In this document: positions 1-64,000 of the stretch, piece by piece
Layout of the letters: each line of letters opens with the position of its first letter
How positions within the stretch are numbered: the first letter of the stretch is position 1
Assembly (NCBI GenBank): GCA_021324045.1
Contig: JAJPJV010000035.1
Span: forward strand, 1 to 64,000
Origin: Actinomycetota bacterium
GTDB lineage: Bacteria > Actinomycetota > Acidimicrobiia > Acidimicrobiales > RAAP-2
DNA length: 64,000 nt
Direction of reading: 5' to 3'
Translations under genes and position numbers: made by a program
The notes under the pieces: generated by a model
What the model was told of the DNA's origin: nothing
The model's database searches: none
What the model saw: only the letters and a program-made list of their open reading frames with translations

Positions 1-200
1 GCTGGGGTCACGGTGATGGGCTCCTTGGTCTCTTGCTCGAAACCACAGAGTCCATCGCCGGACCCCCCTACGTGGGGGATGTGCAACCTCATCCCTCGGT
101 CCGGAAGATCTAGGGGCGGGAGCCGCCCCGGTCGACGCGTCAACCGTGGAAAAACGCGCAGTGGGTACACCTCGCCCCGGGATGAGAAGTACCACCCCGT

Positions 201-479
201 TCACGCGCTCCGGCGCTGGTCGGAGCGCTGCTCGGGCCGCTTCGGCGGGTGCTGAGGGCCGGGCAGGACGCGGGGCAGGCGGGCGACGTACGCCTCGATG
301 TCTGCGACCAGTAGCCGGCGCGCCGCGCCGATCTTCACGCTGGGAAGCTGGCCGGAGGCCATGAGCTCGTACATCGTGCTGCGCCCGATCGCGAGCATCG
401 ACGCCGCCTCGTTGGGCGAGACGAGCAGGGGCCTGCCTGCTGCGCCGTGCGGCTCTTCGTTCCGGGCGGTCCTTGCCAT
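201..479 (-). CDS. Excisionase-like small HTH protein of the integrated element
   Basis: A 92-residue DNA-binding protein, probably the excisionase/directionality factor of the element or a small regulator of it. Residues about 18-70 form a MerR/AlpA-type helix-turn-helix with wing: VSPNEAASMLAIGRSTMYEL, then a basic strand ending in IEAYVARL. This is the usual helix_turn_helix_17 layout. The C-terminal tail is basic and Pro/Arg rich. The frame is open far upstream, but I chose the start at 479 because AGGAGG lies 7 bases before that ATG and the conserved domain follows at once. It is on the same strand as the prim-pol/helicase and integrase genes, as in actinobacterial integrative elements. 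The family assignment is by pattern; whether it excises or regulates is inference. Confidence 0.75.
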   Translation of the reverse strand: MARTARNEEPHGAAGRPLLVSPNEAASMLAIGRSTMYELMASGQLPSVKIGAARRLLVADIEAYVARLPRVLPGPQHPPKRPEQRSDQRRSA

Positions 480-881
480 CGCGTGTCCTCCTGTGTCCGA
501 CCTGTCTGGACGAGGCCCCGGGTTCGGGCCTCGCGTCTGATGTCGGCAGGTGGACGCGAGCGGATCGACGGGCGACGATGAGGGGGGCCTGGGGCTCTCC
601 GCCCAGGAATTGCCCGCCCGACTGGGGACCCGGCACACGGGGCGTCGGACGCCGTTTCCCGCCCTTCCGACGCCGTTTCCGGCCCTCTCCCGCCCTCTCC
701 GGCGCCGCGGCACCGGCTCGCGGCGGCCCCGCGGCGGCACTCCCCAACACGGTCGTAGGCGTGCGCCCATGTGCGGTGGTGTCCGTCGAGGTCCGCACAC
801 GTCCGATGAGACGACCGACGCGCAGGCGCGACGAAGCGCCGGGGCGTCCCCCGGCAGCGCGGACGCGGGGCCTGGGCGCCC
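480..881. other. Non-coding stretch with short direct repeats
   Basis: About 400 bases between the excisionase-like gene and the end of the prim-pol/helicase gene. I see no convincing gene. Frames are open here only because of the extreme GC content, and they read as Arg/Pro/Gly-rich sequence. The iteron-like repeats at 648-700 lie inside it. It could hold the replication origin of the element or the promoter of the excisionase-like gene. Neither is proven. Confidence 0.4.
648..700. repeat. Iteron-like direct repeats (GACGCCGTTTCC, 21-bp period)
   Basis: The 12-mer GACGCCGTTTCC occurs at 648-659 and again at 669-680, a 21-bp period equal to two helical turns. It is followed by a tandem GCCCTCTCC motif at 682-690 and 692-700. 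They sit in a gene-free stretch beside the replication gene of the element. This resembles a small iteron cluster for a replication or excision protein, but two copies are few and the region is very GC-rich. Confidence 0.35.
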
Positions 882-1505
882 TTAGGGCGCTCTGATCGGG
901 CCGGCGGAGCGTATGGCCGAGCGTCGGCTCTTCGAGCGGCGCCTCCGACGGCGCGTGGGGAGGAGCCGGACCGCGGCCACAAGCACGTGCTCGGCGGCCC
1001 GCGAGGCCGAGGCCGCCCACTCCCGGAACCGGCCACCACCTCGCTCCCCGAGCGCTGCGAGCTCGTCGCGGAGCTTCGTGAGGGTGGCGCGCAGCTGGGC
1101 GAACCCGAGACCGCCGTAGTCCGCGACCCACCGGCGCCACCTGCGCGACGACGGGGCGCGGAGTCGACGCCGGCGGAGCCACGACTGGACGCTGCGCCGC
1201 GTCACTGTCTTGCCCGCCTCGTGCAGCGCGATCGCGGCGGCGGACTGCCGTGCGAGCTGCCAGGCACGGATCGTCGCATCGGCGCTGTAATGCAATGGGC
1301 TCGGGACGACGAGGCCGGGGACGACCTCGACCTCGACGCTCACCCGCTCGTCGGCCCACTCTGGCCAGGACACGCCGACCCAGTGCATGATGGCCCGGGC
1401 GCGACGCCACGCACGCTGCTCCTCCACGGGCGAGAGCAGCGGGAGGCCGAGGACGAGCAGGTCGTGGCGGCCCAGCCGTCGTGGGACCGGTCGTGGCGGC
1501 CCCAC
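882..1505 (-). CDS. C-terminal segment of the prim-pol/helicase (separated by a frameshift)
   Basis: Segment 3 of 3 of a replication gene. The frame carries HDLLVLGLPLLSP (near 1470-1430), which matches the last conserved helicase motif region. In the middle segment the same DNA is read out of frame as ATTCSSSASRCS. Returning to frame requires a -1 shift (one missing base) at about 1470, just after the WWGRHDRSHDGWA motif of the middle segment. About 190 residues follow, ending in a very Arg-rich tail. The first 15 or so residues of this open frame, before the shift point, are probably not used. It is a natural pseudogene piece or a sequencing error. I see no independent ribosome-binding site. 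Confidence 0.55.
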   Translation of the reverse strand: MGPPRPVPRRLGRHDLLVLGLPLLSPVEEQRAWRRARAIMHWVGVSWPEWADERVSVEVEVVPGLVVPSPLHYSADATIRAWQLARQSAAAIALHEAGKTVTRRSVQSWLRRRRLRAPSSRRWRRWVADYGGLGFAQLRATLTKLRDELAALGERGGGRFREWAASASRAAEHVLVAAVRLLPTRRRRRRSKSRRSAIRSAGPIRAP

Positions 1506-3027
1506 CAGCCGGTGAGCTCCTCCGGCCGCTCGGGGAGGCGCTTGCGGAGGAGCTTGCGGGCGCGCTCGGCGACCGGCTTGTGTCCGAGCGCTGCGAGACC
1601 CGGGTCGGCCTCGACGAGCCCCGCGACCTTCTTGGCCTCACGATCGAGCGCGTGGTCGTCGAGGTGGCCCCGCCCGTGGACGCGCTGCGGGGCGATCCGC
1701 ACCGAGACGGGCTGGACCGGCACGGCGTCCACGACCCGCCCGCCCAGCGCCTCGACGAGCGCGACCGTCTCGGGCCGCGGCGTCGCGTCGAGGACGACCG
1801 CGCGCAGCTTCCGAGCGACGAGATCGCGCAGCAGCGGCGTCGGAGCGTCGAAGCTCAGGGCCCCGCCGGTCACCGAGAGCGCATCGTGCTCGAGCGCCCA
1901 GCCGAGGTCCTCGATCGCGCGCAACGGGATGTGGTGCTTCCCCGACCGCCAGTCGACGGTCGCGGCCTCCCAGGGCGCCGTCACGATGCTCTGTTTGCGG
2001 GCCTCCTGCAAGAGCGGGTCGGCAGCGTGGATGGCCGCTTCGAGGGCCTCTCGGACCTCCGCGGACGGCGCGACGGCGAGCGGGTCCTCCCCCGCCTGCC
2101 GCCCGAGGCCGGCCGAGAGGTCTGCGAGCGCGCGTGCGAACGCCGCGTGCTGGTCGGCGTCGATCGGGTCGTAGGGGCGCACGGAGGCGACGTGCTCGGC
2201 GAGCCAGGTGCACCACAGGCTGATCTCGGCGACCGTCACGAGCCCGGCGGTGACCAGATCCACGCCCTCGTCGACGACGAGGCGCTTGCCCCACTCGCTG
2301 TCGAGCCAACTCGACGCGTACGCGTGCGCGGTCATGATCACGACCTGTGCACGTCGCGCCTCTTCGTTGCCGAGGATGTAGCCACACGGGTCGACCGCGT
2401 CCGGCGGGAGGTTGCGTGCCCAGCTTTGCTCGCAGAGGCGAGCGTGCGCGCCCGGGCGGCCCTGGGCGACGGACGCGGCGAGCCCGTTGGCACACGAGAC
2501 GCAGGCGGTCGTCATCGGGGGGTGCCGGTGGTCGCCGAGGTCGCGCACGACGCTCATCTGGGTGCAGACGCCCGGTGTGCTCGGACCCTCGCCCTCCTCC
2601 GCGACGTGCCGTGCCTCCTGCACGGCGTAGTTGCTGATCCCAGCTCTGCGCATATGCGATGCGAGATTCCGCTTGGCCTCGCGGTTGTGGACCAGACACA
2701 GGAGCGGAATGCCGCGTCGCGCAAGCTCCGGCGCCACGACCGACGTCTTCCCGACCCCCACCCCTGCCCGGATCAGGAGGAGCCGCACCGCCTCGATGTC
2801 CGCCGCGAGCGCGTCGACCGCCTCGACGAGGCGGCGTCGCGCGGCGTCGCGCCCGTCGAGGAGATCGACCTCCCCGGTCGCCATCGTGACCGGCTCCGGT
2901 GCCTCCACCCCCGCAGCGAGCGGAGCGGCGAGGCCGAAGCGCACCGCGTCGGCTGCGGTGCGCTCTGCGTTACGCGGATCGTGGCCGCTTCGCACCGACG
3001 CGGCGACGAGCGCCTCGACCGCCTCCG
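1340..3027 (-). CDS. Helicase segment of the prim-pol/helicase (frameshifted at both ends)
   Basis: Segment 2 of 3. Meaningful coding runs from about 3027 (ETEAVEALVAAS) to about 1470. It contains a Walker A-like P-loop (AGVGVGKTS), a Walker B-like box (LVVDEGVDL) and a motif-III-like VVLDATPRPE, so it is a P-loop helicase module as found fused to prim-pol domains on plasmids, phages and actinobacterial integrative elements. It includes a Cys-bearing insertion (TTACVSCANG, then VDPCGYI). The open frame extends upstream to 3580 but is antisense-like nonsense there. Entry from segment 1 needs a +1 shift at the palindrome centred on 3029. Residues downstream of about 1470 are out of frame and belong to segment 3. 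An internal ATG at 2884 is the first plausible independent start. Confidence 0.65.
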
Positions 3028-3887
3028 TCTCGGAGGCGGTCGAGGCGCTCGTGCCGGAGCAGCGCGTCGTGACGCGTGCCGGGCGGCGCCGACTCGATCG
3101 CTGCGACAGCGTGCGCGAGCACGGCGCGCGGGCGAGCGGAGCGGACCGTTCCGGGGTGGCCCGGAGGGCGCGGGCCAGCAGGAAGCGCCGGGCGAGGAGC
3201 AGGAGCAGGTGGCGGTGGGAGGGCCGCTGCGAACGCATCGGCGGGGAGCAGAGGGAGAGCCCAGACCGGCGACAGCACGTCGGGGCGATAGACGACGCAC
3301 AGTGAGCCCGGGCCTCCCGAGGACGCCGCAGCGAGCACGTCGACCCAGCAGGCGTCCTCGTGGTCGCAGCCGGGGAGGCGGTCGCCTGGACGTCGGGTGC
3401 GCCTGCGGACCGAGGGGTCTGGGCCGAAGAAGGCGTGCGCGCCGTGCGGGCTCCGGTCGACCGGCGCCCCGGCCTCGGCGGCCAGGCGCTCGACGACGGC
3501 CACTGCGCACGGGCCGTCGGCGTCGAGGACCACAGGTCCGTCAGGGCCTCCGCACGCGACGGAGAGGCGCGCAGCGGCACGACCCGCAGCGGCTAGGCGG
3601 CGGCCGACCTCGGCAGGGTCGCGCGACGCGTCACGGAGGCCGTGCCGCTGGCCCGCGACGACGAGCGGCGCCTTGCCGCCCGCGACGACGAGCGCGTAGC
3701 CGCGCTCGACGAGGCGGGCTGCGGCGGCGCGGAGCGTGTCGACGGAGGCGGGCATTGGCCTGCCTCCTTCTCCTTGGGCGGGGGGCTCGTCGAACCATCC
3801 CGCCGCGACGAGGGCCGCGTACTCGGCCTCTACGGCCGGGGGGAGATCGGGCAGGGCGGGGTCGCTCCAAGCGCCGAGACGGAGCAT
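2970..3887 (-). CDS. Bifunctional primase/polymerase N-terminal segment
   Basis: Segment 1 of 3. It has the prim-pol domain of mobile-element replication proteins. VVLDADG carries the DxD metal-binding pair (Asp122, Asp124), and SPHGAHAFF (residues 146-154) matches the second catalytic motif with its His. The domain begins near residue 45 (PASVDTLRAAAARLVERGYA). Two starts are possible: ATG 3887 with a weak GGAAGAG, or ATG 3755 with a strong AAGGAGG about 8 bases upstream. The upstream 44 residues (AEYAALVAAGWFDEPP) look coding, so I keep 3887 but prefer 3755 as a real initiation site. After LLRHERLDRL (about 3027) the frame is wrong; the true reading passes into the helicase frame. It likely starts replication of the excised element. 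Confidence 0.7.
   Translation of the reverse strand: MLRLGAWSDPALPDLPPAVEAEYAALVAAGWFDEPPAQGEGGRPMPASVDTLRAAAARLVERGYALVVAGGKAPLVVAGQRHGLRDASRDPAEVGRRLAAAGRAAARLSVACGGPDGPVVLDADGPCAVAVVERLAAEAGAPVDRSPHGAHAFFGPDPSVRRRTRRPGDRLPGCDHEDACWVDVLAAASSGGPGSLCVVYRPDVLSPVWALPLLPADAFAAALPPPPAPAPRPALPAGPRPPGHPGTVRSARPRAVLAHAVAAIESAPPGTRHDALLRHERLDRLRDGGGRGARRRVGAKRPRSA
3006..3052. repeat. Perfect 22-bp inverted repeat with a 3-base loop, inside the prim-pol/helicase gene
   Basis: The arms at 3006-3027 and 3031-3052 are exact reverse complements, with the loop TCT at 3028-3030. The repeat lies inside coding sequence, and its apex is where the reading frame changes between the primase and helicase segments. 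No run of T follows, so it is not a normal terminator. It may be a real hairpin acting on translation or recombination, or the cause of a local sequencing/assembly error. Confidence 0.85.
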
Positions 3888-3965
3888 CGTGCGCTCTTCC
3901 GGGCGACGGCGGCGCGAGCGGAGCGGACGGAGCGGTGCTCGACGGCGAACAGCTGCGGTACTTAC

Positions 3966-5249
3966 TCAGTTTTGGGATACATGCACCCACAGGGTACCGC
4001 CGTCGGCCTTGCCGGCGGCGGAACCTGTCTCTTCAGGCGGGTGCCTCGAGCACCATCCGCGCTGACCACGGCCGGCCACGCCGGGACCGGACCGAGGCGC
4101 GCTGCGCCCGCCCTGGCCGGCCGGTTGCGCGCCCGCGTACCAGATCCCCGGGTCGACGACCTTGCGCACCCGGTGGCGGTAGACGGCCTCGAGCATCTGG
4201 GTGCTCGTGTGCCCGAGCAGGTCGGCCAGGGTCTCGATCGGTACCCCTGCGTCCGAGAGCAGGCTCGCCGCCGTGTGGCGCAGCTCGTAGGGGGTGACGC
4301 GCTCGATGCCTGCCTTGGCGCAGAGCCGGGCGAGCCGGTGGTTCATGGCCGAGGGCTCGAGCAGGCGGCCCGTCGGGGTGGCGAAGACGAGCGCGTCGTC
4401 GGGCGCTGTCCCACGCTCGAGGGCGCGGAAGGCGGCAACGAGGCGCGGAGGCATCTTCACCACCCGGGCAGAGCGGCGGGTCTTGGTCGGGCCGACCTCG
4501 TAGCCACGAGGCGTCCAGCGCCGAGCACGCACGACGTGGAGGACACCGGCGTCGAGGTCCACGTCCCCCCACGCGAGCGCGGCGGCCTCCCCCGGGCGGA
4601 GCCCGAGGAGCAGCATCGAGAGCCACAGCGCCTCGTCCCTCTCTCCTGAGAGCGCCTGCTCGAGGAGGGCGGCTTCCTCGTGACTGAGGGTGCGGCGCTC
4701 CTTGGGGGGCGCAGCCTCTGCCGGTAGGCGCGCGGCCCGGGCGACGTTGCGGGTCACGAGATCAGTGCGCTCTGCGTCGCCCAGTACGCGCGAGAGCGTC
4801 GCGCGCACGAGGCGCAAGACCGTGCGCGAGTAGCCCTTCTCGGCCAGGTCCTGGAGCAGGGCCTCCACGTCGCGCACCCCGAGGGAGCGGAGCGGGATGG
4901 GAGCGAGCGGGGCGAGGGCGCGGGCGTGCTTGCGGTAGTCGGCCTTCGTCTGGTCGGAGATGCGCAGCGCGGGCAGCGACGCCTCGAGCCAGTGGGCGAG
5001 CCACGCCCCGAACACGAGGTCCGGTTCCTGTGCCCCCTGGGCGTGCTCGAGGCGCAGCTTCGCGAGCGCGAGCTCGGCCTCTGCGCGCGTGGGCGCGCGC
5101 CTGGTCGCCCGGCGCAGGCGGCCCTCCTCGTCCCGCCACGAGAGCATCGCCCGCCAGCTGTCGCGGTCGCGCTCGTAGGAGATCGACCCCTCGCCCCGGC
5201 GGCGCTTCTGGCGTCTGGGCACGGCGGGAGCGTAGGGGCGGGTGCTCAT
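3966..5249 (-). CDS. Tyrosine recombinase (phage/ICE integrase)
   Basis: A 427-residue site-specific recombinase that would insert and excise the element at the neighbouring tRNA(CAT) gene. The N-terminal half has an arm-binding region (GSISYERDRDSWRAML) and a SAM-like core-binding domain (about 78-170). The catalytic domain shows Arg218 (LLGLRPGEA), Lys256 (TKTRRSARVV), ELRHT with Arg324 and His325, His347 (DLLGHTS) and the nucleophile Tyr357 (EAVYRHR). The first His of the usual HxLRH box is Tyr321 here, a known variation. About 60 low-complexity residues follow the Tyr. All catalytic residues are present, so the enzyme is probably active. The gene ends 78 bases before the prim-pol gene on the same strand and starts 140 bases from the tRNA 3' end. 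Confidence 0.92.
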   Translation of the reverse strand: MSTRPYAPAVPRRQKRRRGEGSISYERDRDSWRAMLSWRDEEGRLRRATRRAPTRAEAELALAKLRLEHAQGAQEPDLVFGAWLAHWLEASLPALRISDQTKADYRKHARALAPLAPIPLRSLGVRDVEALLQDLAEKGYSRTVLRLVRATLSRVLGDAERTDLVTRNVARAARLPAEAAPPKERRTLSHEEAALLEQALSGERDEALWLSMLLLGLRPGEAAALAWGDVDLDAGVLHVVRARRWTPRGYEVGPTKTRRSARVVKMPPRLVAAFRALERGTAPDDALVFATPTGRLLEPSAMNHRLARLCAKAGIERVTPYELRHTAASLLSDAGVPIETLADLLGHTSTQMLEAVYRHRVRKVVDPGIWYAGAQPAGQGGRSAPRSGPGVAGRGQRGWCSRHPPEETGSAAGKADGGTLWVHVSQN

Positions 5250-5272
5250 GGGTGCAAAACGTGACGGACGGG

Positions 5273-5341
5273 GGTGGACAGAGGTGGACTACACGGGGGT
5301 AGAAAGTGGGCGTGACCAGGAACTTTACGCATTGTTCCTGG
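5273..5341. promoter_or_regulatory. Putative integrase arm sites / attachment region
   Basis: Between the integrase start and the tRNA 3' end there are two direct GGTGGAC repeats (5273-5279 and 5283-5289, 10 bp apart). An inverted repeat, CCAGGAAC (5316-5323) with GTTCCTGG (5334-5341), follows. This is where arm-type integrase sites, the int promoter and the attachment core are expected. The core itself is probably the tRNA 3' end starting at 5390. I find no second copy of the tRNA 3' end in this window, so the opposite attachment site lies to the left of it. Confidence 0.4.
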
Positions 5342-5389
5342 CCCGAGGCTCGGCGAGGTTGGACAGTGCCGCTGAACTGGGAAAAGAGG

Positions 5390-5462
5390 TGGGGCCGGTG
5401 GGGATCGAACCCACGACCGAGGGATTATGAGTCCCCTGCTCTGACCACTGAGCTACGGCCCC
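5390..5462 (-). tRNA. tRNA with CAT anticodon (elongator Met or Ile2)
   Basis: The minus strand folds into a standard 73-base cloverleaf. The 7-bp acceptor is GGGGCCG at the 5' end with discriminator A, the D-arm is GCTCAGTGGTCAGAGC, the anticodon loop is CTCATAA, and the T-arm is GTGGGTTCGATCCCCAC. CCA is not encoded. The anticodon CAT could be elongator tRNA-Met or the lysidine-modified tRNA-Ile2. The D-loop with AGTGGTCAGAGCA looks more like E. coli ileX than metT, but this is not decisive. Its 3' end points at the integrase and is the likely integration site. Confidence 0.93.
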
Positions 5463-5677
5463 GCCAGCGGTTCGAGCGTCCGAGAGAAGGCGCCGGTCGC
5501 AGACGCCCGTTCCAAGCAACGTCCGGGCCGACTGGACGCAACGATCGCGCAGGGGTGCCACGATACTGCTCGAGCCGAGCCAGAAACGAAGGCGCTGCGA
5601 CCGGAGACGCTCGAAGAACCTGGCCACCGAGCCTTGGCACCACCCCGCCGAAGCGGGCTCTCAATGGACGCGAGTCC

Positions 5678-6292
5678 TCAACCCTGGGAAGCTGCAAGCT
5701 GGCGCTCGTCGAGGAACTCCCACCAAGCCCTTGCTCCTGCCTGCACCCCCGCGAGCACCTTTGGATCGTGGGAGACTCGGTTCAGCGCGTCGGTCATCCA
5801 GTTCCGATGTTCACGATCGATCTCAGCGTGAACCTCCCAGAACGCAGTGCCGGCGTCGTCGATGCCGTAGTGCGTTCGCAGGCTTCGGGCCTTCGTCGAC
5901 GCGACCTCGGCTGCCTGCACTTCGTAGGCCACCAGAGCGGCAAGGCAGTCCACGGGATGAAAGACTGCCCAGCGCTCGTAGAGCTGAACGAGGCGGGCAG
6001 TCGCGGGCGTCGGCGCGGGCCGCTCGGCGCCGACAGCGTCAGCGAACCGGTCGAAGAGCGTGAGGTGCGCCTCCGGCACGGAGCATTCATCCCGAAGGTT
6101 CTTCTCGAGGAACCCTCGTACGTCGGGATCCTCCAGGCGATTCGCAACGTCTTCGAGGACCCCAGGGAGGGCGGCTTCGAAGTGCCGGTACTGGCCGGCG
6201 TACGCAGCGAGATCTGCCAACTGGAGCGACCCGTCCTCCCAGCGCCGGTAGAAGGGGTGGCGGAGGAGGCGGTAGTCGTCGATCGTTGCCAT
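5678..6292 (-). CDS. CADD-like heme-oxygenase-fold diiron/FeMn oxygenase, candidate self-sacrificing p-aminobenzoate synthase
   Basis: A 204-residue all-helical TenA/PqqC-like protein. From the start at 6292 the metal ligands expected from chlamydial CADD are all present with matching spacing: Glu69, His76, Glu124, His155, Asp159, His162. The residues known there for self-sacrificial pABA formation also align: Tyr15 (HPFYRRW; CADD Tyr27), Tyr123 (YE; CADD Tyr141) and Lys134 (CADD Lys152). CADD cuts its own Tyr to make the pABA ring and takes the amine from Lys, so this protein may supply folate synthesis. I inferred the alignment from memory of the CADD sequence. An in-frame GTG at 6319 could add 9 residues; neither start has a clear ribosome-binding site. 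The gene stands alone between two tRNA genes. Confidence 0.8.
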   Translation of the reverse strand: MATIDDYRLLRHPFYRRWEDGSLQLADLAAYAGQYRHFEAALPGVLEDVANRLEDPDVRGFLEKNLRDECSVPEAHLTLFDRFADAVGAERPAPTPATARLVQLYERWAVFHPVDCLAALVAYEVQAAEVASTKARSLRTHYGIDDAGTAFWEVHAEIDREHRNWMTDALNRVSHDPKVLAGVQAGARAWWEFLDERQLAASQG

Positions 6293-6541
6293 GACGGCGT
6301 CAACGCCACAGGTGATCACGGGCAGATGCTATCCGCAGCGGCAGTTGTCGGATGCCTGCTCAGCGCTTTGCGGACAAGCCGATCCGTCGAAGTCCGACGA
6401 TCGAGGAGTCCCGACAGACCCGCTGCCACCCGCCACTCGGAATTCGCCCTGTTCACGAAGTTGGGCTACGCCACGCACCGCAGATGCCCGGTCCAGCCTT
6501 CCGTCAGTGCGAGGTTCGCGACTATCGTCAGCTGGTCCCCT

Positions 6542-6614
6542 TCCGGGGTGGCGCAATCGGCAGCGCAGCGGACTGTTAATCCGTTGGTTGAGGGTTCGAG
6601 TCCCTCCCCCGGAG
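6542..6614 (+). tRNA. tRNA-Asn (GTT)
   Basis: A 73-base cloverleaf: 7-bp acceptor TCCGGGG/CCCCGGA, anticodon loop CTGTTAA with anticodon GTT, T-arm AGGGTTCGAGTCCCT and discriminator G. These are typical of tRNA-Asn. CCA is not encoded. An IS481-type remnant lies just downstream on the other strand. Confidence 0.95.
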
Positions 6615-6664
6615 CGCCATTGTGCTGTCTCAAGACATTGAGGACCGACGTTGAGGGCATCGTA

Positions 6665-7346
6665 GAGCGGTCCTGACCGCTCACGGGATCCACTGTCGTC
6701 CTTGGTCGGGTCGAGGACGAGCCGGCGTAGTGGTGAGCCGTCGAGACCCACGATCTCGATGTTGTGGCCCTCGACGAGCATGGCGATCCGCCAGCCGCAG
6801 TCGGCGCGCCCGACTCCGATGGAGCACCCGGACGACTCAGTGGTGGCCGTCACGACGCGCATCGCCCGGGAGGCCACACACAACCTCGAGTGGTCGTGGA
6901 TCATGTTCAAGACCTCAAGACCTGGCCTGTGGCGAGTTCCACATGGGCATGTCGGCCTGCCAGCACTCGTTGGGCAGGTCCGCACAGAACCGCTGAAGGG
7001 AGGCCTTCGGCCACTGCTTCGGTTCCAAGGTGACAAAGCCCCGGGCCTTCAGCACCCGAAAGACGGTCGAAACCGACGGCGCTTGGGCGTGGCGCGTCGT
7101 GAGGGGGAACTGGACCGTCTGGGCATCTTCGTCGAGGCCCTTGTCGGCGAGCGACTTGTGGATGGCGACGATCTCGTCTTCGAACAGCTCGCAGCAGCAA
7201 GGAGCGCGGTCGCCGAGAACGCTGCTCGAGCCCCGAGGGCCCCTCGAGCAGCTTGAACAGCCAGCTGCCGCTCACTTCATCGGCGGCCGCCAGCTCTTTG
7301 ATCGGTCGGCCGGTCCTCAGGTGCGTCTCGATCAGGAGCCTGCCCA
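6665..7346 (-). pseudogene. Decayed IS481-family transposase
   Basis: Recognisable transposase pieces lie in different frames in gene order. An N-terminal HTH region (LLIETHLRTGRPIKELAAAD, about 7340-7280) and ELFEDEIVAIHKSLADKG (about 7190) come first. WPKASLQRFCADLPNECWQA follows, then the first catalytic Asp region (DMPMWNSP, about 6940). A piece of the DDE core (EVLNMIHDHSRLCVASRAM, about 6915-6860) is next. The C-terminal tail typical of actinobacterial IS481 proteins ends it (GVGRADCGWRIAML, then RRLVLDPTKD, about 6800-6680). At least two frameshifts and a large deletion of the middle of the catalytic domain are evident, so it cannot be active. I see no clear terminal inverted repeats. 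Confidence 0.75.
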
Positions 7347-7425
7347 TGTGTCCACAGAGCACCCCCCTCCTCGGTGGTCTCCTATGTCATGAACGCGCAC
7401 ACTCCTGGGGCGCCGTCAGTGGTCG

Positions 7426-8931
7426 TCAGGCTTCTTCGAGATAATCCCGGAGCAACTGCGCCGCGTCCGGACGGCGCAGCTTGGCGAGCGTCTTTGCCTC
7501 GATCTGGCGCACACGCTCTCTCGTCACGCCGAACGCCCTGCCGACCTCTTCGAGGGTGCGGATCTTGCCATCGTCGAGACCGAACCGCAGGCGAACGACG
7601 TCTTGTTCACGAAGAGAGAGGAACGACAGAGCCTCTTTGACTGCCTGGTCGAGCATGGCCCGCGTGGCGGCGTCGTCAGGAACGATGGCACCTCGATCTT
7701 CGATCGTGTCGCACAAACTGAAGTCCTCCTCGCCACCGATCGGCTGTTCGAGGGATACCGTGTCCTGGTTGATGCGCTGGATCTCGCGGACCCGCTCGAT
7801 GGGGAACTCCACACGTGCGGCGATCTCCTCTGCGCTCGGCTCACGACCGAGCTCTTGGAGCAGCTGTCGCTGTGCCCACATGACCTTGTTGATCGTCTCG
7901 ACCATGTGCACGGGGATTCGTATGGTACGCGCCTGATCGGCAATGGCTCGGGTGATCGCCTGCCGGATCCACCACGTGGCATAGGTCGAGAATTTGAAAC
8001 CCTTCGTGTAGTCGAACTTCTCGACGGCCCGCATCAGGCCGAGATTCCCCTCTTGGATCAGGTCCAAGAAGGCCAATCCTCGATTTCGATACCGCTTGGC
8101 GATCGAGACGACGAGGCGAAGGTTTGCCTCGATCAGTACCTCCTTGGCCTCCTGGCCCAGACGCACCAAACGACGGTCGCGGCGGACCTGGGCGGCACTG
8201 CGCGTTCGTTCGACCCCTGCCTGGCGAGCCGCTTCGTCGGCCGCAAGGCGAGCGGCGGCGGCGTTCCCCCGTTCGATGCGCTTCGCCATGTCGACCTCGA
8301 GCTCGGCACTGAGGAGAGCGACCTTTCCGATCTCCTTGAGGTACGTGTGGACGGCGTCCTCGGAGCCCGCATTCGATTGGTCCCCCCCTCTCAGGCGTCT
8401 CGACCGCGTCACGCCGGCCGCATCGGCCTCGGAGAGCAGGGCCGACGCCCGGTCGTTGGCAGCGTCGAGCGCTGGCGACGCGCCACGCACGAGCCCCGGG
8501 CGGCTCATACCTCGAGCCCTGATGCGAGAGGGATGACGTGGCGCGCCCTCATCGGTGCCGAGCGCGACCAGGTCCTCCCCTCCGTCGAGGACCTGGTCGA
8601 GTCCCCCCGCTGAGGCATCCGGGCTCCCCCCCGCGGCCAGGTCCTCGGAGAACCCCGCTCCTGGCGCCTCGACGAGCTCGATGCCCTCGGCGCGTACCCG
8701 CCGAAGCACATCGTCGATCAGCTCGGGGGTCAGCTCGACGTCCCGTGTCGCTTCGACGAGCTCCTCCTCAGTGAGGACGCCGCGCGCTCGACCGCTCGCG
8801 AGCACCTCTTCAAGCCCGAGCGACGATGCCTCGACCGCGCGGTACGCCCCAGGTTCGGCACCCGGTGCACCCTCCCCGAGCTGGCCTCGAACCCCGCGCC
8901 CTGCATCACCGTGCGGGACCCGCCCGACCAT
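7426..8931 (-). CDS. rpoD: Primary RNA polymerase sigma factor (SigA/RpoD)
   Basis: A 501-residue housekeeping sigma-70 factor. After a long acidic, poorly conserved N-terminus come region 1.2 ([20 protein letters not shown]), region 2 with the core- and -10-binding helix ([40 protein letters not shown]), region 3 ([13 protein letters not shown]) and region 4 with the -35 HTH ([20 protein letters not shown]). I chose ATG 8931 because it overlaps the dnaG stop (TGATG) and has GGAGGTG just upstream. A 10-residue longer frame upstream lacks such a signal. The dnaG-rpoD pair is an ancient macromolecular-synthesis operon arrangement. Confidence 0.96.
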
Positions 8932-10919
8932 CACACCTCCTGCCGCTTCCCGAGGAGCCACGCTAGCAACCGTCCGCGGGCATCGCTACCATCGCTCGGG
9001 TCCTCAAGATGTGCAAGCCACCGTTGCACTTGCGCTGCCTCAACGGCTCGATCGCGAAACTCCTGTGGCGAAACACGGGCTGCACGTTCGAGATCCACGA
9101 GTGCTCGACGAGCTTGTGCCCGCAAGAGTTGCACGAGGACGGCGTCGACCGGGTCTGCCAGGTCGTCCTTGCCGACCACCGGCTCTTCGACCGCGATGCG
9201 AGCGAGGAGGTCTGCCGCACCCGGTGGCGCCCCTTCGATCGCTCCGTGCAGATCTGCGGCACTAAGCAACGATCGGAAGGCCTCCCGCTGGAGCGGATCG
9301 GCGAAGAGCGCCTCGGCCAGCTCGTCAGCTGCCCCGGCCTCGGCGTCGACGTCGACGAACGCCTCAAGGCCTGCAGCAAACGCTTCCGGGCAATGAACGG
9401 CCAGCCGAAGGGCCTCGAGCCCGGGACGCACACTGGGCTCGATCGGACGAGAGGATCGATCAGCCAGCCTGGCCTCGTCCCCATCGCCTGAGCGGCGCGA
9501 GCTCGCCCGCTTCGGCGCCTCGGCCCTCGAGGTCCTGCGGCGGAGAGCCTCGAGCCGCTGGCGCACCCAGAGCGGATCGATCCGGCAGCGATCCGAGACC
9601 GCCATTGCGTACTGATCCCTGACGAGCACGTCGGGGTGCTCAGCGATCGCCGCGATGGCCTGATCCGCGGCCTTCGCACGGCCCTCTGCCGTCGTGAGCT
9701 GTGCCGTCGCGAAGATCCGATCGATCCTGAACTGCAGGTACGGGCGCGCGTGGGCGATCGCCAGCCGGAGTGCCTCGGGGTCTCGCTCAGCGAGCGCTGC
9801 CGGGTCGGCACCCGCTGGCAGCTCGGCCACCGCGATGTCCACTTCGTGTCGGCGCTCCCACTCGTAGATCCTCGTCATCGCCGCCTGCCCCGCGCTGTCT
9901 GCGTCGTACGCGAGCACGATGCGCTTGGCAAAGTTCCGCAGCAGCGTGAAGTGCTCCTCGCCTAAGGCGGTGCCGCACGTCGCCACGGCACGCGGCACCC
10001 CGGATCGAAAGCACCCGATCACGTCGGTGTAGCCTTCGCAGACCACGACCTCGCCGGTGGCGATGACGTCGTGCTTCGCCCAGTTGAGCCCGTAGAGGGT
10101 GCGGCGTTTCGAATAGATCGCGGTTTCGGGCGAGTTCTTGTACTTCGGCTCGACGCGACGAACCGCGCCATCGTCCCGCCCGCGCTGGGCACGAGACGCG
10201 TCACGATCTGCAGGTCCCACGGACGGTCGGTCTGGCGCTCCGGGTCGTTGCGCGCCCTCCACCTGCTCGGGCAGGATCCGACCGCCGAGTGCGATCGGAC
10301 GGCCCGCGGGATCGAAGATCGGGAAGATGATCCGTGCCCGAAAGGCGTCTTGCTGGCGTCCCCGGCGGTTGATGAAGCCCAGGCCGCTGTTGGTGAACAC
10401 ACGGTCGCTCACCTGCAACGAGCGGCTGAGCGCGTCCCACTCGTCTGGTGCCCAGCCCAGGCGGAACATGCGGACCGTCGAACGGTCGTAGCCGCGCGAG
10501 CGCAGGTAGTCGCGGGCCCGACCTGCCTCCGGCGCCGAGAGCAGCCGCTCGTGATACCACTGGACGGCGCGTTCGATCGCTTCGAGCAGCTCGCCACGAG
10601 CTCGTCTGCGGCCGCCACCCTCGGCATCGTCGTGCAGTACGACGCCAGCCCGGTCGGCGAGCAAACGCACCGCGTCCACGAAGTCGAGGTGCTCGGTCGC
10701 ACGCACGAAGCTGATGGCATCACCGGATGCCTGGCACCCGAAGCAGTAGTAGAGGCCGGCCTCCGGGTTGACGTTGAACGACGGGGTGCGCTCGGCGTGG
10801 AACGGGCACCTGCCCACCCACCGACGTCCCTGCTGGCGCAGCGCGACGTGCTCGCCGATCAGAGCGACGATGTCCGTGGCCGCTCGGACCTGTGCGACCT
10901 CATCGTCAGGGATGGGCAC
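8931..10919 (-). CDS. dnaG: DNA primase
   Basis: A 662-residue DnaG that lays RNA primers at the replication fork. It has an N-terminal zinc-binding domain (CPFHAERTP with CFGCQASGD, residues about 37-65). The catalytic core with a TOPRIM fold carries Glu in [12 protein letters not shown] and Asp residues in [12 protein letters not shown]-terminal helicase-interacting region of ordinary length follows. The central part includes a proline/charged insertion ([18 protein letters not shown]). It is translationally coupled to rpoD downstream through a TGATG overlap. Confidence 0.97.
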
Positions 10920-10962
10920 GCTGCGACGGTACCGCTCGAGGCGGTTCCAGGCTCGCGCTCAC

Positions 10963-13737
10963 TCAGCGGGAAGCAGCGGGCTGGTTGCGCGCCCCGGCGT
11001 GCGGTGCCGCCGCGCCCTTCTCAGTGTGCGCTTCCTTGCCGGCTCCATCGCCCGCCACGACCGACGCCGGCGGCGCTTCCCCGCCAGCGAACCTTCCCCC
11101 GGAAAGGACGGCCTGGGCCGCGGCCAGCCTGGCAATCGGGACACGGAATGGCGAGCAGCTCACGTAGTCGACACCGGCGTCGAAGAACGTTCGGATGGAC
11201 TCCGGGTCACCGCCGTGCTCGCCGCAGACGCCGACCTTGAGCTGCGGCCGCGCCTCCCGCCCGCGGGCCACGCCGGTGCGCACGAGCTCGCCGACGCCGT
11301 CGGCGTCGACCACCTCGAAGGGGTTCCGCGCAAGGAGGCCGAGATCGAGGTATGCCGCCATCAAGCGGCCCTCGACATCGTCCCGGCTGAAGCCGAAGGT
11401 CATCTGGGTGAGGTCGTTGGTCCCGAAGGAGAAGAAATCCGCCCACCGAGCGAGCTCCCCTGCAACGAGCGACGCCCTCGGCGTCTCGATCATCGTGCCG
11501 ATGGTCACCTCCACCGCGCCCTGGGCCTGGTCTCCACCGGCACGCTCGGCGGCGGCCTTGGACACAGCCTCCTCGACCCACTGCCGTGCCAGCGCCAGCT
11601 CGGGGCCACTGACGGTCAGCGGGATCATGATCTCGATGATCGGACGGCCACCTGCGCGGACGCGTTCGTACGCCGCCTCCATGAGGGCCCGGACCTGCAT
11701 CTCGTAGAGACCCGGCTTGAGCACACCCAGCCGGACCCCACGGGTGCCGAGCATGGGGTTCGCCTCGTGCCAGAAGCGGGCAGCGCGCAACAGTGCGGCC
11801 TCGTCTTCGGTCAGGCCAACCGTAGCCTCCTTCACGCTGAGTTCATGGGTCGGAGGGAGGAACTCGTGCAGCGGCGGGTCAAGCAGACGGACGGTCACCG
11901 GGAGGCCGTCCATCGCCTCGAGGATCTCGAGAAAATCGGCACGTTGGACCTCGAGGAGCTCCGCCAGCGCCGCGGACTCCTCTTCCGGGGTCGAAGCCAG
12001 GATCATTCGGCGGACGACCGGGAGCCGGTCCTCACCTAAGAACATGTGCTCCGTGCGGCACAGCCCGATCCCCTCGGCACCCAACGACCGGGCGTTCGCG
12101 GCGTCGGCACCAGTGTCGGCGTTCGCCCGGACGGCGAGGTGACCCTGCCTGATCTCGTCGGCCCAGCCGAGCAAGGTCGTGAACTCGGCAGAGGGTTCGG
12201 CTGGCACGAGCGGCACTCGACCCAAGACGACCGACCCGTCCCCACCGTCGATCGAGAGCCAATCGCCCTCTGCGACGGTGATGTCGCCGACGAAGAAGGC
12301 GTGATCGCTCAATCGCAGCGCTTCGGCGCCGACGACCGCAGGTTTGCCCCAGCCACGCGCCACGACGGCTGCGTGGCTCACGAGTCCGCCGCGTGCCGTC
12401 AGGATGCCTTCGGCTGCCAGCATGCCGTGCACGTCCTCCGGGGAGGTCTCGTTCCGCACGAGAATCACCGGCTCGCCGCGCTCGGCGGCCGCCTTGGCAT
12501 CGTCGGCGGTGAAATAGACGCGGCCCACAGCGGCGCCCGGGGATGCACCCAGTCCACGGGTGATCACAGGGTGGTCCGTGCTGGCGAACTGGGGATGGAG
12601 CACCGCCGCGAGGTGGTCCTCGGTGATGCGGCTCACCGCTTCGGCCTTGGTGAGGGCGATCTCGGGTTCCCTCGTCATCTCCACAGCCATTCGCAACGCC
12701 GCGCGCCCTGTTCGCTTGCCGACCCGTGTCTGGAGCATCCACAACTTGCCTTGCTCGATGGTGAACTCGGTGTCGCACATGTCGCGGTAATGGCGCTCCA
12801 GCCTGGCGAAGATGTCCATCAGCTCGGCGTAGACCTCGGGGAAGCGATGTTCGAGCGCCGAGAGCGGCTCGGTGTTGCGAATCCCGGCGACGACGTCCTC
12901 ACCTTGGGCATTGACGAGGAAGTCCCCGTATGCGCCTCGCGCGCCGGTTGCCGGATCCCGTGTGAACCCGACCCCGGTCCCGGACTGATCGTCGCGATTG
13001 CCGAAGACCATGGCCTGGACGTTCACCGCGGTCCCCAGATCGTGAGGGATTCGCTCTCGTTCGCGATAGGCAACGGCTCGGGGACCGTTCCAGCTCCGGA
13101 AGACGGCTTCGATCGCTCCTCTGAGCTGCTCATCGGGGTCCTGGGGGAAGGGCTTGCCGGTGTGACGGACGACCAGCTGCTGGTAGGAGTTGACGAGGTA
13201 CTTCAACAGCTCGGTGGGTACCCGGGCGTCGGAAGTCGTCCCGGCAAGCTCCTTGGCTGCCTCGAAGAGCGTGTCGAAGGCCTCGGCGGGGATGTCGAGC
13301 ACGATGCGCCCGTACATCGACACGAATCGCCGGTAGGAGTCATAGGCAAAGCGCTCGTCCCCGGTCTGGCGAGCGAGGCCGATGACGGAACGATCGTTGA
13401 GCCCGAGGTTGAGGACGGTGTCCATCATCCCCGGCATGGAAGAACGCGCGCCGGAGCGGACGGACACAAGGAGCGGGTCGTCGGGATCTCCGATCACCTT
13501 CCCCATCGACGCCTCGAGGCGCTGGCGGGCCGCGGCGATCTCGGCGCTCAGACCCTCCGGCCAGCCGCTGGCCATGTATGCCCTGCAAGCGTCCGTCGAG
13601 ATGGTGAAGCCTGGCGGCACCGGCAGGCCAAGGACCGAGGTCATCTCGGCAAGGTTCGCCCCCTTGCCTCCCAGAAGATCTCTCAGTGCCATGGGTGGTT
13701 GCGGGTGAGGGTGGTCGAAGTCGTAGACGTAGGGCAT
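10963..13737 (-). CDS. ppdK: Pyruvate, phosphate dikinase
   Basis: A 924-residue enzyme that interconverts pyruvate, ATP and Pi with PEP, AMP and PPi. An N-terminal ATP-grasp domain begins at LLGGKGANLAEM. The phosphohistidine domain has GGLVSHAAV (catalytic His about residue 460), and the C-terminal PEP/pyruvate TIM barrel ends with VGVCGEHGGDP. The length is usual for PPDK, with about 40 extra low-complexity residues at the C-terminus. I chose ATG 13737 because AAGGTGA lies 5 bases upstream. A GTG at 13746 is possible. It lies 43 bases upstream of dnaG on the same strand. Confidence 0.97.
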   Translation of the reverse strand: MPYVYDFDHPHPQPPMALRDLLGGKGANLAEMTSVLGLPVPPGFTISTDACRAYMASGWPEGLSAEIAAARQRLEASMGKVIGDPDDPLLVSVRSGARSSMPGMMDTVLNLGLNDRSVIGLARQTGDERFAYDSYRRFVSMYGRIVLDIPAEAFDTLFEAAKELAGTTSDARVPTELLKYLVNSYQQLVVRHTGKPFPQDPDEQLRGAIEAVFRSWNGPRAVAYRERERIPHDLGTAVNVQAMVFGNRDDQSGTGVGFTRDPATGARGAYGDFLVNAQGEDVVAGIRNTEPLSALEHRFPEVYAELMDIFARLERHYRDMCDTEFTIEQGKLWMLQTRVGKRTGRAALRMAVEMTREPEIALTKAEAVSRITEDHLAAVLHPQFASTDHPVITRGLGASPGAAVGRVYFTADDAKAAAERGEPVILVRNETSPEDVHGMLAAEGILTARGGLVSHAAVVARGWGKPAVVGAEALRLSDHAFFVGDITVAEGDWLSIDGGDGSVVLGRVPLVPAEPSAEFTTLLGWADEIRQGHLAVRANADTGADAANARSLGAEGIGLCRTEHMFLGEDRLPVVRRMILASTPEEESAALAELLEVQRADFLEILEAMDGLPVTVRLLDPPLHEFLPPTHELSVKEATVGLTEDEAALLRAARFWHEANPMLGTRGVRLGVLKPGLYEMQVRALMEAAYERVRAGGRPIIEIMIPLTVSGPELALARQWVEEAVSKAAAERAGGDQAQGAVEVTIGTMIETPRASLVAGELARWADFFSFGTNDLTQMTFGFSRDDVEGRLMAAYLDLGLLARNPFEVVDADGVGELVRTGVARGREARPQLKVGVCGEHGGDPESIRTFFDAGVDYVSCSPFRVPIARLAAAQAVLSGGRFAGGEAPPASVVAGDGAGKEAHTEKGAAAPHAGARNQPAASR

Positions 13738-13788
13738 CGCATTCACCTTAGATTCACCGGGCCCGCCCCGATCCCCGCCAACCAGCGC

Positions 13789-15132
13789 TCAGCAGTGCTC
13801 GGTGCGGGCTTGCAGCTCGGCGACGACGGAGTCGATCGGTACCCGTACCTGCTCTGTGGTGTCTCGATCGCGAATCGTGACGGCGCGGTCTTCGAGCGAC
13901 TTGAAGTCGACGGTCACGCACCAGGGCGTCCCGATCTCGTCTTGACGCCGGTACCGGCGGCCGATCGACTGGGTGACGTCGTAGTCCACCATGAAGCACG
14001 GCTGCAACGCCGCGACCACGGCCTCGGAGAGCTCGGTCAGCGCCTCCTTCTTCGACAGCGGCAGCACGGCGACCTGGTAGGGGGCGAGCCGCCAGTGCAA
14101 TCGCAGCACGGTGCGAGGTTCGCCGGCAACCTCGTCCTCGTCATAGGCGGCGAGGAGGAAGGCCATCATCGTTCGCGTCGCCCCGGCCGCCGGCTCGATC
14201 ACATAGGGGTAGTAGCGCTCGCCGCTGGCCTGGTCGAAGTACTCAAGCCGGGTACCCGAAGCTTCGCCGTGAGCACGGAGATCGAAATCGGTTCGATTCG
14301 CCACCCCTTCGAGCTCGTCCCATCCCCACGGGAACAAGAACTCGATGTCTGCGGTGGCCACCGAGTAGTGCGAGAGCTCGTCGGCGCCGTGATGCCGGAT
14401 CCGAAGCTTGCGCTCAGGGATGCCGAGCTCGACGTACCAGCGGAAGCGCTCTTCGAGCCAGTACTGGAACCACCGGTCGGCTTCTGCCGGCGGAACGAAG
14501 TACTCCATCTCCATCTGCTCGAATTCTCGGGTTCGGAACACGAAGTTCTGTGGGGTGATCTCGTTGCGGAAGGACTTGCCGACTTGCGCGATGCCGAACG
14601 GCGGAGACAGGCGCATCGTGTTCAACACGTTCGCGAAATTGATGAACATTCCCTGCGCGGTCTCCGGACGGAGGTAGGCGACCGCGCCCTCGTCCTCGAT
14701 CGGCCCGGCGTGCGTCTTGAACAAAAGGTTGAAGGCGCGTGCCTCGGTCAGGTCGCGCGATCCACAGTTCGGACAGACCCCGGCGATCTTGTCGGCCCTC
14801 CAACGTTCGTGACAACTCCGACACTCGACCAAGGGGTCGGCGAATTGGCGCAGATGTCCTGAGGCGGCCCAGACCGCAGGCGGCGACAAGATCGCCGCAT
14901 CGAGTCCGACGACCTCCCTGCGGAGCTGGACCATGGATCGCCACCAAGCCGCCTTCACGTTCCGCAAGAGGTTGACTCCGAGCGGACCGTAGTCGTAGGT
15001 GGAGCGAAAGCCCCCGTAGATCTCCGCTGAGGGGAACACAAAGCCTCGTCGTTTACAGAGGTTGACGACCTTGTCGAAGAGGTTGTCCGCGGACGCCTCC
15101 AGGTCGTCCTCCCGCTTCTCCGCCGGGGTCAT
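13789..15132 (-). CDS. glyS: Glycyl-tRNA synthetase (dimeric type)
   Basis: A class II aminoacyl-tRNA synthetase of the single-chain (alpha2) type, charging tRNA-Gly. It begins with KRRGFVFPSAEIYGGFRSTY, has the zinc-type knuckle VECRSCHERWRAD...CPNCG, class II motif 2 (FRNEITPQNFVFRTREFEQM) and motif 3-like APYQVAVLPLSKK, then a C-terminal anticodon-binding domain. About 447 residues is normal. ATG 15132 is preferred over GTG 15153. Neither has a strong ribosome-binding site. Confidence 0.96.
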   Translation of the reverse strand: MTPAEKREDDLEASADNLFDKVVNLCKRRGFVFPSAEIYGGFRSTYDYGPLGVNLLRNVKAAWWRSMVQLRREVVGLDAAILSPPAVWAASGHLRQFADPLVECRSCHERWRADKIAGVCPNCGSRDLTEARAFNLLFKTHAGPIEDEGAVAYLRPETAQGMFINFANVLNTMRLSPPFGIAQVGKSFRNEITPQNFVFRTREFEQMEMEYFVPPAEADRWFQYWLEERFRWYVELGIPERKLRIRHHGADELSHYSVATADIEFLFPWGWDELEGVANRTDFDLRAHGEASGTRLEYFDQASGERYYPYVIEPAAGATRTMMAFLLAAYDEDEVAGEPRTVLRLHWRLAPYQVAVLPLSKKEALTELSEAVVAALQPCFMVDYDVTQSIGRRYRRQDEIGTPWCVTVDFKSLEDRAVTIRDRDTTEQVRVPIDSVVAELQARTEHC

Positions 15133-15183
15133 CGCCGCAGGATACCGGGCCACGCAGGCCCAAGGGACCGGGAGCCTTGCTCC

Positions 15184-15918
15184 CTACAGCGCTGCGCCCG
15201 TCCGAACGCTTCGGAGGCGGCGATCCAGGTGGCTCTCGATCGCCTCGGTCGCCAGCTGCCCCACTTCCTCTGCGCAGGGCGGTGCCGGCTCCCTCAGGAC
15301 CCTACCGAGCTCCCCCCCCAGGATCCGGCGCATGAGGGCCAGTGCAGGAGCGCTCATCGACCGCCCCCTTCGGCAGCTGCGGCACAAGGCGCCTCCTTCG
15401 TGGAGATCGAAGGCGACGAGCCCCCCCTCGGCCTCGGGACGACCGCACGCCGCACAGACGTCGAGAATCGGTGCCGCACCCTCGAGCGCCAGCACCTTCA
15501 AGAAGAAGGCCGGCGCCACCAGGATCGGGTTGGAGCTCCGCTCCGCCAAGACCCCGAGCGCCCGGAGCAGCATCCGATACAGCCGGGGATCGGGATGCTG
15601 GTCCTGGGCAAGCTGATCGACCACCTCGAGCATCGAGAACGCCCTGGAGAGCCGCTCGAGATCCTCGCGGATCGTCCAGAACTGGTCGACAACTTCGACC
15701 TGGTTGACGATGTCCAGCTCTCCCCTACCCCGCCACAAGAGCAGCGCCACGTGGCTGAGCGGCTCGAGTCGCGCGCCGAACTTGCTCGAGGTGCGGCGAA
15801 CCCCCTTGGCGACCGCACGGACCTTCCCGTGAGCTTCGGTGAGCATCACGACGATGCGGTCCGCCTCGCCGAGCCGATAGGTGCGAAGGACGATCCCGGT
15901 GTCACGGAACAGGCTCAT
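15184..15918 (-). CDS. recO: DNA repair protein RecO
   Basis: A 244-residue RecO, which loads RecA in the RecFOR recombination pathway. It has an N-terminal OB fold (TGIVLRTYRLGEADRIVVML), then KGVRRTSSKFGARLEPLS. A zinc-finger region has the four cysteines of CAACGRPEAEGG...CRSCRRGR (the last pair about residue 180). ATG 15918 follows a GGAGGGGG stretch about 14 bases upstream. It lies between uppS and glyS on the same strand, as in other actinobacteria. Confidence 0.95.
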   Translation of the reverse strand: MSLFRDTGIVLRTYRLGEADRIVVMLTEAHGKVRAVAKGVRRTSSKFGARLEPLSHVALLLWRGRGELDIVNQVEVVDQFWTIREDLERLSRAFSMLEVVDQLAQDQHPDPRLYRMLLRALGVLAERSSNPILVAPAFFLKVLALEGAAPILDVCAACGRPEAEGGLVAFDLHEGGALCRSCRRGRSMSAPALALMRRILGGELGRVLREPAPPCAEEVGQLATEAIESHLDRRLRSVRTGAAL

Positions 15919-15967
15919 CGTGACCCGCCCCCTCCTGCAGCAAAGGCACCACCGCTGACCATCAACC

Positions 15968-16693
15968 TCACGCCGTCACGCCACCGTAGCGGCGGTGCCG
16001 CCGCTGATACTCGGCGATGGCCTCGTAGAGGTGGTGGCTCCGGAAATCGGGCCACAGCACCTCGGAAAAGACGAGCTCGCTGTACGCAAGCTGCCAGAGC
16101 AAGAAATTGGAGATCCGGTACTCTCCCGACGTTCGGATGACGAGGTCGGGATCGGGCATGTCGGGCCAGTAGAGGTGCCGGCGGATCGCCCGCTCGTCGA
16201 TCTTGTGATCGGCGACCCCGTCGGAGACGAGTGCCCGCACCGCATCCACGATCTCCGCACGGCCTCCGTAGTTGAAGGCCAGGGTGAGGGTCATTCGGCG
16301 GTTCCCCTCGGTGAGCGACGTCGCCTCCTCCATCGCCCGCAGCACCCGGCGCGGGACTCGCCAATCACGTCGACCGGCGAAGCGGATACGGACGCCCTTT
16401 GCGTTGAGCTCGTCTCGCCGCCGCAGCAAGAGCGTCTCGTTGAAGTGCATGAGGAAGCGAACCTCTTCCGGTGGACGGCGCCAGTTCTCGGTTGAAAAGG
16501 CGTAGACGGTGAGCCAGCGAAGCCCGATGTCCAACGCGCCGTTGACCACGTCGAAGAGCGCCTCCTCGCCAGCGATGTGTCCCTCGGTCCTCGGCAGGCC
16601 GCGTCGACGGGCCCAGCGACCATTGCCGTCCATGACGCAGGCCACGTGCAAGGGAATTCGAGCAGGGTCGAGTGCGGCCTGTGTGGACACCAC
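15968..16693 (-). CDS. uppS: Undecaprenyl (isoprenyl) diphosphate synthase
   Basis: A cis-prenyltransferase making the C55 lipid carrier for cell-wall synthesis. The signature VMDGNGRWARRRG contains the catalytic Asp; YAFSTENW, DLVIRTSGEYRISNFLLWQ and YSELVF are the other conserved blocks. The start is uncertain. GTG 16693 gives about 241 residues, and a TTG at 16723 would add 10. It faces the DinG-like helicase gene head to head with only about 30 bases between likely starts, so the two promoters must overlap the coding ends. Confidence 0.95.
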   Translation of the reverse strand: MVSTQAALDPARIPLHVACVMDGNGRWARRRGLPRTEGHIAGEEALFDVVNGALDIGLRWLTVYAFSTENWRRPPEEVRFLMHFNETLLLRRRDELNAKGVRIRFAGRRDWRVPRRVLRAMEEATSLTEGNRRMTLTLAFNYGGRAEIVDAVRALVSDGVADHKIDERAIRRHLYWPDMPDPDLVIRTSGEYRISNFLLWQLAYSELVFSEVLWPDFRSHHLYEAIAEYQRRHRRYGGVTA

Positions 16694-16724
16694 AGCGAAA
16701 CTACCGCCCGCTACGGTCGTCAAG

Positions 16725-18806
16725 GTGGTCGATCCACCGGGCCCAGTCGCGAGTGCCTCCGAGCCTGCCTCCGTCGGTTCGCTCGACGACGCCCTCGATG
16801 CCGTCGTCAGGTCGTTGCCAGGGGGCGGCGAGGAGCGCCCAGGTCAGCGCGAGATGGCCCACGCCGTCGCTCTGGCGCTCGATGTGGGACGGCACCTCAT
16901 CGTGCAGGCGGGCACCGGGACCGGCAAGTCCATCGCCTACCTCGTCCCGCTCGTGCGTTCCAAACAACGCGTCGTGGTCGCGACCGCGACCAAGGCACTC
17001 CAGGACCAGCTGGCGAGGAAGGACCTACCCATCCTGAGCGAAGCCCTTGGCGACCGGTTCGCCTTCGCGGTCCTCAAGGGCCGGAACAACTACCTCTGCA
17101 GACAGCGTGTCCGGGAGCTGCTCGATGGCCTCGGGCAGCAGCGCCTCGACGCCACGTCCCCCTTCGGGGAACCGGAGCGCACGGCTTCTTCGTCAAAGGA
17201 GGGGTCCGGTCAACGCCACGCGGTGGCCGACGAGCTTCGCCGGATCGTGGCATGGGCCGAGGAGACCGAGACCGGCGACCGTGCGGACCTGCCGTTCGAG
17301 CCCGGCGCACGCAGCTGGTCCATGGTCAGTGTCGGACCCCGCGAATGCCCCGGGGCCTTCCACTGCCCCTCGGGATCCTCGTGCTTCGCCGAGGCGGCCC
17401 GCGCCAGGGCAGCAACCGCCAACGTCGTCGTGGTGAACATGCACCTGTACGGTGCGCACCTCGCCAGCGGGGTCCCGGTCCTTCCGGAGCACGACGCAGT
17501 GGTGTTCGATGAGGTACACGAGCTCGAGGACGTGATGACCTCGAGCCTGGGCGTCGAGATCCCACCAATGCGCTTCCGGGCGCTCGGGATCCTGTGCCGC
17601 CCGCTCATCGGCGCCGAGGACCCCTCGGTGGCCCATGACGTCACCGACCTCGGCGACCGGCTCCAGGCAGCCCTCGAGGGCCGGGTCGGCACCCGATTGC
17701 TGGCGGGCCCCTCCGGCGCCGACGCCGGGCTTCGGGACCTGCTCACACTCGCTGCTTCGCGGCTCGAGCGACTGGCGAGACGGCTGAGCGACGAGGAGCG
17801 CCGCCAGCGGTCCCTGGCGCCGATGACCGACGTGGCGGGCGGGACCGACGGCGCTCGCGCACGCGCCCAGGTCTCGGCCGCACACCTCATCGAAGACGTT
17901 CACCGCTTGAGCGATCCCAACCCTGCGGAGGTCGTATGGGTCGACGGGTCCCGGCATGCACCTGTCCTGCGACTGTCGCCCATCGCGGTCGGTGAGCAGT
18001 TGGCGGAGCGGCTCTGGAAACGAACGACCGCCGTGTTGACCAGCGCCACGATCCCACCAGGGCTCGCGGAGCGCCTCGGGATCCCTGCATCCGACGTCGA
18101 CCACCTCGTGGTCTCGAGCCCGTTCGATTACCGCGCCAACTCCGTGCTCTACGTCCCGCGCCACATGCCCGATCGTCGACTCGCCGAATCCGAACCTGCC
18201 CTCCACGAGGAGCTGGAGTTCTTGATCCGTGCGGCCGGGGGACGAACGCTCGCGCTGTTCACGAGCTGGCGTGCGACCGAGCTGGCGGCCGGCGTGCTCT
18301 CCGAGCGGCTGCCCTATCGGGTGCTGGTACAAGGTGAGCTCCCCAAACCCCTCTTGCTGCGACGCTTCGCCGAGGAGGAGACCTCGTGTCTGTTTGCGAC
18401 GCTGGGCTTCTGGCAAGGGGTCGACGTTCCTGGTCGCTCGCTGCTGCTCGTCACGCTCGACCGGCTCCCCTTCCCGCGCCCGGGCGACCCCTTGACCGAT
18501 GCCCGCCGTGAGCGGGCCGGGGAGGGAGCCTTCCGGCTCGTCGACCTCCCTCGTGCGGCGACGCTGCTCGCCCAAGGTGCAGGCCGCCTCATCCGCACCG
18601 CCTCGGACTGTGGGGTCGTCGCGGTGCTCGATTCACGGCTGGCGACCGCCAGCTACCGGGGAGTGCTGCTCGGCGTGTTCCCGCCGATGCGTCGCACCCA
18701 CGACCGCCGTCTAGTCGCCACGTTGCTCGGCCAATGGTCAGGACGTGACCGTTCCCCCGAGGCGACCACCGCGCCAGCCGACTCGGCATCCCCCCGACGT
18801 CAGTAA
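16725..18806 (+). CDS. DinG/XPD-family ATP-dependent helicase
   Basis: A superfamily 2 DNA helicase of about 693 residues. Walker A is AGTGTGKS (residues 62-69), the Walker B box is [10 protein letters not shown], and motif VI is AQGAGRLIR. Four cysteines lie between motifs Ia and II (NNYLCRQR, then [16 protein letters not shown]), as in XPD/DinG enzymes with a 4Fe-4S cluster. The frame is open upstream to 16509, but that part is antisense to uppS and not conserved. GTG 16725 is the most likely start, without a clear ribosome-binding site. Its last 7 bases overlap the end of era, which converges on it. It probably resolves structured DNA during repair. Confidence 0.9.
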
Positions 18807-19723
18807 CCCAACCGATCGAGCGCCTCCTGGCGTTGCTGCCAGCGACGCTCAACGCGCACGAACAGCTCCAGGTGCGCCCCTGGAGGGAGCTGGCGCCGCA
18901 CCGCGATGCCGACCGCTTTGAGTACCTCGCCTCCCTTCCCGATGACGATGGCCTTCTGGGAAGGTCGTTCGACCAGGATCTCGCAGCGAATGTAGGGCCA
19001 GTCCCACTCGGTGACCTCGCATGCGATGGCGTGGGGCAGTTCGTCCCGGGTCCGCGCGAGCAGCTGCTCACGGACCAGTTCCGCGACCCTGACGGCATCC
19101 GGCAGGTCGCTCAGCTGATCCGGCGGGTAATAGGGTGGACCAACCGGCAGGCGATCGATGATCGCCTCGATCAAGGCGTTCACTCCTTTGCCTGTCCGAG
19201 CCGAGACCGCGAAGTACTCCACGTCGTTCACCGGAATCTCGGAGCCCTGGCGCTCGACACGCGCGCGCTGAAGCTCTTGGAACGCCTCCGCTGCTTGCGC
19301 CAAGCGCTCCAGCACCTGCGGCGGGCGGACACGGTCGATCTTGTTGACGACGACGAACAACCCGCCTGGCCCACTACCCGGCGAGCGCGCCCGCAGGGCA
19401 TGGCCGAGCGCTGTGCGGTCGCCCGGGCCGATCGGCGAGGTCGCCTCGACCAGCGCGAGGACCACGTCGGCATCCGAAACGGAGCCCACCGCCCGTTCGT
19501 TCAAGCGCTCGCCGAGGCGGGTCTTCGGGCGATGCAGCCCCGGAGTATCAACGAAGATCGCTTGTGCCTCCGGCCGGTGCAGCACCCCCCGAACACCGAC
19601 ACGCGTGGTGTTCGGACGCGGGGAGGTGATGGTCACCTTCGACCCGACGATAGCGTTGACCAGCGTGGACTTGCCGACGTTCGGTCGACCCACGACGGCG
19701 ACGAAGCCGCTACGAAACGCCAT
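18800..19723 (-). CDS. era: GTPase Era
   Basis: An essential GTPase that binds 16S rRNA during small-subunit maturation. G1 is [10 protein letters not shown]3 is DTPGLHRP, G4 is NKID and G5 is SARTGKG. The C-terminal KH domain has [18 protein letters not shown]. About 307 residues is typical. The ATG at 19723 overlaps the stop of the CNNM gene (TGATG) with GGTGGG ahead of it, so translation is probably coupled. It converges with the DinG-like gene with a 7-base overlap. Confidence 0.97.
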
Positions 19724-21021
19724 CACCCACCTGGCGTCGAAGCCTCCGAAGGGCGTCGTTCGATGCGAATCCGTCCGATCCGTCGGCCCTGGACGCGTTC
19801 GGCGACCAGGCGGAAGCCGTTGACCTCCACGGCTTCGCCTTCTTCGGGAACGCGTCCGGCGAGATCGAGCATGAGGCCTCCGACGGTGTCCCAGGAACCC
19901 TCGGGCAGCTCAGCGCCGAGCAGCTCATCGGCCTCCCCCAGCGGAAGACGCCCTGCGACTAGCACGCTGCCGTCGGGGAGCTTTTCGAAGGGTGGCTCTT
20001 CGACGTCGAATTCGTCGACGATCTCACCGACCAGCTCCTCGATCAAGTCCTCCAATGTGACCAGACCGGCCGTCCCGCCGTATTCGTCAACAACAATGGA
20101 CATGTGGAATTTCTGCTCCTGCATCTCACGGAGAAGCCCCGCCAGGTGCTTGGTCTCGGGAACGAAGTGCGCTGCTCTCATGTGCAGCTCCACGGGATCT
20201 GCTCCCTTCCCAGCGTGCTCCGCCTCGATCAAGTCCTTGGCATAGGCGATGCCTATGATGTCATCGATGTTCGCCCGAAAGACCGGAACGCGGCTGTAGC
20301 CGGCGGCTAGGGCAACCTGTAAGGCTGCGGTCACCGTTGCGCTCGCCGGGACGGTGACCATGTCGGGGCGCGGGACCATCACCTCTCGCACCACCGCGTC
20401 GCCGAAATCGATGATCGAGTGGATGAACGCCCGTTCTTGCTGTTCGATCACCTCCTCGGCATGGGCAACGTCGGCCATGGCCAGTAACTCCGATTCAGTG
20501 ACCGCGCCCCGCTCCCACACCGTGTTGTCCCGTCCGCCGATCAACAGATTGGACAACCCAATGAGCAGGTTCGACAGCAACCGCACTGGCGGGAAGCCAA
20601 TCACTGCGGAAACCAGCGGCGCACTAAGCAAGGCTGCTCGCTCAGGATTCCGAACAGCCCAATTCTTCGGAACGGCTTCGAACAGCACGAACACGACGAC
20701 GACCTCGAACACCGTCGCAGCCAGGATCCCCAACGGACCAAGCAACCTCGAGGCCAGCAGGCCAACCAGGGTCGCAGAGACGAGCTGGCAGATCAGCACC
20801 AGCAGGATCACCGGGTTCAAGAAACGCTCCGGGTGCTCGACCAAACGGGCCAGTCGACGAGCACCTCTTCGGTGCTCGTCGAGCAGTGCCTGCGCCTTGA
20901 CCCGGCTCGTGCGCGTCAGGCTGGTCTCCGCGAGTGCCATGACCCCGGAGACCGCGAGCAAGGCAACAATGACCACGATCAAGACGGCATCGACCGGCTC
21001 GAAGCCGGTGGTGGCGCTCAC
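19723..21021 (-). CDS. CNNM/CorC-type membrane protein with CBS pair
   Basis: A 432-residue protein of the hemolysin-C/CorC (DUF21) family. The N-terminal DUF21 domain has three or four membrane segments (about 10-30, 65-90, 95-115, 130-150). A CBS-domain pair follows ([20 protein letters not shown], then [20 protein letters not shown]), then a C-terminal CorC_HlyC domain ([16 protein letters not shown]). The family is linked to magnesium and cobalt efflux or tolerance; the role here is inferred. The GTG start overlaps the ybeY stop (GTGA). The ybeY-CNNM-era order is conserved in actinobacteria. Confidence 0.93.
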
Positions 21022-21536
21022 TCGTGCACTCGATGAAATCGATCCAACATTTCTTGTTCGAGTTTCTCCATCTCCTCGGCCTCGTCTGCCCGCTCGTGGT
21101 CCATCCCAAGCAAGTGGAGCAGCCCGTGAACGATCAAGAGCGCGAGCTCGTCCGGGTAGCCGATCCCGTGCTCAGCGGCGTTGCGTGCGGCAACCGCTGG
21201 GCACACAACCACGTCGCCGAGGAGCAACGGTGGTCCCTCATCGGGGTCACCACCTGGACTCTGTGGACCGGGGCCGGTTCCGCCCATGTCCGGGGAACGG
21301 CCGGATTGGATCGGTTCGTCCTCGACGGGGAAGGCCAACACGTCAGTCGGACCGCTCCTGCCCAGGAACTGCTCGTTGAGGTTCGCGATCGACGCTTCGT
21401 CGACGAAGAGGAGCGAGACCTCCGCATCCCCACTCAGGCCACGCGCGTCGAGCACCGAACGGGCAAGCGCTGTCCAGCGTGAAAGGTCGACCGGATGATC
21501 GTTCTGCTCGTCTGCTGCGAAGACGTCAACTACCAT
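21018..21536 (-). CDS. ybeY: Endoribonuclease YbeY
   Basis: A zinc-dependent endoribonuclease of about 172 residues for rRNA processing. The hallmark HGLLHLLGMDHE holds the three zinc-binding His of HxxxHxxxxxH, with FLGRSGPTDVLAFP before it. A 15-residue Gly/Pro-rich insert (GGTGPGPQSPGGDP) lies between. ATG 21536 overlaps the phoH end. ATG 21566 is an alternative; neither has a clear ribosome-binding site. It is coupled downstream to the CNNM gene. Confidence 0.95.
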   Translation of the reverse strand: MVVDVFAADEQNDHPVDLSRWTALARSVLDARGLSGDAEVSLLFVDEASIANLNEQFLGRSGPTDVLAFPVEDEPIQSGRSPDMGGTGPGPQSPGGDPDEGPPLLLGDVVVCPAVAARNAAEHGIGYPDELALLIVHGLLHLLGMDHERADEAEEMEKLEQEMLDRFHRVHE

Positions 21537-22623
21537 CGTTGTGCGCACGTTCGGTTCGTTGCCCATGCGCCTGCATGTTCCCGGCTTCTCGAGCGCTCTC
21601 GTCACGCTGTGCCTGCCGCGCGTGCTCGGCGCGCTCGTAGGCGTCGACGATGTCGGCAACAATCTTGTGCCGCACGACGTCCCGACGCGTCAGCCTCACG
21701 AATGCCACGCCCTCGACCTCCGCGAGCACTTCGTCGAGGCCCACGAGCCCTGACCTTCCCCCGGGAACGTCGATCTGGGTGACGTCACCGGTGACGACGC
21801 ACTTTGACCCGAATCCGATCCGAGTGAGGAACATCTTCATTTGTTCGGGAGTGGTGTTCTGCGCTTCGTCGAGGATGATGAACGAAGAGTTCAGGGTTCG
21901 GCCACGCATGAATGCCAATGGTGCGACTTCGATGGTGCCCCGGTCGAGCAGTCGCTGCGCGCCTTCGGGATCGAGCAGATCGAACAAAGCGTCATAGAGC
22001 GGGCGCAGGTATGGATCGACCTTCGCCATCAAGTCACCTGGGAGAAAACCGAGCCGCTCCCCTGCCTCGACAGCCGGACGCGTGAGGATGATCCGGTTGA
22101 CCTGCCGAGACTGCAACGCCTGTAGCGCAAGCGCGACTGCGAGGTAGGACTTACCGGTCCCCGCAGGGCCGATGCCGAAGGTCACGACGTTATGGGCAAT
22201 GGCATCGGTGTATCGCTTCTGGCCTGCGGAGCGAGGACGGACGCTGCGACCGCTCGCTGAACGCAACACCTCGGTCGTGAGCACTTCTGAAGGCGACACG
22301 TCCTCGCGTACCATGTCGATCGTGCGCGCCACTTGTGCAGCGTCGAGCACCTGACCGGTCTGGAGGACCTGGACAAGCTCGTCGAACAAGCGGGCGACGC
22401 GTTCGGCCTCCTGGCCCTGAGCGGTGATCAGGTTCCCCTGCACGGCGATGTGGGTGCCGGGAAAGGCGCCCTCGATCACGCGCAACAGCTCGTCACGGTG
22501 CCCGAGCAGGCCGGCCATCAAGTGGTTGTGCGGCACGCGGGTTTCGACGTGCGCCCGAGGGGCTTGCCCTGATCGCTCATCCGCAAGCGAAGGGTTGCCC
22601 GTTTTGCTCCAGCTCGTGCTCAC
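21526..22623 (-). CDS. phoH: PhoH-like ATPase
   Basis: A 365-residue cytoplasmic ATPase of the PhoH/YbeZ family, commonly paired with YbeY in RNA metabolism. The P-loop is GIGPAGTGKSYLAV, followed by ILTRPAVEAGERLGFLPGDL, Walker B IILDEAQNTT and VVTGDVTQID. The GTG start at 22623 overlaps the stop of the HIT gene (GTGA). The C-terminal tail is charged and poorly conserved. Confidence 0.95.
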   Translation of the reverse strand: MSTSWSKTGNPSLADERSGQAPRAHVETRVPHNHLMAGLLGHRDELLRVIEGAFPGTHIAVQGNLITAQGQEAERVARLFDELVQVLQTGQVLDAAQVARTIDMVREDVSPSEVLTTEVLRSASGRSVRPRSAGQKRYTDAIAHNVVTFGIGPAGTGKSYLAVALALQALQSRQVNRIILTRPAVEAGERLGFLPGDLMAKVDPYLRPLYDALFDLLDPEGAQRLLDRGTIEVAPLAFMRGRTLNSSFIILDEAQNTTPEQMKMFLTRIGFGSKCVVTGDVTQIDVPGGRSGLVGLDEVLAEVEGVAFVRLTRRDVVRHKIVADIVDAYERAEHARQAQRDESAREAGNMQAHGQRTERAHNDGS

Positions 22624-22970
22624 CCGGGAGGCCAGCTCATCCGTCGGCCGCCGATGACGTGCAGGTGAAGGTGGCCAACCGAGTTCGAACTGTCAGCACC
22701 GACATTGAAGACGAGTCGGTACCCGCGCTCGGGGTCGGCGATCCCCTCCATCTCCGCCACCTCACGGGCAGCGATCAACATCGCCGCAAGGTCGTCAGCA
22801 TGCTCAGCGCCAATGCACGCCGCGTTCTCCACGTGCGTACGTGGCACCACCAAGACATGGACCGGAGCGACCGGCGCAATGTCCCGAAATGCCACGGTGC
22901 GCTCGGTCTCATGGACGATCTCGCCTGGCACGGTCCGCGCAATGATTCCGCAGAAGAGGCAGTCGGTCAT
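22620..22970 (-). CDS. HIT-family nucleotide hydrolase/transferase
   Basis: A 116-residue histidine-triad protein. CLFCGIIARTVPGEIVHE has a CxxC pair at the N-terminus, and the active site HLHLHVIGG lies near the end. The family usually hydrolyses purine nucleoside phosphoramidates and related nucleotides. The ATG follows AAAAGGAA. It overlaps phoH downstream and lies 11 bases after rsmE. Confidence 0.93.
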   Translation of the reverse strand: MTDCLFCGIIARTVPGEIVHETERTVAFRDIAPVAPVHVLVVPRTHVENAACIGAEHADDLAAMLIAAREVAEMEGIADPERGYRLVFNVGADSSNSVGHLHLHVIGGRRMSWPPG

Positions 22971-22981
22971 TTCCTTTTCCG

Positions 22982-23758
22982 CTACAGCCTACGGGCGTGT
23001 CGATCCGGTCCGCTCGATACGGGTGCCCGGGCCTCCTCGACGACCCCGGAGCGCAGTGCGGCAAGCAGCGCGCCGGCGGTGATCGCTGCGGTCTCCGCAC
23101 GCAGGACTGGAGTCCCAAGACGCACCCGAGGAAGACCCAGGTCCAGCTCCCGGGGGCTCCATCCTCCCTCAGGTCCCACCGCGACCGCCGGAAACGACAA
23201 GCTCGGAGCGACGCCATCGTGATGCGCGAGGGCAAGGGCCTCGGGGTAGCTCATGAGGTCCTCGAGCGTCGCCACACCCCGGATCTCTGGGAGCCAGACG
23301 CGGCGGCACTGCGCAGCGGCCTCTAGCGCGATCCGTCGCAGACGCTCGATGCGCTCGAACGCGCCAGAGCGCCACCGTGCGACGCAGCGGTCGGTTTCGA
23401 TCGGCACGATGACATCGATCCCCAGTTCGGTGAGCTTCTGAACGATCCATTCGGGTCGCGCCGCCTTGACGAGCGAGAAAGCGACGAGCAGGGTCGGCGT
23501 CGCCGGTTCCTCCATGCAGACCGAAGAGGTCCGCTCGAGCACGACCGCACCAGAACCCGGCGGTACTGCAACGATGCACTCCGCCCACGCCCCACGGCCA
23601 TCGGAAGCCACCACCCGCTCGCCCGCCCGCAAGCGAAGCACGCGCGCCAGGTGATGCACGTCCTTCGGACTGAGCACCGGGGACGCAGGATCCTCCACGA
23701 ACACTTGCGCAGCCGCCGCTGCCCGGGAAGCAAAGGACTCCTTGGACTGGGCCTCCAC
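22982..23758 (-). CDS. rsmE: 16S rRNA (uracil-1498-N3) methyltransferase
   Basis: A 258-residue SPOUT methyltransferase that methylates U1498 of 16S rRNA. It has an N-terminal PUA-like part (HHLARVLRLRAGERVV), the central KLTELGIDVIVPIETDR, and the SAM-binding knot AVGPEGGWSPREL with LGTPVLRAETAAI. The GTG start at 23758 has GAGGAG, which overlaps the dnaJ stop 6 bases upstream. Confidence 0.95.
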   Translation of the reverse strand: MEAQSKESFASRAAAAAQVFVEDPASPVLSPKDVHHLARVLRLRAGERVVASDGRGAWAECIVAVPPGSGAVVLERTSSVCMEEPATPTLLVAFSLVKAARPEWIVQKLTELGIDVIVPIETDRCVARWRSGAFERIERLRRIALEAAAQCRRVWLPEIRGVATLEDLMSYPEALALAHHDGVAPSLSFPAVAVGPEGGWSPRELDLGLPRVRLGTPVLRAETAAITAGALLAALRSGVVEEARAPVSSGPDRHARRL

Positions 23759-23764
23759 AGCTCC

Positions 23765-24898
23765 TCAGCCGAGCGCCGAGCGGATCCGCGAGAAGACCCC
23801 ACCGCCCGGAGCCTCCGGTGGAATTACCTCCTCGCCGCGCTCCGCGGCGAGCTCGAGGAGCAACTCCTCTTGGCGCGGGGAAAGGTCTGTGGGGGTGTCC
23901 ACGAGAACATGGACGAAGAGGTCCCCGCGGCCACGCCCACGGAGGTGAGGAACGCCGGCCCCTCTCAACCTGATGACGTGCCCGCCCTGGGTCCCAGCCT
24001 CGATCTGCACCGCCCTGGGCCCATCGAGGGTGTCCACCTCGACTTGGGTCCCCAACGCGGCCTGCGCCATTCCGATGTGCAGGGTCGTGTGCAGGTCGTC
24101 GCGGACCCGCTCGAAACGCTCGTCGGGGATCACCGAGAGATGGACGAAGAGCGACCCGTTCGGTCCGCCGCGTGGCCCAGCGGGGCCACGGTCTGCGAGC
24201 CGCAGCGTCGACCCGTCCTCGACCCCTGGAGGCACCTCGACGACGAAGGTCCGGTCCTCGAGGCGTCGACCCTCGCCGCGGCAGTCGGCACAAGGCGTCG
24301 GCGTCAGCTCTCCCAGACCCTGGCATCGGCTGCAGGCCACCGCGGTCACCATCTGGCCGAGCAGCGACTGGCGCACCCGACGGATCTCCCCGGTGCCCTG
24401 GCAATCCGGACAGCGCACCGGCTGGGTTCCCGGACGCGCCCCTGAGCCATGACAGGTCTCGCACCGCACGGGCAGGCGGATGGAGAGCTCCTTCTCGGCG
24501 CCGAAGACTGCCTCGGCGAACTCCAGCCGGAGACTGATCTCGGCGTCCGCGCCCCGAGCCGCGCCGTGCTGGCGGCCCCGGAACGAACCTCCGGTCATCG
24601 ACCCGAAGAAGGCCTCGAACAGGTCGCTCAATCCACCTTCGAAGTCGAAGGAGACGCCGCCACCGGCGGACCCGGACCCGAAGACACCCTCAGGACCGAA
24701 TCGGTCGTAGCGAGCACGGCGCTCAGGGTCGCGCAGGACCTCGTAGGCGAGGGACACCTCCTTGAACTTCGCCTCGGCTTCGGGATCGCCACCGTTGGCG
24801 TCGGGGTGCAGCTCTCGCGCCCGCCGCCGATAGGCGCGCTTGATCTCCTCATCCGTTGCGTCCGGGGAGACCCCGAGGAGCTCGTAGAAGTCCGTCAT
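23765..24898 (-). CDS. dnaJ: Chaperone protein DnaJ
   Basis: A 377-residue type I Hsp40 that delivers clients to DnaK. It has a J domain with the HPD tripeptide (YRRRARELHPDANGGDP), a G/F region (FGPEGVFGSGSAGGG) and four CxxCxGxG-type zinc repeats (CETCHGSGARPG, CPDCQGTG, CSRCQGLG, CADCRGEG). A C-terminal substrate domain follows. ATG 24898 is 4 bases after the hrcA stop, so the pair is coupled. A longer open frame upstream is antisense-like. Control by HrcA through the upstream CIRCE-like site is likely. Confidence 0.96.
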   Translation of the reverse strand: MTDFYELLGVSPDATDEEIKRAYRRRARELHPDANGGDPEAEAKFKEVSLAYEVLRDPERRARYDRFGPEGVFGSGSAGGGVSFDFEGGLSDLFEAFFGSMTGGSFRGRQHGAARGADAEISLRLEFAEAVFGAEKELSIRLPVRCETCHGSGARPGTQPVRCPDCQGTGEIRRVRQSLLGQMVTAVACSRCQGLGELTPTPCADCRGEGRRLEDRTFVVEVPPGVEDGSTLRLADRGPAGPRGGPNGSLFVHLSVIPDERFERVRDDLHTTLHIGMAQAALGTQVEVDTLDGPRAVQIEAGTQGGHVIRLRGAGVPHLRGRGRGDLFVHVLVDTPTDLSPRQEELLLELAAERGEEVIPPEAPGGGVFSRIRSALG

Positions 24899-24902
24899 CC
24901 GG

Positions 24903-26066
24903 TCAACGGCCATGTCGACGTCCTCGCATGCCATTGGTACCCGACCGGCTCCGGGGCCCGACGTCGGGCCGGCGCGTCCTGCGGTGCGCATCGTCTCCCG
25001 CCCTGCCGAAGACGCTGCCGATCCTACGACCCAGCCCCTCCCCGACCACATGCGCCGCTGCAAGGGCCTGGGGATAGTTCATCCGAGTCGGCCCGAGTAG
25101 GCCCACAGCCCCGCTCTCGTAGCCATCGACGGTAACGGGAGCGACCACCACCGCGCAGGACGCCAGCGGTTCGTAGCCGTGCTCTCTTCCAATGGCCACC
25201 GACAGCCCCCGGTCGAGCACTTCGCGAATGAGGTTGACGACGACGAGCTGCTGCTCGAGGATCCCGAGCACGGTCCGCACCGTCTGGACGGCATCGAAGG
25301 CTTCCGCCAGTCGCGAGGGCCCCCCGACGAAGACCTGGTCAGGCGTCGTGGAGGTTCGGATCTCGCGTGCCGCCATCGACGCCAGCTGCATGAGCGCGTC
25401 CGCTTTGGGGTCCCCGGTCCTTGCACCCGCGATGTCGAGCTCGGCAACGGGCCGACCCCGCCACAGGCGCTGGAGCTCTGCGGAGACCACCGCGAGCACG
25501 TCGTCGTCGAGATCTTCGGGAACCTCGAGCGTGCGCTTCTCGACCGCACCGTCGGAGAGCACGATGACGAGCAGGGCCAGGCGGGGCGCGAGCCCAACGA
25601 CCTGCGCCGAACGCACCGTTGCCTGGTCGTTCGTGGGGCCAACGACCACAGCCGCATACGAGGTGAGCTCCGACAACAGACCCGAAGTCCGTCTCATGAC
25701 GTCTTCGATCTCGCCGTGAACCTGCTCGAAGAAACGGCGGACCTGATATCGCTGAGCCGGGCCCAGTACGCCAGGCTCGGTCAGGTGGTCAACGAAGAAC
25801 CGGTAGCCGCGATCCGTGGGGATCCGTCCGGCGCTCGTATGGGGCTGGATGAGGTAGCCCTCTTCCTCGAGCCACGCCATGTCCGAGCGCACGGTCGCCG
25901 AGGAGACCTCCACGCCCGGCGCGCGGGCCACGTGCTCGGAACCAACCGGGGTAGCCGTGCCGATGTACTCGGCGACGACGGCTTGGAGCACGGCCGCGCG
26001 ACGTCCTTCCAGCTGATGGCTCCCTGCTGGTTCTCGTGCGACGCGACGATGTTGCGGCCTGGTCAT
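24903..26066 (-). CDS. hrcA: Heat-inducible transcription repressor HrcA
   Basis: A 387-residue repressor of class I heat-shock genes. The N-terminal winged HTH reads LQAVVAEYIGTATPVGSEHV and SATVRSDMAWLEEEGYL, followed by the signature QPHTSAGRIPTDRGYRFFVD. The C-terminal GAF-like domain ends at GPTRMNYPQALAAAHVVGEG. About 45 extra basic residues follow. ATG 26066 starts the conserved part. The CIRCE-like operator 31 bases upstream suggests that it represses its own gene and dnaJ. Confidence 0.95.
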   Translation of the reverse strand: MTRPQHRRVAREPAGSHQLEGRRAAVLQAVVAEYIGTATPVGSEHVARAPGVEVSSATVRSDMAWLEEEGYLIQPHTSAGRIPTDRGYRFFVDHLTEPGVLGPAQRYQVRRFFEQVHGEIEDVMRRTSGLLSELTSYAAVVVGPTNDQATVRSAQVVGLAPRLALLVIVLSDGAVEKRTLEVPEDLDDDVLAVVSAELQRLWRGRPVAELDIAGARTGDPKADALMQLASMAAREIRTSTTPDQVFVGGPSRLAEAFDAVQTVRTVLGILEQQLVVVNLIREVLDRGLSVAIGREHGYEPLASCAVVVAPVTVDGYESGAVGLLGPTRMNYPQALAAAHVVGEGLGRRIGSVFGRAGDDAHRRTRRPDVGPRSRSGTNGMRGRRHGR

Positions 26067-26096
26067 CGGTGCTTCCGCTTCGTCCGGTTCACCTTG

Positions 26097-26123
26097 CTGG
26101 CACTGGATTTTACCGAGTGCCAG
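26097..26123. promoter_or_regulatory. CIRCE-like HrcA operator
   Basis: CTGGCACTG, a 9-base spacer and GAGTGCCAG form an inverted repeat with the exact 9-9-9 geometry of CIRCE (TTAGCACTC-N9-GAGTGCTAA), between lepA and hrcA. A further half-site, GAGTGCCGG, lies at 26134-26142 as a direct repeat of the right arm. HrcA bound here would shut off hrcA-dnaJ. Confidence 0.82.
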
Positions 26124-26159
26124 CGACTTTACCGAGTGCCGGTGAGAGGCGCCGTGCAC

Positions 26160-27965
26160 TCAGCCATCCATGCGCAACGCGGCGATGAAGGCCTCTTGGG
26201 GGATCTCCACTCGGCCGATCCGCTTCATCCGCTTCTTCCCCTCCTTCTGGCGCTCGAGGAGCTTGCGCTTTCGCGTGACGTCACCGCCGTAGCACTTGGC
26301 GATGACGTCCTTGCGCTTCGCCTTCACCGTCTCACGGGCGATGATCCGACCCCCCACCGCGGCCTGGATCGGGACGTCAAAGAGCTGCCGAGGGATCAGC
26401 TCCCGAAGGCGTTCGGTCATGTGGCGCCCGAAGGTCTCCGCCGAGGAACGGTGGAGGATGGTCGAGAAGGCATCGACGGGTACATGGTTGATGAGCAGCT
26501 CGACCCGTACGAGTGCCGCCGGCGCGTAGCCGGCTGGTTCGTAGTCCAGGCTGGCATAGCCCTTGGTCCGGCTCTTCAACTGGTCGAAGAAGTCCACGAC
26601 GACCTCGGCAAGCGGAATCCGGTACACGAGCTCGAGTCGCTCGGGCGACAGGTACTCCATGCGCACCAACTCGCCGCGGCGGCTCTGGCAGAGCTCCATG
26701 ACGGTTCCGGTGTACTTCGAGGGGGTCAGGATCGTGGCCGTCAGTAGGGGCTCTTCGATGCGCTCGACGCGACTCAAGTCGGGGAGGTCGCTCGGGTTCT
26801 CGATGTCGCGGACCGTCCCGTCGGTCAAATACACGCGATAGGCGACCGACGGAGCGGTCGCGATGAGCGAGAGACCGAACTCCCGTTCGAGGCGCTCCCG
26901 GATGATCTCCATGTGCAGGAGCCCCAAGAAGCCGCAACGGAAGCCGAACCCGAGGGCCCGGGAGGACTCCGGCTCGAAGGTGAAGCTCGCGTCGTTGAGC
27001 TTGAGCCGGTCCAGCGCGTCACGGAGGGCTGGGAGCTCGTCGCCGTCGACGGGATACAGCCCGCAGAACACCATGGGCTTGGGATGGCGGTAGCCGGCCA
27101 GCGGGGTCGCAGCGGGGGCAGCGGCGTCGGTGACGGTCTCCCCGGACCGGGCTTCGCCAACGTCTTTGATCCCCGCGATGAGGTACCCCACCTCTCCCGG
27201 CCCCAGGGCCTCCACGGGACGCACCGCCGGAGTGCGGACACCGATCTCCTCCGCGTCGTGCACCGACCCCGCTTGCATAAAGCGCAGCCGCGCGCCGCTC
27301 CTCAGGGTGCCCTCCATGACCCGAACCGAGCTCACCACGCCGCGGTATTGGTCGTAGGACGAGTCGAAGATGAGGGCCCGAAGGGGGCGATCGGGGTCGC
27401 CGCTCGGAGGCGGGATCCGGTCGATGATCGCTCGCAGGAGGGCCTCGACCCCTTCACCGGTCTTGGCCGAGATCCGCAGGATCTCCTCCTTGGGCAGGCC
27501 GAGAACGGCCTCGATCTCGGCCGCGCACGCATCGGGGTCGGCGACGGGCAGATCGATCTTGTTCAAGGCGGCGACGATCGCAAGATCGTGCTCCATCGCT
27601 TGGTAGCAGTTAGCCAACGTCTGGGCCTGGATTCCCTGGGAGGCGTCCACGAGGAGCACTGCCCCCTCGCAGGCAGCGAGCGACCGGCTGACCTCATAAC
27701 CGAAGTCGACGTGCCCAGGGGTGTCGATGAGATGGAGGACGTAGCCGGCGTAGTGCACGCGCACGTTCTGCGCCTTGATGGTGATCCCTCGCTCCCGCTC
27801 GATGTCCATCGAATCGAGGAACTGCTCACGCATGTACCTCGGGTCGACCGCCCCGGTCAGCTCGAGGATGCGATCCGACAGCGTGGACTTGCCATGATCG
27901 ACATGGCTGATGATCGAGAAGTTCCGGATGCGGTCGGTGGGGATGGGTTCTGGGCGGTCGGGCAC
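26160..27965 (-). CDS. lepA: Elongation factor 4 (LepA)
   Basis: A translational GTPase of about 601 residues that acts on stalled or back-translocating ribosomes. G1 is SHVDHGKST, the switch II region is DTPGHVDF and G4 is NKIDLP. The C-terminal LepA-specific domain ends [21 protein letters not shown] chose the GTG at 27965 (followed by [15 protein letters not shown]) rather than the far-upstream TTG at 28010. It is divergent from rpsT. Confidence 0.96.
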
Positions 27966-28139
27966 GTCACGAGGATCGTACCGGTGCGACCCACGGGGCC
28001 CGGACCCCAAATGCAGCAGCGATCGCCCCGACGGTCACCCCTGGCGACCCTCCGTGGCGACGAGATGACCTCGGGGGCGACGTCGAGCGCAGCCTCGCCA
28101 GGACATCACGGCGCTCCGAACTGGTAGCCTGCTCCCGCC

Positions 28140-28424
28140 ATGGCCAATATCCGAAGCCAGATCAAGCGCAACCGGCAGAACGAGCGGCGCCGGCTTCGCA
28201 ACAAAGCCGTTCGTTCCGAGCTGAAGACGCGGAGCAAGACCGCGATCCTCGCCTCGGAGACTGGCGCTGAGAACTCTGCGGAGCTGCTCCGCCTGGCGGT
28301 CAAACGCATCGACAAGGCTGCAGCCAAGGGCATCATCCACAAGAACCAGGCTGCGAACCGCAAGTCACGCCTCATGCGCCGGGTGTTCGAGCTCGAGCGT
28401 GGGCTCGCCGAGGGGCACTCGTAG
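28140..28424 (+). CDS. rpsT: 30S ribosomal protein S20
   Basis: A 94-residue, very basic helical protein ([20 protein letters not shown], then [19 protein letters not shown]) that binds 16S rRNA early in assembly. It is on the plus strand and divergent from lepA. Its last 53 bases overlap the end of holA on the opposite strand, so the two transcripts must pair at their 3' ends. Confidence 0.97.
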
Positions 28425-29490
28425 AAGCTCGGACGAGCCGGCTCAGCCTCGCCACCAGCACTTCGAGAACGACCTCGGCCGGAAGAGCGGTCCGTCCCTT
28501 GAGGTCCAGGTCCGCCCCGCCGATCTGGGCAATTGCCTGGGCAATCAAGTCTCCGCCCAACCGGCGGCTCTGGCCCAGGAGCTTGCTGGCCACGTACGTG
28601 CTCCGAGTGCCGATGAGCCGGGCCGCGACCTCTGGAGACGCCGCACCCTCGCCGTCGAGTCGGAGCATCGCCGAGAAGTGGCGATGCAAGATCGCCAAGA
28701 TCTCAGCGGGAGCCCGGCCACCGGGACCCATCATGCGGTGAAGCGCGCCGAGGGCAGCCCCGACGGCACCGCTGTCGATCGCATCGGTCAGCTCCCATGG
28801 CGGTACTGAGCCGGCCGTCCCGAGGAAGGGTTCGAGCTCCGCGACGCCCAGTGATGCTCGATCGCCGTATGCAGTGCGCAGGGTTTCCAGGATTCCCTCG
28901 AGCCGCCCGAGATCCTCGCCGAGGTGCTCGATGAGCCGGGCTCGAGCGGCGGCATCGAGGCGCACCGGGGCTTCCCGCAACCGCTCCCCGACCCACTGCG
29001 CCCGGTCACGACCGGATCCGACGGAAACCTCGACCACCGCTCCGACCGCGGCGATCGCCTTCGCCAGGACCTGGGGGATCGCGCCGGTTCCCCCAGCGAC
29101 GACGACGAGCACCGTTCCGGGATGCCCTGCTTCGACGATCGCCGCAAGGCGCCCGCCGTCTGCAGCCGTGAGGCGGCCCGCGTCTCGGACCACGACGACG
29201 CGCCGATCAAGGAGGAACGGCGGCGTCGTACATGCGTCCACCAGCGCCCCGATGTCGAGCTCGTCGACGCCGGCGCGTCCGTGCTCCTCGAGGGTAAGGG
29301 CTGGGTCGCGGTTCCCCAGCAGCTGAGCGATCAGCAGCCGGGCTGACTGGTCGACCAGGGCGGGATCGTCCCCGCGCACCAGGTAGTCCGAAGCGTCCGC
29401 ACGTGGGCGACTGGCACCGCCGCTCGTGGGTCCGGCGCTCGTGCCCGGGCGCCCCGCGCTGGGACTGCGAGGGGAACGTGCGGTGCCCAT
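28372..29490 (-). CDS. holA: DNA polymerase III subunit delta
   Basis: The clamp-loader delta subunit, about 372 residues, that opens the beta clamp. An N-terminal AAA+-like fold without a P-loop reads [20 protein letters not shown] and [17 protein letters not shown]. The C-terminal collar domain reads [20 protein letters not shown] and [19 protein letters not shown]. The first 30 residues are low complexity. The start (ATG 29490, or GTG 29493) overlaps the stop of the upstream DHPS-like gene. Its 3' end overlaps rpsT by 53 bases. The rpsT-holA pairing is common in bacteria. Confidence 0.93.
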
Positions 29491-30353
29491 CACGCGCTCA
29501 GGACGCCGGCGAGGACGTCGCGCACCCGCCTGCTCCCTTCCACGTCGTGAACTCGAACGATACGACAGCCCCGTGAGATGCCCAGCGCAACGGCCGCCAG
29601 GGACGCCTCGCGCCGTTCGTGGATCTCGAGTCCGAGCACGCGCCCGAGAAAGGTCTTGTTCGACGCTGAAAGCAACAAGGGCTGGCCGAGCTCGGCCAGG
29701 GCTCCCGAGGACCGAAGTAATGTGAGCGACTGCTCCGCATTCTTGCCGAGATCGAGGCCGGCATCGACGACGATCCGGTTGCGAGGGATGCCGGCCCGGG
29801 CAGCTTGCTCGACGCGATCGGCCAAAAAGGCCCGAACCGTGCCGACGACGTCCTCGTAGAAGGGTTCGGGATCCGGGACCCTCGGGGCGAGACGGATGTG
29901 CGTGGCGACGACGGCTGCTCCGCTCGCTGCGGCAGCGGGAAGGTAGTCAGGATCAGCGAAGCCACTGATGTCGTTCCCCATGACGGCACCCGCTGCGTAC
30001 GCGAGCCGAGCGACCGATGCGCGCCAGGTGTCGACAGAGATCGGCACGTCGAAACGCTCGTGGAGCGCCGCGATGGCTGGGACGACCCGTTCGATCTCCT
30101 CCTCCTCGGTCACCTCTGGACCAGGCCCAGCTTTCACCCCGCCGACATCGAGGACGTCGGCGCCAGCGTCGACGAGCTGCTCGGCACGCCGGAGCAATGC
30201 GTCGAGCTCATAGGTCGCGCCGCGATCGAAGAACGAGTCGGGAGTGCGGTTGAGGATGCCCATCACGAGCGCTCGGTACCGCAGATCATGGACCCGTCCG
30301 CCGAGATCCAGCTCGACAACCACCGAGCCCCCCTGCACGCTCGAGCGGTGCAC
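29490..30353 (-). CDS. Dihydropteroate synthase-like protein, FolP2 type
   Basis: A 287-residue TIM-barrel protein of the DHPS family. MGILNRTPDSFFDRGATY is the pterin-site loop, and DVLDVGGVKAGPGPEVTEEE is the second loop. Typical FolP1 enzymes have GGESTRPG there; GGVKAGPG is the pattern I associate with mycobacterial FolP2 proteins, whose DHPS activity is in doubt. So this may be a second, divergent enzyme rather than the folate DHPS. The GTG at 30353 starts 2 bases after the thioredoxin gene; a GTG at 30323 with GGGGGG ahead is also possible. Confidence 0.85.
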   Translation of the reverse strand: MHRSSVQGGSVVVELDLGGRVHDLRYRALVMGILNRTPDSFFDRGATYELDALLRRAEQLVDAGADVLDVGGVKAGPGPEVTEEEEIERVVPAIAALHERFDVPISVDTWRASVARLAYAAGAVMGNDISGFADPDYLPAAAASGAAVVATHIRLAPRVPDPEPFYEDVVGTVRAFLADRVEQAARAGIPRNRIVVDAGLDLGKNAEQSLTLLRSSGALAELGQPLLLSASNKTFLGRVLGLEIHERREASLAAVALGISRGCRIVRVHDVEGSRRVRDVLAGVLSA

Positions 30354-30355
30354 GC

Positions 30356-31060
30356 TCAGAAGAGCCGAGCCGCGAGCGCCTTCCGGTACGTGGTCGTGCG
30401 CGGATCGTCAGGCCCCAGGGTTTCGAGAAGATCGACGAACTCCTGGCGAGCGTCGGGGTCGTCACGCACCCTGCCGAGGAGATCGTCGAGCAACCCCTCG
30501 ACATCTCCTTTGACCTCCACGTGGCGCTCGGCAAGCCTCGCCCGTGCGGCCAGGCTACGGACCGCCGCGGTCTCTGGGATGCGAGCAAGGAGGTCGAGTG
30601 CCTCTCGGGGTTCGTTCCGATCCACGAGCAGCGCGGCCAGCGCCGTGACCGCCCCCACGTGGTTCGGGTCGATCTCGAGGGCCTTGCGAAGCGAGGCCTC
30701 GTCACCGGCGGCGACGAGCCGGTCCACCTCGCTCGGCGGCGGAGCTAGCCGGGCGACGAATGCCTCCACCTGGGCCTCTGGCAAAGCCCCGACGAAGCCG
30801 TCGACCACCTTGCCGTCCCGTAGGGCATAGACGGCGGGAATCGACTGCACTTGGAACGTCGCCGCCACCCGAGGATTCTCGTCGACATTCACTTTCGCGA
30901 GCTGCACCGCCCCGTTCGTGGCCTCGACAGCCCGCTCAAGCATCGGGCCCAAGACTCGGCACGGGCCGCACCATGGCGCCCAGAGGTCGACGACGACGGG
31001 GACCTGTTTCGACCGTTCGATGACCTCGCTCTCAAAGGTGGCATCGGTGACGTCCTGCAT
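30356..31060 (-). CDS. Thioredoxin-like protein with C-terminal TPR region (CnoX/YbbN-like)
   Basis: A 234-residue protein with an N-terminal thioredoxin fold, active site DLWAPWCGPCRVL, and cis-Pro in QSIPAVY. It is followed by about 110 helical residues of a tetratricopeptide-type region (SLRKALEIDPNHVGAVTALA, LLDDLLGRVRDDPDARQEFV). This layout matches YbbN/CnoX, a holdase that hands clients to chaperones, and the canonical CGPC suggests redox activity too. ATG 31060 starts the fold; the 8 residues before it in the frame are unlikely to be used. It ends 2 bases before the FolP2-like gene. Confidence 0.9.
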   Translation of the reverse strand: MQDVTDATFESEVIERSKQVPVVVDLWAPWCGPCRVLGPMLERAVEATNGAVQLAKVNVDENPRVAATFQVQSIPAVYALRDGKVVDGFVGALPEAQVEAFVARLAPPPSEVDRLVAAGDEASLRKALEIDPNHVGAVTALAALLVDRNEPREALDLLARIPETAAVRSLAARARLAERHVEVKGDVEGLLDDLLGRVRDDPDARQEFVDLLETLGPDDPRTTTYRKALAARLF

Positions 31061-31205
31061 GCCTGGGACCCTACCGTGCGGCATCAGGAGCTGCCCCCGC
31101 CCCCGATTCCCGCCGGGGCGCTGGCGACCTGGTCTCGAGGGCGGCTGCCACGCCGTAACCTTGCAGGATCGCCATGATGTGTCGCGTCAGGACGAGTGGG
31201 GACCG

Positions 31206-32090
31206 ATGACTCCAGCGGACCAGCTCTACTACACGGTGCACAACCACCCCACCCTGGACCACCCGGTGCTTGTCGTCGCGCTCGAAGGGTGGATCGACGC
31301 GGGCCTCGGTGCGGCATCGGCAGTTGCCGCTCTCCTCGCGCAGTCCAACGACGAAACCGTCGTCACCTTTGACAGCGACCACTTCATCGACCAGCGCGCC
31401 CGTCGCCCTCTGGCGCGCATCGTCGACGGGATCACCACCAAGCTCACCTGGCCGCAGATCCAGATCAAACTGGGTCGAGATCGCCGGGGTGCGCAGGTCC
31501 TGTACCTCGTCGGCCCCGAACCGGATTTCCATTGGCGAGCCTTCATCGATGCGGTGGTGTCGTTAGCGGTCGCCAACGAGGTCCGCATGGTTGTCGGCCT
31601 GGGCGCCTTCCCGGGGCCCGCGCCCCACACCAGACCGGTCAGGCTTGCCGCAACCGCACCGCCGCGGTCATCGGACCTCGTCAACCAGGTCGGGATCGTT
31701 CAAGGAGAGCTGGAGTTCCCTGCCGGGATCATGGCGGCGCTCGAGATGGAATTCGCCGCGGCCAGCATCGACGTGGTCACGCTCTGGGCCCGTGTCCCCC
31801 ACTACGTCGCCGCCTTCCCCTTCCCGGAGGCCAGTGCCGCCCTCGTCGACGGGCTGGCAGCCGTCAGCGGGCTCGCCCTGGACTCCTCGGAGCTTCGTCG
31901 AGCTGCCGACACCTCCAGAAGCCAGATCGATGCAGCAGTCGCCGCGAACCCCGAGCACGTGGCGATGGTTCGCAAGCTCGAAGAAGCAATCGACGCCTCA
32001 GAAGGGAACCCGCTCGGCATCGAGGAGGTCCCCAGCGGTGACGAGATCGCCGCCGAGCTCGAGCGATTCCTACGGGGTGAAGGACACTGA
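31206..32090 (+). CDS. PAC2-family protein
   Basis: A 294-residue protein of the PAC2 (proteasome assembly chaperone 2-like) family found in actinobacteria and archaea. Conserved blocks are HPVLVVALEGWIDAGLGAAS, GPEPDFHWRAFIDAV, MVVGLGAFPGPAPHTRPV and VPHYVAAFPFPEASAALV. The biochemical function in bacteria is not established. ATG 31206 begins the conserved part; the frame is open upstream without conservation. It lies 25 bases before the LLM oxidoreductase gene. Confidence 0.9.
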   Translation: MTPADQLYYTVHNHPTLDHPVLVVALEGWIDAGLGAASAVAALLAQSNDETVVTFDSDHFIDQRARRPLARIVDGITTKLTWPQIQIKLGRDRRGAQVLYLVGPEPDFHWRAFIDAVVSLAVANEVRMVVGLGAFPGPAPHTRPVRLAATAPPRSSDLVNQVGIVQGELEFPAGIMAALEMEFAAASIDVVTLWARVPHYVAAFPFPEASAALVDGLAAVSGLALDSSELRRAADTSRSQIDAAVAANPEHVAMVRKLEEAIDASEGNPLGIEEVPSGDEIAAELERFLRGEGH

Positions 32091-32115
32091 GCACAACGGA
32101 ATCGGAGGCTGAGCC

Positions 32116-33141
32116 ATGAAGGTCGATACAGGAGTGGAGTTCCGCCCCAACGGGATCGGCGACGCCGCACGCGCTGCCGAAGCACTCGGCTACGACGGGG
32201 CTTGGACGACAGAGACCAACCACGACCCGTTCCTGCCATTGGTGCTTGCAGCGGAGGCAACGGAGCGGATCGAGCTCGGTACCGCGATCGCGGTTGCCTT
32301 CGCCCGAAATCCCATGAATCTGGCAACCCTGTCCTACGATCTCCAGAACCTCTCGGCCGGTCGGTTCGTGCTGGGGTTGGGCTCCCAGGTCAAGGCCCAC
32401 ATCACTCGGCGCTACTCGATGCCCTGGTCCCATCCGGCGCCGCGGATGCGAGAGATGATCCTCGCCATCCGCGCGATCTGGGAATCGTGGCAGCAAGGAA
32501 CGAAGCTCGACTTCCAAGGGGAGTTCTATTCCCACACCCTCATGACGCCTTTCTTCGCACAGGGGCCCTGCCAATACGGGCCCCCGCCCATCTATGTCGC
32601 CGCAGTTGGAAGCCATATGTGCAAGGTCGCCGGCGAAGTCGCAGATGGCGTCATCGCTCATAGCTTCAGCACCGAGCGGTTCATGCGGGAAGTGACCATT
32701 CCGATGCTCCTCTCGGGCGCACAACGAGCGGGGAAGGAGAGGAAGGACCTGACCGTCGCGTACAGCGGCTTCGTCGTCTTCGAAGACACGCCGTTTACAG
32801 AAGAAGTCAAGCGCGCGGCCCGCGGGCAGATCGCGTTCTATGGTTCGACGCCCGCCTACCGGCCTGTCCTTGAGCTCCATGGCTGGGGGGACCTTGCGAC
32901 CGAGCTGAACAAGCTCTCCAAGGAGGGCCGTTGGGACGCCATGGGCGAGTTGATCGACGACGACGTTCTGGATGCGTTCGCAGTCGTCGGTCCCCTCGAA
33001 GAGATGGCCACGCGGATCCACGCACGCTTCGGTGACCTCGTGGACCGGTTCAGTTTCTATACCCTCGCGGAGCGCAAGCCCTGGGAGGGAATCGGAGAGG
33101 AACGTTGGCAGTCCCTCATCGACGAGCTCCATTCCTTCTGA
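32116..33141 (+). CDS. F420-type luciferase-like (LLM) oxidoreductase
   Basis: A 341-residue TIM-barrel protein of the bacterial luciferase-like family, resembling TIGR03617-type F420-dependent enzymes. AEALGYDGAWTTETNHDPFL, GTAIAVAFARNPMNLATLSY and GLGSQVKAHITRRYSMPW are typical. F420 is inferred from the subfamily; the sequence alone does not exclude FMN. It is preceded closely by the PAC2 gene on the same strand and overlaps the end of the YgjP-like gene by 26 bases in convergent orientation. Confidence 0.88.
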   Translation: MKVDTGVEFRPNGIGDAARAAEALGYDGAWTTETNHDPFLPLVLAAEATERIELGTAIAVAFARNPMNLATLSYDLQNLSAGRFVLGLGSQVKAHITRRYSMPWSHPAPRMREMILAIRAIWESWQQGTKLDFQGEFYSHTLMTPFFAQGPCQYGPPPIYVAAVGSHMCKVAGEVADGVIAHSFSTERFMREVTIPMLLSGAQRAGKERKDLTVAYSGFVVFEDTPFTEEVKRAARGQIAFYGSTPAYRPVLELHGWGDLATELNKLSKEGRWDAMGELIDDDVLDAFAVVGPLEEMATRIHARFGDLVDRFSFYTLAERKPWEGIGEERWQSLIDELHSF

Positions 33142-33847
33142 AAGCGTTCGCGGAGGCTCGTTCCAAACCCAGGGCGTAACCTTCAAGGAAGATCGCCGCC
33201 TCGTGTTGACGCGGGTAACGGTTCGCGAGCTCGTGGAAGCTCGGTGAATGGTCCGGATGCACGAGATGGGCGAGCTCGTGGACGAGGACCGCATCGAGCA
33301 CCCAGTCGGGTACGCCTTTCAGCCGGTGCGACAGACGAATCTGGCCGGTGCCCGAGGTGCACGACCCCCAGCGCTTGTCCTGATTGGTGACCCAGCGCAC
33401 CGAGGAGACGTTGGCGTCGGGAACGTAGCGTGCGGCCAGATCGGCTGCACGCGCCATGAGGGAGTCGTCAGAGCCGACGGAGTACGGCCGTTTGGCCAGC
33501 ACCCGAGAGATCAGCCAGTCGATGAGCTCCCTGCGCTCGTGCCCTTGGACGTGGGAGGGGAGCACAACGACCACGCGATCGACGTTCCAGAACGCGGTCG
33601 CGGTCTTGCGCCGGCGCCGGCTCGTACGGATCTCGACCAGCGGCGCTGACGAAGAAGTCGGGAGCTCGGCACCCCCAGCGGACCGGGGAGGAACCGCAGC
33701 GTGATCCTCGGTTTCCTCGAAGACCCGGTGCGAGGGTGGAGCCTGGATCCCCCCGAGGGACGATCCGTCGCGGTCGGCTGAGGGTCTGTCGCCATCGATC
33801 TCGAGGGAGAAAAGTCGTTGCTGGAGCACTTCGATCACCGATGCCAA
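33116..33847 (-). CDS. YgjP/SprT-like (DUF45) metalloprotein
   Basis: A protein of about 243 residues with the zinc signature LVHELAHLVHPDHSPSFHEL (HExxH plus a third His) preceded by RWGSCTSGTGQIRLS, as in the YgjP/DUF45 metallohydrolases. The N-terminal 80 residues are low complexity. The first codon of the frame is TTG, and GTG codons at 33838 and 33829 are alternatives, so the start is unsure. It starts 11 bases after leuS on the same strand and converges on the LLM gene with a 26-base overlap. Confidence 0.85.
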   Translation of the reverse strand: MASVIEVLQQRLFSLEIDGDRPSADRDGSSLGGIQAPPSHRVFEETEDHAAVPPRSAGGAELPTSSSAPLVEIRTSRRRRKTATAFWNVDRVVVVLPSHVQGHERRELIDWLISRVLAKRPYSVGSDDSLMARAADLAARYVPDANVSSVRWVTNQDKRWGSCTSGTGQIRLSHRLKGVPDWVLDAVLVHELAHLVHPDHSPSFHELANRYPRQHEAAIFLEGYALGLERASANAFRRNGARR

Positions 33848-33858
33848 GAGGTCAACGC

Positions 33859-36390
33859 TTAGACCACGACGTTGACCAGATGTGGCGGTCGAGCAACGAT
33901 CCGTCGTGGTTTGCGCTCACCAAGCAGCTCGGTCACCTTGGACGAGGAAAGCGCCAAGGCTTGTGCCTCGGCCGCGTCGATGTTCGGATCGACCGTGACT
34001 CGATCGCGCACCTTGCCGTTGACCTGCACCACCAAGGTGACCGACCGCTCCTTCACGAGATCCGGGTCGAAGCTTGGCCAGGGCTGCGAATGAACGCCTG
34101 GCTGCCCCGGATGACGCAGCTCCCAGAGCTCGGCGGCAAGGTGCGGCGTGAGCGGAGCGAGCAGCAGGAGCAACGAGTCCTGTGCTTCTTCGAACACCAT
34201 CTGGTGAACGCCGTCTTTGGCCCTCGCATACTGGTACAGCTCGTTGACGAGCTCTCGGCAGTGCGCAACCGCGGTGTGGAATGACCATCGCTCGATGTCT
34301 TCGGTCACCGCCCGAATCGTGCGATGGACCACCCGGCGAACCTCAAGGTCCTGATCGTTGAGCGTTCCGGAGCGAGTCGACTGCCCCGCTGCAGTGGTCC
34401 ATTCCGACACGAGGCGCCACACCCGTGACAAGAACCGTCCGCAACCTTCGATGATCTGATCGGTCTGCTCGGTCCAATCGACGTCATCGGCAGGCGGACC
34501 GACAGAGAGATGGAAGAGCCGAAGGCCGTCGGCACCGACGCGGCGGTATGCCTCCCACGGGGAAACCAAGTTGCCCCGGGATTTCGACATCTTCTCTCCG
34601 GCCATTCGGATCATGCCTTGCGCGAAATAGTGTGCGAAGGGCTCTCGAGGAATTCCCGATGCCAGGCCGACATCGATGAGTGCTCGTGTGAAGAAACGCG
34701 CGTACAGCAGATGCAAGATGGCGTGCTCGATCCCACCGATGTAGGTGTCGACAGGCATCCAACGCCGGGCCGCCTCTTGGGAAAACGGCTCGTGGTCGTT
34801 GTCCGGATCGCAGAACCGCAAGAAGTACCAGCTCGAATCCACGAAGGTGTCCATGGTGTCGGTCTCTCGGCGTGCCGGCGCTCCGCACTTCGGGCACGTG
34901 ACGTTGACGAACCCCTCGTGGAGAGCAAGCGGGGATTGCCCACTCGGTAGGAACTCCACGTCGTCGGGTGCCAGCACAGGGAGATCCTCCTCGGGAACGG
35001 CCACAATGCCGTCGTTAGGACAATGAATGACCGGTATCGGACACCCCCAGTAACGCTGGCGTGACACCAACCAATCACGGAGCCGGTAGTTGACGGTCCG
35101 CGAGCCAATGCCACGCTCCTCGAGCCACTCGATGGCTCGCGCCTTGGCTTCTTCGACCCCGAGGCCATTGAGAAAACCGCTGTTGATCTTCTCGCCCGGA
35201 CCCGTGTAGGCACCGCCTCCCGCTTCTTCCCAGCCTTCCGGGGGCCGAACGGTTCGAATGACCTCGAGGCCGTGAGCTTGGGCAAATGCGAAGTCGCGCT
35301 CGTCCTCGGCCGGTACTCCCATGATCGCACCGGTGCCATAACTCATGAGCACATAGTCGGCGATGTACACAGGGACCTCCCCACCGGTGAAGGGATTGAC
35401 GGCGAAGCTCCCGGTAAATGCGCCGCGTTTGCCAAGCGAGGCGGCTCCCCCCTCGGCGGTGGCCAACCGCTCGATCTCTGTCGTGGTCGCCGCAAGCTGG
35501 CGTACCTCGTCAACTTGCGACCGTTGTGCCGGCGTCGTGAGGAGGTCGACGAGGGGATGCTCGGGCGCCAGGACAACGTAGGTCATCCCGAACGCGGTAT
35601 CGGGCCTGGTGGTGAACACGCGCACCAGCGGTGCCTCCTCAGGCCGGGTCCCGCCTCCTGCGGCCCCTTGGTCGCCGACCCGCAACTTCAGCTCGAACTC
35701 CGCCCCCTCGGACCGACCAATCCAGTTGCGTTGCATGACCTTCACCCGCTCGGGCCACTGAAGCCCGTCAAGCGCCTCGAGCAGCTCCTCTGCATACGCG
35801 GTGATCCGGAAGAACCATTGCTCAAGGTCACGCCGAACGACCACGTCGCCGGATCGTTCGCAGGTGCCATCGGGGAGGACCTGCTCGTTCGCGAGGACCG
35901 TCATGCAGCCAGGGCACCAGTTGACCGGAGCACTGGCCCGATATGCCAGCCCTGCTTGAAGGAACCTCAAGAAGATGAGCTGGGTGAACTTGATGTACGC
36001 GGGGTCGTGGCTTCGGATCTCCCGACGCCAGTCGTACACGGCACCAAGGCGCAGAAGCGACGTCTTCAGCTCGGCAATCCGCTCTTCAGTGAACTCCCGA
36101 GGATGCGTGCCGGTCTTGATGGCAGCGTTCTCGGCCGGCAGACCGAACGAGTCGAACCCGATCGGAGACAGGACTGCGAGACCATGCATGGTTCGGTACC
36201 TGACGACCAGGTCGCCGAAGGTGTAGTTGCGAACATGGCCCTGGTGGGCGGGACCCGAGGGGTAGGGGTACATGCACAGGACGTAGCTGGACGGGCGAGG
36301 GTCGTCGTTGTCGACCTGGTAGGCACCCTCTTCCAGCCAGCGTCGCTGCCACTTCTGTTCGACCGCCTCGATGTCGTAGCCCTGGACCAT
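33859..36390 (-). CDS. leuS: Leucyl-tRNA synthetase
   Basis: An 843-residue class I synthetase charging tRNA-Leu. The HIGH-type motif is HQGH (residues 49-52, in YPSGPAHQGHVRNYTFGD), the KMSKS loop is GEKMSKSRGN, and the editing domain (TTRPDTAFGMTYVVLAPEHP) and anticodon-binding domain are complete. ATG 36390 starts MVQGYDIEAVEQKWQRRW; the upstream open frame is not conserved and runs toward the tRNA-Ala region. Confidence 0.97.
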   Translation of the reverse strand: MVQGYDIEAVEQKWQRRWLEEGAYQVDNDDPRPSSYVLCMYPYPSGPAHQGHVRNYTFGDLVVRYRTMHGLAVLSPIGFDSFGLPAENAAIKTGTHPREFTEERIAELKTSLLRLGAVYDWRREIRSHDPAYIKFTQLIFLRFLQAGLAYRASAPVNWCPGCMTVLANEQVLPDGTCERSGDVVVRRDLEQWFFRITAYAEELLEALDGLQWPERVKVMQRNWIGRSEGAEFELKLRVGDQGAAGGGTRPEEAPLVRVFTTRPDTAFGMTYVVLAPEHPLVDLLTTPAQRSQVDEVRQLAATTTEIERLATAEGGAASLGKRGAFTGSFAVNPFTGGEVPVYIADYVLMSYGTGAIMGVPAEDERDFAFAQAHGLEVIRTVRPPEGWEEAGGGAYTGPGEKINSGFLNGLGVEEAKARAIEWLEERGIGSRTVNYRLRDWLVSRQRYWGCPIPVIHCPNDGIVAVPEEDLPVLAPDDVEFLPSGQSPLALHEGFVNVTCPKCGAPARRETDTMDTFVDSSWYFLRFCDPDNDHEPFSQEAARRWMPVDTYIGGIEHAILHLLYARFFTRALIDVGLASGIPREPFAHYFAQGMIRMAGEKMSKSRGNLVSPWEAYRRVGADGLRLFHLSVGPPADDVDWTEQTDQIIEGCGRFLSRVWRLVSEWTTAAGQSTRSGTLNDQDLEVRRVVHRTIRAVTEDIERWSFHTAVAHCRELVNELYQYARAKDGVHQMVFEEAQDSLLLLLAPLTPHLAAELWELRHPGQPGVHSQPWPSFDPDLVKERSVTLVVQVNGKVRDRVTVDPNIDAAEAQALALSSSKVTELLGERKPRRIVARPPHLVNVVV

Positions 36391-36589
36391 CGGGCAGATG
36401 CTACGGCTTTGCCCTGGCTGATCCGCCATCCCCTCGCCGGTCACTGGGCATCCGCACGTGACACGCCAGGAACACCCCTCGACGGTTGGGAGCCACCGGC
36501 TCCGGGCCTGTCTCCGGGACCGCTGCCGGCGCCCTCGGACATCGCTCGCCACCCACCACTAATGCAGGCTGGTAGCCTGGCGTCTCCCC

Positions 36590-36663
36590 GGGGGCGTAGC
36601 TCAGCTGGTAGAGCGCTTGACTGGCAGTCAAGAGGTTCGGGGGTTCGAGTCCCCTCGCCTCCA
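36590..36663 (+). tRNA. tRNA-Ala (GGC)
   Basis: A 74-base cloverleaf. The acceptor GGGGGCG pairs with CGCCTCC, giving the G3-U70 wobble that identifies alanine tRNAs. The anticodon loop is CTGGCAG with anticodon GGC, and the T-loop is TTCGAGT. Discriminator A; CCA not encoded. The variable loop has 6 bases. An integrase remnant ends 14 bases past its 3' end. Confidence 0.94.
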
Positions 36664-36676
36664 CGAAAAGTCCTGC

Positions 36677-36985
36677 TCAAGAGCCTGCAAGTCGACTAAG
36701 CCACGACGGCTGAATCCGTGGAGCCCCAAATCTCGCCACCAGCCGAGACCGGACTCTACGTTTGGTCCTGGGCTTACCGCCGACATGCACCGACGACATC
36801 GCTTCGCCAGCAGCTCTCTTCGTGCCCTCGACGAGGTGCCCGTCGACGTCGTTGGTGACCGCAATGCTCAAATGCCCGAGCACTTCGGACACCACGTGGA
36901 GTGGTGTCCCCTGCGCCAGCATGAGCGAAGCACCCCAATGACGCAGGGCGTGTGGGCTCCAGCGACCATTTTCCGCCTGTTCGGG
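36677..36985 (-). pseudogene. Remnant of a tyrosine recombinase (C-terminal end)
   Basis: The minus strand encodes the end of an integrase catalytic domain: SPHALRHWGASLMLAQG (HxLRH box) then GTPLHVVSEVLGHLSIAV and VDGHLVEGTKRAAGEAMS. The position of the nucleophilic Tyr (normally VYGH) is Asp here (TNDVDGHL), so it cannot cut DNA. Nothing recognisable of the N-terminal and core-binding domains remains upstream. Ending 14 bases from the tRNA-Ala 3' end, it marks an old integration event at that tRNA. Confidence 0.75.
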
Positions 36986-37274
36986 ACATTACCCGGCCCG
37001 GAAGCGGCCAGCCGCCAGCATGGGCAACGTCATCACGCATCTGGCCGTGAGGGAGCGGTTCGTTCTTGTCGTCGGCCACCTGTGGAGTGTCACCTGTCGA
37101 GGCAACTCGTAGGGGTCATCGCCCTCTGCTGCATGCTGGATTGCGTCGCCTCGACCCGGGCCTAGGGGTCCTGCACAGAAGACCCCGGGCGCGACAGCCT
37201 GGCCCTGAGCTGTGACACGCCCACTGCCTGAGGGGCCTTCAGTAATCCCCAACTCTCGCCGGTGGCTTGCTGCG
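36986..37274. other. Gene-free stretch downstream of the integrase remnant
   Basis: I recognise no gene here. A short hairpin, GGGGTC with GACCCC (about 37166-37187), could be a weak terminator. The stretch may be leftover sequence of the lost element at tRNA-Ala. Confidence 0.35.
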
Positions 37275-37946
37275 TCACGGGTGGGGAATGGTGGTGGTCG
37301 TCGTCGTGGTCGTCGTGGTCGTCGTGGTCGTCGTCGTCGTGGTCGTCGTGGATGCGACCGGCAACGAAGAAGTCGTCGGTGTTGCCTGCGCCGGCACAGT
37401 CGTCGTCGATCTCGGTGCCATCGTCGGTTGGGTCGTTGTGGTTGGCGGCGCGACTTGTGCGGGGGGACTTTGGGGAGGGGCAAGGGTAAAGCCCCCCTGG
37501 ACGTGGGTTGCACCGACAGAGTTCGCCAGAGTGGTCCCAGTCAGCGACTCGATCGCGGTCACGATCCCGATTGCAAGCCCGAAGGTCCCGATCACGCCGA
37601 CCAGGATCGGCCAGCGCCGAGGGAGTTTCGCGGTCCAGCTCTTTGGGGCACCCCTCGGGCGACGGGGCCTTTGGCCCCGGAGCTTGCGGAGGTTCTCATG
37701 GGTCCGGCGGATCGACGCTGCGTACAGCGCACTCGCGACGGTGGCGATCACACTGGCAAGCGCCGTGCCGACGATGGTCCCGGCCACCCCGAAGAACGAC
37801 GCGACGACCGCGGCCGACACCGAAGCGAGTGCCGACGCGACCACTTGCACCGGGCTTACGCTCAGCCCTGGACGTTGCTGCTCGGCCTCAGACTTCGCAC
37901 GCCTGTGCCGTGGGCCAGCAGCCGTGGGGGTATCGGGGTCGCTCAC
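37275..37946 (-). CDS. Membrane protein with threonine-rich C-terminus
   Basis: 223 residues, not assigned to a known family. There is a charged N-terminus (about 1-30), a long Ala/Val-rich hydrophobic stretch (about 34-80) that could form one or two membrane helices, a basic loop (RKLRGQRPRRPRG) and a second helix (ILVGVIGTFGLAIGIVTAI). The C-terminal half is Pro/Thr/Gln-rich and ends with 20 consecutive threonines followed by IPHP. The tail is probably outside the membrane and could be glycosylated or span the wall; that is inference. GTG start. The coding strand is preferred because the opposite frame gives only poly-Val nonsense. Confidence 0.6.
   Translation of the reverse strand: MSDPDTPTAAGPRHRRAKSEAEQQRPGLSVSPVQVVASALASVSAAVVASFFGVAGTIVGTALASVIATVASALYAASIRRTHENLRKLRGQRPRRPRGAPKSWTAKLPRRWPILVGVIGTFGLAIGIVTAIESLTGTTLANSVGATHVQGGFTLAPPQSPPAQVAPPTTTTQPTMAPRSTTTVPAQATPTTSSLPVASTTTTTTTTTTTTTTTTTTTTIPHP
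37290..37349. repeat. 60-bp GGT/CGT triplet tract encoding 20 threonines
   Basis: Twenty in-frame triplets of GGT or CGT (ACC/ACG on the coding strand) without interruption. The mixed codons make it an imperfect microsatellite that could still change in length by slippage. Confidence 0.9.
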
Positions 37947-38223
37947 AGTTGAGGCGACGGCTCTACCAGAGGGTTCCGCTCGCTGGAGGAGTCACTTTCA
38001 TGCATGGCAGTGCCCAAGGGCCCCGGACAGAAATCCCGAGCACTGAGCGGGACCGGACACCGCTTCGACCGTACCAGAGGCTCCGTCGGCACTGCTGTCG
38101 CCGTCGAGCCTCCTCGGCCGAGCCTGTTGCTCGGCTCGCTACCTTCAAAAGTTTTGCATAGATTTTCCCGCATTCGCCCGGGATGCCCACGAAGCTCCCC
38201 CTCACGAGGAGGTCATCTGTCCC

Positions 38224-39813
38224 ATGGTGCGAGTTCCAGAGGTCCCCTATGAGCCCACCATGCCAGCCGTGGTCCGCCGCGCGGCAAAGGAGTTCGGTGA
38301 CGAGGACTTCATCGTCCTCCCGGACCGGCGGATTTCGTTCCGCGAGGCCGAGCAGGCCTCCCGAAGGCTTGCAAAGGAGCTGCTCGCCGCTGGCGTCGGG
38401 AAGGGAACCCGGGTCGGTATCCACCTGGTCACTGGCCCCGAATGGGCGGTCGCATTCATCGCGGCGGCACGCATTGGCGCCTTGACGATGCCCTTCAGCA
38501 CTATCTACCGACCGGCTGAGTTGCGCAGGGCGATGCAGATCGGCGACGTTGCCCTTTTGTTGACCTCTTCGACGATGCTTGGCAAGGATCACGCGGCGTT
38601 CCTTGAAGAGTCGATTCCCGGGCTTGCATCCGCCGACGGGAGCCCCTTACGTGTGGTTGAACTCCCCTACCTCCGGTCGGTCTGGTTGCTCGGCCAGTCT
38701 CAGCGGCCATGGGCGAGGCCCTTCGCCGTGACCCCTGAGGACGCCGATGCCGAGGTCGATGGCATCGACGACGCGTTCTTGGAGGCTGTCGAAGCAGCCG
38801 TGACCCCCGCGGACCTGCTCACGGTGGTATTCACGTCCGGCACGACGGCCGATCCGAAGGGGGTGATCCACACCCACGGTGCCACGCTCCGCAAGACCGC
38901 ACCCGTCGCGAACGCCGGTCTCGACACGACCTTCCCTGGCCGCGTCCTCAACTTCATGCCCTTCTTCTGGATCGGCGGCCTCCAGAACGTCGTCGGTGCA
39001 CTCCAGAGTGGCGCCGCGGTGCTCAGTCTCGAGCGCCTCGACGCCGAAGCCGCCATCGAGCTCGCGCAACGCGAACGAGCGACGAGTTTCAACGGCAACC
39101 TGACGACGTTGACCTCCCTGTTCGGATCGCCCGATGGTTCAAGCCTCGGTCTGAGCTCACTGCGCCCCTTGCCCAAGCGACCGTGGGACGGCGGGCCGAG
39201 CAGCAAGGGCGAACCTCCGACCGCCCTAGGCATGACGGAGACGATGGGCGGCTGGGCAGGCGTAGACGGGTTCGATTGTCGGGTCATTGACCCCGAGACC
39301 GGCCGCGAGCTCCCTGAAGGTGATGAAGGAGAGTTCTACGTTCGAGGCTACAGCCTCATGCAGGGGCTGTATAAGAGAGAGCGCGAGGAGGTCTTTACCC
39401 CAGACGGTTTCTACGCCACCGGCGACCTCGGTTACCTGGAGAACGGCCTCGTGTACTTCCACGGTCGGCTGACCGAGATGATCAAGACGAAGGGGGCGAA
39501 CGTCGCCCCTCCCGAAGTCGAGGCTGTGCTCAATTCCTTCCCCGAGGTTCGGGTCTCCTTCGTGGTTGGCCTACCCCATGAGGACTACGGTCAGGAAGTG
39601 GCGGCAGCAATCGTCCCCGAGGAGGGACACAGCATCGACGTCGACCGACTGCTTGCGGAAGCACGAAAGCAGATCTCACCATTCAAGGTTCCTACCGTTG
39701 TTGCGATCGTCGCGGAGGAAGACATCCCGTTCCTGTCAAGCAGCAAGGCGGACAAACGGGCGATCGCGGCCATGCTCGCCCGACATCGCGAGCAACTTCG
39801 CGCGAAGGCATGA
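38224..39813 (+). CDS. Acyl-CoA synthetase / AMP-dependent ligase
   Basis: A 529-residue adenylate-forming enzyme that activates a carboxylic acid as its CoA thioester. The ATP-binding P-loop is FTSGTTADPKGVIHTHG, A5 is ALGMTETMGG, A7 is YATGDLGYLENGLVYFHGR, A8 is TEMIKTKGANVAPPEVE, and the catalytic Lys is in SSSKADKRA. The stretch between SSLRPL and GMTET is short and Pro/Gly-rich (PKRPWDGGPSSKGEPPTA) compared with relatives and may hold a small deletion. ATG with GAGGAGG about 12 bases upstream. It is the first gene of the catabolic island; the substrate is unknown. Confidence 0.9.
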   Translation: MVRVPEVPYEPTMPAVVRRAAKEFGDEDFIVLPDRRISFREAEQASRRLAKELLAAGVGKGTRVGIHLVTGPEWAVAFIAAARIGALTMPFSTIYRPAELRRAMQIGDVALLLTSSTMLGKDHAAFLEESIPGLASADGSPLRVVELPYLRSVWLLGQSQRPWARPFAVTPEDADAEVDGIDDAFLEAVEAAVTPADLLTVVFTSGTTADPKGVIHTHGATLRKTAPVANAGLDTTFPGRVLNFMPFFWIGGLQNVVGALQSGAAVLSLERLDAEAAIELAQRERATSFNGNLTTLTSLFGSPDGSSLGLSSLRPLPKRPWDGGPSSKGEPPTALGMTETMGGWAGVDGFDCRVIDPETGRELPEGDEGEFYVRGYSLMQGLYKREREEVFTPDGFYATGDLGYLENGLVYFHGRLTEMIKTKGANVAPPEVEAVLNSFPEVRVSFVVGLPHEDYGQEVAAAIVPEEGHSIDVDRLLAEARKQISPFKVPTVVAIVAEEDIPFLSSSKADKRAIAAMLARHREQLRAKA

Positions 39814-39935
39814 GCACCAGGGATCAGCGTGGCTCGACAGGTCGTGCCTCCTGTGAGCGCTCTGACGCCGGCAGCGGGAACTGAGGCGCCAATGATGCAT
39901 GCCAACGACCTGGCACCGTCCTCGATCGGCTCCCC

Positions 39936-41183
39936 ATGGAACGACTAAGCCCCGCCCAGGCGATCGACCGTATCCCCAACGGAAGCTGTGTGGTCGCATC
40001 CCCTGCCTGCGGTACGCCGACAACCCTCACGACCGCTCTAGCTGACCGTTGCGCAGGTCGACAGCTGACGTTGTGGACCGGGCTGCTCTTCGCCCACGAG
40101 GCGGTGGCCGATGCCGTCAAGCGCGGGGACCTACGCTACGGCACCTGGCACGTCACTGCAGCGCTTGAACCATTGCTCGCCGAGCAGCGCATTTCCTACG
40201 TGCCCATGCGCGCCTTGCGGGTCCCGGTCTTCCTGGCCTCGCTCGCCCCGGTTGTGGCCCTCGTGCGGGTAACCCCACCGGACCGTCATGGTTGGTGCAG
40301 CCTCGGTCCTTCCGTGAGCTACGTCTCTGCCGCGCTTGACTGCGCGAACCTCCGGATCGCTGAAGTCGACCCGGCATTGCCACGAACCTGGGGTCAGTCG
40401 GTCGTTCATGCGTCGGAGTTCGACATTTTCGTCGATACCAGCGAGACATTGCCCGTGTACGAAGCGGGGAAGCCCAACCCCGTCAGCAAAGCGATCGCGG
40501 CGCACATCATCGAGCTCCTCCCGGAACGAGCTCTGCTCCAACTCGGGATCGGTGCTGTTCCCGAAGCGCTGGTCTCCGCGCTCGGGGACGCGGGCATGCG
40601 CAAGTTGCGATTCGTCGGCATGGGGTCGGACGGAATGGTCGAGCTCGCTGCGCGCGGCCTCCTCGATTGCCGTCATGTCGAGGGTCTTCCACCTGTTGCG
40701 GCACCGGACCTCCTCGGAACCCAGACGCTGATGGACTGGGCGGACGACAACCCGTCGGTCGGCGTCTTCCCTTCTACGTTCGTGCAGAACCCGGTCGCGC
40801 TCGCCACGCAGGAACGCCTCGTCTCGATCAACTCGGCCGTCGAGGTCGACTTGGCGGGCCAAGTCAACTCGGAGCGCATTGGCGGCCGGCAGATCTCGGG
40901 CATCGGCGGCAGCATCGACTTCGTTGAAGCAGCGACCTACTCCAGGGAGGGTCTTCGGATCATTGCCCTGCCATCAACCGCAGCGAATGGCTCCGCATCG
41001 CGAATCGTCCCCCGGCTCGGGGAACGATCGACGGTCACCATTCCCGGTGCTCTCGTCGATGTCGTCGTCACCGAGCACGGCGTGGCACGCCTCGAGGGAA
41101 AGAGTGTTCAGGAGCGCGCGGAGGCACTCATCTCGATCGCTGCTCCTGAACACCGAGATCAGCTCTCGGCAGCGCTCCGATGA
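39936..41183 (+). CDS. Acetyl-CoA hydrolase/4-hydroxybutyrate CoA-transferase family protein
   Basis: A 415-residue family I-type CoA-transferase. It shows TAALEPLLAEQRISYVPMRA, the C-terminal block SINSAVEVDLAGQVNSERIG, GIGGSIDFVEAA, and TIPGALVDVVVTEHGVARL. In AbfT-like enzymes the catalytic Glu sits in a GIHTEM-type motif before SDG. Here the matching place reads RFVGMGSDGMVEL, three residues shorter and without Glu, so activity by the usual mechanism is uncertain. It lies 122 bases after the acyl-CoA synthetase and 87 bases before the lyase gene. Confidence 0.82.
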   Translation: MERLSPAQAIDRIPNGSCVVASPACGTPTTLTTALADRCAGRQLTLWTGLLFAHEAVADAVKRGDLRYGTWHVTAALEPLLAEQRISYVPMRALRVPVFLASLAPVVALVRVTPPDRHGWCSLGPSVSYVSAALDCANLRIAEVDPALPRTWGQSVVHASEFDIFVDTSETLPVYEAGKPNPVSKAIAAHIIELLPERALLQLGIGAVPEALVSALGDAGMRKLRFVGMGSDGMVELAARGLLDCRHVEGLPPVAAPDLLGTQTLMDWADDNPSVGVFPSTFVQNPVALATQERLVSINSAVEVDLAGQVNSERIGGRQISGIGGSIDFVEAATYSREGLRIIALPSTAANGSASRIVPRLGERSTVTIPGALVDVVVTEHGVARLEGKSVQERAEALISIAAPEHRDQLSAALR

Positions 41184-41270
41184 GTCGGCACCACCTGTGC
41201 CATCACGCCACGCTCCGCCCGCGTTCGGGTCGACAATCGCTGGACGAGTGGCACGTGGGAAGGAGGGACC

Positions 41271-42212
41271 GTGATCGAACCAGACATCTACCCGGCGCCA
41301 TGGAGCCCCGAACAGGTCACTGTCTATGAGGTCGGACCGCGCGACGGCCTACAAAACGAGAGCCGTTCACTCGACGTCGGCGTGAAAGCTGCCTTTATCG
41401 AGCGCCTGATCGCTGCGGGAGTTCGCGCGATCGAGCTCACCTCGATGGTCCGGCCGGACCGTGTCCCGCAGCTTGCCGATGCAGAGGCCCTCCTCCAACG
41501 CCTACGTCTTCCCTCAGACGTCCGTGCAGTCGTGCTCGTGCCGAACCGGCGCGGCCTCGAGCGAGCGATGGCTTTCGGGGTCCGCGAGATCGCGATCTTC
41601 GCGAGCGCGACGGAAACCTTCTCGCATCGCAATCTTGGGCGTTCCATTGACGACGCCTTCCGCATGTTCGAGCCCGTGGTCAGCGATGCGAACGAGGCAA
41701 AGATCACCGTACGCGCTTACGTCTCGATGTGTTTCGGCGACCCGTGGGAGGGGAAGGTTCCAATCTCTCGCGTCGTCGCCGCCAGTCGTCGCCTGCTCGA
41801 CCTCGGCTGCCATGAGCTCTCGATCGGCGACACGATCGGCACGGGCACACCGGGACACGTTCGAGCGCTCATCGACGCTCTCGTGGACGAGGGGGTGAAG
41901 ACCGAACAGCTCGCCGTCCACTTCCATGACACCTATGGCCAGGCGCTCGCGAATACCGCCGCTGCCCTCCAGATGGGCGTTCGCACCGTTGACAGCGCTG
42001 CCGGCGGCCTCGGCGGATGCCCCTTCGCGAGGAGTGCGACGGGCAACCTCGCGACCGAAGAGCTCCTCTGGGAGCTCCACGGGCTCGGCGTCGACACCGG
42101 CATCGACCTCGTGGAGCTCGCTCGGACGAGCGAATGGCTCGCAGCCGAGCTCGGGCGGCCGAGCCCCTCACGAGCCGTTCGCGCCATCGCCTCCCGCCTG
42201 GCCGAGAGTTGA
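41271..42212 (+). CDS. Hydroxymethylglutaryl-CoA lyase-like enzyme
   Basis: A 313-residue DRE-TIM (HMGL-like) metallolyase that would cleave a 3-hydroxy-3-methylacyl-CoA into acetyl-CoA and a keto product. VYEVGPRDGLQNE holds the metal and catalytic Arg/Asp, HFHDTYGQALAN holds metal-binding His, and GLGGCPFARSATGN is the HMG-CoA lyase signature with the catalytic Cys. GTG 41271 has AGGAGGG 3-4 bases upstream. With the CoA-transferase it would serve leucine-type or branched terpenoid catabolism. Confidence 0.92.
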   Translation: MIEPDIYPAPWSPEQVTVYEVGPRDGLQNESRSLDVGVKAAFIERLIAAGVRAIELTSMVRPDRVPQLADAEALLQRLRLPSDVRAVVLVPNRRGLERAMAFGVREIAIFASATETFSHRNLGRSIDDAFRMFEPVVSDANEAKITVRAYVSMCFGDPWEGKVPISRVVAASRRLLDLGCHELSIGDTIGTGTPGHVRALIDALVDEGVKTEQLAVHFHDTYGQALANTAAALQMGVRTVDSAAGGLGGCPFARSATGNLATEELLWELHGLGVDTGIDLVELARTSEWLAAELGRPSPSRAVRAIASRLAES

Positions 42213-42243
42213 GCGACCTGCCACACCAGCAGGTCCGCTTCGC

Positions 42244-43419
42244 TCAAAGGCGGTAGAGCTTCCGCGCGTTCTCGCCGAGGATCTTCCGACGAGCAGCTTC
42301 GCTCAGGACGGAGAGCTTCCCCTCGACCGATTGGAGCGGGTTGGGGTACAGACAGGTGGGATGGGGGAAATCCGTCTCGAACAGGATCCGATCCTCGCCG
42401 ACGGTATTGACGAGGTCACTCAGACGGTTGAAGTTGTTCTCGAACCAGAACGTCGCGTAGATGTTCGACTTGAAGTACTCCGACGGCTTCCTCTTCATCT
42501 GCCTCAGGTCGTCGGGGGCGTTCTCCGACATCTCGTAGTCGAGCGTCTCGAGGATGAACGGGATCCATCCACACCCGCTTTCGACGGAGACCATCTGAAG
42601 CTCGGGGTAGCGATCGAATACCCGGGAGAGGATCATGTTCACGACCACCCGCGCGTTCCCAATGAACAGCAGGGTGCCGCCGATCGCGAGCTGAGTGTTG
42701 ATTGGATGCGACGCCCATGGGTACTTCCCGTAGAAGCCCATTCCCGTCACGCTCGCCCCGATGTGGAAGTGAACGGGAAGCTGGTGCTCGACGAGCGTCG
42801 CCCAGAAGGGATCCCATTGGGGGCTGGCGAGGTCCGGAGCCCCCAGGTCCTGCGGGTCTGAGGTCATGTTCACGCCCCTTGCACCGAGCCCGGCAACCCG
42901 CTTTGCCTCTGCGACACATGCCTCGATGCTCCATGCAGGCATCAGTGGCAACGGCAGGAGTCGGTTGTTGGATTCAGCCTGGATCCGGGCCTGGGCGTCG
43001 TTGTAGAGCTCGATGGTGAAGCGTCGCAATGCTTCGTCGTCGACGCAAGCCAGGTCCTGGCCGCCAAGGCCGATCGAGCTGGGGTAGATGACCTGGGCAT
43101 CGATGCCAAACGCGTCCATGACCTCGAGCCGTACCTTGGGGTCATAGGCGCCAACGTGGAGATCCTCGATCGACCAATCCTGGATTGCAGAACCTGAGGC
43201 CTTGCTCCCGTCGCGGGCAACGACGCCGGACGCGTAGAAACGACCCATGACGTGACCATCGAACACCCACGTCGGCACCCCGTCGATCTCTTCGACACGG
43301 GGTACCCGATCCTTGTACTTGGGGGGCGCCAGGCGCCTGAAGAACTCGGGGTGCTCGGTCCAGTGCGAGTCGGCGTCGACGATGTAGGGCTTTTCCTCGA
43401 GGACTGCGGTCTCTGTCAT
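42244..43419 (-). CDS. Amidohydrolase family 2 (ACMSD-like) protein
   Basis: A 391-residue metal-dependent hydrolase/decarboxylase. YIVDADSHWTEHPEFF gives an atypical DxDxH-type metal site, HFHIG the next His, and RILFETDFPHPTC the catalytic Asp. The family includes aminocarboxymuconate-semialdehyde decarboxylase and gamma-resorcylate decarboxylase; many relatives in catabolic clusters have unknown substrates. ATG 43419 and GTG 43422 are both possible. It is divergent from the alpha/beta hydrolase gene across an AT-rich 66-base gap (TTGCAAATTTACAATATTGC), a likely shared control region. Confidence 0.85.
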   Translation of the reverse strand: MTETAVLEEKPYIVDADSHWTEHPEFFRRLAPPKYKDRVPRVEEIDGVPTWVFDGHVMGRFYASGVVARDGSKASGSAIQDWSIEDLHVGAYDPKVRLEVMDAFGIDAQVIYPSSIGLGGQDLACVDDEALRRFTIELYNDAQARIQAESNNRLLPLPLMPAWSIEACVAEAKRVAGLGARGVNMTSDPQDLGAPDLASPQWDPFWATLVEHQLPVHFHIGASVTGMGFYGKYPWASHPINTQLAIGGTLLFIGNARVVVNMILSRVFDRYPELQMVSVESGCGWIPFILETLDYEMSENAPDDLRQMKRKPSEYFKSNIYATFWFENNFNRLSDLVNTVGEDRILFETDFPHPTCLYPNPLQSVEGKLSVLSEAARRKILGENARKLYRL

Positions 43420-43485
43420 CACTTTGCAAATTTACAATATTGCGCTCCACTCAGCCAGGGGCCGTACCGGCTAGCCTTCAAGCCC

Positions 43486-44355
43486 ATGGCGACCGTGACA
43501 GTCAACGGGTTGAGGCTCGGTTACGAGCTCGTTGGGACCTCCGGCCGACCCTGGGTCATCACCCCGGGTGGTCGTTACACGAAGGAAGAGCCCGGGGTCC
43601 GTGAGCTCGCCGAGGAAATCGCTGCGGCAGGGAACCGTGTCCTGATCTGGGACCGCCCCAACTGCGGCGAGTCGGATGTATGCTTCGAGGGCCCGACCGA
43701 ATCCGACATGCAGGCAGATGCGCTGGCGGGCCTGCTCCAGGCTCTCGACCTCGCCCCAGCGGTGATCATGGGCGGTTCTGGCGGCGCCCGCGTCTCCCTC
43801 CTCGCCGCTGCCAAGCACCCTGAGGTCGCCTCCGGACTCGCTGTCCTTTGGATCAGCGGCGGTGCGTTCGGCCTCATGACCCTCGCCGTCCACTATTGCG
43901 GCGGTTCGTTGTCAACCGCTTGGACCCAGGGCATGGAAGCCGTCGCTGCGCTCCCTGAGTGGGCAGAGGTCGTCGAACGGAACCCGAGGAATCGGCAGCG
44001 GTTCTTGGACCAGGACCGGAAGCGATTCATCGAGACGATGGAGCGCTGGATGCTCGCGTACTACCCGCGGGCCGGAGAGGTCGTGCCTGGCCTCTCCGAC
44101 GAGGAAGCCCGCTCGATCAAGGTGCCCACCCTCGTGTTCCGGAGTGGGGAGAGCGACGCGTACCACACCCGAGCAACCTCCGAAGCCGTTGCCGCCCTCA
44201 TCCCCAACGCCCGCCTCGTCGAGCCGCCCTGGCCGGACACCGAATGGTACGACGGGCAGGTCCGGCGCGCGCATGGCGAACAGCATGGACCCTTCGAGCG
44301 CTGGCCACTGCTCGCTCCACAACTCCTGGCCTGGGCAAACGAGGTCTTCGGCTGA
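43486..44355 (+). CDS. Alpha/beta hydrolase
   Basis: A 289-residue alpha/beta-fold hydrolase like enol-lactonases and meta-cleavage product hydrolases. The nucleophile elbow is IMGGSGGARVSLL (Ser in GxSxG), the oxyanion region is VITPGGRYTKEE, and strand 4 reads RVLIWDRPNCGESDV. The acid is probably in RSGESDAYHT and the His near HGEQHGPFE. ATG 43486 begins the fold; the open frame before it is antisense to the amidohydrolase gene. The substrate is unknown; a cleavage step in ring breakdown is plausible. Confidence 0.87.
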   Translation: MATVTVNGLRLGYELVGTSGRPWVITPGGRYTKEEPGVRELAEEIAAAGNRVLIWDRPNCGESDVCFEGPTESDMQADALAGLLQALDLAPAVIMGGSGGARVSLLAAAKHPEVASGLAVLWISGGAFGLMTLAVHYCGGSLSTAWTQGMEAVAALPEWAEVVERNPRNRQRFLDQDRKRFIETMERWMLAYYPRAGEVVPGLSDEEARSIKVPTLVFRSGESDAYHTRATSEAVAALIPNARLVEPPWPDTEWYDGQVRRAHGEQHGPFERWPLLAPQLLAWANEVFG

Positions 44356-44392
44356 GACGGCGAGCCTCGAGCCATCGAGATGAAGCGGGCGA

Positions 44393-44806
44393 CTAGTGAC
44401 CGTCCCCGTGGGTGAGTTGCTGGAGCACGGCGAGCGCATTCGACTCGCCCCACGTCTCCGCCACCTTGCCGTCACGGACTCGGTTGATCTGGACGACATG
44501 GATGGCGGTCGTCTTCCCTGCCGTCGGGAAACCCATAAAGTCTTCGTTGTGCCTCGTCGTGATCGTGTACCGGGTCGCGACGAGATCGTCTTCGCCAAAG
44601 GACTGATGGATCTCAGCGGTCACGTTGCCGCGCGCCAAGACATCCGCGATGGACTGCCTGTATCCGGCCCTCCCTGGCTGCTGCCCGGGAAGGGGGTGAT
44701 GGTCGACATGGTCCTCGGCGACGAGTTCGTCGATCACGCTAAGATCCCGTTGGTTGTATTGCCGCAGCAAAAGCTCTGTCACCACACGGCAATTCGGGTT
44801 GGTCAC
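44393..44806 (-). CDS. SnoaL-like/ester cyclase family protein
   Basis: A 137-residue cone-fold (NTF2-like) protein. VTELLLRQYNQRDLSVIDEL, VAEDHVDHHPLPGQQPGRAG and FMGFPTAGKTTAIHVVQINR match the SnoaL-like ester cyclase group. GTG 44806 has AAGGGGG 6 bases upstream; the 17 upstream residues are probably not translated. The active chemistry is not predictable. It converges on the alpha/beta hydrolase gene and is divergent from the GntR gene. Confidence 0.82.
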   Translation of the reverse strand: MTNPNCRVVTELLLRQYNQRDLSVIDELVAEDHVDHHPLPGQQPGRAGYRQSIADVLARGNVTAEIHQSFGEDDLVATRYTITTRHNEDFMGFPTAGKTTAIHVVQINRVRDGKVAETWGESNALAVLQQLTHGDGH

Positions 44807-44934
44807 GAGTGCCCCCTTGACGCGAGACGAGCGTGCCTTCGACCAGAGCGAAGACACTTCAGGACGCAGCCGTTGAACGCCACCTTAGGTCATCGTTGGT
44901 CAATCCCTCAAAGTACTCGCGAGAGACGTGAACC

Positions 44935-45732
44935 GTGAGTGACCAGCCAATCCCGCTGGCGGACCGCCGCGTTCGCGTGGCGAGGGTCGCCGATGTCGTC
45001 GCCGATCGGATCCGCGAGCTCATCGTCTCCGGCGAGCTCGCCGATGGCGACCGTCTCCCGCGTCTGGACGTCCTGCTCGAGGAATTCGGCGTCAGCGGAC
45101 CGTCCATGCGAGAAGCGCTGCGCATGCTCGAGTCCGAAGGTCTCATCACTGTCCAACGCGGCAGCGTCGGCGGTGCGGTCGTTCACCGTCCGGACGCCCG
45201 CACTGCGGCGTACATCGTCGCATTGGTCTTGCGCAGCCGAAACACCGAGCTTCGGGACGTCTTCGAGGCAATGTCGCTCCTCGAACCCATTTGCGCCATG
45301 CTCTGCGCCCGTCGCCCCGACCGCAAGCGGACCGTCGTCCGCGAGCTTCGCATGCACAATGCGGCCTCCCGCCGGCTTATCTCCGGGGACGACCTCGCCT
45401 TCAATCAAGCGATGACCGCGTTCCATGAAACGTTGGTCCAGCAATGCGGGAGCAAGACATTGACCTTGCTCGCAGGGATCCTCGAATCGATCTGGCTGGT
45501 CAACGAACAGGCCTGGGCCCAAGGAGCCAGTCGACAGGGACCACTGCTCAGCAAGGAGCAGAAGCTCGAGCGTCTTGAGCACCATGAACGGATCTGCGAG
45601 CTGATCCGAGAGGGCAAGGACCGCGAGGTCGTCCAAGCGATGACCGACCACATCGAGGTTGAGTTCATCTACAGCGAGTGGGTAGACCCCGAGCAGCCAG
45701 TCGACGCGCAGGCGGTCCGACTGAGCCGCTGA
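44935..45732 (+). CDS. GntR-family regulator with FCD domain
   Basis: A 265-residue transcription regulator. The N-terminal winged HTH reads VVADRIRELIVSGELADGDR, LLEEFGVSGPSMREALRMLE and LITVQRGSVGGAVV; the C-terminal all-helical FCD ligand domain includes FHETLVQQCGSKTL and LEHHERICELIREGKDREVV. Members often sense a carboxylate or acyl-CoA. It is the only clear regulator gene in the island and likely controls neighbouring operons. The GTG start has no strong ribosome-binding site. Confidence 0.9.
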   Translation: MSDQPIPLADRRVRVARVADVVADRIRELIVSGELADGDRLPRLDVLLEEFGVSGPSMREALRMLESEGLITVQRGSVGGAVVHRPDARTAAYIVALVLRSRNTELRDVFEAMSLLEPICAMLCARRPDRKRTVVRELRMHNAASRRLISGDDLAFNQAMTAFHETLVQQCGSKTLTLLAGILESIWLVNEQAWAQGASRQGPLLSKEQKLERLEHHERICELIREGKDREVVQAMTDHIEVEFIYSEWVDPEQPVDAQAVRLSR

Positions 45733-45929
45733 GAGAAGGCGGATCGCCAACTTCGCCGTCGATCCGAGACGGTCGGATCCACGACCACCGAGCGACCGAG
45801 CCGGAACGCAGGCTTGGTCCTCGAGGCCTCCCTCGGGCCGGGCCCTCTTGCAACCGCCCCCAGCCTGGCCTCGATTGCGCCAAAACCCCGAAGTAATGTT
45901 AATTGTTTGAAAGAAAGGGAGGGTGTCGC

Positions 45930-47126
45930 ATGACCGTGACCGAGAGCGTGGCCAGCCGGGTAGAGCACCTCGGCTTCCGCCTGTTCGACGCCGATAACCA
46001 CTACTACGAGCCGGAGGACGCCTTCCTCCGGTATATGGACCCCCGAATCGCGCACAGGGCGCCACGGTGGGTCCAAATGGTCGACGGTGGTGCCCGCCGG
46101 CTGGTCTTCGGCGATCGGATGAACCGCTTCCTCGGCGCCGACCACACGTTCCGCATGGTCGGGCGCCCCGGGGTGCTCTCGCAGGGCAAGGCGGGGGTGG
46201 TTCGACAGCGACGCGAGGACCTCGAGCCGGCACGTGAAGAGTACCGGCACCGTGATGCTCGGCTCCCCGTCATGGATCGTCAGGGCCTGGAGGCGACGCT
46301 GTTGTTCCCGACGCTCGCGGTGAGCGTCGAGACGCTCCTCGCAGATGACGTGGAGGCGACCTATGCCAACCTGCACGCCTTCAACCGGTGGCTCGACGAG
46401 GACTGGGGATTCAACTTCCAAAATCGCATTTACGGCGTTCCACTGCTCTCCCTGATCGACCCCTTCCTGGCGGTCGAAGAGCTGGAGTTCGTCACCTCTC
46501 GGGGTGCCCCGACTGTGCACTTGCGGCCAGGACCCGTCGCGGGCCGCTCTCCTGCCGACCGTATCTACGATCACTTCTGGTCAGCCGTGGCCGAGACCAA
46601 CACCGTCGTGGTATTCCACGCGAGCGACGACTCCTATCGCCACGAGATGGCCAAGGTGTGGGGATGGGGCAATGTCAACATCCCTGCCCGGAACATCCCG
46701 CCGCTCCAGCGGGTCATCGCAGGCCTCGACCGAGCGATCCACGACACCATCGCGTCTTTGCTCTACGGCAAGCTCTTCGAACGGTTTCCGACGTTGCGCA
46801 TGGCAACCATCGAGCTCGGATGCGCCTGGGTACCGGTGCTGCTCGAGAACCTCGAGCGCTTCGGCCAAGGCGATCTGGCCGAACACCCGATCGACACCTT
46901 CAAACGCCACTTCTGGGTCGCACCATTCGAAGGCGAGGATATTCCTGCGCTCGCTGAGCTCATCGGGGTGGATCACATCCTCTTCGGTTCCGATTATCCG
47001 CACACCGATGGCCTGGCCGAACCGGCCCAGTACGCGGATGCATTGAGCGCATTCGACGAGATGGCGACCCGCAAGATCATGCACGACAACGCCGCGGCGC
47101 TCTTCAAGGGTGACTCCCGGGAATAG
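45930..47126 (+). CDS. Amidohydrolase family 2 (ACMSD-like) protein
   Basis: A 398-residue relative of the enzyme at 42244-43419. LFDADNHYYEPEDAF forms the first metal site, VVFHASDDSYRHE the His, and ILFGSDYPHTDG the catalytic Asp. ATG 45930 follows AAGGGAGG. The upstream 197 bases are AT-rich at the end (TAATGTTAATTGTTTG) and probably carry the promoter. Two distant members in one island suggest two separate C-C cleaving or hydrolytic steps. Confidence 0.85.
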   Translation: MTVTESVASRVEHLGFRLFDADNHYYEPEDAFLRYMDPRIAHRAPRWVQMVDGGARRLVFGDRMNRFLGADHTFRMVGRPGVLSQGKAGVVRQRREDLEPAREEYRHRDARLPVMDRQGLEATLLFPTLAVSVETLLADDVEATYANLHAFNRWLDEDWGFNFQNRIYGVPLLSLIDPFLAVEELEFVTSRGAPTVHLRPGPVAGRSPADRIYDHFWSAVAETNTVVVFHASDDSYRHEMAKVWGWGNVNIPARNIPPLQRVIAGLDRAIHDTIASLLYGKLFERFPTLRMATIELGCAWVPVLLENLERFGQGDLAEHPIDTFKRHFWVAPFEGEDIPALAELIGVDHILFGSDYPHTDGLAEPAQYADALSAFDEMATRKIMHDNAAALFKGDSRE

Positions 47127-47239
47127 GCCGCACCCCCGCTGCTCGAGTTGCGCACCAACGAGGATGGGTGCTTGTGGGCGAGGGACCAAGTGACCCTCAC
47201 CCCCGGTGCGTCATCGCCTGCCCGCCAAGGTGAGGCTCC

Positions 47240-47797
47240 TCAGAGCAGCTTCGAAGGATCTTCGAAGTCGAGTTCGACGCCCAAGCTATTGAGCGTGAGG
47301 GCGACGGCGTAATAGTGGCCCACAACCAAGGGAAGTTCGACCAAAAGGGTTTCGTCGTAGCGTTGCGCGAGCACCTGCCAGGTGGAGTCGCCAATCCGAT
47401 GGTCATCGAGCATCTCGTCGACCGAGCGAATCAGCGCAGCGTCAAACGGGGACCAACCTGGGGCATCCGGCCCTTCCTGTACCCGCGCCACCTCTGCTGG
47501 GCTCATGCCGATGCTCTTGATCGAAATCGTGACATGCTGGCCCCACTCGTAGTACGAGCCACAGCGGTGGGCCGTACGCAGGATGAGCAACTCCCGATCG
47601 CGCGCCGGGAGGCGGCCGTACAGCATGGCGGTGCCATAGGAGACCCACGGAGCGAAGAGCTTCCGATTCCGGACGAGGGTGGTGAAGATGTTCAGTCCCG
47701 AGAAGGTACCTGCGCCAGCAAGCAGCTCTTCGGTCACTTGGTCCCGTTCTTCAGGAGGGATCGGATCGATCCGTGGCCTTGACGATCTGGGGGACAC
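47240..47797 (-). CDS. Carboxymuconolactone decarboxylase (CMD)-like protein
   Basis: A CMD/AhpD-like helical protein of about 185 residues (ELLILRTAHRCGSYYEWGQH). It lacks the CxxC pair of peroxidase-active AhpD, with only one Cys at that site, so a redox role is unlikely. The exact start is unclear (GTG 47797 or 47800; the frame is open to 47902). It resembles the gene at 50198-50731, and the two flank the paired acyl-CoA dehydrogenase genes. It is divergent from the first of those. Confidence 0.78.
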   Translation of the reverse strand: MSPRSSRPRIDPIPPEERDQVTEELLAGAGTFSGLNIFTTLVRNRKLFAPWVSYGTAMLYGRLPARDRELLILRTAHRCGSYYEWGQHVTISIKSIGMSPAEVARVQEGPDAPGWSPFDAALIRSVDEMLDDHRIGDSTWQVLAQRYDETLLVELPLVVGHYYAVALTLNSLGVELDFEDPSKLL

Positions 47798-47959
47798 CAC
47801 ATTGGCATCATACAGAGCTATAGCTGAGACCCTCTTGCACGAAGCGAGCGCGTTACGCTGGCTGATTGGTGCGCTGCTCTTGGCTGTCGGCCACCACTGC
47901 AATCGCAGGACAGTTTGCGCTTGCTTTTCCTCCGAAGAACCAGTCCGTTAACCACCGAC

Positions 47960-49108
47960 ATGTTCGTTGGCGATACAGGCATCGTGCAGCTCGATCGCTT
48001 CCGCGATGCGCTCTGCGCGTGGCTCGAAGAGAACACCGGGCGCCTCGAACCCCTCATCCCAGGGATCACACTGGCAGAGGAAGTCCGACGTTCGCGCCAT
48101 AACCAGCAGCAACTCTACGAGGCAGGTTGGTCGCGTTATGGCTGGGACGAACTGGTAGGCGGACTTGGAGGGTCCCCGCTGATGCGCGCGGTCGTGGCCG
48201 AAGAGGCCATGATCCGAGACCTTCTCCACGGCAGCAGTTTCGCGATCACCGAGGTCGTGCTCCCATCACTCGTCACCGCCGCTCCCCATCTAGCACGCCA
48301 ATACGGCCCAGGACTCCTGCGCGGCGTCGAAGGATGGTGCCAAGGGTTCTCCGAACCAGACGCGGGGAGCGACCTCGCTTCCCTCCGGTGCCGGGCCATT
48401 GATCGTGGCGATCACTGGGTGGTGACGGGACAGAAGATCTGGACCAGCTACGCGCAATTCGCCCAGAGGATCCTTCTGCTCACGCGAACCGGAACGCCCG
48501 AAAGCCGCCACCGAGGCATCACCGCGATGCTCGTGGACCTGGACACCCCGGGGATCTCCGTTCGGCCATTGCAAGCGATGAGCGACCGGCCGGAGTTTTC
48601 TGAGATCTTCTTCGACGGTGTCGCCGTACCGAAGGAACGCCTCGTTGGGGAGCTCGACGGCGGATGGGGTGTGGCAATGAACATGTTGCGTTCCGAGCGC
48701 GGTGGCATCTTCTGGATGCTCTCGGCCAGCTTGCTGTCACGGCTCGCCTCGCTCGTCCGGGAAGCTCCCCCAGGACCGGCAGACGACGAATTGATCGGCC
48801 ATTGCTTCCTGTCGATTGCGGCGTTGCGAACGCGCAGTTGGTCTACCCAGCATCGCATCGCAGAGGATTCGATGACGACGCCGGAGACCTCGATCGACAA
48901 GATCCTGATGTCGACGGCCGAGCAGGAGTTGTTCGATGTCGCCCTTCGTCTCCTCGGCGGCCGCATCGAGTTCTCCTCGGACCCTGACGCCGATCGCTGG
49001 CGATCCGGTTACTTCTACTCCCGCGCGGCGTCCATCTACGGTGGGACTGCCGAGATCCAACGGACAATCGTCGCCGACCAGCTGTTGGGGCTCCCGAGGT
49101 CTCGATGA
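47960..49108 (+). CDS. Acyl-CoA dehydrogenase, subunit 1 of a two-gene pair
   Basis: 382 residues with FSEPDAGSDLASLRC (CoA/FAD region), KIWTSYAQFAQRILLLTRTG, and the C-terminal YGGTAEIQRTIVADQLLGLP. The usual RxQFGxPIxxxQ motif of the C-terminal helical domain is absent, but the neighbour has it. Such complementary, adjacent subunits form alpha2-beta2 dehydrogenases in mycobacterial sterol side-chain degradation (ChsE-type). ATG 47960. Its stop overlaps the start of the next gene by 4 bases, so the two are translationally coupled. Confidence 0.88.
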   Translation: MFVGDTGIVQLDRFRDALCAWLEENTGRLEPLIPGITLAEEVRRSRHNQQQLYEAGWSRYGWDELVGGLGGSPLMRAVVAEEAMIRDLLHGSSFAITEVVLPSLVTAAPHLARQYGPGLLRGVEGWCQGFSEPDAGSDLASLRCRAIDRGDHWVVTGQKIWTSYAQFAQRILLLTRTGTPESRHRGITAMLVDLDTPGISVRPLQAMSDRPEFSEIFFDGVAVPKERLVGELDGGWGVAMNMLRSERGGIFWMLSASLLSRLASLVREAPPGPADDELIGHCFLSIAALRTRSWSTQHRIAEDSMTTPETSIDKILMSTAEQELFDVALRLLGGRIEFSSDPDADRWRSGYFYSRAASIYGGTAEIQRTIVADQLLGLPRSR

Positions 49109-50121
49109 GTGCACCAGGGCTCTATGCCGACGTGCACCGCAGCTTCGCCGCGGCGCTCGCTCACGACGACCCGGCCACTGCTCGGCGCAATCTTCTCGAC
49201 GCGGGATGGCTCGATGCCCTCGAGGCCGACGAAGCGATGGCGGTGGCGATCGTCTTCCGGGTGCAAGGGGCGAGACCGTGTCATGCGGGGGTGCTGGACG
49301 ATGTCATGATCAAGCGCCTGGCGCCGTCCTGGCCTGTCTTCGACCAAGAAGTGGCCGTCACCTACCCGATTGCTGGGCGTGGGAGGTCGCCATCCGGGGA
49401 AACTCACGCGGTCTTCGCTGCTCGCCGGGATGTCTCGCGGATCCTGTACGTCTCCGATACCGCTGGGGAGGCGATCGAGCTCCTCGAACTCACCGCTCCC
49501 CTCGAAGGCCGGAGCGGTCTCGGTGTCGAGGCCGATGGGCAGCTCCTGATGCTCACGGGGTACCCAAGGGGAACCGTAGTCGCTCGGCTCACCGCTGAGC
49601 ACAGGAACGCGTGGGACGAAGCCCTCGCTGCCGGACGTGTCGCCCTCGCTCATCAACTTGTGAGCTCAGCGTCCGTGATGCTCCACCTCGCGGTCGAGCA
49701 CGCCAGGAACCGCGAGCAATTCGGCGAGCCGATCGGTGCCTTCCAGGCGGTCAAGCATCGGCTCGCTGATGCCATGGTCGCGATCTCGGCAGCCAACGCC
49801 GCGGCGGTCGCTGCCGCGACGACGATGAGCCAGACGGCTGCAGCGGTCGCCAAGGCCCTTGCTGGGAGGGCAGCAGACAGGGCAGCAACGCACTGCCTGC
49901 AAGTGCTGGGCGGCATCGGATTCACCGCCGAGCACCGCTTTCACCGCTACTTTCGTCACCACCTGGTCCTCGATCGGCTCTTGGGCGATCACCACGAGAT
50001 CGCACGGGAGCTCGGTGGCCAGCTCCGTTCGGGTGCGCTCGACGCTGAGCGGGTCGTCACGCTTGCGGATCCTTTCCAGCTCGAGCTCTTCGAGACACTG
50101 ACGCGCCACGACACGCCATGA
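49105..50121 (+). CDS. Acyl-CoA dehydrogenase, subunit 2 of a two-gene pair
   Basis: 338 residues, shorter than a complete enzyme (about 380). The N-terminal half is degenerate, without the EPxAGSD motif. The C-terminal half keeps HARNREQFGEPIGAFQAVKH (FAD-contacting Arg and Gln) and LQVLGGIGFTAEHRFHRYFR. It lacks the catalytic Glu region seen in subunit 1. Together the two polypeptides supply one full set of motifs, the pattern of heterotetrameric sterol-type dehydrogenases. ATG overlaps the upstream stop. Confidence 0.85.
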   Translation: MSAPGLYADVHRSFAAALAHDDPATARRNLLDAGWLDALEADEAMAVAIVFRVQGARPCHAGVLDDVMIKRLAPSWPVFDQEVAVTYPIAGRGRSPSGETHAVFAARRDVSRILYVSDTAGEAIELLELTAPLEGRSGLGVEADGQLLMLTGYPRGTVVARLTAEHRNAWDEALAAGRVALAHQLVSSASVMLHLAVEHARNREQFGEPIGAFQAVKHRLADAMVAISAANAAAVAAATTMSQTAAAVAKALAGRAADRAATHCLQVLGGIGFTAEHRFHRYFRHHLVLDRLLGDHHEIARELGGQLRSGALDAERVVTLADPFQLELFETLTRHDTP

Positions 50122-50197
50122 CGCTGCCTGACGCCCTCGCTCTCTGGCGGCATCCGACGTCGCTGGTCGATGGTCCAAATCGTCCTAGGATTCCCAC

Positions 50198-50731
50198 GTG
50201 AGCGCCGTGGGCCCCAAGGTGCCTCGGGTCGCCCCAGTGGAGGCCAGCGAGGTCGATGCCGAGACCAAAGAACTGCTCGACGCGCTTGGCGACCCCGGGA
50301 GATCGAACCTCGTCCGGACGCTTGCCCGCCACCCTCGGATCTTCAAGCGCTGGGTCCGATACCACGAGGCGCTCACCCATGGCACGCTTGGCGATCGTCA
50401 CCGAGAGCTGCTCATCCTTCGGGCTGCCTACCGAGCAGGCTGCGACCAGGAGTGGACCCAACACCAGCAGGTTGCCTCCCGAATTGGGCTTCGCCCAGAG
50501 GAGGTCTCTCGCACCCGCGAGGCCCTGGATCCGAGCACATGGTCCCCCGTTGAAGCGGCGCTCCTGCGAGCCGTCGACGAGCTCGTGGATCACGCCTCGA
50601 TCAGCGATGCCACCTGGCAACAGCTCGCCGCCCACTACGAGGAAGCTCAGCTCATCGAAATCCCAATGGTGGTCGGCTTCTTCTTCTCGATGGGGGTTGG
50701 CATCAACACCTGGGGGACCCAGGAACCATAA
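50198..50731 (+). CDS. Carboxymuconolactone decarboxylase (CMD)-like protein
   Basis: 177 residues, similar in layout to the gene at 47240 (LVRTLARHPRIFKRWVRYHE, ELLILRAAYRAGCDQEWTQH, LRPEEVSRTREALDPSTWSP). Only one Cys is present where AhpD has CxxC. GTG start. It follows the paired acyl-CoA dehydrogenase genes by 76 bases. A lactone- or acyl-group-processing role is only a guess. Confidence 0.8.
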   Translation: MSAVGPKVPRVAPVEASEVDAETKELLDALGDPGRSNLVRTLARHPRIFKRWVRYHEALTHGTLGDRHRELLILRAAYRAGCDQEWTQHQQVASRIGLRPEEVSRTREALDPSTWSPVEAALLRAVDELVDHASISDATWQQLAAHYEEAQLIEIPMVVGFFFSMGVGINTWGTQEP

Positions 50732-50759
50732 GCATCGAAGCCCGAGGATCGGGGACGAT

Positions 50760-51239
50760 TCAGAGGTTCTCCACCTCGCAGCGCCGCGACACGATCCGCC
50801 ACCGGCCGGTCTGATCCCGCACGAGCGTATCGACGTATCGGCCAAATGCGAGGACGGTCGCCGGTCCAGTCGCGGGTGCCGCGTCCACCCGCATGAAGTA
50901 GCTCGTCGCGGTCGCACGGTCACCGTTGCACGTGACGGTCGGGTTGATGGTGACGTGCTTGTGGTACGCATCCGGCGCGTGGGTGTGGCTGTCGAAATAC
51001 GCTCCGAGTTCTTGATAGCCGCAAGAGCGGAAACTGCCTTCCGGACTGAGGCGCATCTCGACGACGTAATCGGCGTCCGGAGTGAAGCAGTCGAGGAACA
51101 GGGAGCGGTTGCCATAGTCGAGTGCGGTTCCGTACGCGTACAGCGTCGCAATCACCGCTTGCTCGTCCTCCAAGCGGGCCACCCGGTCCGCAAGGCGGGC
51201 CACCCGGTCCGAGAGATTGTTCGAAGATGCGTCAGACAT
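50760..51239 (-). CDS. SnoaL-like NTF2-fold protein with N-terminal heptad repeats
   Basis: 159 residues. The body is SnoaL_4-like (AVIATLYAYGTALDYGNRSL, FTPDADYVVEMRLSPEG, RDQTGRWRIVSRRCEVENL). Before it, residues about 10-27 repeat VARLADR/VARLEDE in heptads, a short coiled coil. The DNA for this is an in-frame 21-bp tandem duplication. ATG 51239 follows GGGAGGGATCTG. Such proteins dehydrate, cyclise or hydrate small substrates; the function is unknown here. Confidence 0.82.
   Translation of the reverse strand: MSDASSNNLSDRVARLADRVARLEDEQAVIATLYAYGTALDYGNRSLFLDCFTPDADYVVEMRLSPEGSFRSCGYQELGAYFDSHTHAPDAYHKHVTINPTVTCNGDRATATSYFMRVDAAPATGPATVLAFGRYVDTLVRDQTGRWRIVSRRCEVENL
51171..51213. repeat. 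21-bp in-frame tandem duplication (one coiled-coil heptad)
   Basis: A near-identical unit containing GCGGGCCACCCGGTCCG is repeated twice with a 21-bp period in the N-terminal coding region of the SnoaL-like gene. It adds exactly one seven-residue heptad (VARLADR). Confidence 0.7.
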
Positions 51240-51347
51240 CAGATCCCTCCCACTTCGCTTGGGTCGCTCCTGGCGACCGGTGCCGCAGATCGGTTCTGTT
51301 GGTTGGTCGAGATATCACCACCTCACGGCTACGAAAGGATGCCTGGA

Positions 51348-52103
51348 TCAACCGACGAGTGTTGCTGACGCCTGACTCATGAGCTCGACTGCCTGGCGAG
51401 GAGGCAAGGCACCAAGCGGCGACGGATCTGGGGGGAATGTGGGTCCTTCGCCCAAGTTGTCGAGCATCTCCAAAGCGACGTCGTCAGGATGGGCCATCCC
51501 CTCGAAGTCGCGACCGTTGAGTATTCGCCGGAACGCGGGCGTGTCGGTGGGACCGAGGACCGTGGCCAACACGTCGACGCCGGAGGGGGAAAGTTCGGCC
51601 CACAATGCCTCGGCAAGCACCCGATCGAAGGCCTTCGTGGCGCCATAGACGGCGATGTGCGCGGAGCCTGCCCAACCCGCGCCAGAAGTCACCAAGACGA
51701 TGCCGCCGTGACCCCGCGCCACCATAGGGCCTGCGAAGTGGTGGACGGTGCCGAGCACCGTCAGGCAGTTCCTGGTGGCCATGCTCCGCCACACCTCGAC
51801 GGGCTTGTCGAGGAAGCGAGACATGTAGGGGTCCGCACCAGCGTTGTAGATCAGCAGCCCCACCTCGAGGTCGTTCGTCGCTTCAACAAGCGCGTCGGTC
51901 GCGGCGGGCTCACTGAGGTCGAGGACCACGGTCTTGGTCTGGGTCGGAATCGTGGCTGCAACTTCCTCGAGTGCAGCTTCACGCCGGGCGATCAAGACGA
52001 CGTTGATGCCCCGCGCGCCAAGCAGCCGCGCGACAGATGCTCCTACCCCTTCTGAGGCACCAGCGACGACCGCCCAGGGCCCGTAGCGTTGGGCGAAGTC
52101 CAT
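51348..52103 (-). CDS. Short-chain dehydrogenase/reductase (SDR)
   Basis: A 251-residue Rossmann-fold oxidoreductase. The cofactor loop is VVAGASEGVGASVARLLG, followed by NAG in LLIYNAGAD, catalytic Ser in VTSGAGWAGS and YGATK. RR after the second strand (LIARREAALEE) favours NADP(H). ATG 52103 starts the fold; 14 upstream residues in frame are unlikely to be used. It may act on a hydroxy- or keto-acyl-CoA or alcohol of the pathway. Confidence 0.88.
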   Translation of the reverse strand: MDFAQRYGPWAVVAGASEGVGASVARLLGARGINVVLIARREAALEEVAATIPTQTKTVVLDLSEPAATDALVEATNDLEVGLLIYNAGADPYMSRFLDKPVEVWRSMATRNCLTVLGTVHHFAGPMVARGHGGIVLVTSGAGWAGSAHIAVYGATKAFDRVLAEALWAELSPSGVDVLATVLGPTDTPAFRRILNGRDFEGMAHPDDVALEMLDNLGEGPTFPPDPSPLGALPPRQAVELMSQASATLVG

Positions 52104-52145
52104 GCTGCCCCGATCAATTCCTTCGGACTCGCCTCGCTCACCCAT

Positions 52146-52552
52146 CCAGCCCCTCCGCTGCCTCGCGCGTATGCCTGACGCCTACGCCTGTTTGGAATTC
52201 GATGTCAACGTGCCACAGGGTATGACCTTCGCCTCGCGAAGGCGAAATCCTCGCCTTCAATGGGTCTCCGCACGCCCCGAGGTCCTTGAACACGGTGCTC
52301 CTGGGGCTGGCCAAGGTTGCGCCATGTCGGACTCGTCGTGCGAATGCACTCCGCCTGGGGTTCTTTTGCTCCAGCGTCGGGGCACGAATCGTCGCGTCTG
52401 GTCGACGCGAACATACACAACGCGACCAATCTTCTTGCCATCCTGGAATCCCTGGGTCGCTCCATCGCTGTCACCATGGTCATCCAGGCCGACCTGGATC
52501 GACAGAAGCGTTTGGTCGTCGGGCCCCGGGCATTTTCTCCCCCGCGCTTCGT
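52146..52552. other. Gene-free stretch between the SDR and the dienoyl-CoA-reductase-like gene
   Basis: About 400 bases. Several frames are open, but none matches a family I know or has a good ribosome-binding site. The plus-strand frame ending at 52556 (ATNLLAILESLGRSIAVTMV) looks slightly protein-like and could be a remnant. Confidence 0.35.
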
Positions 52553-54643
52553 CTAGGTCCCAGCGAGCACTTCGGCAGGCCTCGGCATGAACTCGGAGGG
52601 GTTCTTTTCGAAGAAGACCTCGCTCACTGACCTCGGGGCGCCAGGCTCGCCGATGTAGCGCGCGAACTTGTGCCCCTCGAAGGCCGCGGTGCGCCACGGT
52701 CGGGCAGCGAGCGCGTCACCGACGGTGAAGAGCTGCGCGACCTTTCCCATGAGCTCACGCGACAAGTGGTCGACCGGTACGCGACTCGTCGACAGCACCA
52801 CCGCGTCAACCCCAGAGATCACCCGCTCTTCGTTGGTGAACACGTCGTAGGCGACCACGTCGTGATCACCGATGCGGCGCAGGTAGGTCGTGGGTGAGAT
52901 CACGACCCCCGCCGATCGAAGGCGCTGGACGACGAAGCCCACCTCCTGGGTGTCCATGAGGCTCGACGCGACCGGTGCGAATCCTGGAGTCAGGTATTCG
53001 ACCTGTGCTCCCGCAGTCCCGAGCACCTCGGCGACCCCGACGCTCGTGTTCAACCCTTCGCCATCTAACAACACGACACGCCCTGATGGTCGAGCACCGC
53101 CGAGCAGCACGTCCTCAGGTCGGTAGACGAAATCACGGTCGTAGCCGGGAATGTCGTCGTCCAGGAAGCCGCTACGGCCGCCTCTACTGTAAAGCGAACC
53201 AGTCGCCACGATGACCGCGTCGGGTTGCTCCGCCAAGACCTGGTCAGCAGTGGCCTCCATCCCGAGGCGAACGGACACCCCGAGGCGATCGATCTCGCGA
53301 GCCCACCATTCGATGGCGCGGAAGAAGACCTCCCTCCCGGGAAGGCCAGCCCACAGGGCGAGCGCGCCCCCCAGCCGCTCGCGGGCTTCGATGAGGGTCA
53401 CCTGGTGCCCGCGCAACGCGCTCACGCGGGCTGCTTCCAGGCCGGCAGGACCCGATCCGATCACGATGACCTTCGATCGGTGAGGGGCAGGAGTGAAGGT
53501 GTCGACACCCCACAGTCGCTCCCGGTAACTGGCTGGGTTGATGGCGCAACCGCCGCCACCATGGACGACAGCCTCGAGACAAGCGTTGCAGGCAATGCAG
53601 GTTCGGCTACGCTCCTCGTTGCCGTTGAACGCGTTCTTCACGAGCTCGGGCTCTGCGATCAGCGCTCGAGCTGCTCCGACTGCATCGCAGACCCCTGCCG
53701 CGATCGCCGCCTCACCGTCAGCAATGCTCGTCAAGCGCCCAAGAACGCTCAACACGGGAACGTCACCTGTCGCGCTCCGCACTGCCTCGACGTAGGGGCG
53801 GTAGACGTGTGGCTCAACGTAGATCGGCGGCATGCCCAGATGGAGCTGATTGGGCTCGATCGCGACATCCAGGTCCACGAAGTCGACCAGCCCCGAGCCG
53901 CAGATCGTGGCGAGGATCTCTCGAGCCCCGGTGGTGTCGTACCCGCCGGGGAGCAGCTCGTCGCAGTTGAGCCGTATGCCCACCGCCAACGCGTCACCGG
54001 CTCCTTCCCGGGTCGCCTCCAAGCACTCGACGAGGAAGCGAATGCGGTTCTTCAGCTCGCCTCCGTACTCATCCGTCCGGCGATTGAAGTAGGGGGACAG
54101 GAAGTGCTCGATGAGACCCCCGTGGCCGGCGTGCAACATGACCCCGTCGTATCCCGCAGCCGCGAGATTCGCCGCCGAACGGCGGTGCGCATCAACCATC
54201 CTCCTGATCTCGTCTTTGTCCATCTCGCGCGTCGAGTGGGAACTGCCCCCGTACTGGTACTGGACGACTGAGGCACCGAACGCCGGTGCCGGCGGGCTCA
54301 GCGGCTGCCAGACCCCGGTCATCCCCCACCAGTACCAGACTTCACCGAAGACCTTGGCCCCAGCCTCGTGCACCTTGTCCGCCATCACGCGGAACGCCGG
54401 AACGTTATCCTCGAAGTACGGCGACGACTGGAACGCCGAGCCACGGTCGGTCACCGTGAGGCTGTTGACGACCAGGCCGCAGCCCCCACCTTTGACTCGT
54501 TCGACGCTGTAGTAGGGAAAGTCGAAGGAGGGCCTGGTCCCGATCGTGAGCCCGACCCCGTGGGGTGCGAAGTAAAAGCGGTTCGGGAGCTCAACCGGCC
54601 CGAGTTTGATCGGACTGAAGACGTGGGGGTACTTCGGGTGCAT
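52553..54643 (-). CDS. NADH:flavin oxidoreductase / 2,4-dienoyl-CoA reductase-like enzyme (FMN, Fe-S, FAD)
   Basis: A 696-residue three-module enzyme. The N-terminal old-yellow-enzyme barrel has FAPHGVGLTIGTRPSF, the active-site HAGHGGLIEHFLSPYFNRRT and DEYGGELKNRIRF. An iron-sulfur cluster has four Cys (CIACNACLEAV and CAINP). A C-terminal FAD/NAD(P) module begins KVIVIGSGPAGLEAARV. This is the architecture of 2,4-dienoyl-CoA reductase and of bile-acid/steroid reductases of the BaiCD type. GGAGGTGAGG precedes ATG 54643. It probably reduces a conjugated C=C bond in a CoA-bound or ring intermediate. Confidence 0.9.
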   Translation of the reverse strand: MHPKYPHVFSPIKLGPVELPNRFYFAPHGVGLTIGTRPSFDFPYYSVERVKGGGCGLVVNSLTVTDRGSAFQSSPYFEDNVPAFRVMADKVHEAGAKVFGEVWYWWGMTGVWQPLSPPAPAFGASVVQYQYGGSSHSTREMDKDEIRRMVDAHRRSAANLAAAGYDGVMLHAGHGGLIEHFLSPYFNRRTDEYGGELKNRIRFLVECLEATREGAGDALAVGIRLNCDELLPGGYDTTGAREILATICGSGLVDFVDLDVAIEPNQLHLGMPPIYVEPHVYRPYVEAVRSATGDVPVLSVLGRLTSIADGEAAIAAGVCDAVGAARALIAEPELVKNAFNGNEERSRTCIACNACLEAVVHGGGGCAINPASYRERLWGVDTFTPAPHRSKVIVIGSGPAGLEAARVSALRGHQVTLIEARERLGGALALWAGLPGREVFFRAIEWWAREIDRLGVSVRLGMEATADQVLAEQPDAVIVATGSLYSRGGRSGFLDDDIPGYDRDFVYRPEDVLLGGARPSGRVVLLDGEGLNTSVGVAEVLGTAGAQVEYLTPGFAPVASSLMDTQEVGFVVQRLRSAGVVISPTTYLRRIGDHDVVAYDVFTNEERVISGVDAVVLSTSRVPVDHLSRELMGKVAQLFTVGDALAARPWRTAAFEGHKFARYIGEPGAPRSVSEVFFEKNPSEFMPRPAEVLAGT

Positions 54644-54846
54644 CTCGACCTCACCTCCGCATCTCTCCGTCCAGCCGCACAGCCCCTTGGCGACGAACGG
54701 ACGACGCCTGCTGCGTCGTCTGCTGTCTAGCACCATCGCCCCCGAGGTTCAATTGACTGCAATCAATAAAAAGAACGCTGGGAAGTGGCTCTGCCGAGGG
54801 GAAGATCCGAGGGCACGAAGGAGGCCGGGCTTGGGCCTGCAGCGGC

Positions 54847-56001
54847 CTAGTAGCTGCGCGGCAGCCCGAGCACCTGCTGGGCGACGTAGTTGAGCGTCAT
54901 CTCCTGGCTGACCGGCACGATGCGCTGCAATCGCGCCTCGCGAAAATAACGCTCGACGTGGTACTCGGTCGCGTAGCCCATCCCCCCGAGCGCCTGGACG
55001 GCCCGATCCGCCGCGAAGAATCCTGCTTCGGCCGCGGCGAACTTGGCGCTGTTCGCCGCTTCCCCGCAATCGCGCCCATGGTCGTAAAGCCACGCCGCGT
55101 AGCGCGACAGCTGCCACGCCGCCCTCAGCTGGACGTGGGCCTGTGCCAAGGGGTGAGCGATCGCCTGGTTCGCTCCGATGGGTCGACCGAACACCTCGCG
55201 CTCTTTCGCATAGCTGACCGCACGGCGAAGTGCTGCTTCCCCGATCCCGATCGATTCCGCTGACAACAGGATCCGTTCCGGATTGAGGCCGTGGAGGAGG
55301 TACTTCCACCCTTCGCCCTCCTTGCCCACCAGCCGCCAGCCCTCTACAGGCAAGTCGTCGTAGGCGACCTCGCAGGAGGCAACGGCGTTGCGCCCCATCT
55401 TCGGGATCGGGCGGATGTCGACGTAGCGCGGGTCGAGGTCCGCGAGCAGCAACGAGAGGCCCTTGAAGCCCTCCCCCCCCGTACGGACGAGCAAGAGCAC
55501 GACCTGGCTCTCCAACGCCTTGGTCGTCCAGATCTTGCGGCCTCGGACGATGTAGCCGCCCCGCCCGTCTGGCTCTGCCCGAGTCGCAATGCGAGACGTG
55601 TCGGTGCCCGCGTCGGGCTCGGTCACGCCGAATGCCACATGGAGATCGCCGGCGGCAGCTCGAGGAAGGAACTCGGATTTGAGGCGTTCGTTGCCGAACC
55701 GCACGACAGGGTTCAGCCCGAAGATCGTGAGGTGTACAGCACTGCAACCGTTCATTCCGGCACCGCTTGCGGCGACCTCCTTCAGGACGATCGCCGCCTC
55801 CGAGATTCCTCGACCGCCACCTCCGTACTGTTCGGGAATGGCGATCCCGAGCCAGCCGCCTTGGGCAATCAGTTGATAGAAGTCCCAGGGGAAGCGGTGC
55901 TCCGCTTCACAGCTTGCCCAGTAGTCATCGTCGAACTTGGCGCACAGTGATCGGATCGCTTCAGCGATCGCAACATGGGTTTCATCCTCTTCGAAATCCA
56001 T
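54847..56001 (-). CDS. Acyl-CoA dehydrogenase
   Basis: 384 residues with both halves complete: AFGVTEPDAGTDTSRIATRA, KIWTTKALESQVVLLLVRTG, KEREVFGRPIGANQAIAHPL, AVQALGGMGYATEYHVERYF. The start SLCAKFDDDYWASCEAEHRF and the end NYVAQQVLGLPRSY are as in FadE-type enzymes. Unlike the pair at 47960-50121, it should be a self-sufficient homotetramer. It is divergent from the acyl-CoA synthetase gene at 56152. Confidence 0.92.
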   Translation of the reverse strand: MDFEEDETHVAIAEAIRSLCAKFDDDYWASCEAEHRFPWDFYQLIAQGGWLGIAIPEQYGGGGRGISEAAIVLKEVAASGAGMNGCSAVHLTIFGLNPVVRFGNERLKSEFLPRAAAGDLHVAFGVTEPDAGTDTSRIATRAEPDGRGGYIVRGRKIWTTKALESQVVLLLVRTGGEGFKGLSLLLADLDPRYVDIRPIPKMGRNAVASCEVAYDDLPVEGWRLVGKEGEGWKYLLHGLNPERILLSAESIGIGEAALRRAVSYAKEREVFGRPIGANQAIAHPLAQAHVQLRAAWQLSRYAAWLYDHGRDCGEAANSAKFAAAEAGFFAADRAVQALGGMGYATEYHVERYFREARLQRIVPVSQEMTLNYVAQQVLGLPRSY

Positions 56002-56151
56002 GGCCCCTGTCCCTACGAAACGTCTGTCACTAAGCTCATCTCGAGATCGCTGACTCTACTGCCGCCCTTAGCGCAGTGGGAGGGTCAAGGATGAGGCCCG
56101 GGCCTGGCGAGCATCGTCAGGGTTCACTCGGACCTTGGAAGGGGGAATTCG

Positions 56152-57744
56152 ATGACGTCGCAGACTGATCCTCGTAGCATCCCTGAGCTCGCACTTCTCG
56201 GTGCCCGATGCTACGGCGAGGCGCCGGCGATCGTGGACGGCACCGTGTGCCTCACCTTCACCGAGGTTCGGGATCGGATGCTCGCCGTCGCTGCTTCGCT
56301 CATCGAATGCGGCATTGCGCCGGGGGACCGTGTCGCATTGTGGGCGCCGAACTCCGCGGTCTGGATCAGCGCAGCACTCGGGATCTTGGCAAGTGCTGCG
56401 CAGCTCGTCCCGCTCAATACCCGCTTCACGGCACGAGAGGTGGCCCAGGTCTGTAGAACCGTCGATCCCGCCTTGCTCCTCGTTGCGAACGGTTTCATGG
56501 GACGTGATCACCTCGCCGAGCTCCGCTCCGAGAGCCCCGAGCTCGGCGTGACGAACAACGCTGTGCAGCTCCCCCTTCCCGGCGAGGAACACCGCCCGGA
56601 GTGGGACGCGTTCTTGTCCCGCGGGAGCAAGGTTGGTCCCGATGCTCCGCTTGCCCGGATCGCTTCAATCGGCCCGGACGACGTCTCCGACGTCATGCTC
56701 ACGTCGGGGACCACCGGTGCCCCGAAGGGCGTCATGCTCCGCCACGGGGCGACGCTGCGTGCCTATCGCACCCTCAACGACTCCTACGACGTACGGCAGG
56801 GCGACCGCATGATCGTCGGGCTCCCCTTCTTCCACTGCTTCGGCTACAAGGCTGGATGGATGTTGAACCTCCTGGGAGGTGCAACCACCTATCCCCTGGC
56901 GGTCTTCGATCCCGAAGGGCTGCTGGAGATGATCGACCGTCACCGGATCACGCACCTCCCGGGATCACCGACGATGTTCCAGCCCCTTCTCGATCACCCG
57001 CGGCGTTTCAACTACGACCTGTCGTCACTTCGAGTCGCCCTCATCGGCGGCGCGTTCATCCCAGTTGAGCTCGTGCGGCGGCTGAAGGAGGAGATCGGGA
57101 TCGAACGGGTGCTGGCCGGCTATGGACTGACGGAGAACCACGCCCTCATCTCGGTTAGCACGCCAGAGGATTCACCCGAGCTGGTCGCGACCACCGTGGG
57201 CAAAGTCATCGACGGTCTGGAGGTGATCACCGTCGACGACGAAGGCCGGCCGCTCCCCCCTGGACAGCAGGGTGAGCTCCTCGTGCGCGGGTACCTCCAC
57301 ATGAGCGGTTACTACGGCGACCCCGAGGCGACCGAGGGTGCCTACCTCAACGGCTGGCTCCGTACGGGCGACATCGGCTCGGTCGACGAGAAGGGTTACG
57401 TGCGGATCACCGACCGCAAGAAGGACATCTACATCACCGGTGGCTTCAACGTCGCCCCAGCGGAGGTCGAGAACGTGCTCTGCGCCTGCCCGAAGATCAG
57501 CCAGGTCGCGGTCGTCGGCGTCCCGGACGATCGCATGGGCGAAGTTGGTGCCGCCTTCGTGGTACCGGCTGCCGGCGCAGCGATCACCCCCGAAGAGGTG
57601 ATCGCCTACGCACAGTCTCGACTCGCGAACTTCAAGATCCCCCGCTACGTGGAGATCATCGCCTCCCTACCGACCAACGCGACCGGAAAAGTTCGAAAAG
57701 ACGAGCTCCGCGCCCGCCACGCAGCTGCTCAGCGGGCGAGATAG
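56152..57744 (+). CDS. Acyl-CoA synthetase, FadD3-like
   Basis: A 530-residue adenylate-forming ligase. P-loop MLTSGTTGAPKGVMLRHGA, A5 GYGLTENHALIS, A7 WLRTGDIGSVDEKGYVRITD, A8 RKKDIYITGGFNVAPAEVEN, and catalytic Lys in TNATGKVRKDEL. The overall pattern resembles FadD3, which activates the C/D-ring propionate of sterols; that is a resemblance, not proof. GGAAGGGGG precedes the ATG. The last 16 bases overlap the end of the Rieske oxygenase gene, which converges. Confidence 0.9.
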   Translation: MTSQTDPRSIPELALLGARCYGEAPAIVDGTVCLTFTEVRDRMLAVAASLIECGIAPGDRVALWAPNSAVWISAALGILASAAQLVPLNTRFTAREVAQVCRTVDPALLLVANGFMGRDHLAELRSESPELGVTNNAVQLPLPGEEHRPEWDAFLSRGSKVGPDAPLARIASIGPDDVSDVMLTSGTTGAPKGVMLRHGATLRAYRTLNDSYDVRQGDRMIVGLPFFHCFGYKAGWMLNLLGGATTYPLAVFDPEGLLEMIDRHRITHLPGSPTMFQPLLDHPRRFNYDLSSLRVALIGGAFIPVELVRRLKEEIGIERVLAGYGLTENHALISVSTPEDSPELVATTVGKVIDGLEVITVDDEGRPLPPGQQGELLVRGYLHMSGYYGDPEATEGAYLNGWLRTGDIGSVDEKGYVRITDRKKDIYITGGFNVAPAEVENVLCACPKISQVAVVGVPDDRMGEVGAAFVVPAAGAAITPEEVIAYAQSRLANFKIPRYVEIIASLPTNATGKVRKDELRARHAAAQRAR

Positions 57745-59102
57745 CGGTCGAGGTGGACGTGCATGTTGGAGATGCCGTCCTCCCACTTGCTCGACAGCCG
57801 GGTCGCCTTGAAGCCGGGGGTGTGGATCCCTCGTTGCTGACTCTCGATGTTGCTGAAGTCCTGGAACGGGATCAACGGCCATTCCTTGTCGTCGTAGACA
57901 GAGGGGTAGCCGCCGAACACCGGCTTCCCAGGCTCCTGGCCCTTCGGGTACAAGGTGACCGACCAGAAGTCGAACACGCAGTGTTCAGGGTCGTTCGGGT
58001 CGTCCGGACGACAGCGGTACACGATGGCATTCCCAAAGGCCGGGTGGATCATGAAGTTGGGGAAGATGAACCACTGGCTGCTCCAACGAGAGAGCACCTC
58101 GGGATCCGGATCTGGCAAGGGGATCCCTGCACCGCGGTTCCACTCGTAGAGCGCCTCGATCATCTTCTGTGAGAACTGGCCAGGCGGGATGTCCTTGTGC
58201 CGGAGGCCTTCAAAGACCTGCACGTCCTTGGCGAGGACCATGGCGTCGAGCCCCTCGTACACAGTACGGGTGAACGCCAACATGCTCTCAGCCTCGCTCG
58301 TCTCGGTAAGGCCGGTGTGCTCCTGCACCTCACTCCCCTGGCCTTGCTGTTGGCTCGCGTGCCCGTTGTGGTACGAACGACAATCGGAGAGCAGATCCGC
58401 AGGGATCTCCATTCCGGTAGCCGCCGCGAACTGGGGATGGGTCTGCATCACGTGCCAACCCTCCATGAAGGCCTCCATGGCCATCTTCCAGTTGGCCTTC
58501 AGCTTCGCCGCCTTCCACCACCAGACGTACATCTCACCGACGTTGAGGGGATCGAGGAACGAAGGGACTGGGTCAAGTGCCTCCATCAACGGTGGGGCAT
58601 TGGGATCCATGTTGATGAACACGCAATTCGCCCACGTCCCGACTTTGCACTCGATGAGCCTCAGGTCTTGAGGGTCGAGCGTTCGCTCTTCGAACCCTTC
58701 CTGGCCGAACAACGGGAACACCGGGCTGCCGTCGATGTTCCAGCGCCAACCGTGGAACGGGCAGACGATCTGCCCGCCCCTGAACTTGCCACAACCGACT
58801 GCGAGCTGGGTTGCACGGTGCCGGCAAGCGTTCTGGAAGGCCTTGATCTCGTCCTTTCCCTTCCCGGTACGCACGACGAGGATCGAGTAGCCAGCAACGG
58901 AGTACTCGACGTAATCACCCACCTCGGGGATCTCCTCGAGCCGGCATGCCACTTGCCACACATGGGGCCAGAGCTTCTCGTTCTCGAGCTGGAAGAACTC
59001 CCGATCGAAGTACCGTTCGCGCGGAATGAATCGACGATCGGTGATCGCAAACGGCACCCCCGAAGTGTCGACGTCCTGATCGGGTGTGAGCAGCTGTGTC
59101 AT
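57729..59102 (-). CDS. Rieske non-heme iron oxygenase, alpha subunit
   Basis: 457 residues. The Rieske 2Fe-2S centre has Cys93/His95 (CRHRATQLA) and Cys114/His117 (CPFHGWRW). The catalytic iron site has His217 and His222 in MEGWHVMQTHPQF. The family hydroxylates rings or side chains with electrons from a reductase and ferredoxin. No beta subunit gene is adjacent, so it may be an alpha3-type oxygenase. GGAGGTCTC precedes ATG 59102, and a promoter-like TTGACA/TAAAAG lies upstream. A ferredoxin gene begins at 63678. Confidence 0.92.
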   Translation of the reverse strand: MTQLLTPDQDVDTSGVPFAITDRRFIPRERYFDREFFQLENEKLWPHVWQVACRLEEIPEVGDYVEYSVAGYSILVVRTGKGKDEIKAFQNACRHRATQLAVGCGKFRGGQIVCPFHGWRWNIDGSPVFPLFGQEGFEERTLDPQDLRLIECKVGTWANCVFINMDPNAPPLMEALDPVPSFLDPLNVGEMYVWWWKAAKLKANWKMAMEAFMEGWHVMQTHPQFAAATGMEIPADLLSDCRSYHNGHASQQQGQGSEVQEHTGLTETSEAESMLAFTRTVYEGLDAMVLAKDVQVFEGLRHKDIPPGQFSQKMIEALYEWNRGAGIPLPDPDPEVLSRWSSQWFIFPNFMIHPAFGNAIVYRCRPDDPNDPEHCVFDFWSVTLYPKGQEPGKPVFGGYPSVYDDKEWPLIPFQDFSNIESQQRGIHTPGFKATRLSSKWEDGISNMHVHLDRYLAR

Positions 59103-59179
59103 GAGACCTCCATGATCGATCCGCGACGCGTCGCCGAATCCCGGGTACCTCGCCTCGTCATGGCGCGGCTCCCTTCATA

Positions 59180-59207
59180 CTTTTACATCTATTAAAACCT
59201 CTGTCAA
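59180..59207 (-). promoter_or_regulatory. Promoter-like -35/-10 pair upstream of the Rieske gene
   Basis: On the minus strand, TTGACA (59207-59202) and TAAAAG (59185-59180) are 16 bases apart in an AT-rich stretch that stands out from the high-GC surroundings. The start codon is about 78 bases downstream. Confidence 0.45.
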
Positions 59208-59266
59208 AGGATGCCGCTCGCCTCGCAGCTGGACGACCACACCGATCGCCGGAGGGCGCTAGGGGG

Positions 59267-59509
59267 TCAGTCGCCGGTATCGATGACGCCGATCTGGGTG
59301 CCGACGGGGTAGGTCTCGTCGACCGCTGCCGTCCAGTGCACGACGCCAGACGCCGGCGAGGCGACCTCGGTCTCTACCTTCTCGGTCTCGATCCGAAAGA
59401 GCGGGTCGCCCTCGTTCACCTTGCCGCCCTCCTCGACGATATGGCCGAGCAGCGTCGCCTCGTGGATGGCGAGAGAGACCTTGGGGATACGGATCGGGAA
59501 CGCCCCCAT
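59267..59509 (-). CDS. Free-standing lipoyl (biotinyl/lipoyl-attachment) domain protein
   Basis: 80 residues that make up just one lipoyl domain of a 2-oxoacid dehydrogenase E2. The hairpin turn IETEKVETEVASP holds the Lys to be lipoylated (Lys44), and EGGKVNEGDPLF and SGVVHWTAAVDETYPVG are the usual flanks. No subunit-binding domain or acyltransferase domain follows, so it cannot transfer acyl groups to CoA by itself. Its ATG overlaps the stop of the E1-beta gene (TGATG), so the products are made together. Biotin attachment is less likely because the MKM motif is absent. Confidence 0.88.
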   Translation of the reverse strand: MGAFPIRIPKVSLAIHEATLLGHIVEEGGKVNEGDPLFRIETEKVETEVASPASGVVHWTAAVDETYPVGTQIGVIDTGD

Positions 59510-60522
59510 CAGCGCACCAGGGCCTCGGCGGTTCCGCTCATCGTTCGATGCGCCGCCTCGACCACCGCAGCCACGCTCGGGAACACCTCGGCCTCGAGCG
59601 AGGAGGCCTGGGGGATCGGCGCGAACTTCGCGCCAACACGGGCCACGGGCGCGGCGAGCTGGCTGAACAACTCCTCGGTGATGGTGGCCGCGAGCTCGGC
59701 ACCCGGACCGGCAAAGCGGGTCGCGTAGTGGACGATGACTGCTCGCCGGGTCTTCGCCACCGACTCGAGCACTGTCGGGAAGTCGATCGGCAACAGCGTC
59801 CGCAGATCGATGACCTCGTCGCTGACGCCCTCGCCAGCAAGGGTGTCAGCGGCCGCGAGCACCTGAGGCCTCCCGAGCCCGTAGGTGATGATCGTCACGT
59901 CGTTTCCGGACCGGACGACCTCGGCCTGACCGAAGGGGATGCTGAACTCGTCAACAGGCACGGCCCCCCGCGTGCCGAGCAGCGCGCCCGTTTCGATGAA
60001 GAGCACCGGGTCGTCGTCGAAGATGGCTGTGGTGAGCAGCCCCTTGGCATCCGCGGGCGTCGCAGGCACGGCGACCTTGAGTCCAGGGATGTGCATGAAC
60101 CACGCTTCGAGCGTCTGCCCGTGGGTTGCCCCCGTACCCATGCCCATCCCACCAAGCGTCGCAGTCCGGATGGTGATCGGAGACGAAAGTCGCCCGCTCG
60201 TCATGAACCGCATCTTCGCGGCATGGTTGAGGATCTGGTCGAGGGCGATGGGGATCAGATCGATGAACATGATCTCGGCAACCGCTCGAAACCCCTGAAG
60301 GCCCGCTCCCACGGCTGCACCGAGGATTGCCGCTTCCGATATAGGGGTGTCGCGTACCCGATCATGGCCGTACTTGGTTGACAAGCCCTGGGTCACACCG
60401 ACGATCCCGCCCGCGGGATCGGCGATGTCCTCGCCGAGCAGGAACACTCGCTCGTCTCTGGCGAGTGCCTGGTCCAGAGCGAGGTTGAGCGCCTCGAGCA
60501 TCGTCATCTCTCGTTCTTGCAC
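59509..60522 (-). CDS. 2-oxoacid dehydrogenase E1 beta subunit
   Basis: A 337-residue beta subunit of a thiamine-diphosphate E1 like pyruvate, acetoin or branched-chain oxoacid dehydrogenase. It shows MTMLEALNLALDQALARDER, VFLLGEDIADPAGGIVGVTQ, GFRAVAEIMFIDLIPIALDQ and VIDLRTLLPIDFPTVLESVA (transketolase C-terminal domain). GTG 60522 with GGAGG 6 bases upstream. It is followed directly by the lipoyl gene and preceded by E1 alpha with a 111-base gap. Confidence 0.93.
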   Translation of the reverse strand: MQEREMTMLEALNLALDQALARDERVFLLGEDIADPAGGIVGVTQGLSTKYGHDRVRDTPISEAAILGAAVGAGLQGFRAVAEIMFIDLIPIALDQILNHAAKMRFMTSGRLSSPITIRTATLGGMGMGTGATHGQTLEAWFMHIPGLKVAVPATPADAKGLLTTAIFDDDPVLFIETGALLGTRGAVPVDEFSIPFGQAEVVRSGNDVTIITYGLGRPQVLAAADTLAGEGVSDEVIDLRTLLPIDFPTVLESVAKTRRAVIVHYATRFAGPGAELAATITEELFSQLAAPVARVGAKFAPIPQASSLEAEVFPSVAAVVEAAHRTMSGTAEALVR

Positions 60523-60633
60523 CTGGGTCCTCCATTCTCCGGTGTGTGCTCTCGACTGCCACGGCCTGCTGGCGACGTCACTGGCGCCGACGGTCGTGGC
60601 GCGTCGCTGACCAATCTCCTCGGCCCGGTCCCT

Positions 60634-61632
60634 TCAGACCGGCGCCTTGTCGGGGTTGGCGTAGACGTGAGCCATGAGCGACTCTGGCGAAGGCAGCGGA
60701 GCGTCGACGACGGTCTTCACCGCTTCTTCCACCGTGTTGAGCGCCGTAGCCTCGATCGAGGAAAGTTCCTCCTCCGTGCACACCCCACTACTCAGCAGCC
60801 GGGCTCGGTAGGTAGGGATCGGGTCCTTCGCCTCCGCGTCGGCCAACTGCTCCTTGGGGATGTACACCATGTCGTCACCAATGGAGTGCCCGCGGAAGCG
60901 GAATGTCATGCACTCGACCAGCGTGGGGCCCTCACCGGCCCGCGCCCGCTCGATCGCCTCGCTCAGCGTCGCGTAGGCCTCGTCAGGGTCGTTGCCGTTC
61001 ACCCGGACGCCGGGGAACTCGTACGCTCGCGCACGGTCAGCGATCTGCTTGGTTTTCATCGTCATCCCGATCGGCGTCTTCTCGCCATAGAGGTTGTTCT
61101 GGCAGACGAGAACGAGCGGGAGGTTCCATACCGCCGCCATGTTCGCCGCTTCGTGAAATGCTCCGGTGTTCGTTGCGCCATCGCCGAACGTGACCGCCAC
61201 CACGCGGTCTGCCTTCTCGAGTTGCGCAGCGAGCGCGAGGCCGACTGCCACCGGTATGCCTGCACCGACGATTCCCGTCGAGAGCATCACCCCCGCCTGC
61301 GGAGAGGCAATGTGCATGGTCCCGGCTTTTCCTCTACCGGGCGCGATGTCCTTCCCCAAGATCTCGGCGAAGAGGTCAACCAGCGGCACGCCTTTGCCGA
61401 TGTGGTCATGCACGCCCCGATAGGTGGTAACCAGCTGGTCCGTCGGTCGCAACGCTGCGCCAAGCGCAGCCGCCGTCGCCTCCTGACCGCGGTGGGGGAA
61501 GTACACCGCGATGAACTCACCAGTCGTGATCCCCTTGGTCATTCGGTCGTCGGCCGCCTTCATGAGCGTCATCAGCTCGTACATCCTGCGCCGCACCGCT
61601 GCCGGCGGCGGTGACGATGGACGCATCTCCAT
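60634..61632 (-). CDS. 2-oxoacid dehydrogenase E1 alpha subunit
   Basis: A 332-residue ThDP-binding alpha subunit. YFPHRGQEATAAALGAAL, TYRGVHDHIGKGVPL, GRGKAGTMHIASP and the ThDP/Mg motif FGDGATNTGAFHEAANMA with CQNN are typical of the pyruvate/acetoin type. GGAGGAG is 6 bases before ATG 61632. No E2 acyltransferase or E3 dehydrogenase gene lies in the window, so partners must be elsewhere or the complex is unusual. Confidence 0.93.
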   Translation of the reverse strand: MEMRPSSPPPAAVRRRMYELMTLMKAADDRMTKGITTGEFIAVYFPHRGQEATAAALGAALRPTDQLVTTYRGVHDHIGKGVPLVDLFAEILGKDIAPGRGKAGTMHIASPQAGVMLSTGIVGAGIPVAVGLALAAQLEKADRVVAVTFGDGATNTGAFHEAANMAAVWNLPLVLVCQNNLYGEKTPIGMTMKTKQIADRARAYEFPGVRVNGNDPDEAYATLSEAIERARAGEGPTLVECMTFRFRGHSIGDDMVYIPKEQLADAEAKDPIPTYRARLLSSGVCTEEELSSIEATALNTVEEAVKTVVDAPLPSPESLMAHVYANPDKAPV

Positions 61633-62041
61633 GCCTGCTCCTCCCTCTTGACGATCCCGCTTCGCGAATGATCAGCCTTGTTCAGCAAGGCGACTGAACG
61701 ATCGACACACCCGAACGCCCTGCCGCTCGCGTCGTTCGAGGCTCGAGGAACCCGAAAGACCCGCCCCCCGAGAACCCAATGTGTCGATCCGACCACCACG
61801 AGCGATCAAAGCAATGATTGATGCAATATAGCGTTGGCGGTCGACGCTCGCAGGATAAATGCGCCAGCTTGCTGAGCCCTGCACCCGCGAGGGGCTCCTC
61901 TGCTTGACAATCTTTGGCATCTACTACAGGATCGTGCCGGCGTAACCGATAGCCGCAAAGCCACAGAGCGGAGGGGGATCTCGGTCACGTAACGTCACCG
62001 TGGCCCTCAAGCTCCATTGATCTCTGAGGAGGGGTAGCACG
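61633..62041. other. Intergenic control region between E1 alpha and the SnoaL gene
   Basis: About 400 bases without a convincing gene. It lies between divergent operons and includes an AT-rich patch (GATTGATGCAATATAG, about 61814-61830) and a promoter-like pair at 61904-61932 reading toward the SnoaL gene. Confidence 0.5.
61904..61932 (+). promoter_or_regulatory. Promoter-like -35/-10 pair for the SnoaL-LLM operon
   Basis: TTGACA (61904-61909), a 17-base spacer and CAGGAT (61927-61932). The spacing is ideal and the -35 perfect; the -10 is weak. The start of the SnoaL gene is 110 bases downstream. Confidence 0.45.
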
Positions 62042-62566
62042 ATGCCTTCGTACACCGAGGACGAAGTCCGGCAGCTCATCGACCGAGACGAGATTCGCCA
62101 GCTCATGTACCGCTACGGCCACACCTGGGACAACCTCGATTTCGAGGGGTGGGCCGATGTCTTCACCGAGGACGGCACCTACTGGGAGGGCGGCGGGCCG
62201 GTGATCAAGGGCCGCGAGGCGCTGATCGCATATGCACAGGACACCGGCCCCCGCTTCAACGGGCGTTTCCACATCGTGACCAACCAATACGTCGCAGTGG
62301 ATGGCGACACCGCCAAGGCGCATTCGTACTTCCTCATCGTCGAGGGGCTCACCCCCGTCCTTTCGGGAACCTATGACGACGACGTGGTGCGTACGCCCAA
62401 GGGCTGGCGCTTCGCGCAACGTGTCGTCACCTGCCTGTTCCCCGCCGGGTTCCCCATTGCAGGCAACGACATGGCTTCCTGGCTCTTCACTCCAGGGGTG
62501 GGCGGCGGGTGGCAGCACCGCTCGAAGTGGCGCGCCAACCAGTACAACCTCCCAGGGCTCGTCTGA
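62042..62566 (+). CDS. SnoaL-like (NTF2-fold) protein
   Basis: 174 residues of the SnoaL_4 group: EVRQLIDRDEIRQLMYRYGH, FTEDGTYWEGGGPVIKGREA and FHIVTNQYVAVDGDTAKAHS with a Tyr/Asp/His-rich pocket. The same group contains the bile-acid 7-alpha-dehydratase BaiE, so a dehydratase role is conceivable but not shown. GAGGAGGGG precedes the ATG. It is followed by the LLM gene after 36 bases. Confidence 0.85.
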   Translation: MPSYTEDEVRQLIDRDEIRQLMYRYGHTWDNLDFEGWADVFTEDGTYWEGGGPVIKGREALIAYAQDTGPRFNGRFHIVTNQYVAVDGDTAKAHSYFLIVEGLTPVLSGTYDDDVVRTPKGWRFAQRVVTCLFPAGFPIAGNDMASWLFTPGVGGGWQHRSKWRANQYNLPGLV

Positions 62567-62602
62567 ACGACGTCCCTGGGGACCAGCCGCGAGCGCTCGG
62601 AA

Positions 62603-63475
62603 GTGCCGGTGGAGCTGAGTGGGACCGGGGTGTGGAGCATCGGGCTCCGCTATGCCGACCCCGGTGAGATCGCCGAGACGGCTGCCGAGCTCGAGGAGCT
62701 CGGCTATTGCGGGCTGTGGATCCCCGATCCAGGCGGAGAGGTCTTCGACGCGGTCGAGCGGCTCCTTCGGGCCACGAAGCAGGTCGTCGTGGCAACCGGG
62801 GTCCTCAACCTCTGGATGCACACGCCCGAGGAGACAGCACAAGCCCATGCCCGGATCACCGCGCACTACGGCCCCCGTTTCCTCCTCGGCGTGGGCGCCA
62901 GTCATGCCCCACTCGTCGAAGAGGCACTGGGCAAGGGGCGCTACCGCAACCCCGTGCGGGCGATGCAGTCGTTCCTCGACGGCCTTGACGGCGCCGCCAC
63001 GCCACTTGGCGCGGACTCACGCGTCCTCGCGGCACTGGGCCCAAGGATGCTCGAACTCGCTCGCTCACGCGCCAGCGGGGCACACCCCTACAACGTCAGC
63101 CCCGAGCACACAGCCTTCGCCCGCCGTGCGCTCGGCACGTCGAAGCTGCTGGCGCCCGAACAAGCCGTCGTTCTGACTGATGACCCCGCCACCGGTCGTG
63201 AACTCGCGCGCCAGTACTTGAACCGCTACCTCGAGCTCGAAAACTATGCGAAGAACTTCCTTCGCCTGGGTTTCAGCGAAGACGACATGGCGAATGGCTG
63301 CTCCGATCGCCTCGTCGACGCAATCGTGGTTTGGGGAGATGAAGAGGCGATCACCGCCCGCATCGAGGACCATCGCGCGGCGGGCGCCGACCACGTCTGC
63401 ATCCAGGTGCTCGGAGACGACCCTCTGCCCCGGGAGGCCTGGCGACGGCTCGCCCCTGCGCTTCGAGGAACCTGA
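62603..63475 (+). CDS. F420-type luciferase-like (LLM) oxidoreductase
   Basis: A 290-residue TIM-barrel protein of the luciferase-like family, resembling TIGR03620-type enzymes. AAELEELGYCGLWIPDPGGE, VVVATGVLNLWMHTPEETAQ and FLLGVGASHAPLVEEALGKG fit. GTG start. It probably uses F420 to reduce a C=C or C=O bond; the cofactor is inferred from the subfamily. It sits in a small operon with the SnoaL-like gene. Confidence 0.86.
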   Translation: MPVELSGTGVWSIGLRYADPGEIAETAAELEELGYCGLWIPDPGGEVFDAVERLLRATKQVVVATGVLNLWMHTPEETAQAHARITAHYGPRFLLGVGASHAPLVEEALGKGRYRNPVRAMQSFLDGLDGAATPLGADSRVLAALGPRMLELARSRASGAHPYNVSPEHTAFARRALGTSKLLAPEQAVVLTDDPATGRELARQYLNRYLELENYAKNFLRLGFSEDDMANGCSDRLVDAIVVWGDEEAITARIEDHRAAGADHVCIQVLGDDPLPREAWRRLAPALRGT

Positions 63476-63677
63476 GCGAGCGCGGCACCCTGCGCGGCAC
63501 CCTCTGAGCAATTCTCAGATCAGGAACGAGCGGATCGAGTGAGAAAACCGTGGCACCGACGCTGGTCGTCACGGCAGCTGCGTCGAAACACGATCAGCGG
63601 CCCGGCGGCCTAATGTGGCCCTACGATCGTCGTGTTCTGCGATGACAGCCCCTTGCGTACGACCGGTGAGCTCCTCC

Positions 63678-64000
63678 ATGACAGCCAATGATGACCACGA
63701 GCACCGGCCGGTCGTGCGCGTCGAGCCACTGGGGGTCGAGATCGAGGTCCGGCCCGGCGAGACATTGATCGAGGCGGCATGGCGCGAGGGGTACCACTGG
63801 CCGACGGTCTGCTTCGGACAAGCCGACTGCACTGTGTGCCACGTCGTGGTGCTCGAAGGGTCCGACAACCTCTCAGCGATCGCCTCGGACGAGGAGGCAG
63901 CCCTCGAGGTGCTGAGCGGTCACGGACGCCGTAACGTGACCAACCACCGGCTCGCCTGCCGGCTCGAGGTCCACGGTCCCGCCGTGGTACGCAAACGCGG
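63678..64000 (+). CDS. 2Fe-2S ferredoxin (cut by the window edge)
   Basis: 107 codons are visible with no stop before the edge. A beta-grasp ferredoxin: VRVEPLGVEIEVRPGETLIE, then the cluster cysteines in CFGQADCTVCHVVV (C-x5-C-x2-C) and the fourth in HRLACRLEVHG. This spacing is of the adrenodoxin/plant type. The start is ATG 63678 (a GTG at 63666 is possible). Nearly the whole protein is present because such ferredoxins have about 105-115 residues. It could pass electrons to the Rieske oxygenase at 57729. An opposite-strand frame over the same bases is antisense noise. Confidence 0.85.
   Translation, partial: MTANDDHEHRPVVRVEPLGVEIEVRPGETLIEAAWREGYHWPTVCFGQADCTVCHVVVLEGSDNLSAIASDEEAALEVLSGHGRRNVTNHRLACRLEVHGPAVVRKR

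Follow-up and report, generated by a model that had tools for sequence, protein, structure and literature searches.

A divergent CADD-like protein from Acidimicrobiales, a probable self-sacrificing p-aminobenzoate synthase with an altered aromatic relay

According to PMC11965152 and PMC13108848, self-sacrificing p-aminobenzoate (pABA) synthases have been characterised in two cases only, namely CADD (CT610) from Chlamydia trachomatis and NePabS (NE1434) from Nitrosomonas europaea. The same papers give Tyr27 and Lys152 as the sacrificial residues of CADD and Tyr43 as an essential one. For NePabS, PMC11965152 describes Tyr25, Tyr41 and Lys159 as essential and Tyr45 and Trp99 as helpful; the pABA yield of the W99F variant is significantly reduced, and the relay tryptophan (Trp92 in CADD, Trp99 in NePabS) is presented there as helpful, not as shown to be obligatory. 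The metal preference of NePabS is set by Phe148 and Phe177, and its F148Y variant shows roughly the same activity with Fe/Fe as with Mn/Fe (same source). Outside Chlamydia, putative pABA synthases are listed by Stone et al. (PMC11965152) for Wolbachia, Rickettsia, Chloroflexi, Sphingomonas and Nitrosomonas, and the Rickettsia copies are mostly degraded according to PMC5615194. Searches of open-licence papers listed none whose title or opening of the abstract reports a self-sacrificing pABA synthase in actinobacteria, and in the review PMC13108848 the string "actinobacteri" occurs only in one reference title.

The window analysed here is a stretch of 64,000 nucleotides from an actinobacterium of the order Acidimicrobiales (assembly GCA_021324045.1, contig JAJPJV010000035.1). 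It contains a complete open reading frame, with an ATG start, a stop codon and no internal stops, which encodes a CADD-like protein of 204 aa (Table 1). We consider it probable, judging from the sequence and the predicted model, that this protein is a divergent, single-turnover, self-sacrificing pABA synthase that replaces PabB and PabC. The best reading is that of a divergent subfamily with a partly rewired radical path, in which the reaction, the path and the physiological role are those we infer below.

Table 1. Features of the window, with the codons of three residues of the CADD-like protein
Feature	Position	Strand	Evidence
CADD-like heme-oxygenase-like dimetal oxidase, proposed self-sacrificing pABA synthase	5678..6292	-	translation, PF14518, TIGR04305, PDB matches, fold match
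Tyr15 codon, site of CADD Tyr27 / NePabS Tyr25, proposed pABA ring donor	6248..6250	-	alignment
Lys134 codon, site of CADD Lys152 / NePabS Lys159, proposed amine donor	5891..5893	-	alignment
Phe80 codon, relay-Trp site (CADD W92, NePabS W99)	6053..6055	-	alignment
Dihydropteroate synthase (FolP), would use pABA	29490..30353	-	TIGR01496 260.6 bits, cut-off 162.6

The protein matches the heme-oxygenase-like dimetal oxidase (HDO) family PF14518 with 62.1 bits (gathering cut-off 28.9, E 7.6e-17), and the CADD model TIGR04305 (fol_rel_CADD) with 127.3 bits (E 6.1e-37), short of the curated cut-off of 200 bits, so that this model fails to call the CADD-like protein of the source genome. The stretch of PDB entry 9pj4, annotated as 4-aminobenzoate synthase, scores 285.5 bits on TIGR04305, three relatives from the phylum lying outside the clade described below score 178-234, and four scored members of the clade, including the 204-aa protein, 104-128. 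A joint scan of 15 clade members gave 2.4e-37 as its lowest E-value, about equal to that of the 204-aa protein itself, which places all of them well under the 200-bit cut-off. Among solved structures, phmmer finds CADD (1rcw, E 2.8e-16; 8va9, 3.3e-16) and 9pj4 (5.5e-15) ahead of BesC (2.8e-5), as does a profile search (9pj4 9.8e-38 and CADD 1e-36 vs 1.7e-14 for BesC).

The phmmer alignment to CADD (1rcw), which covers chain residues 16-216, pairs Y15 with Y27, Y31 with Y43, Y35 with Y47, Y123 with Y141 and K134 with K152, and it reproduces the correspondence of Tyr15, Tyr123 and Lys134 proposed in an earlier note on this DNA. Every residue named in that note is found in the translation at the position it gave, and its six metal ligands all fall on CADD ligands (E69/E81, H76/H88, E124/E142, H155/H174, D159/D178, H162/H181), a predicted set of three histidines and three carboxylates. 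Alignment with both CADD and 9pj4, a close relative through which NePabS was compared, likewise puts Y15 and K134 on the sacrificial tyrosine and lysine. The further claim that every residue is kept does not hold: CADD W92 / NePabS W99 is replaced by F80 and CADD Y170 by F151, and a W-to-F change at the NePabS W99 site lowered activity (PMC11965152).

The 204-aa protein shares with CADD (1rcw, 8va9) the fold, the six ligand sites and the sacrificial pair, as well as tyrosines at the sites of the essential Tyr43 and of Tyr47 and Tyr141, and differs from it, besides Trp92 to Phe80 and Tyr170 to Phe151, in Phe171 to Trp152 and Tyr48 to Arg36; in the structure comparisons the two are 28-29% identical. 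With NePabS it shares the sacrificial Tyr25/Lys159 sites, Tyr41, Tyr45 and the phenylalanine at the CADD Tyr170 site; it has Tyr123 in place of NePabS Phe148 (9pj4 too has Phe at this site, that of CADD 141) and Phe80 in place of Trp99, and it is missing a nine-residue insert of 9pj4. The protein thus pairs a Tyr at the site of CADD 141 with a Phe at that of CADD 170, and its metal preference cannot be predicted from the sequence, given that NePabS F148Y is about equally active with both metal sets. An AlphaFold2 model built from a 79-row alignment (mean pLDDT 95.7, pTM 0.91) retrieves CADD chains on top in Foldseek (TM 0.91), and in VIA-align the predicted model is closest to CADD 1rcw_B (Z 28.1, rmsd 1.6, 199 residues), followed as the next protein by the N-oxygenase HrmI (Z 25.1).

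Among 198 genomes of the same order, sampled evenly from a larger group, the source genome and 15 others (42-56% identity) have a full-length gene, and together with G124, whose copy is internally deleted, these 16 genomes make up 17 carriers. The deletion in the G124 copy (L027) takes out His76, Tyr123 and Glu124 and represents either decay or an assembly error. The lower matches of this survey, which reach to E 0.001, are remote; loci were extracted for 13 of them, and 12 were read as a comparison set of HDOs (L039 was excluded). A scan of named genomes gave 133 relatives, of which the best 80 were used; most of their titles read Acidimicrobiales, Acidimicrobiaceae or simply actinobacterium, and there is a Dormiibacterota group. 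When 396 genomes sampled from the phylum were searched, 34 gave a match with an E-value of 1e-20 or lower; 29 of these 34 belong to orders other than that of the window.

The 204-aa protein, those of the 15 order genomes and the 80 loci (G124 excluded) form 96 clade rows, about a dozen of which duplicate genes present in two collections; L168 and L191, with a stop in the last three residues of the match, are among the 96 but did not enter the alignment used for the structure model. All 96 rows are identical at Y15, W18, Y31, Y35, E39, E69, H76, Y123, E124, K134, F151, W152, H155, H162 and W165, the invariance of Tyr15 being partly by construction, as this residue was in one of the two scan patterns (Lys134 was in neither). 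That Y15, Y123, K134 and five ligands are unchanged throughout argues that the residue match is above chance. The remaining ligand position, 159, is Glu in 65 rows and Asp in the other 31. At position 80, 92 rows have Phe and four have Leu, i.e. the tryptophan has been lost throughout the clade, and position 36 is Arg in 92 of the 96. The invariant Glu39 corresponds to Ile in CADD and Val in 9pj4; its spacing would put it on the face of the helix that carries Tyr31 and Tyr35, and it might contact the metal site, perhaps as a seventh ligand.

The best 15 of the 29 phylum relatives were read: all 15 have Y15, K134 and a tryptophan at position 80, and none has W165. BesC and other HDOs (UndA- and PqqC-type) share the fold of the 204-aa protein, and the 12 read from the order also have its metal-ligand positions, but Tyr15 and Lys134 occur in none of these 12; Trp is found at position 152 in 10 of them, and W152 is therefore not special to the clade. 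W165 and R36 are distinctive of the clade in these alignments. In a midpoint-rooted tree, the clade, the other phylum relatives and 9pj4 are set apart from the 12 HDOs (support 100/99); the clade itself has support 98/94, with the 204-aa protein on a long branch (0.84). Among L177, L182 and L132, records titled Acidobacteria and Saccharibacteria have genes at zero branch length from those of G193 and G168, genomes of the same family, and the gene of a Schlesneria bin is almost identical to an actinobacterial one; the titles or the binning of these three look wrong.

If the proposal is correct, O2 would be activated at the metals and yield a radical that may hop via the conserved aromatics Y123, Y35 and Y31 to Y15. 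The side chain of Y15 would be cut off, with Gly left behind, and oxidised by O2 to the benzoate, which would receive its amine from K134, itself converted to aminoadipate; the pABA formed would then pass to dihydropteroate synthase in place of the product of PabB and PabC. In the clade a Phe takes the place of this relay's Trp in CADD and NePabS, so the holes must hop along a partly different path, for which the clade-invariant W165 and W152, placed by sequence, are candidate residues. A clade in which both sacrificial residues are fixed while the relay Trp is exchanged amounts to a natural experiment on the radical route to tyrosine.

The same features could be accommodated by another dimetal oxidase from this superfamily, one with a small-molecule substrate that reuses the tyrosine/lysine network as an inherited scaffold. 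The HDO superfamily is functionally very diverse (PMC13108848), the relay Trp is gone, W165 and R36 set the clade apart, and matches of the CADD-like proteins to the BesC profile are weak. The gene surroundings are also in line with this explanation: unlike for CADD, a folate gene cluster was not found, with none of the folate pathway genes in the ten ORFs that were scanned between 0.2 and 16 kb of the window, no noteworthy conserved neighbour at the 80 relatives' loci, and no match of the source FolE, FolP and FolB to ORFs of at least 100 aa around these 80 genes. NePabS is likewise encoded outside any folate cluster (PMC11965152). Against a small-molecule substrate, the pABA synthases are the closest of the solved proteins both by sequence and by fold, and a lysine and a tyrosine that are not ligands are retained in 96/96 rows, despite the long branch of the 204-aa protein, and in 0/12 HDOs. 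We regard this explanation as unlikely, and a self-sacrificing pABA synthase as the better account.

The source genome (2.75 Mb, 96% complete) was searched for the chorismate route. It encodes two PF00425 proteins, TrpE (TIGR00564 532 bits, cut-off 517.7) and isochorismate synthase (TIGR00543 249 bits, cut-off 224.75), and a single PF01063 protein, IlvE (TIGR01122 403 bits, cut-off 245.55). With both chorismate-binding enzymes and the sole class-IV aminotransferase so assigned, neither PabB nor PabC was found in the assembly by the PF00425 and PF01063 searches and NCBIfam typing; at 96% completeness a missing gene could be unsequenced. Three proteins match PF00809, two of which are dihydropteroate synthases: one is the FolP of Table 1, on the same contig as the CADD-like gene, about 23 kb off and not adjacent, and the other lies beside FolE and FolB on another contig. 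The FolP gene of the window adjoins thioredoxin and holA genes. De novo folate genes are thus present in a 96% complete genome without PabB or PabC having been found. Of the two roles offered in the earlier note, an alternative route to folate agrees with a pABA user being present while the chorismate route was not found, i.e. with replacement; a duplicate of PabABC is rejected for the source assembly on its PF00425 and PF01063 content.

We extended the search for PabB to 36 genomes of the order, the 17 carriers (including G021, at 88% completeness and 7% contamination) and 19 non-carriers, at least 92% complete, which were taken from the top of the survey listing and from the carriers' families and are not a random sample. 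Each of the 84 PF00425 matches was assigned by BLAST against TrpE and isochorismate synthase from the source genome; 16 proteins are of a third type. Eight of these were put to NCBIfam, where seven scored best on PabB models and L117 on TrpE-clade3; a further seven were assigned by BLAST against the NCBIfam-typed set, and L094 by scores alone. Only L076 and L077 of the seven NCBIfam-typed proteins pass the curated PabB cut-off, and the name is supported by a PF01063 (PabC) domain that adjoins PabB or shares its frame in 15/15 PabB genomes. PabB was found in 2/17 carriers (G073, G116) vs 13/19 non-carriers, with a nominal Fisher p of 0.0008, a contrast that is not significant over independent pairs (TrpE tree, 35 genomes, G004 absent): the tree offers only 5-6 such pairs, most of them with no difference in PabB. 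The phylogenetic profile was accordingly dropped as proof. With at least three chorismate-binding proteins as a proxy for PabB, the figures are 2/17 carriers vs 93/181 others. Dihydropteroate synthase, which would use the pABA, is matched in every one of the 17 carriers (E 1e-71 or better).

Of the named carriers, 50 of the 80 were checked (eight are shared with the order set, and one has no PF00425 match), and PabB was found only in copies of G073 and G116. Twenty further stretches from these genomes comprise 17 isochorismate synthases, two TrpE and one unclear case, which comes from a planctomycete bin. A top match that reached about 288 bits or more counts as TrpE by score, except for one of the 20 stretches read, and second matches under 228 bits and fragments were left out of typing. 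PabC-like genes without PabB beside them occur in carriers G050, G124 and G125 (L275, L276, L277); they count against the proposal, and these aminotransferases share about 47-61% identity with the PabB-linked PabC proteins that they match best. An aminodeoxychorismate-lyase-like protein in carrier G189 stays below its cut-off (234.5 of 273 bits), the second aminotransferase of G123 is a type II IlvE, and the non-carrier G173 has a PabC-like gene near a contig end.

These genomes also bear on the reading that the protein is a pABA synthase by descent, weak or inactive from a broken radical relay, and that the host mainly scavenges pABA. Relatives exist that have dihydropteroate synthase and neither the CADD-like gene nor PabB: six of the 19 non-carriers lack PabB (G074, G142, G015, G173, G017, G004), all with dihydropteroate synthase matches, which makes scavenged pABA possible, and the clade profile finds nothing in five of the six and one weaker match in G173. 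Phe80 equals the harmful W99F of NePabS (PMC11965152), and one relative has the deleted copy L027. Yet the sacrificial and metal-site residues are conserved across the clade, and the loss of the Trp is clade-wide, not sporadic; a crippled enzyme seems to us quite improbable, more so than an oxidase with another substrate. Chance or an alignment artefact behind the residue match is refuted by the phmmer E-value of 2.8e-16 to CADD, the profile E-value of about 1e-36 and the fold Z of 28.1, and has a negligible probability.

Extended from the single protein to its relatives, our proposal is more tentative. It is possible, on balance somewhat doubtful, that a large actinobacterial clade under the cut-off of the CADD model makes pABA self-sacrificially by a path without the relay Trp, via W165 and/or W152 instead, often with Glu for the Asp ligand, and that in many Acidimicrobiales it takes over the role of PabB and PabC. 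The clade is a candidate for the seemingly missing pABA step in actinobacterial genomes like the source genome.

A tRNA-Met gene lies at 5388-5462 on the minus strand, and a phage-type integrase (3966-5249, minus strand) is encoded just beyond its 3' end. That the CADD-like gene is cargo of an integrase element was rejected, as it is on the opposite side of the tRNA-Met and a search for copies of the tRNA-Met region of at least 14 bases elsewhere in the window gave none. Further left of the integrase is an HTH_17 protein (201-800, minus strand), and the two genes together suggest an integrated element.
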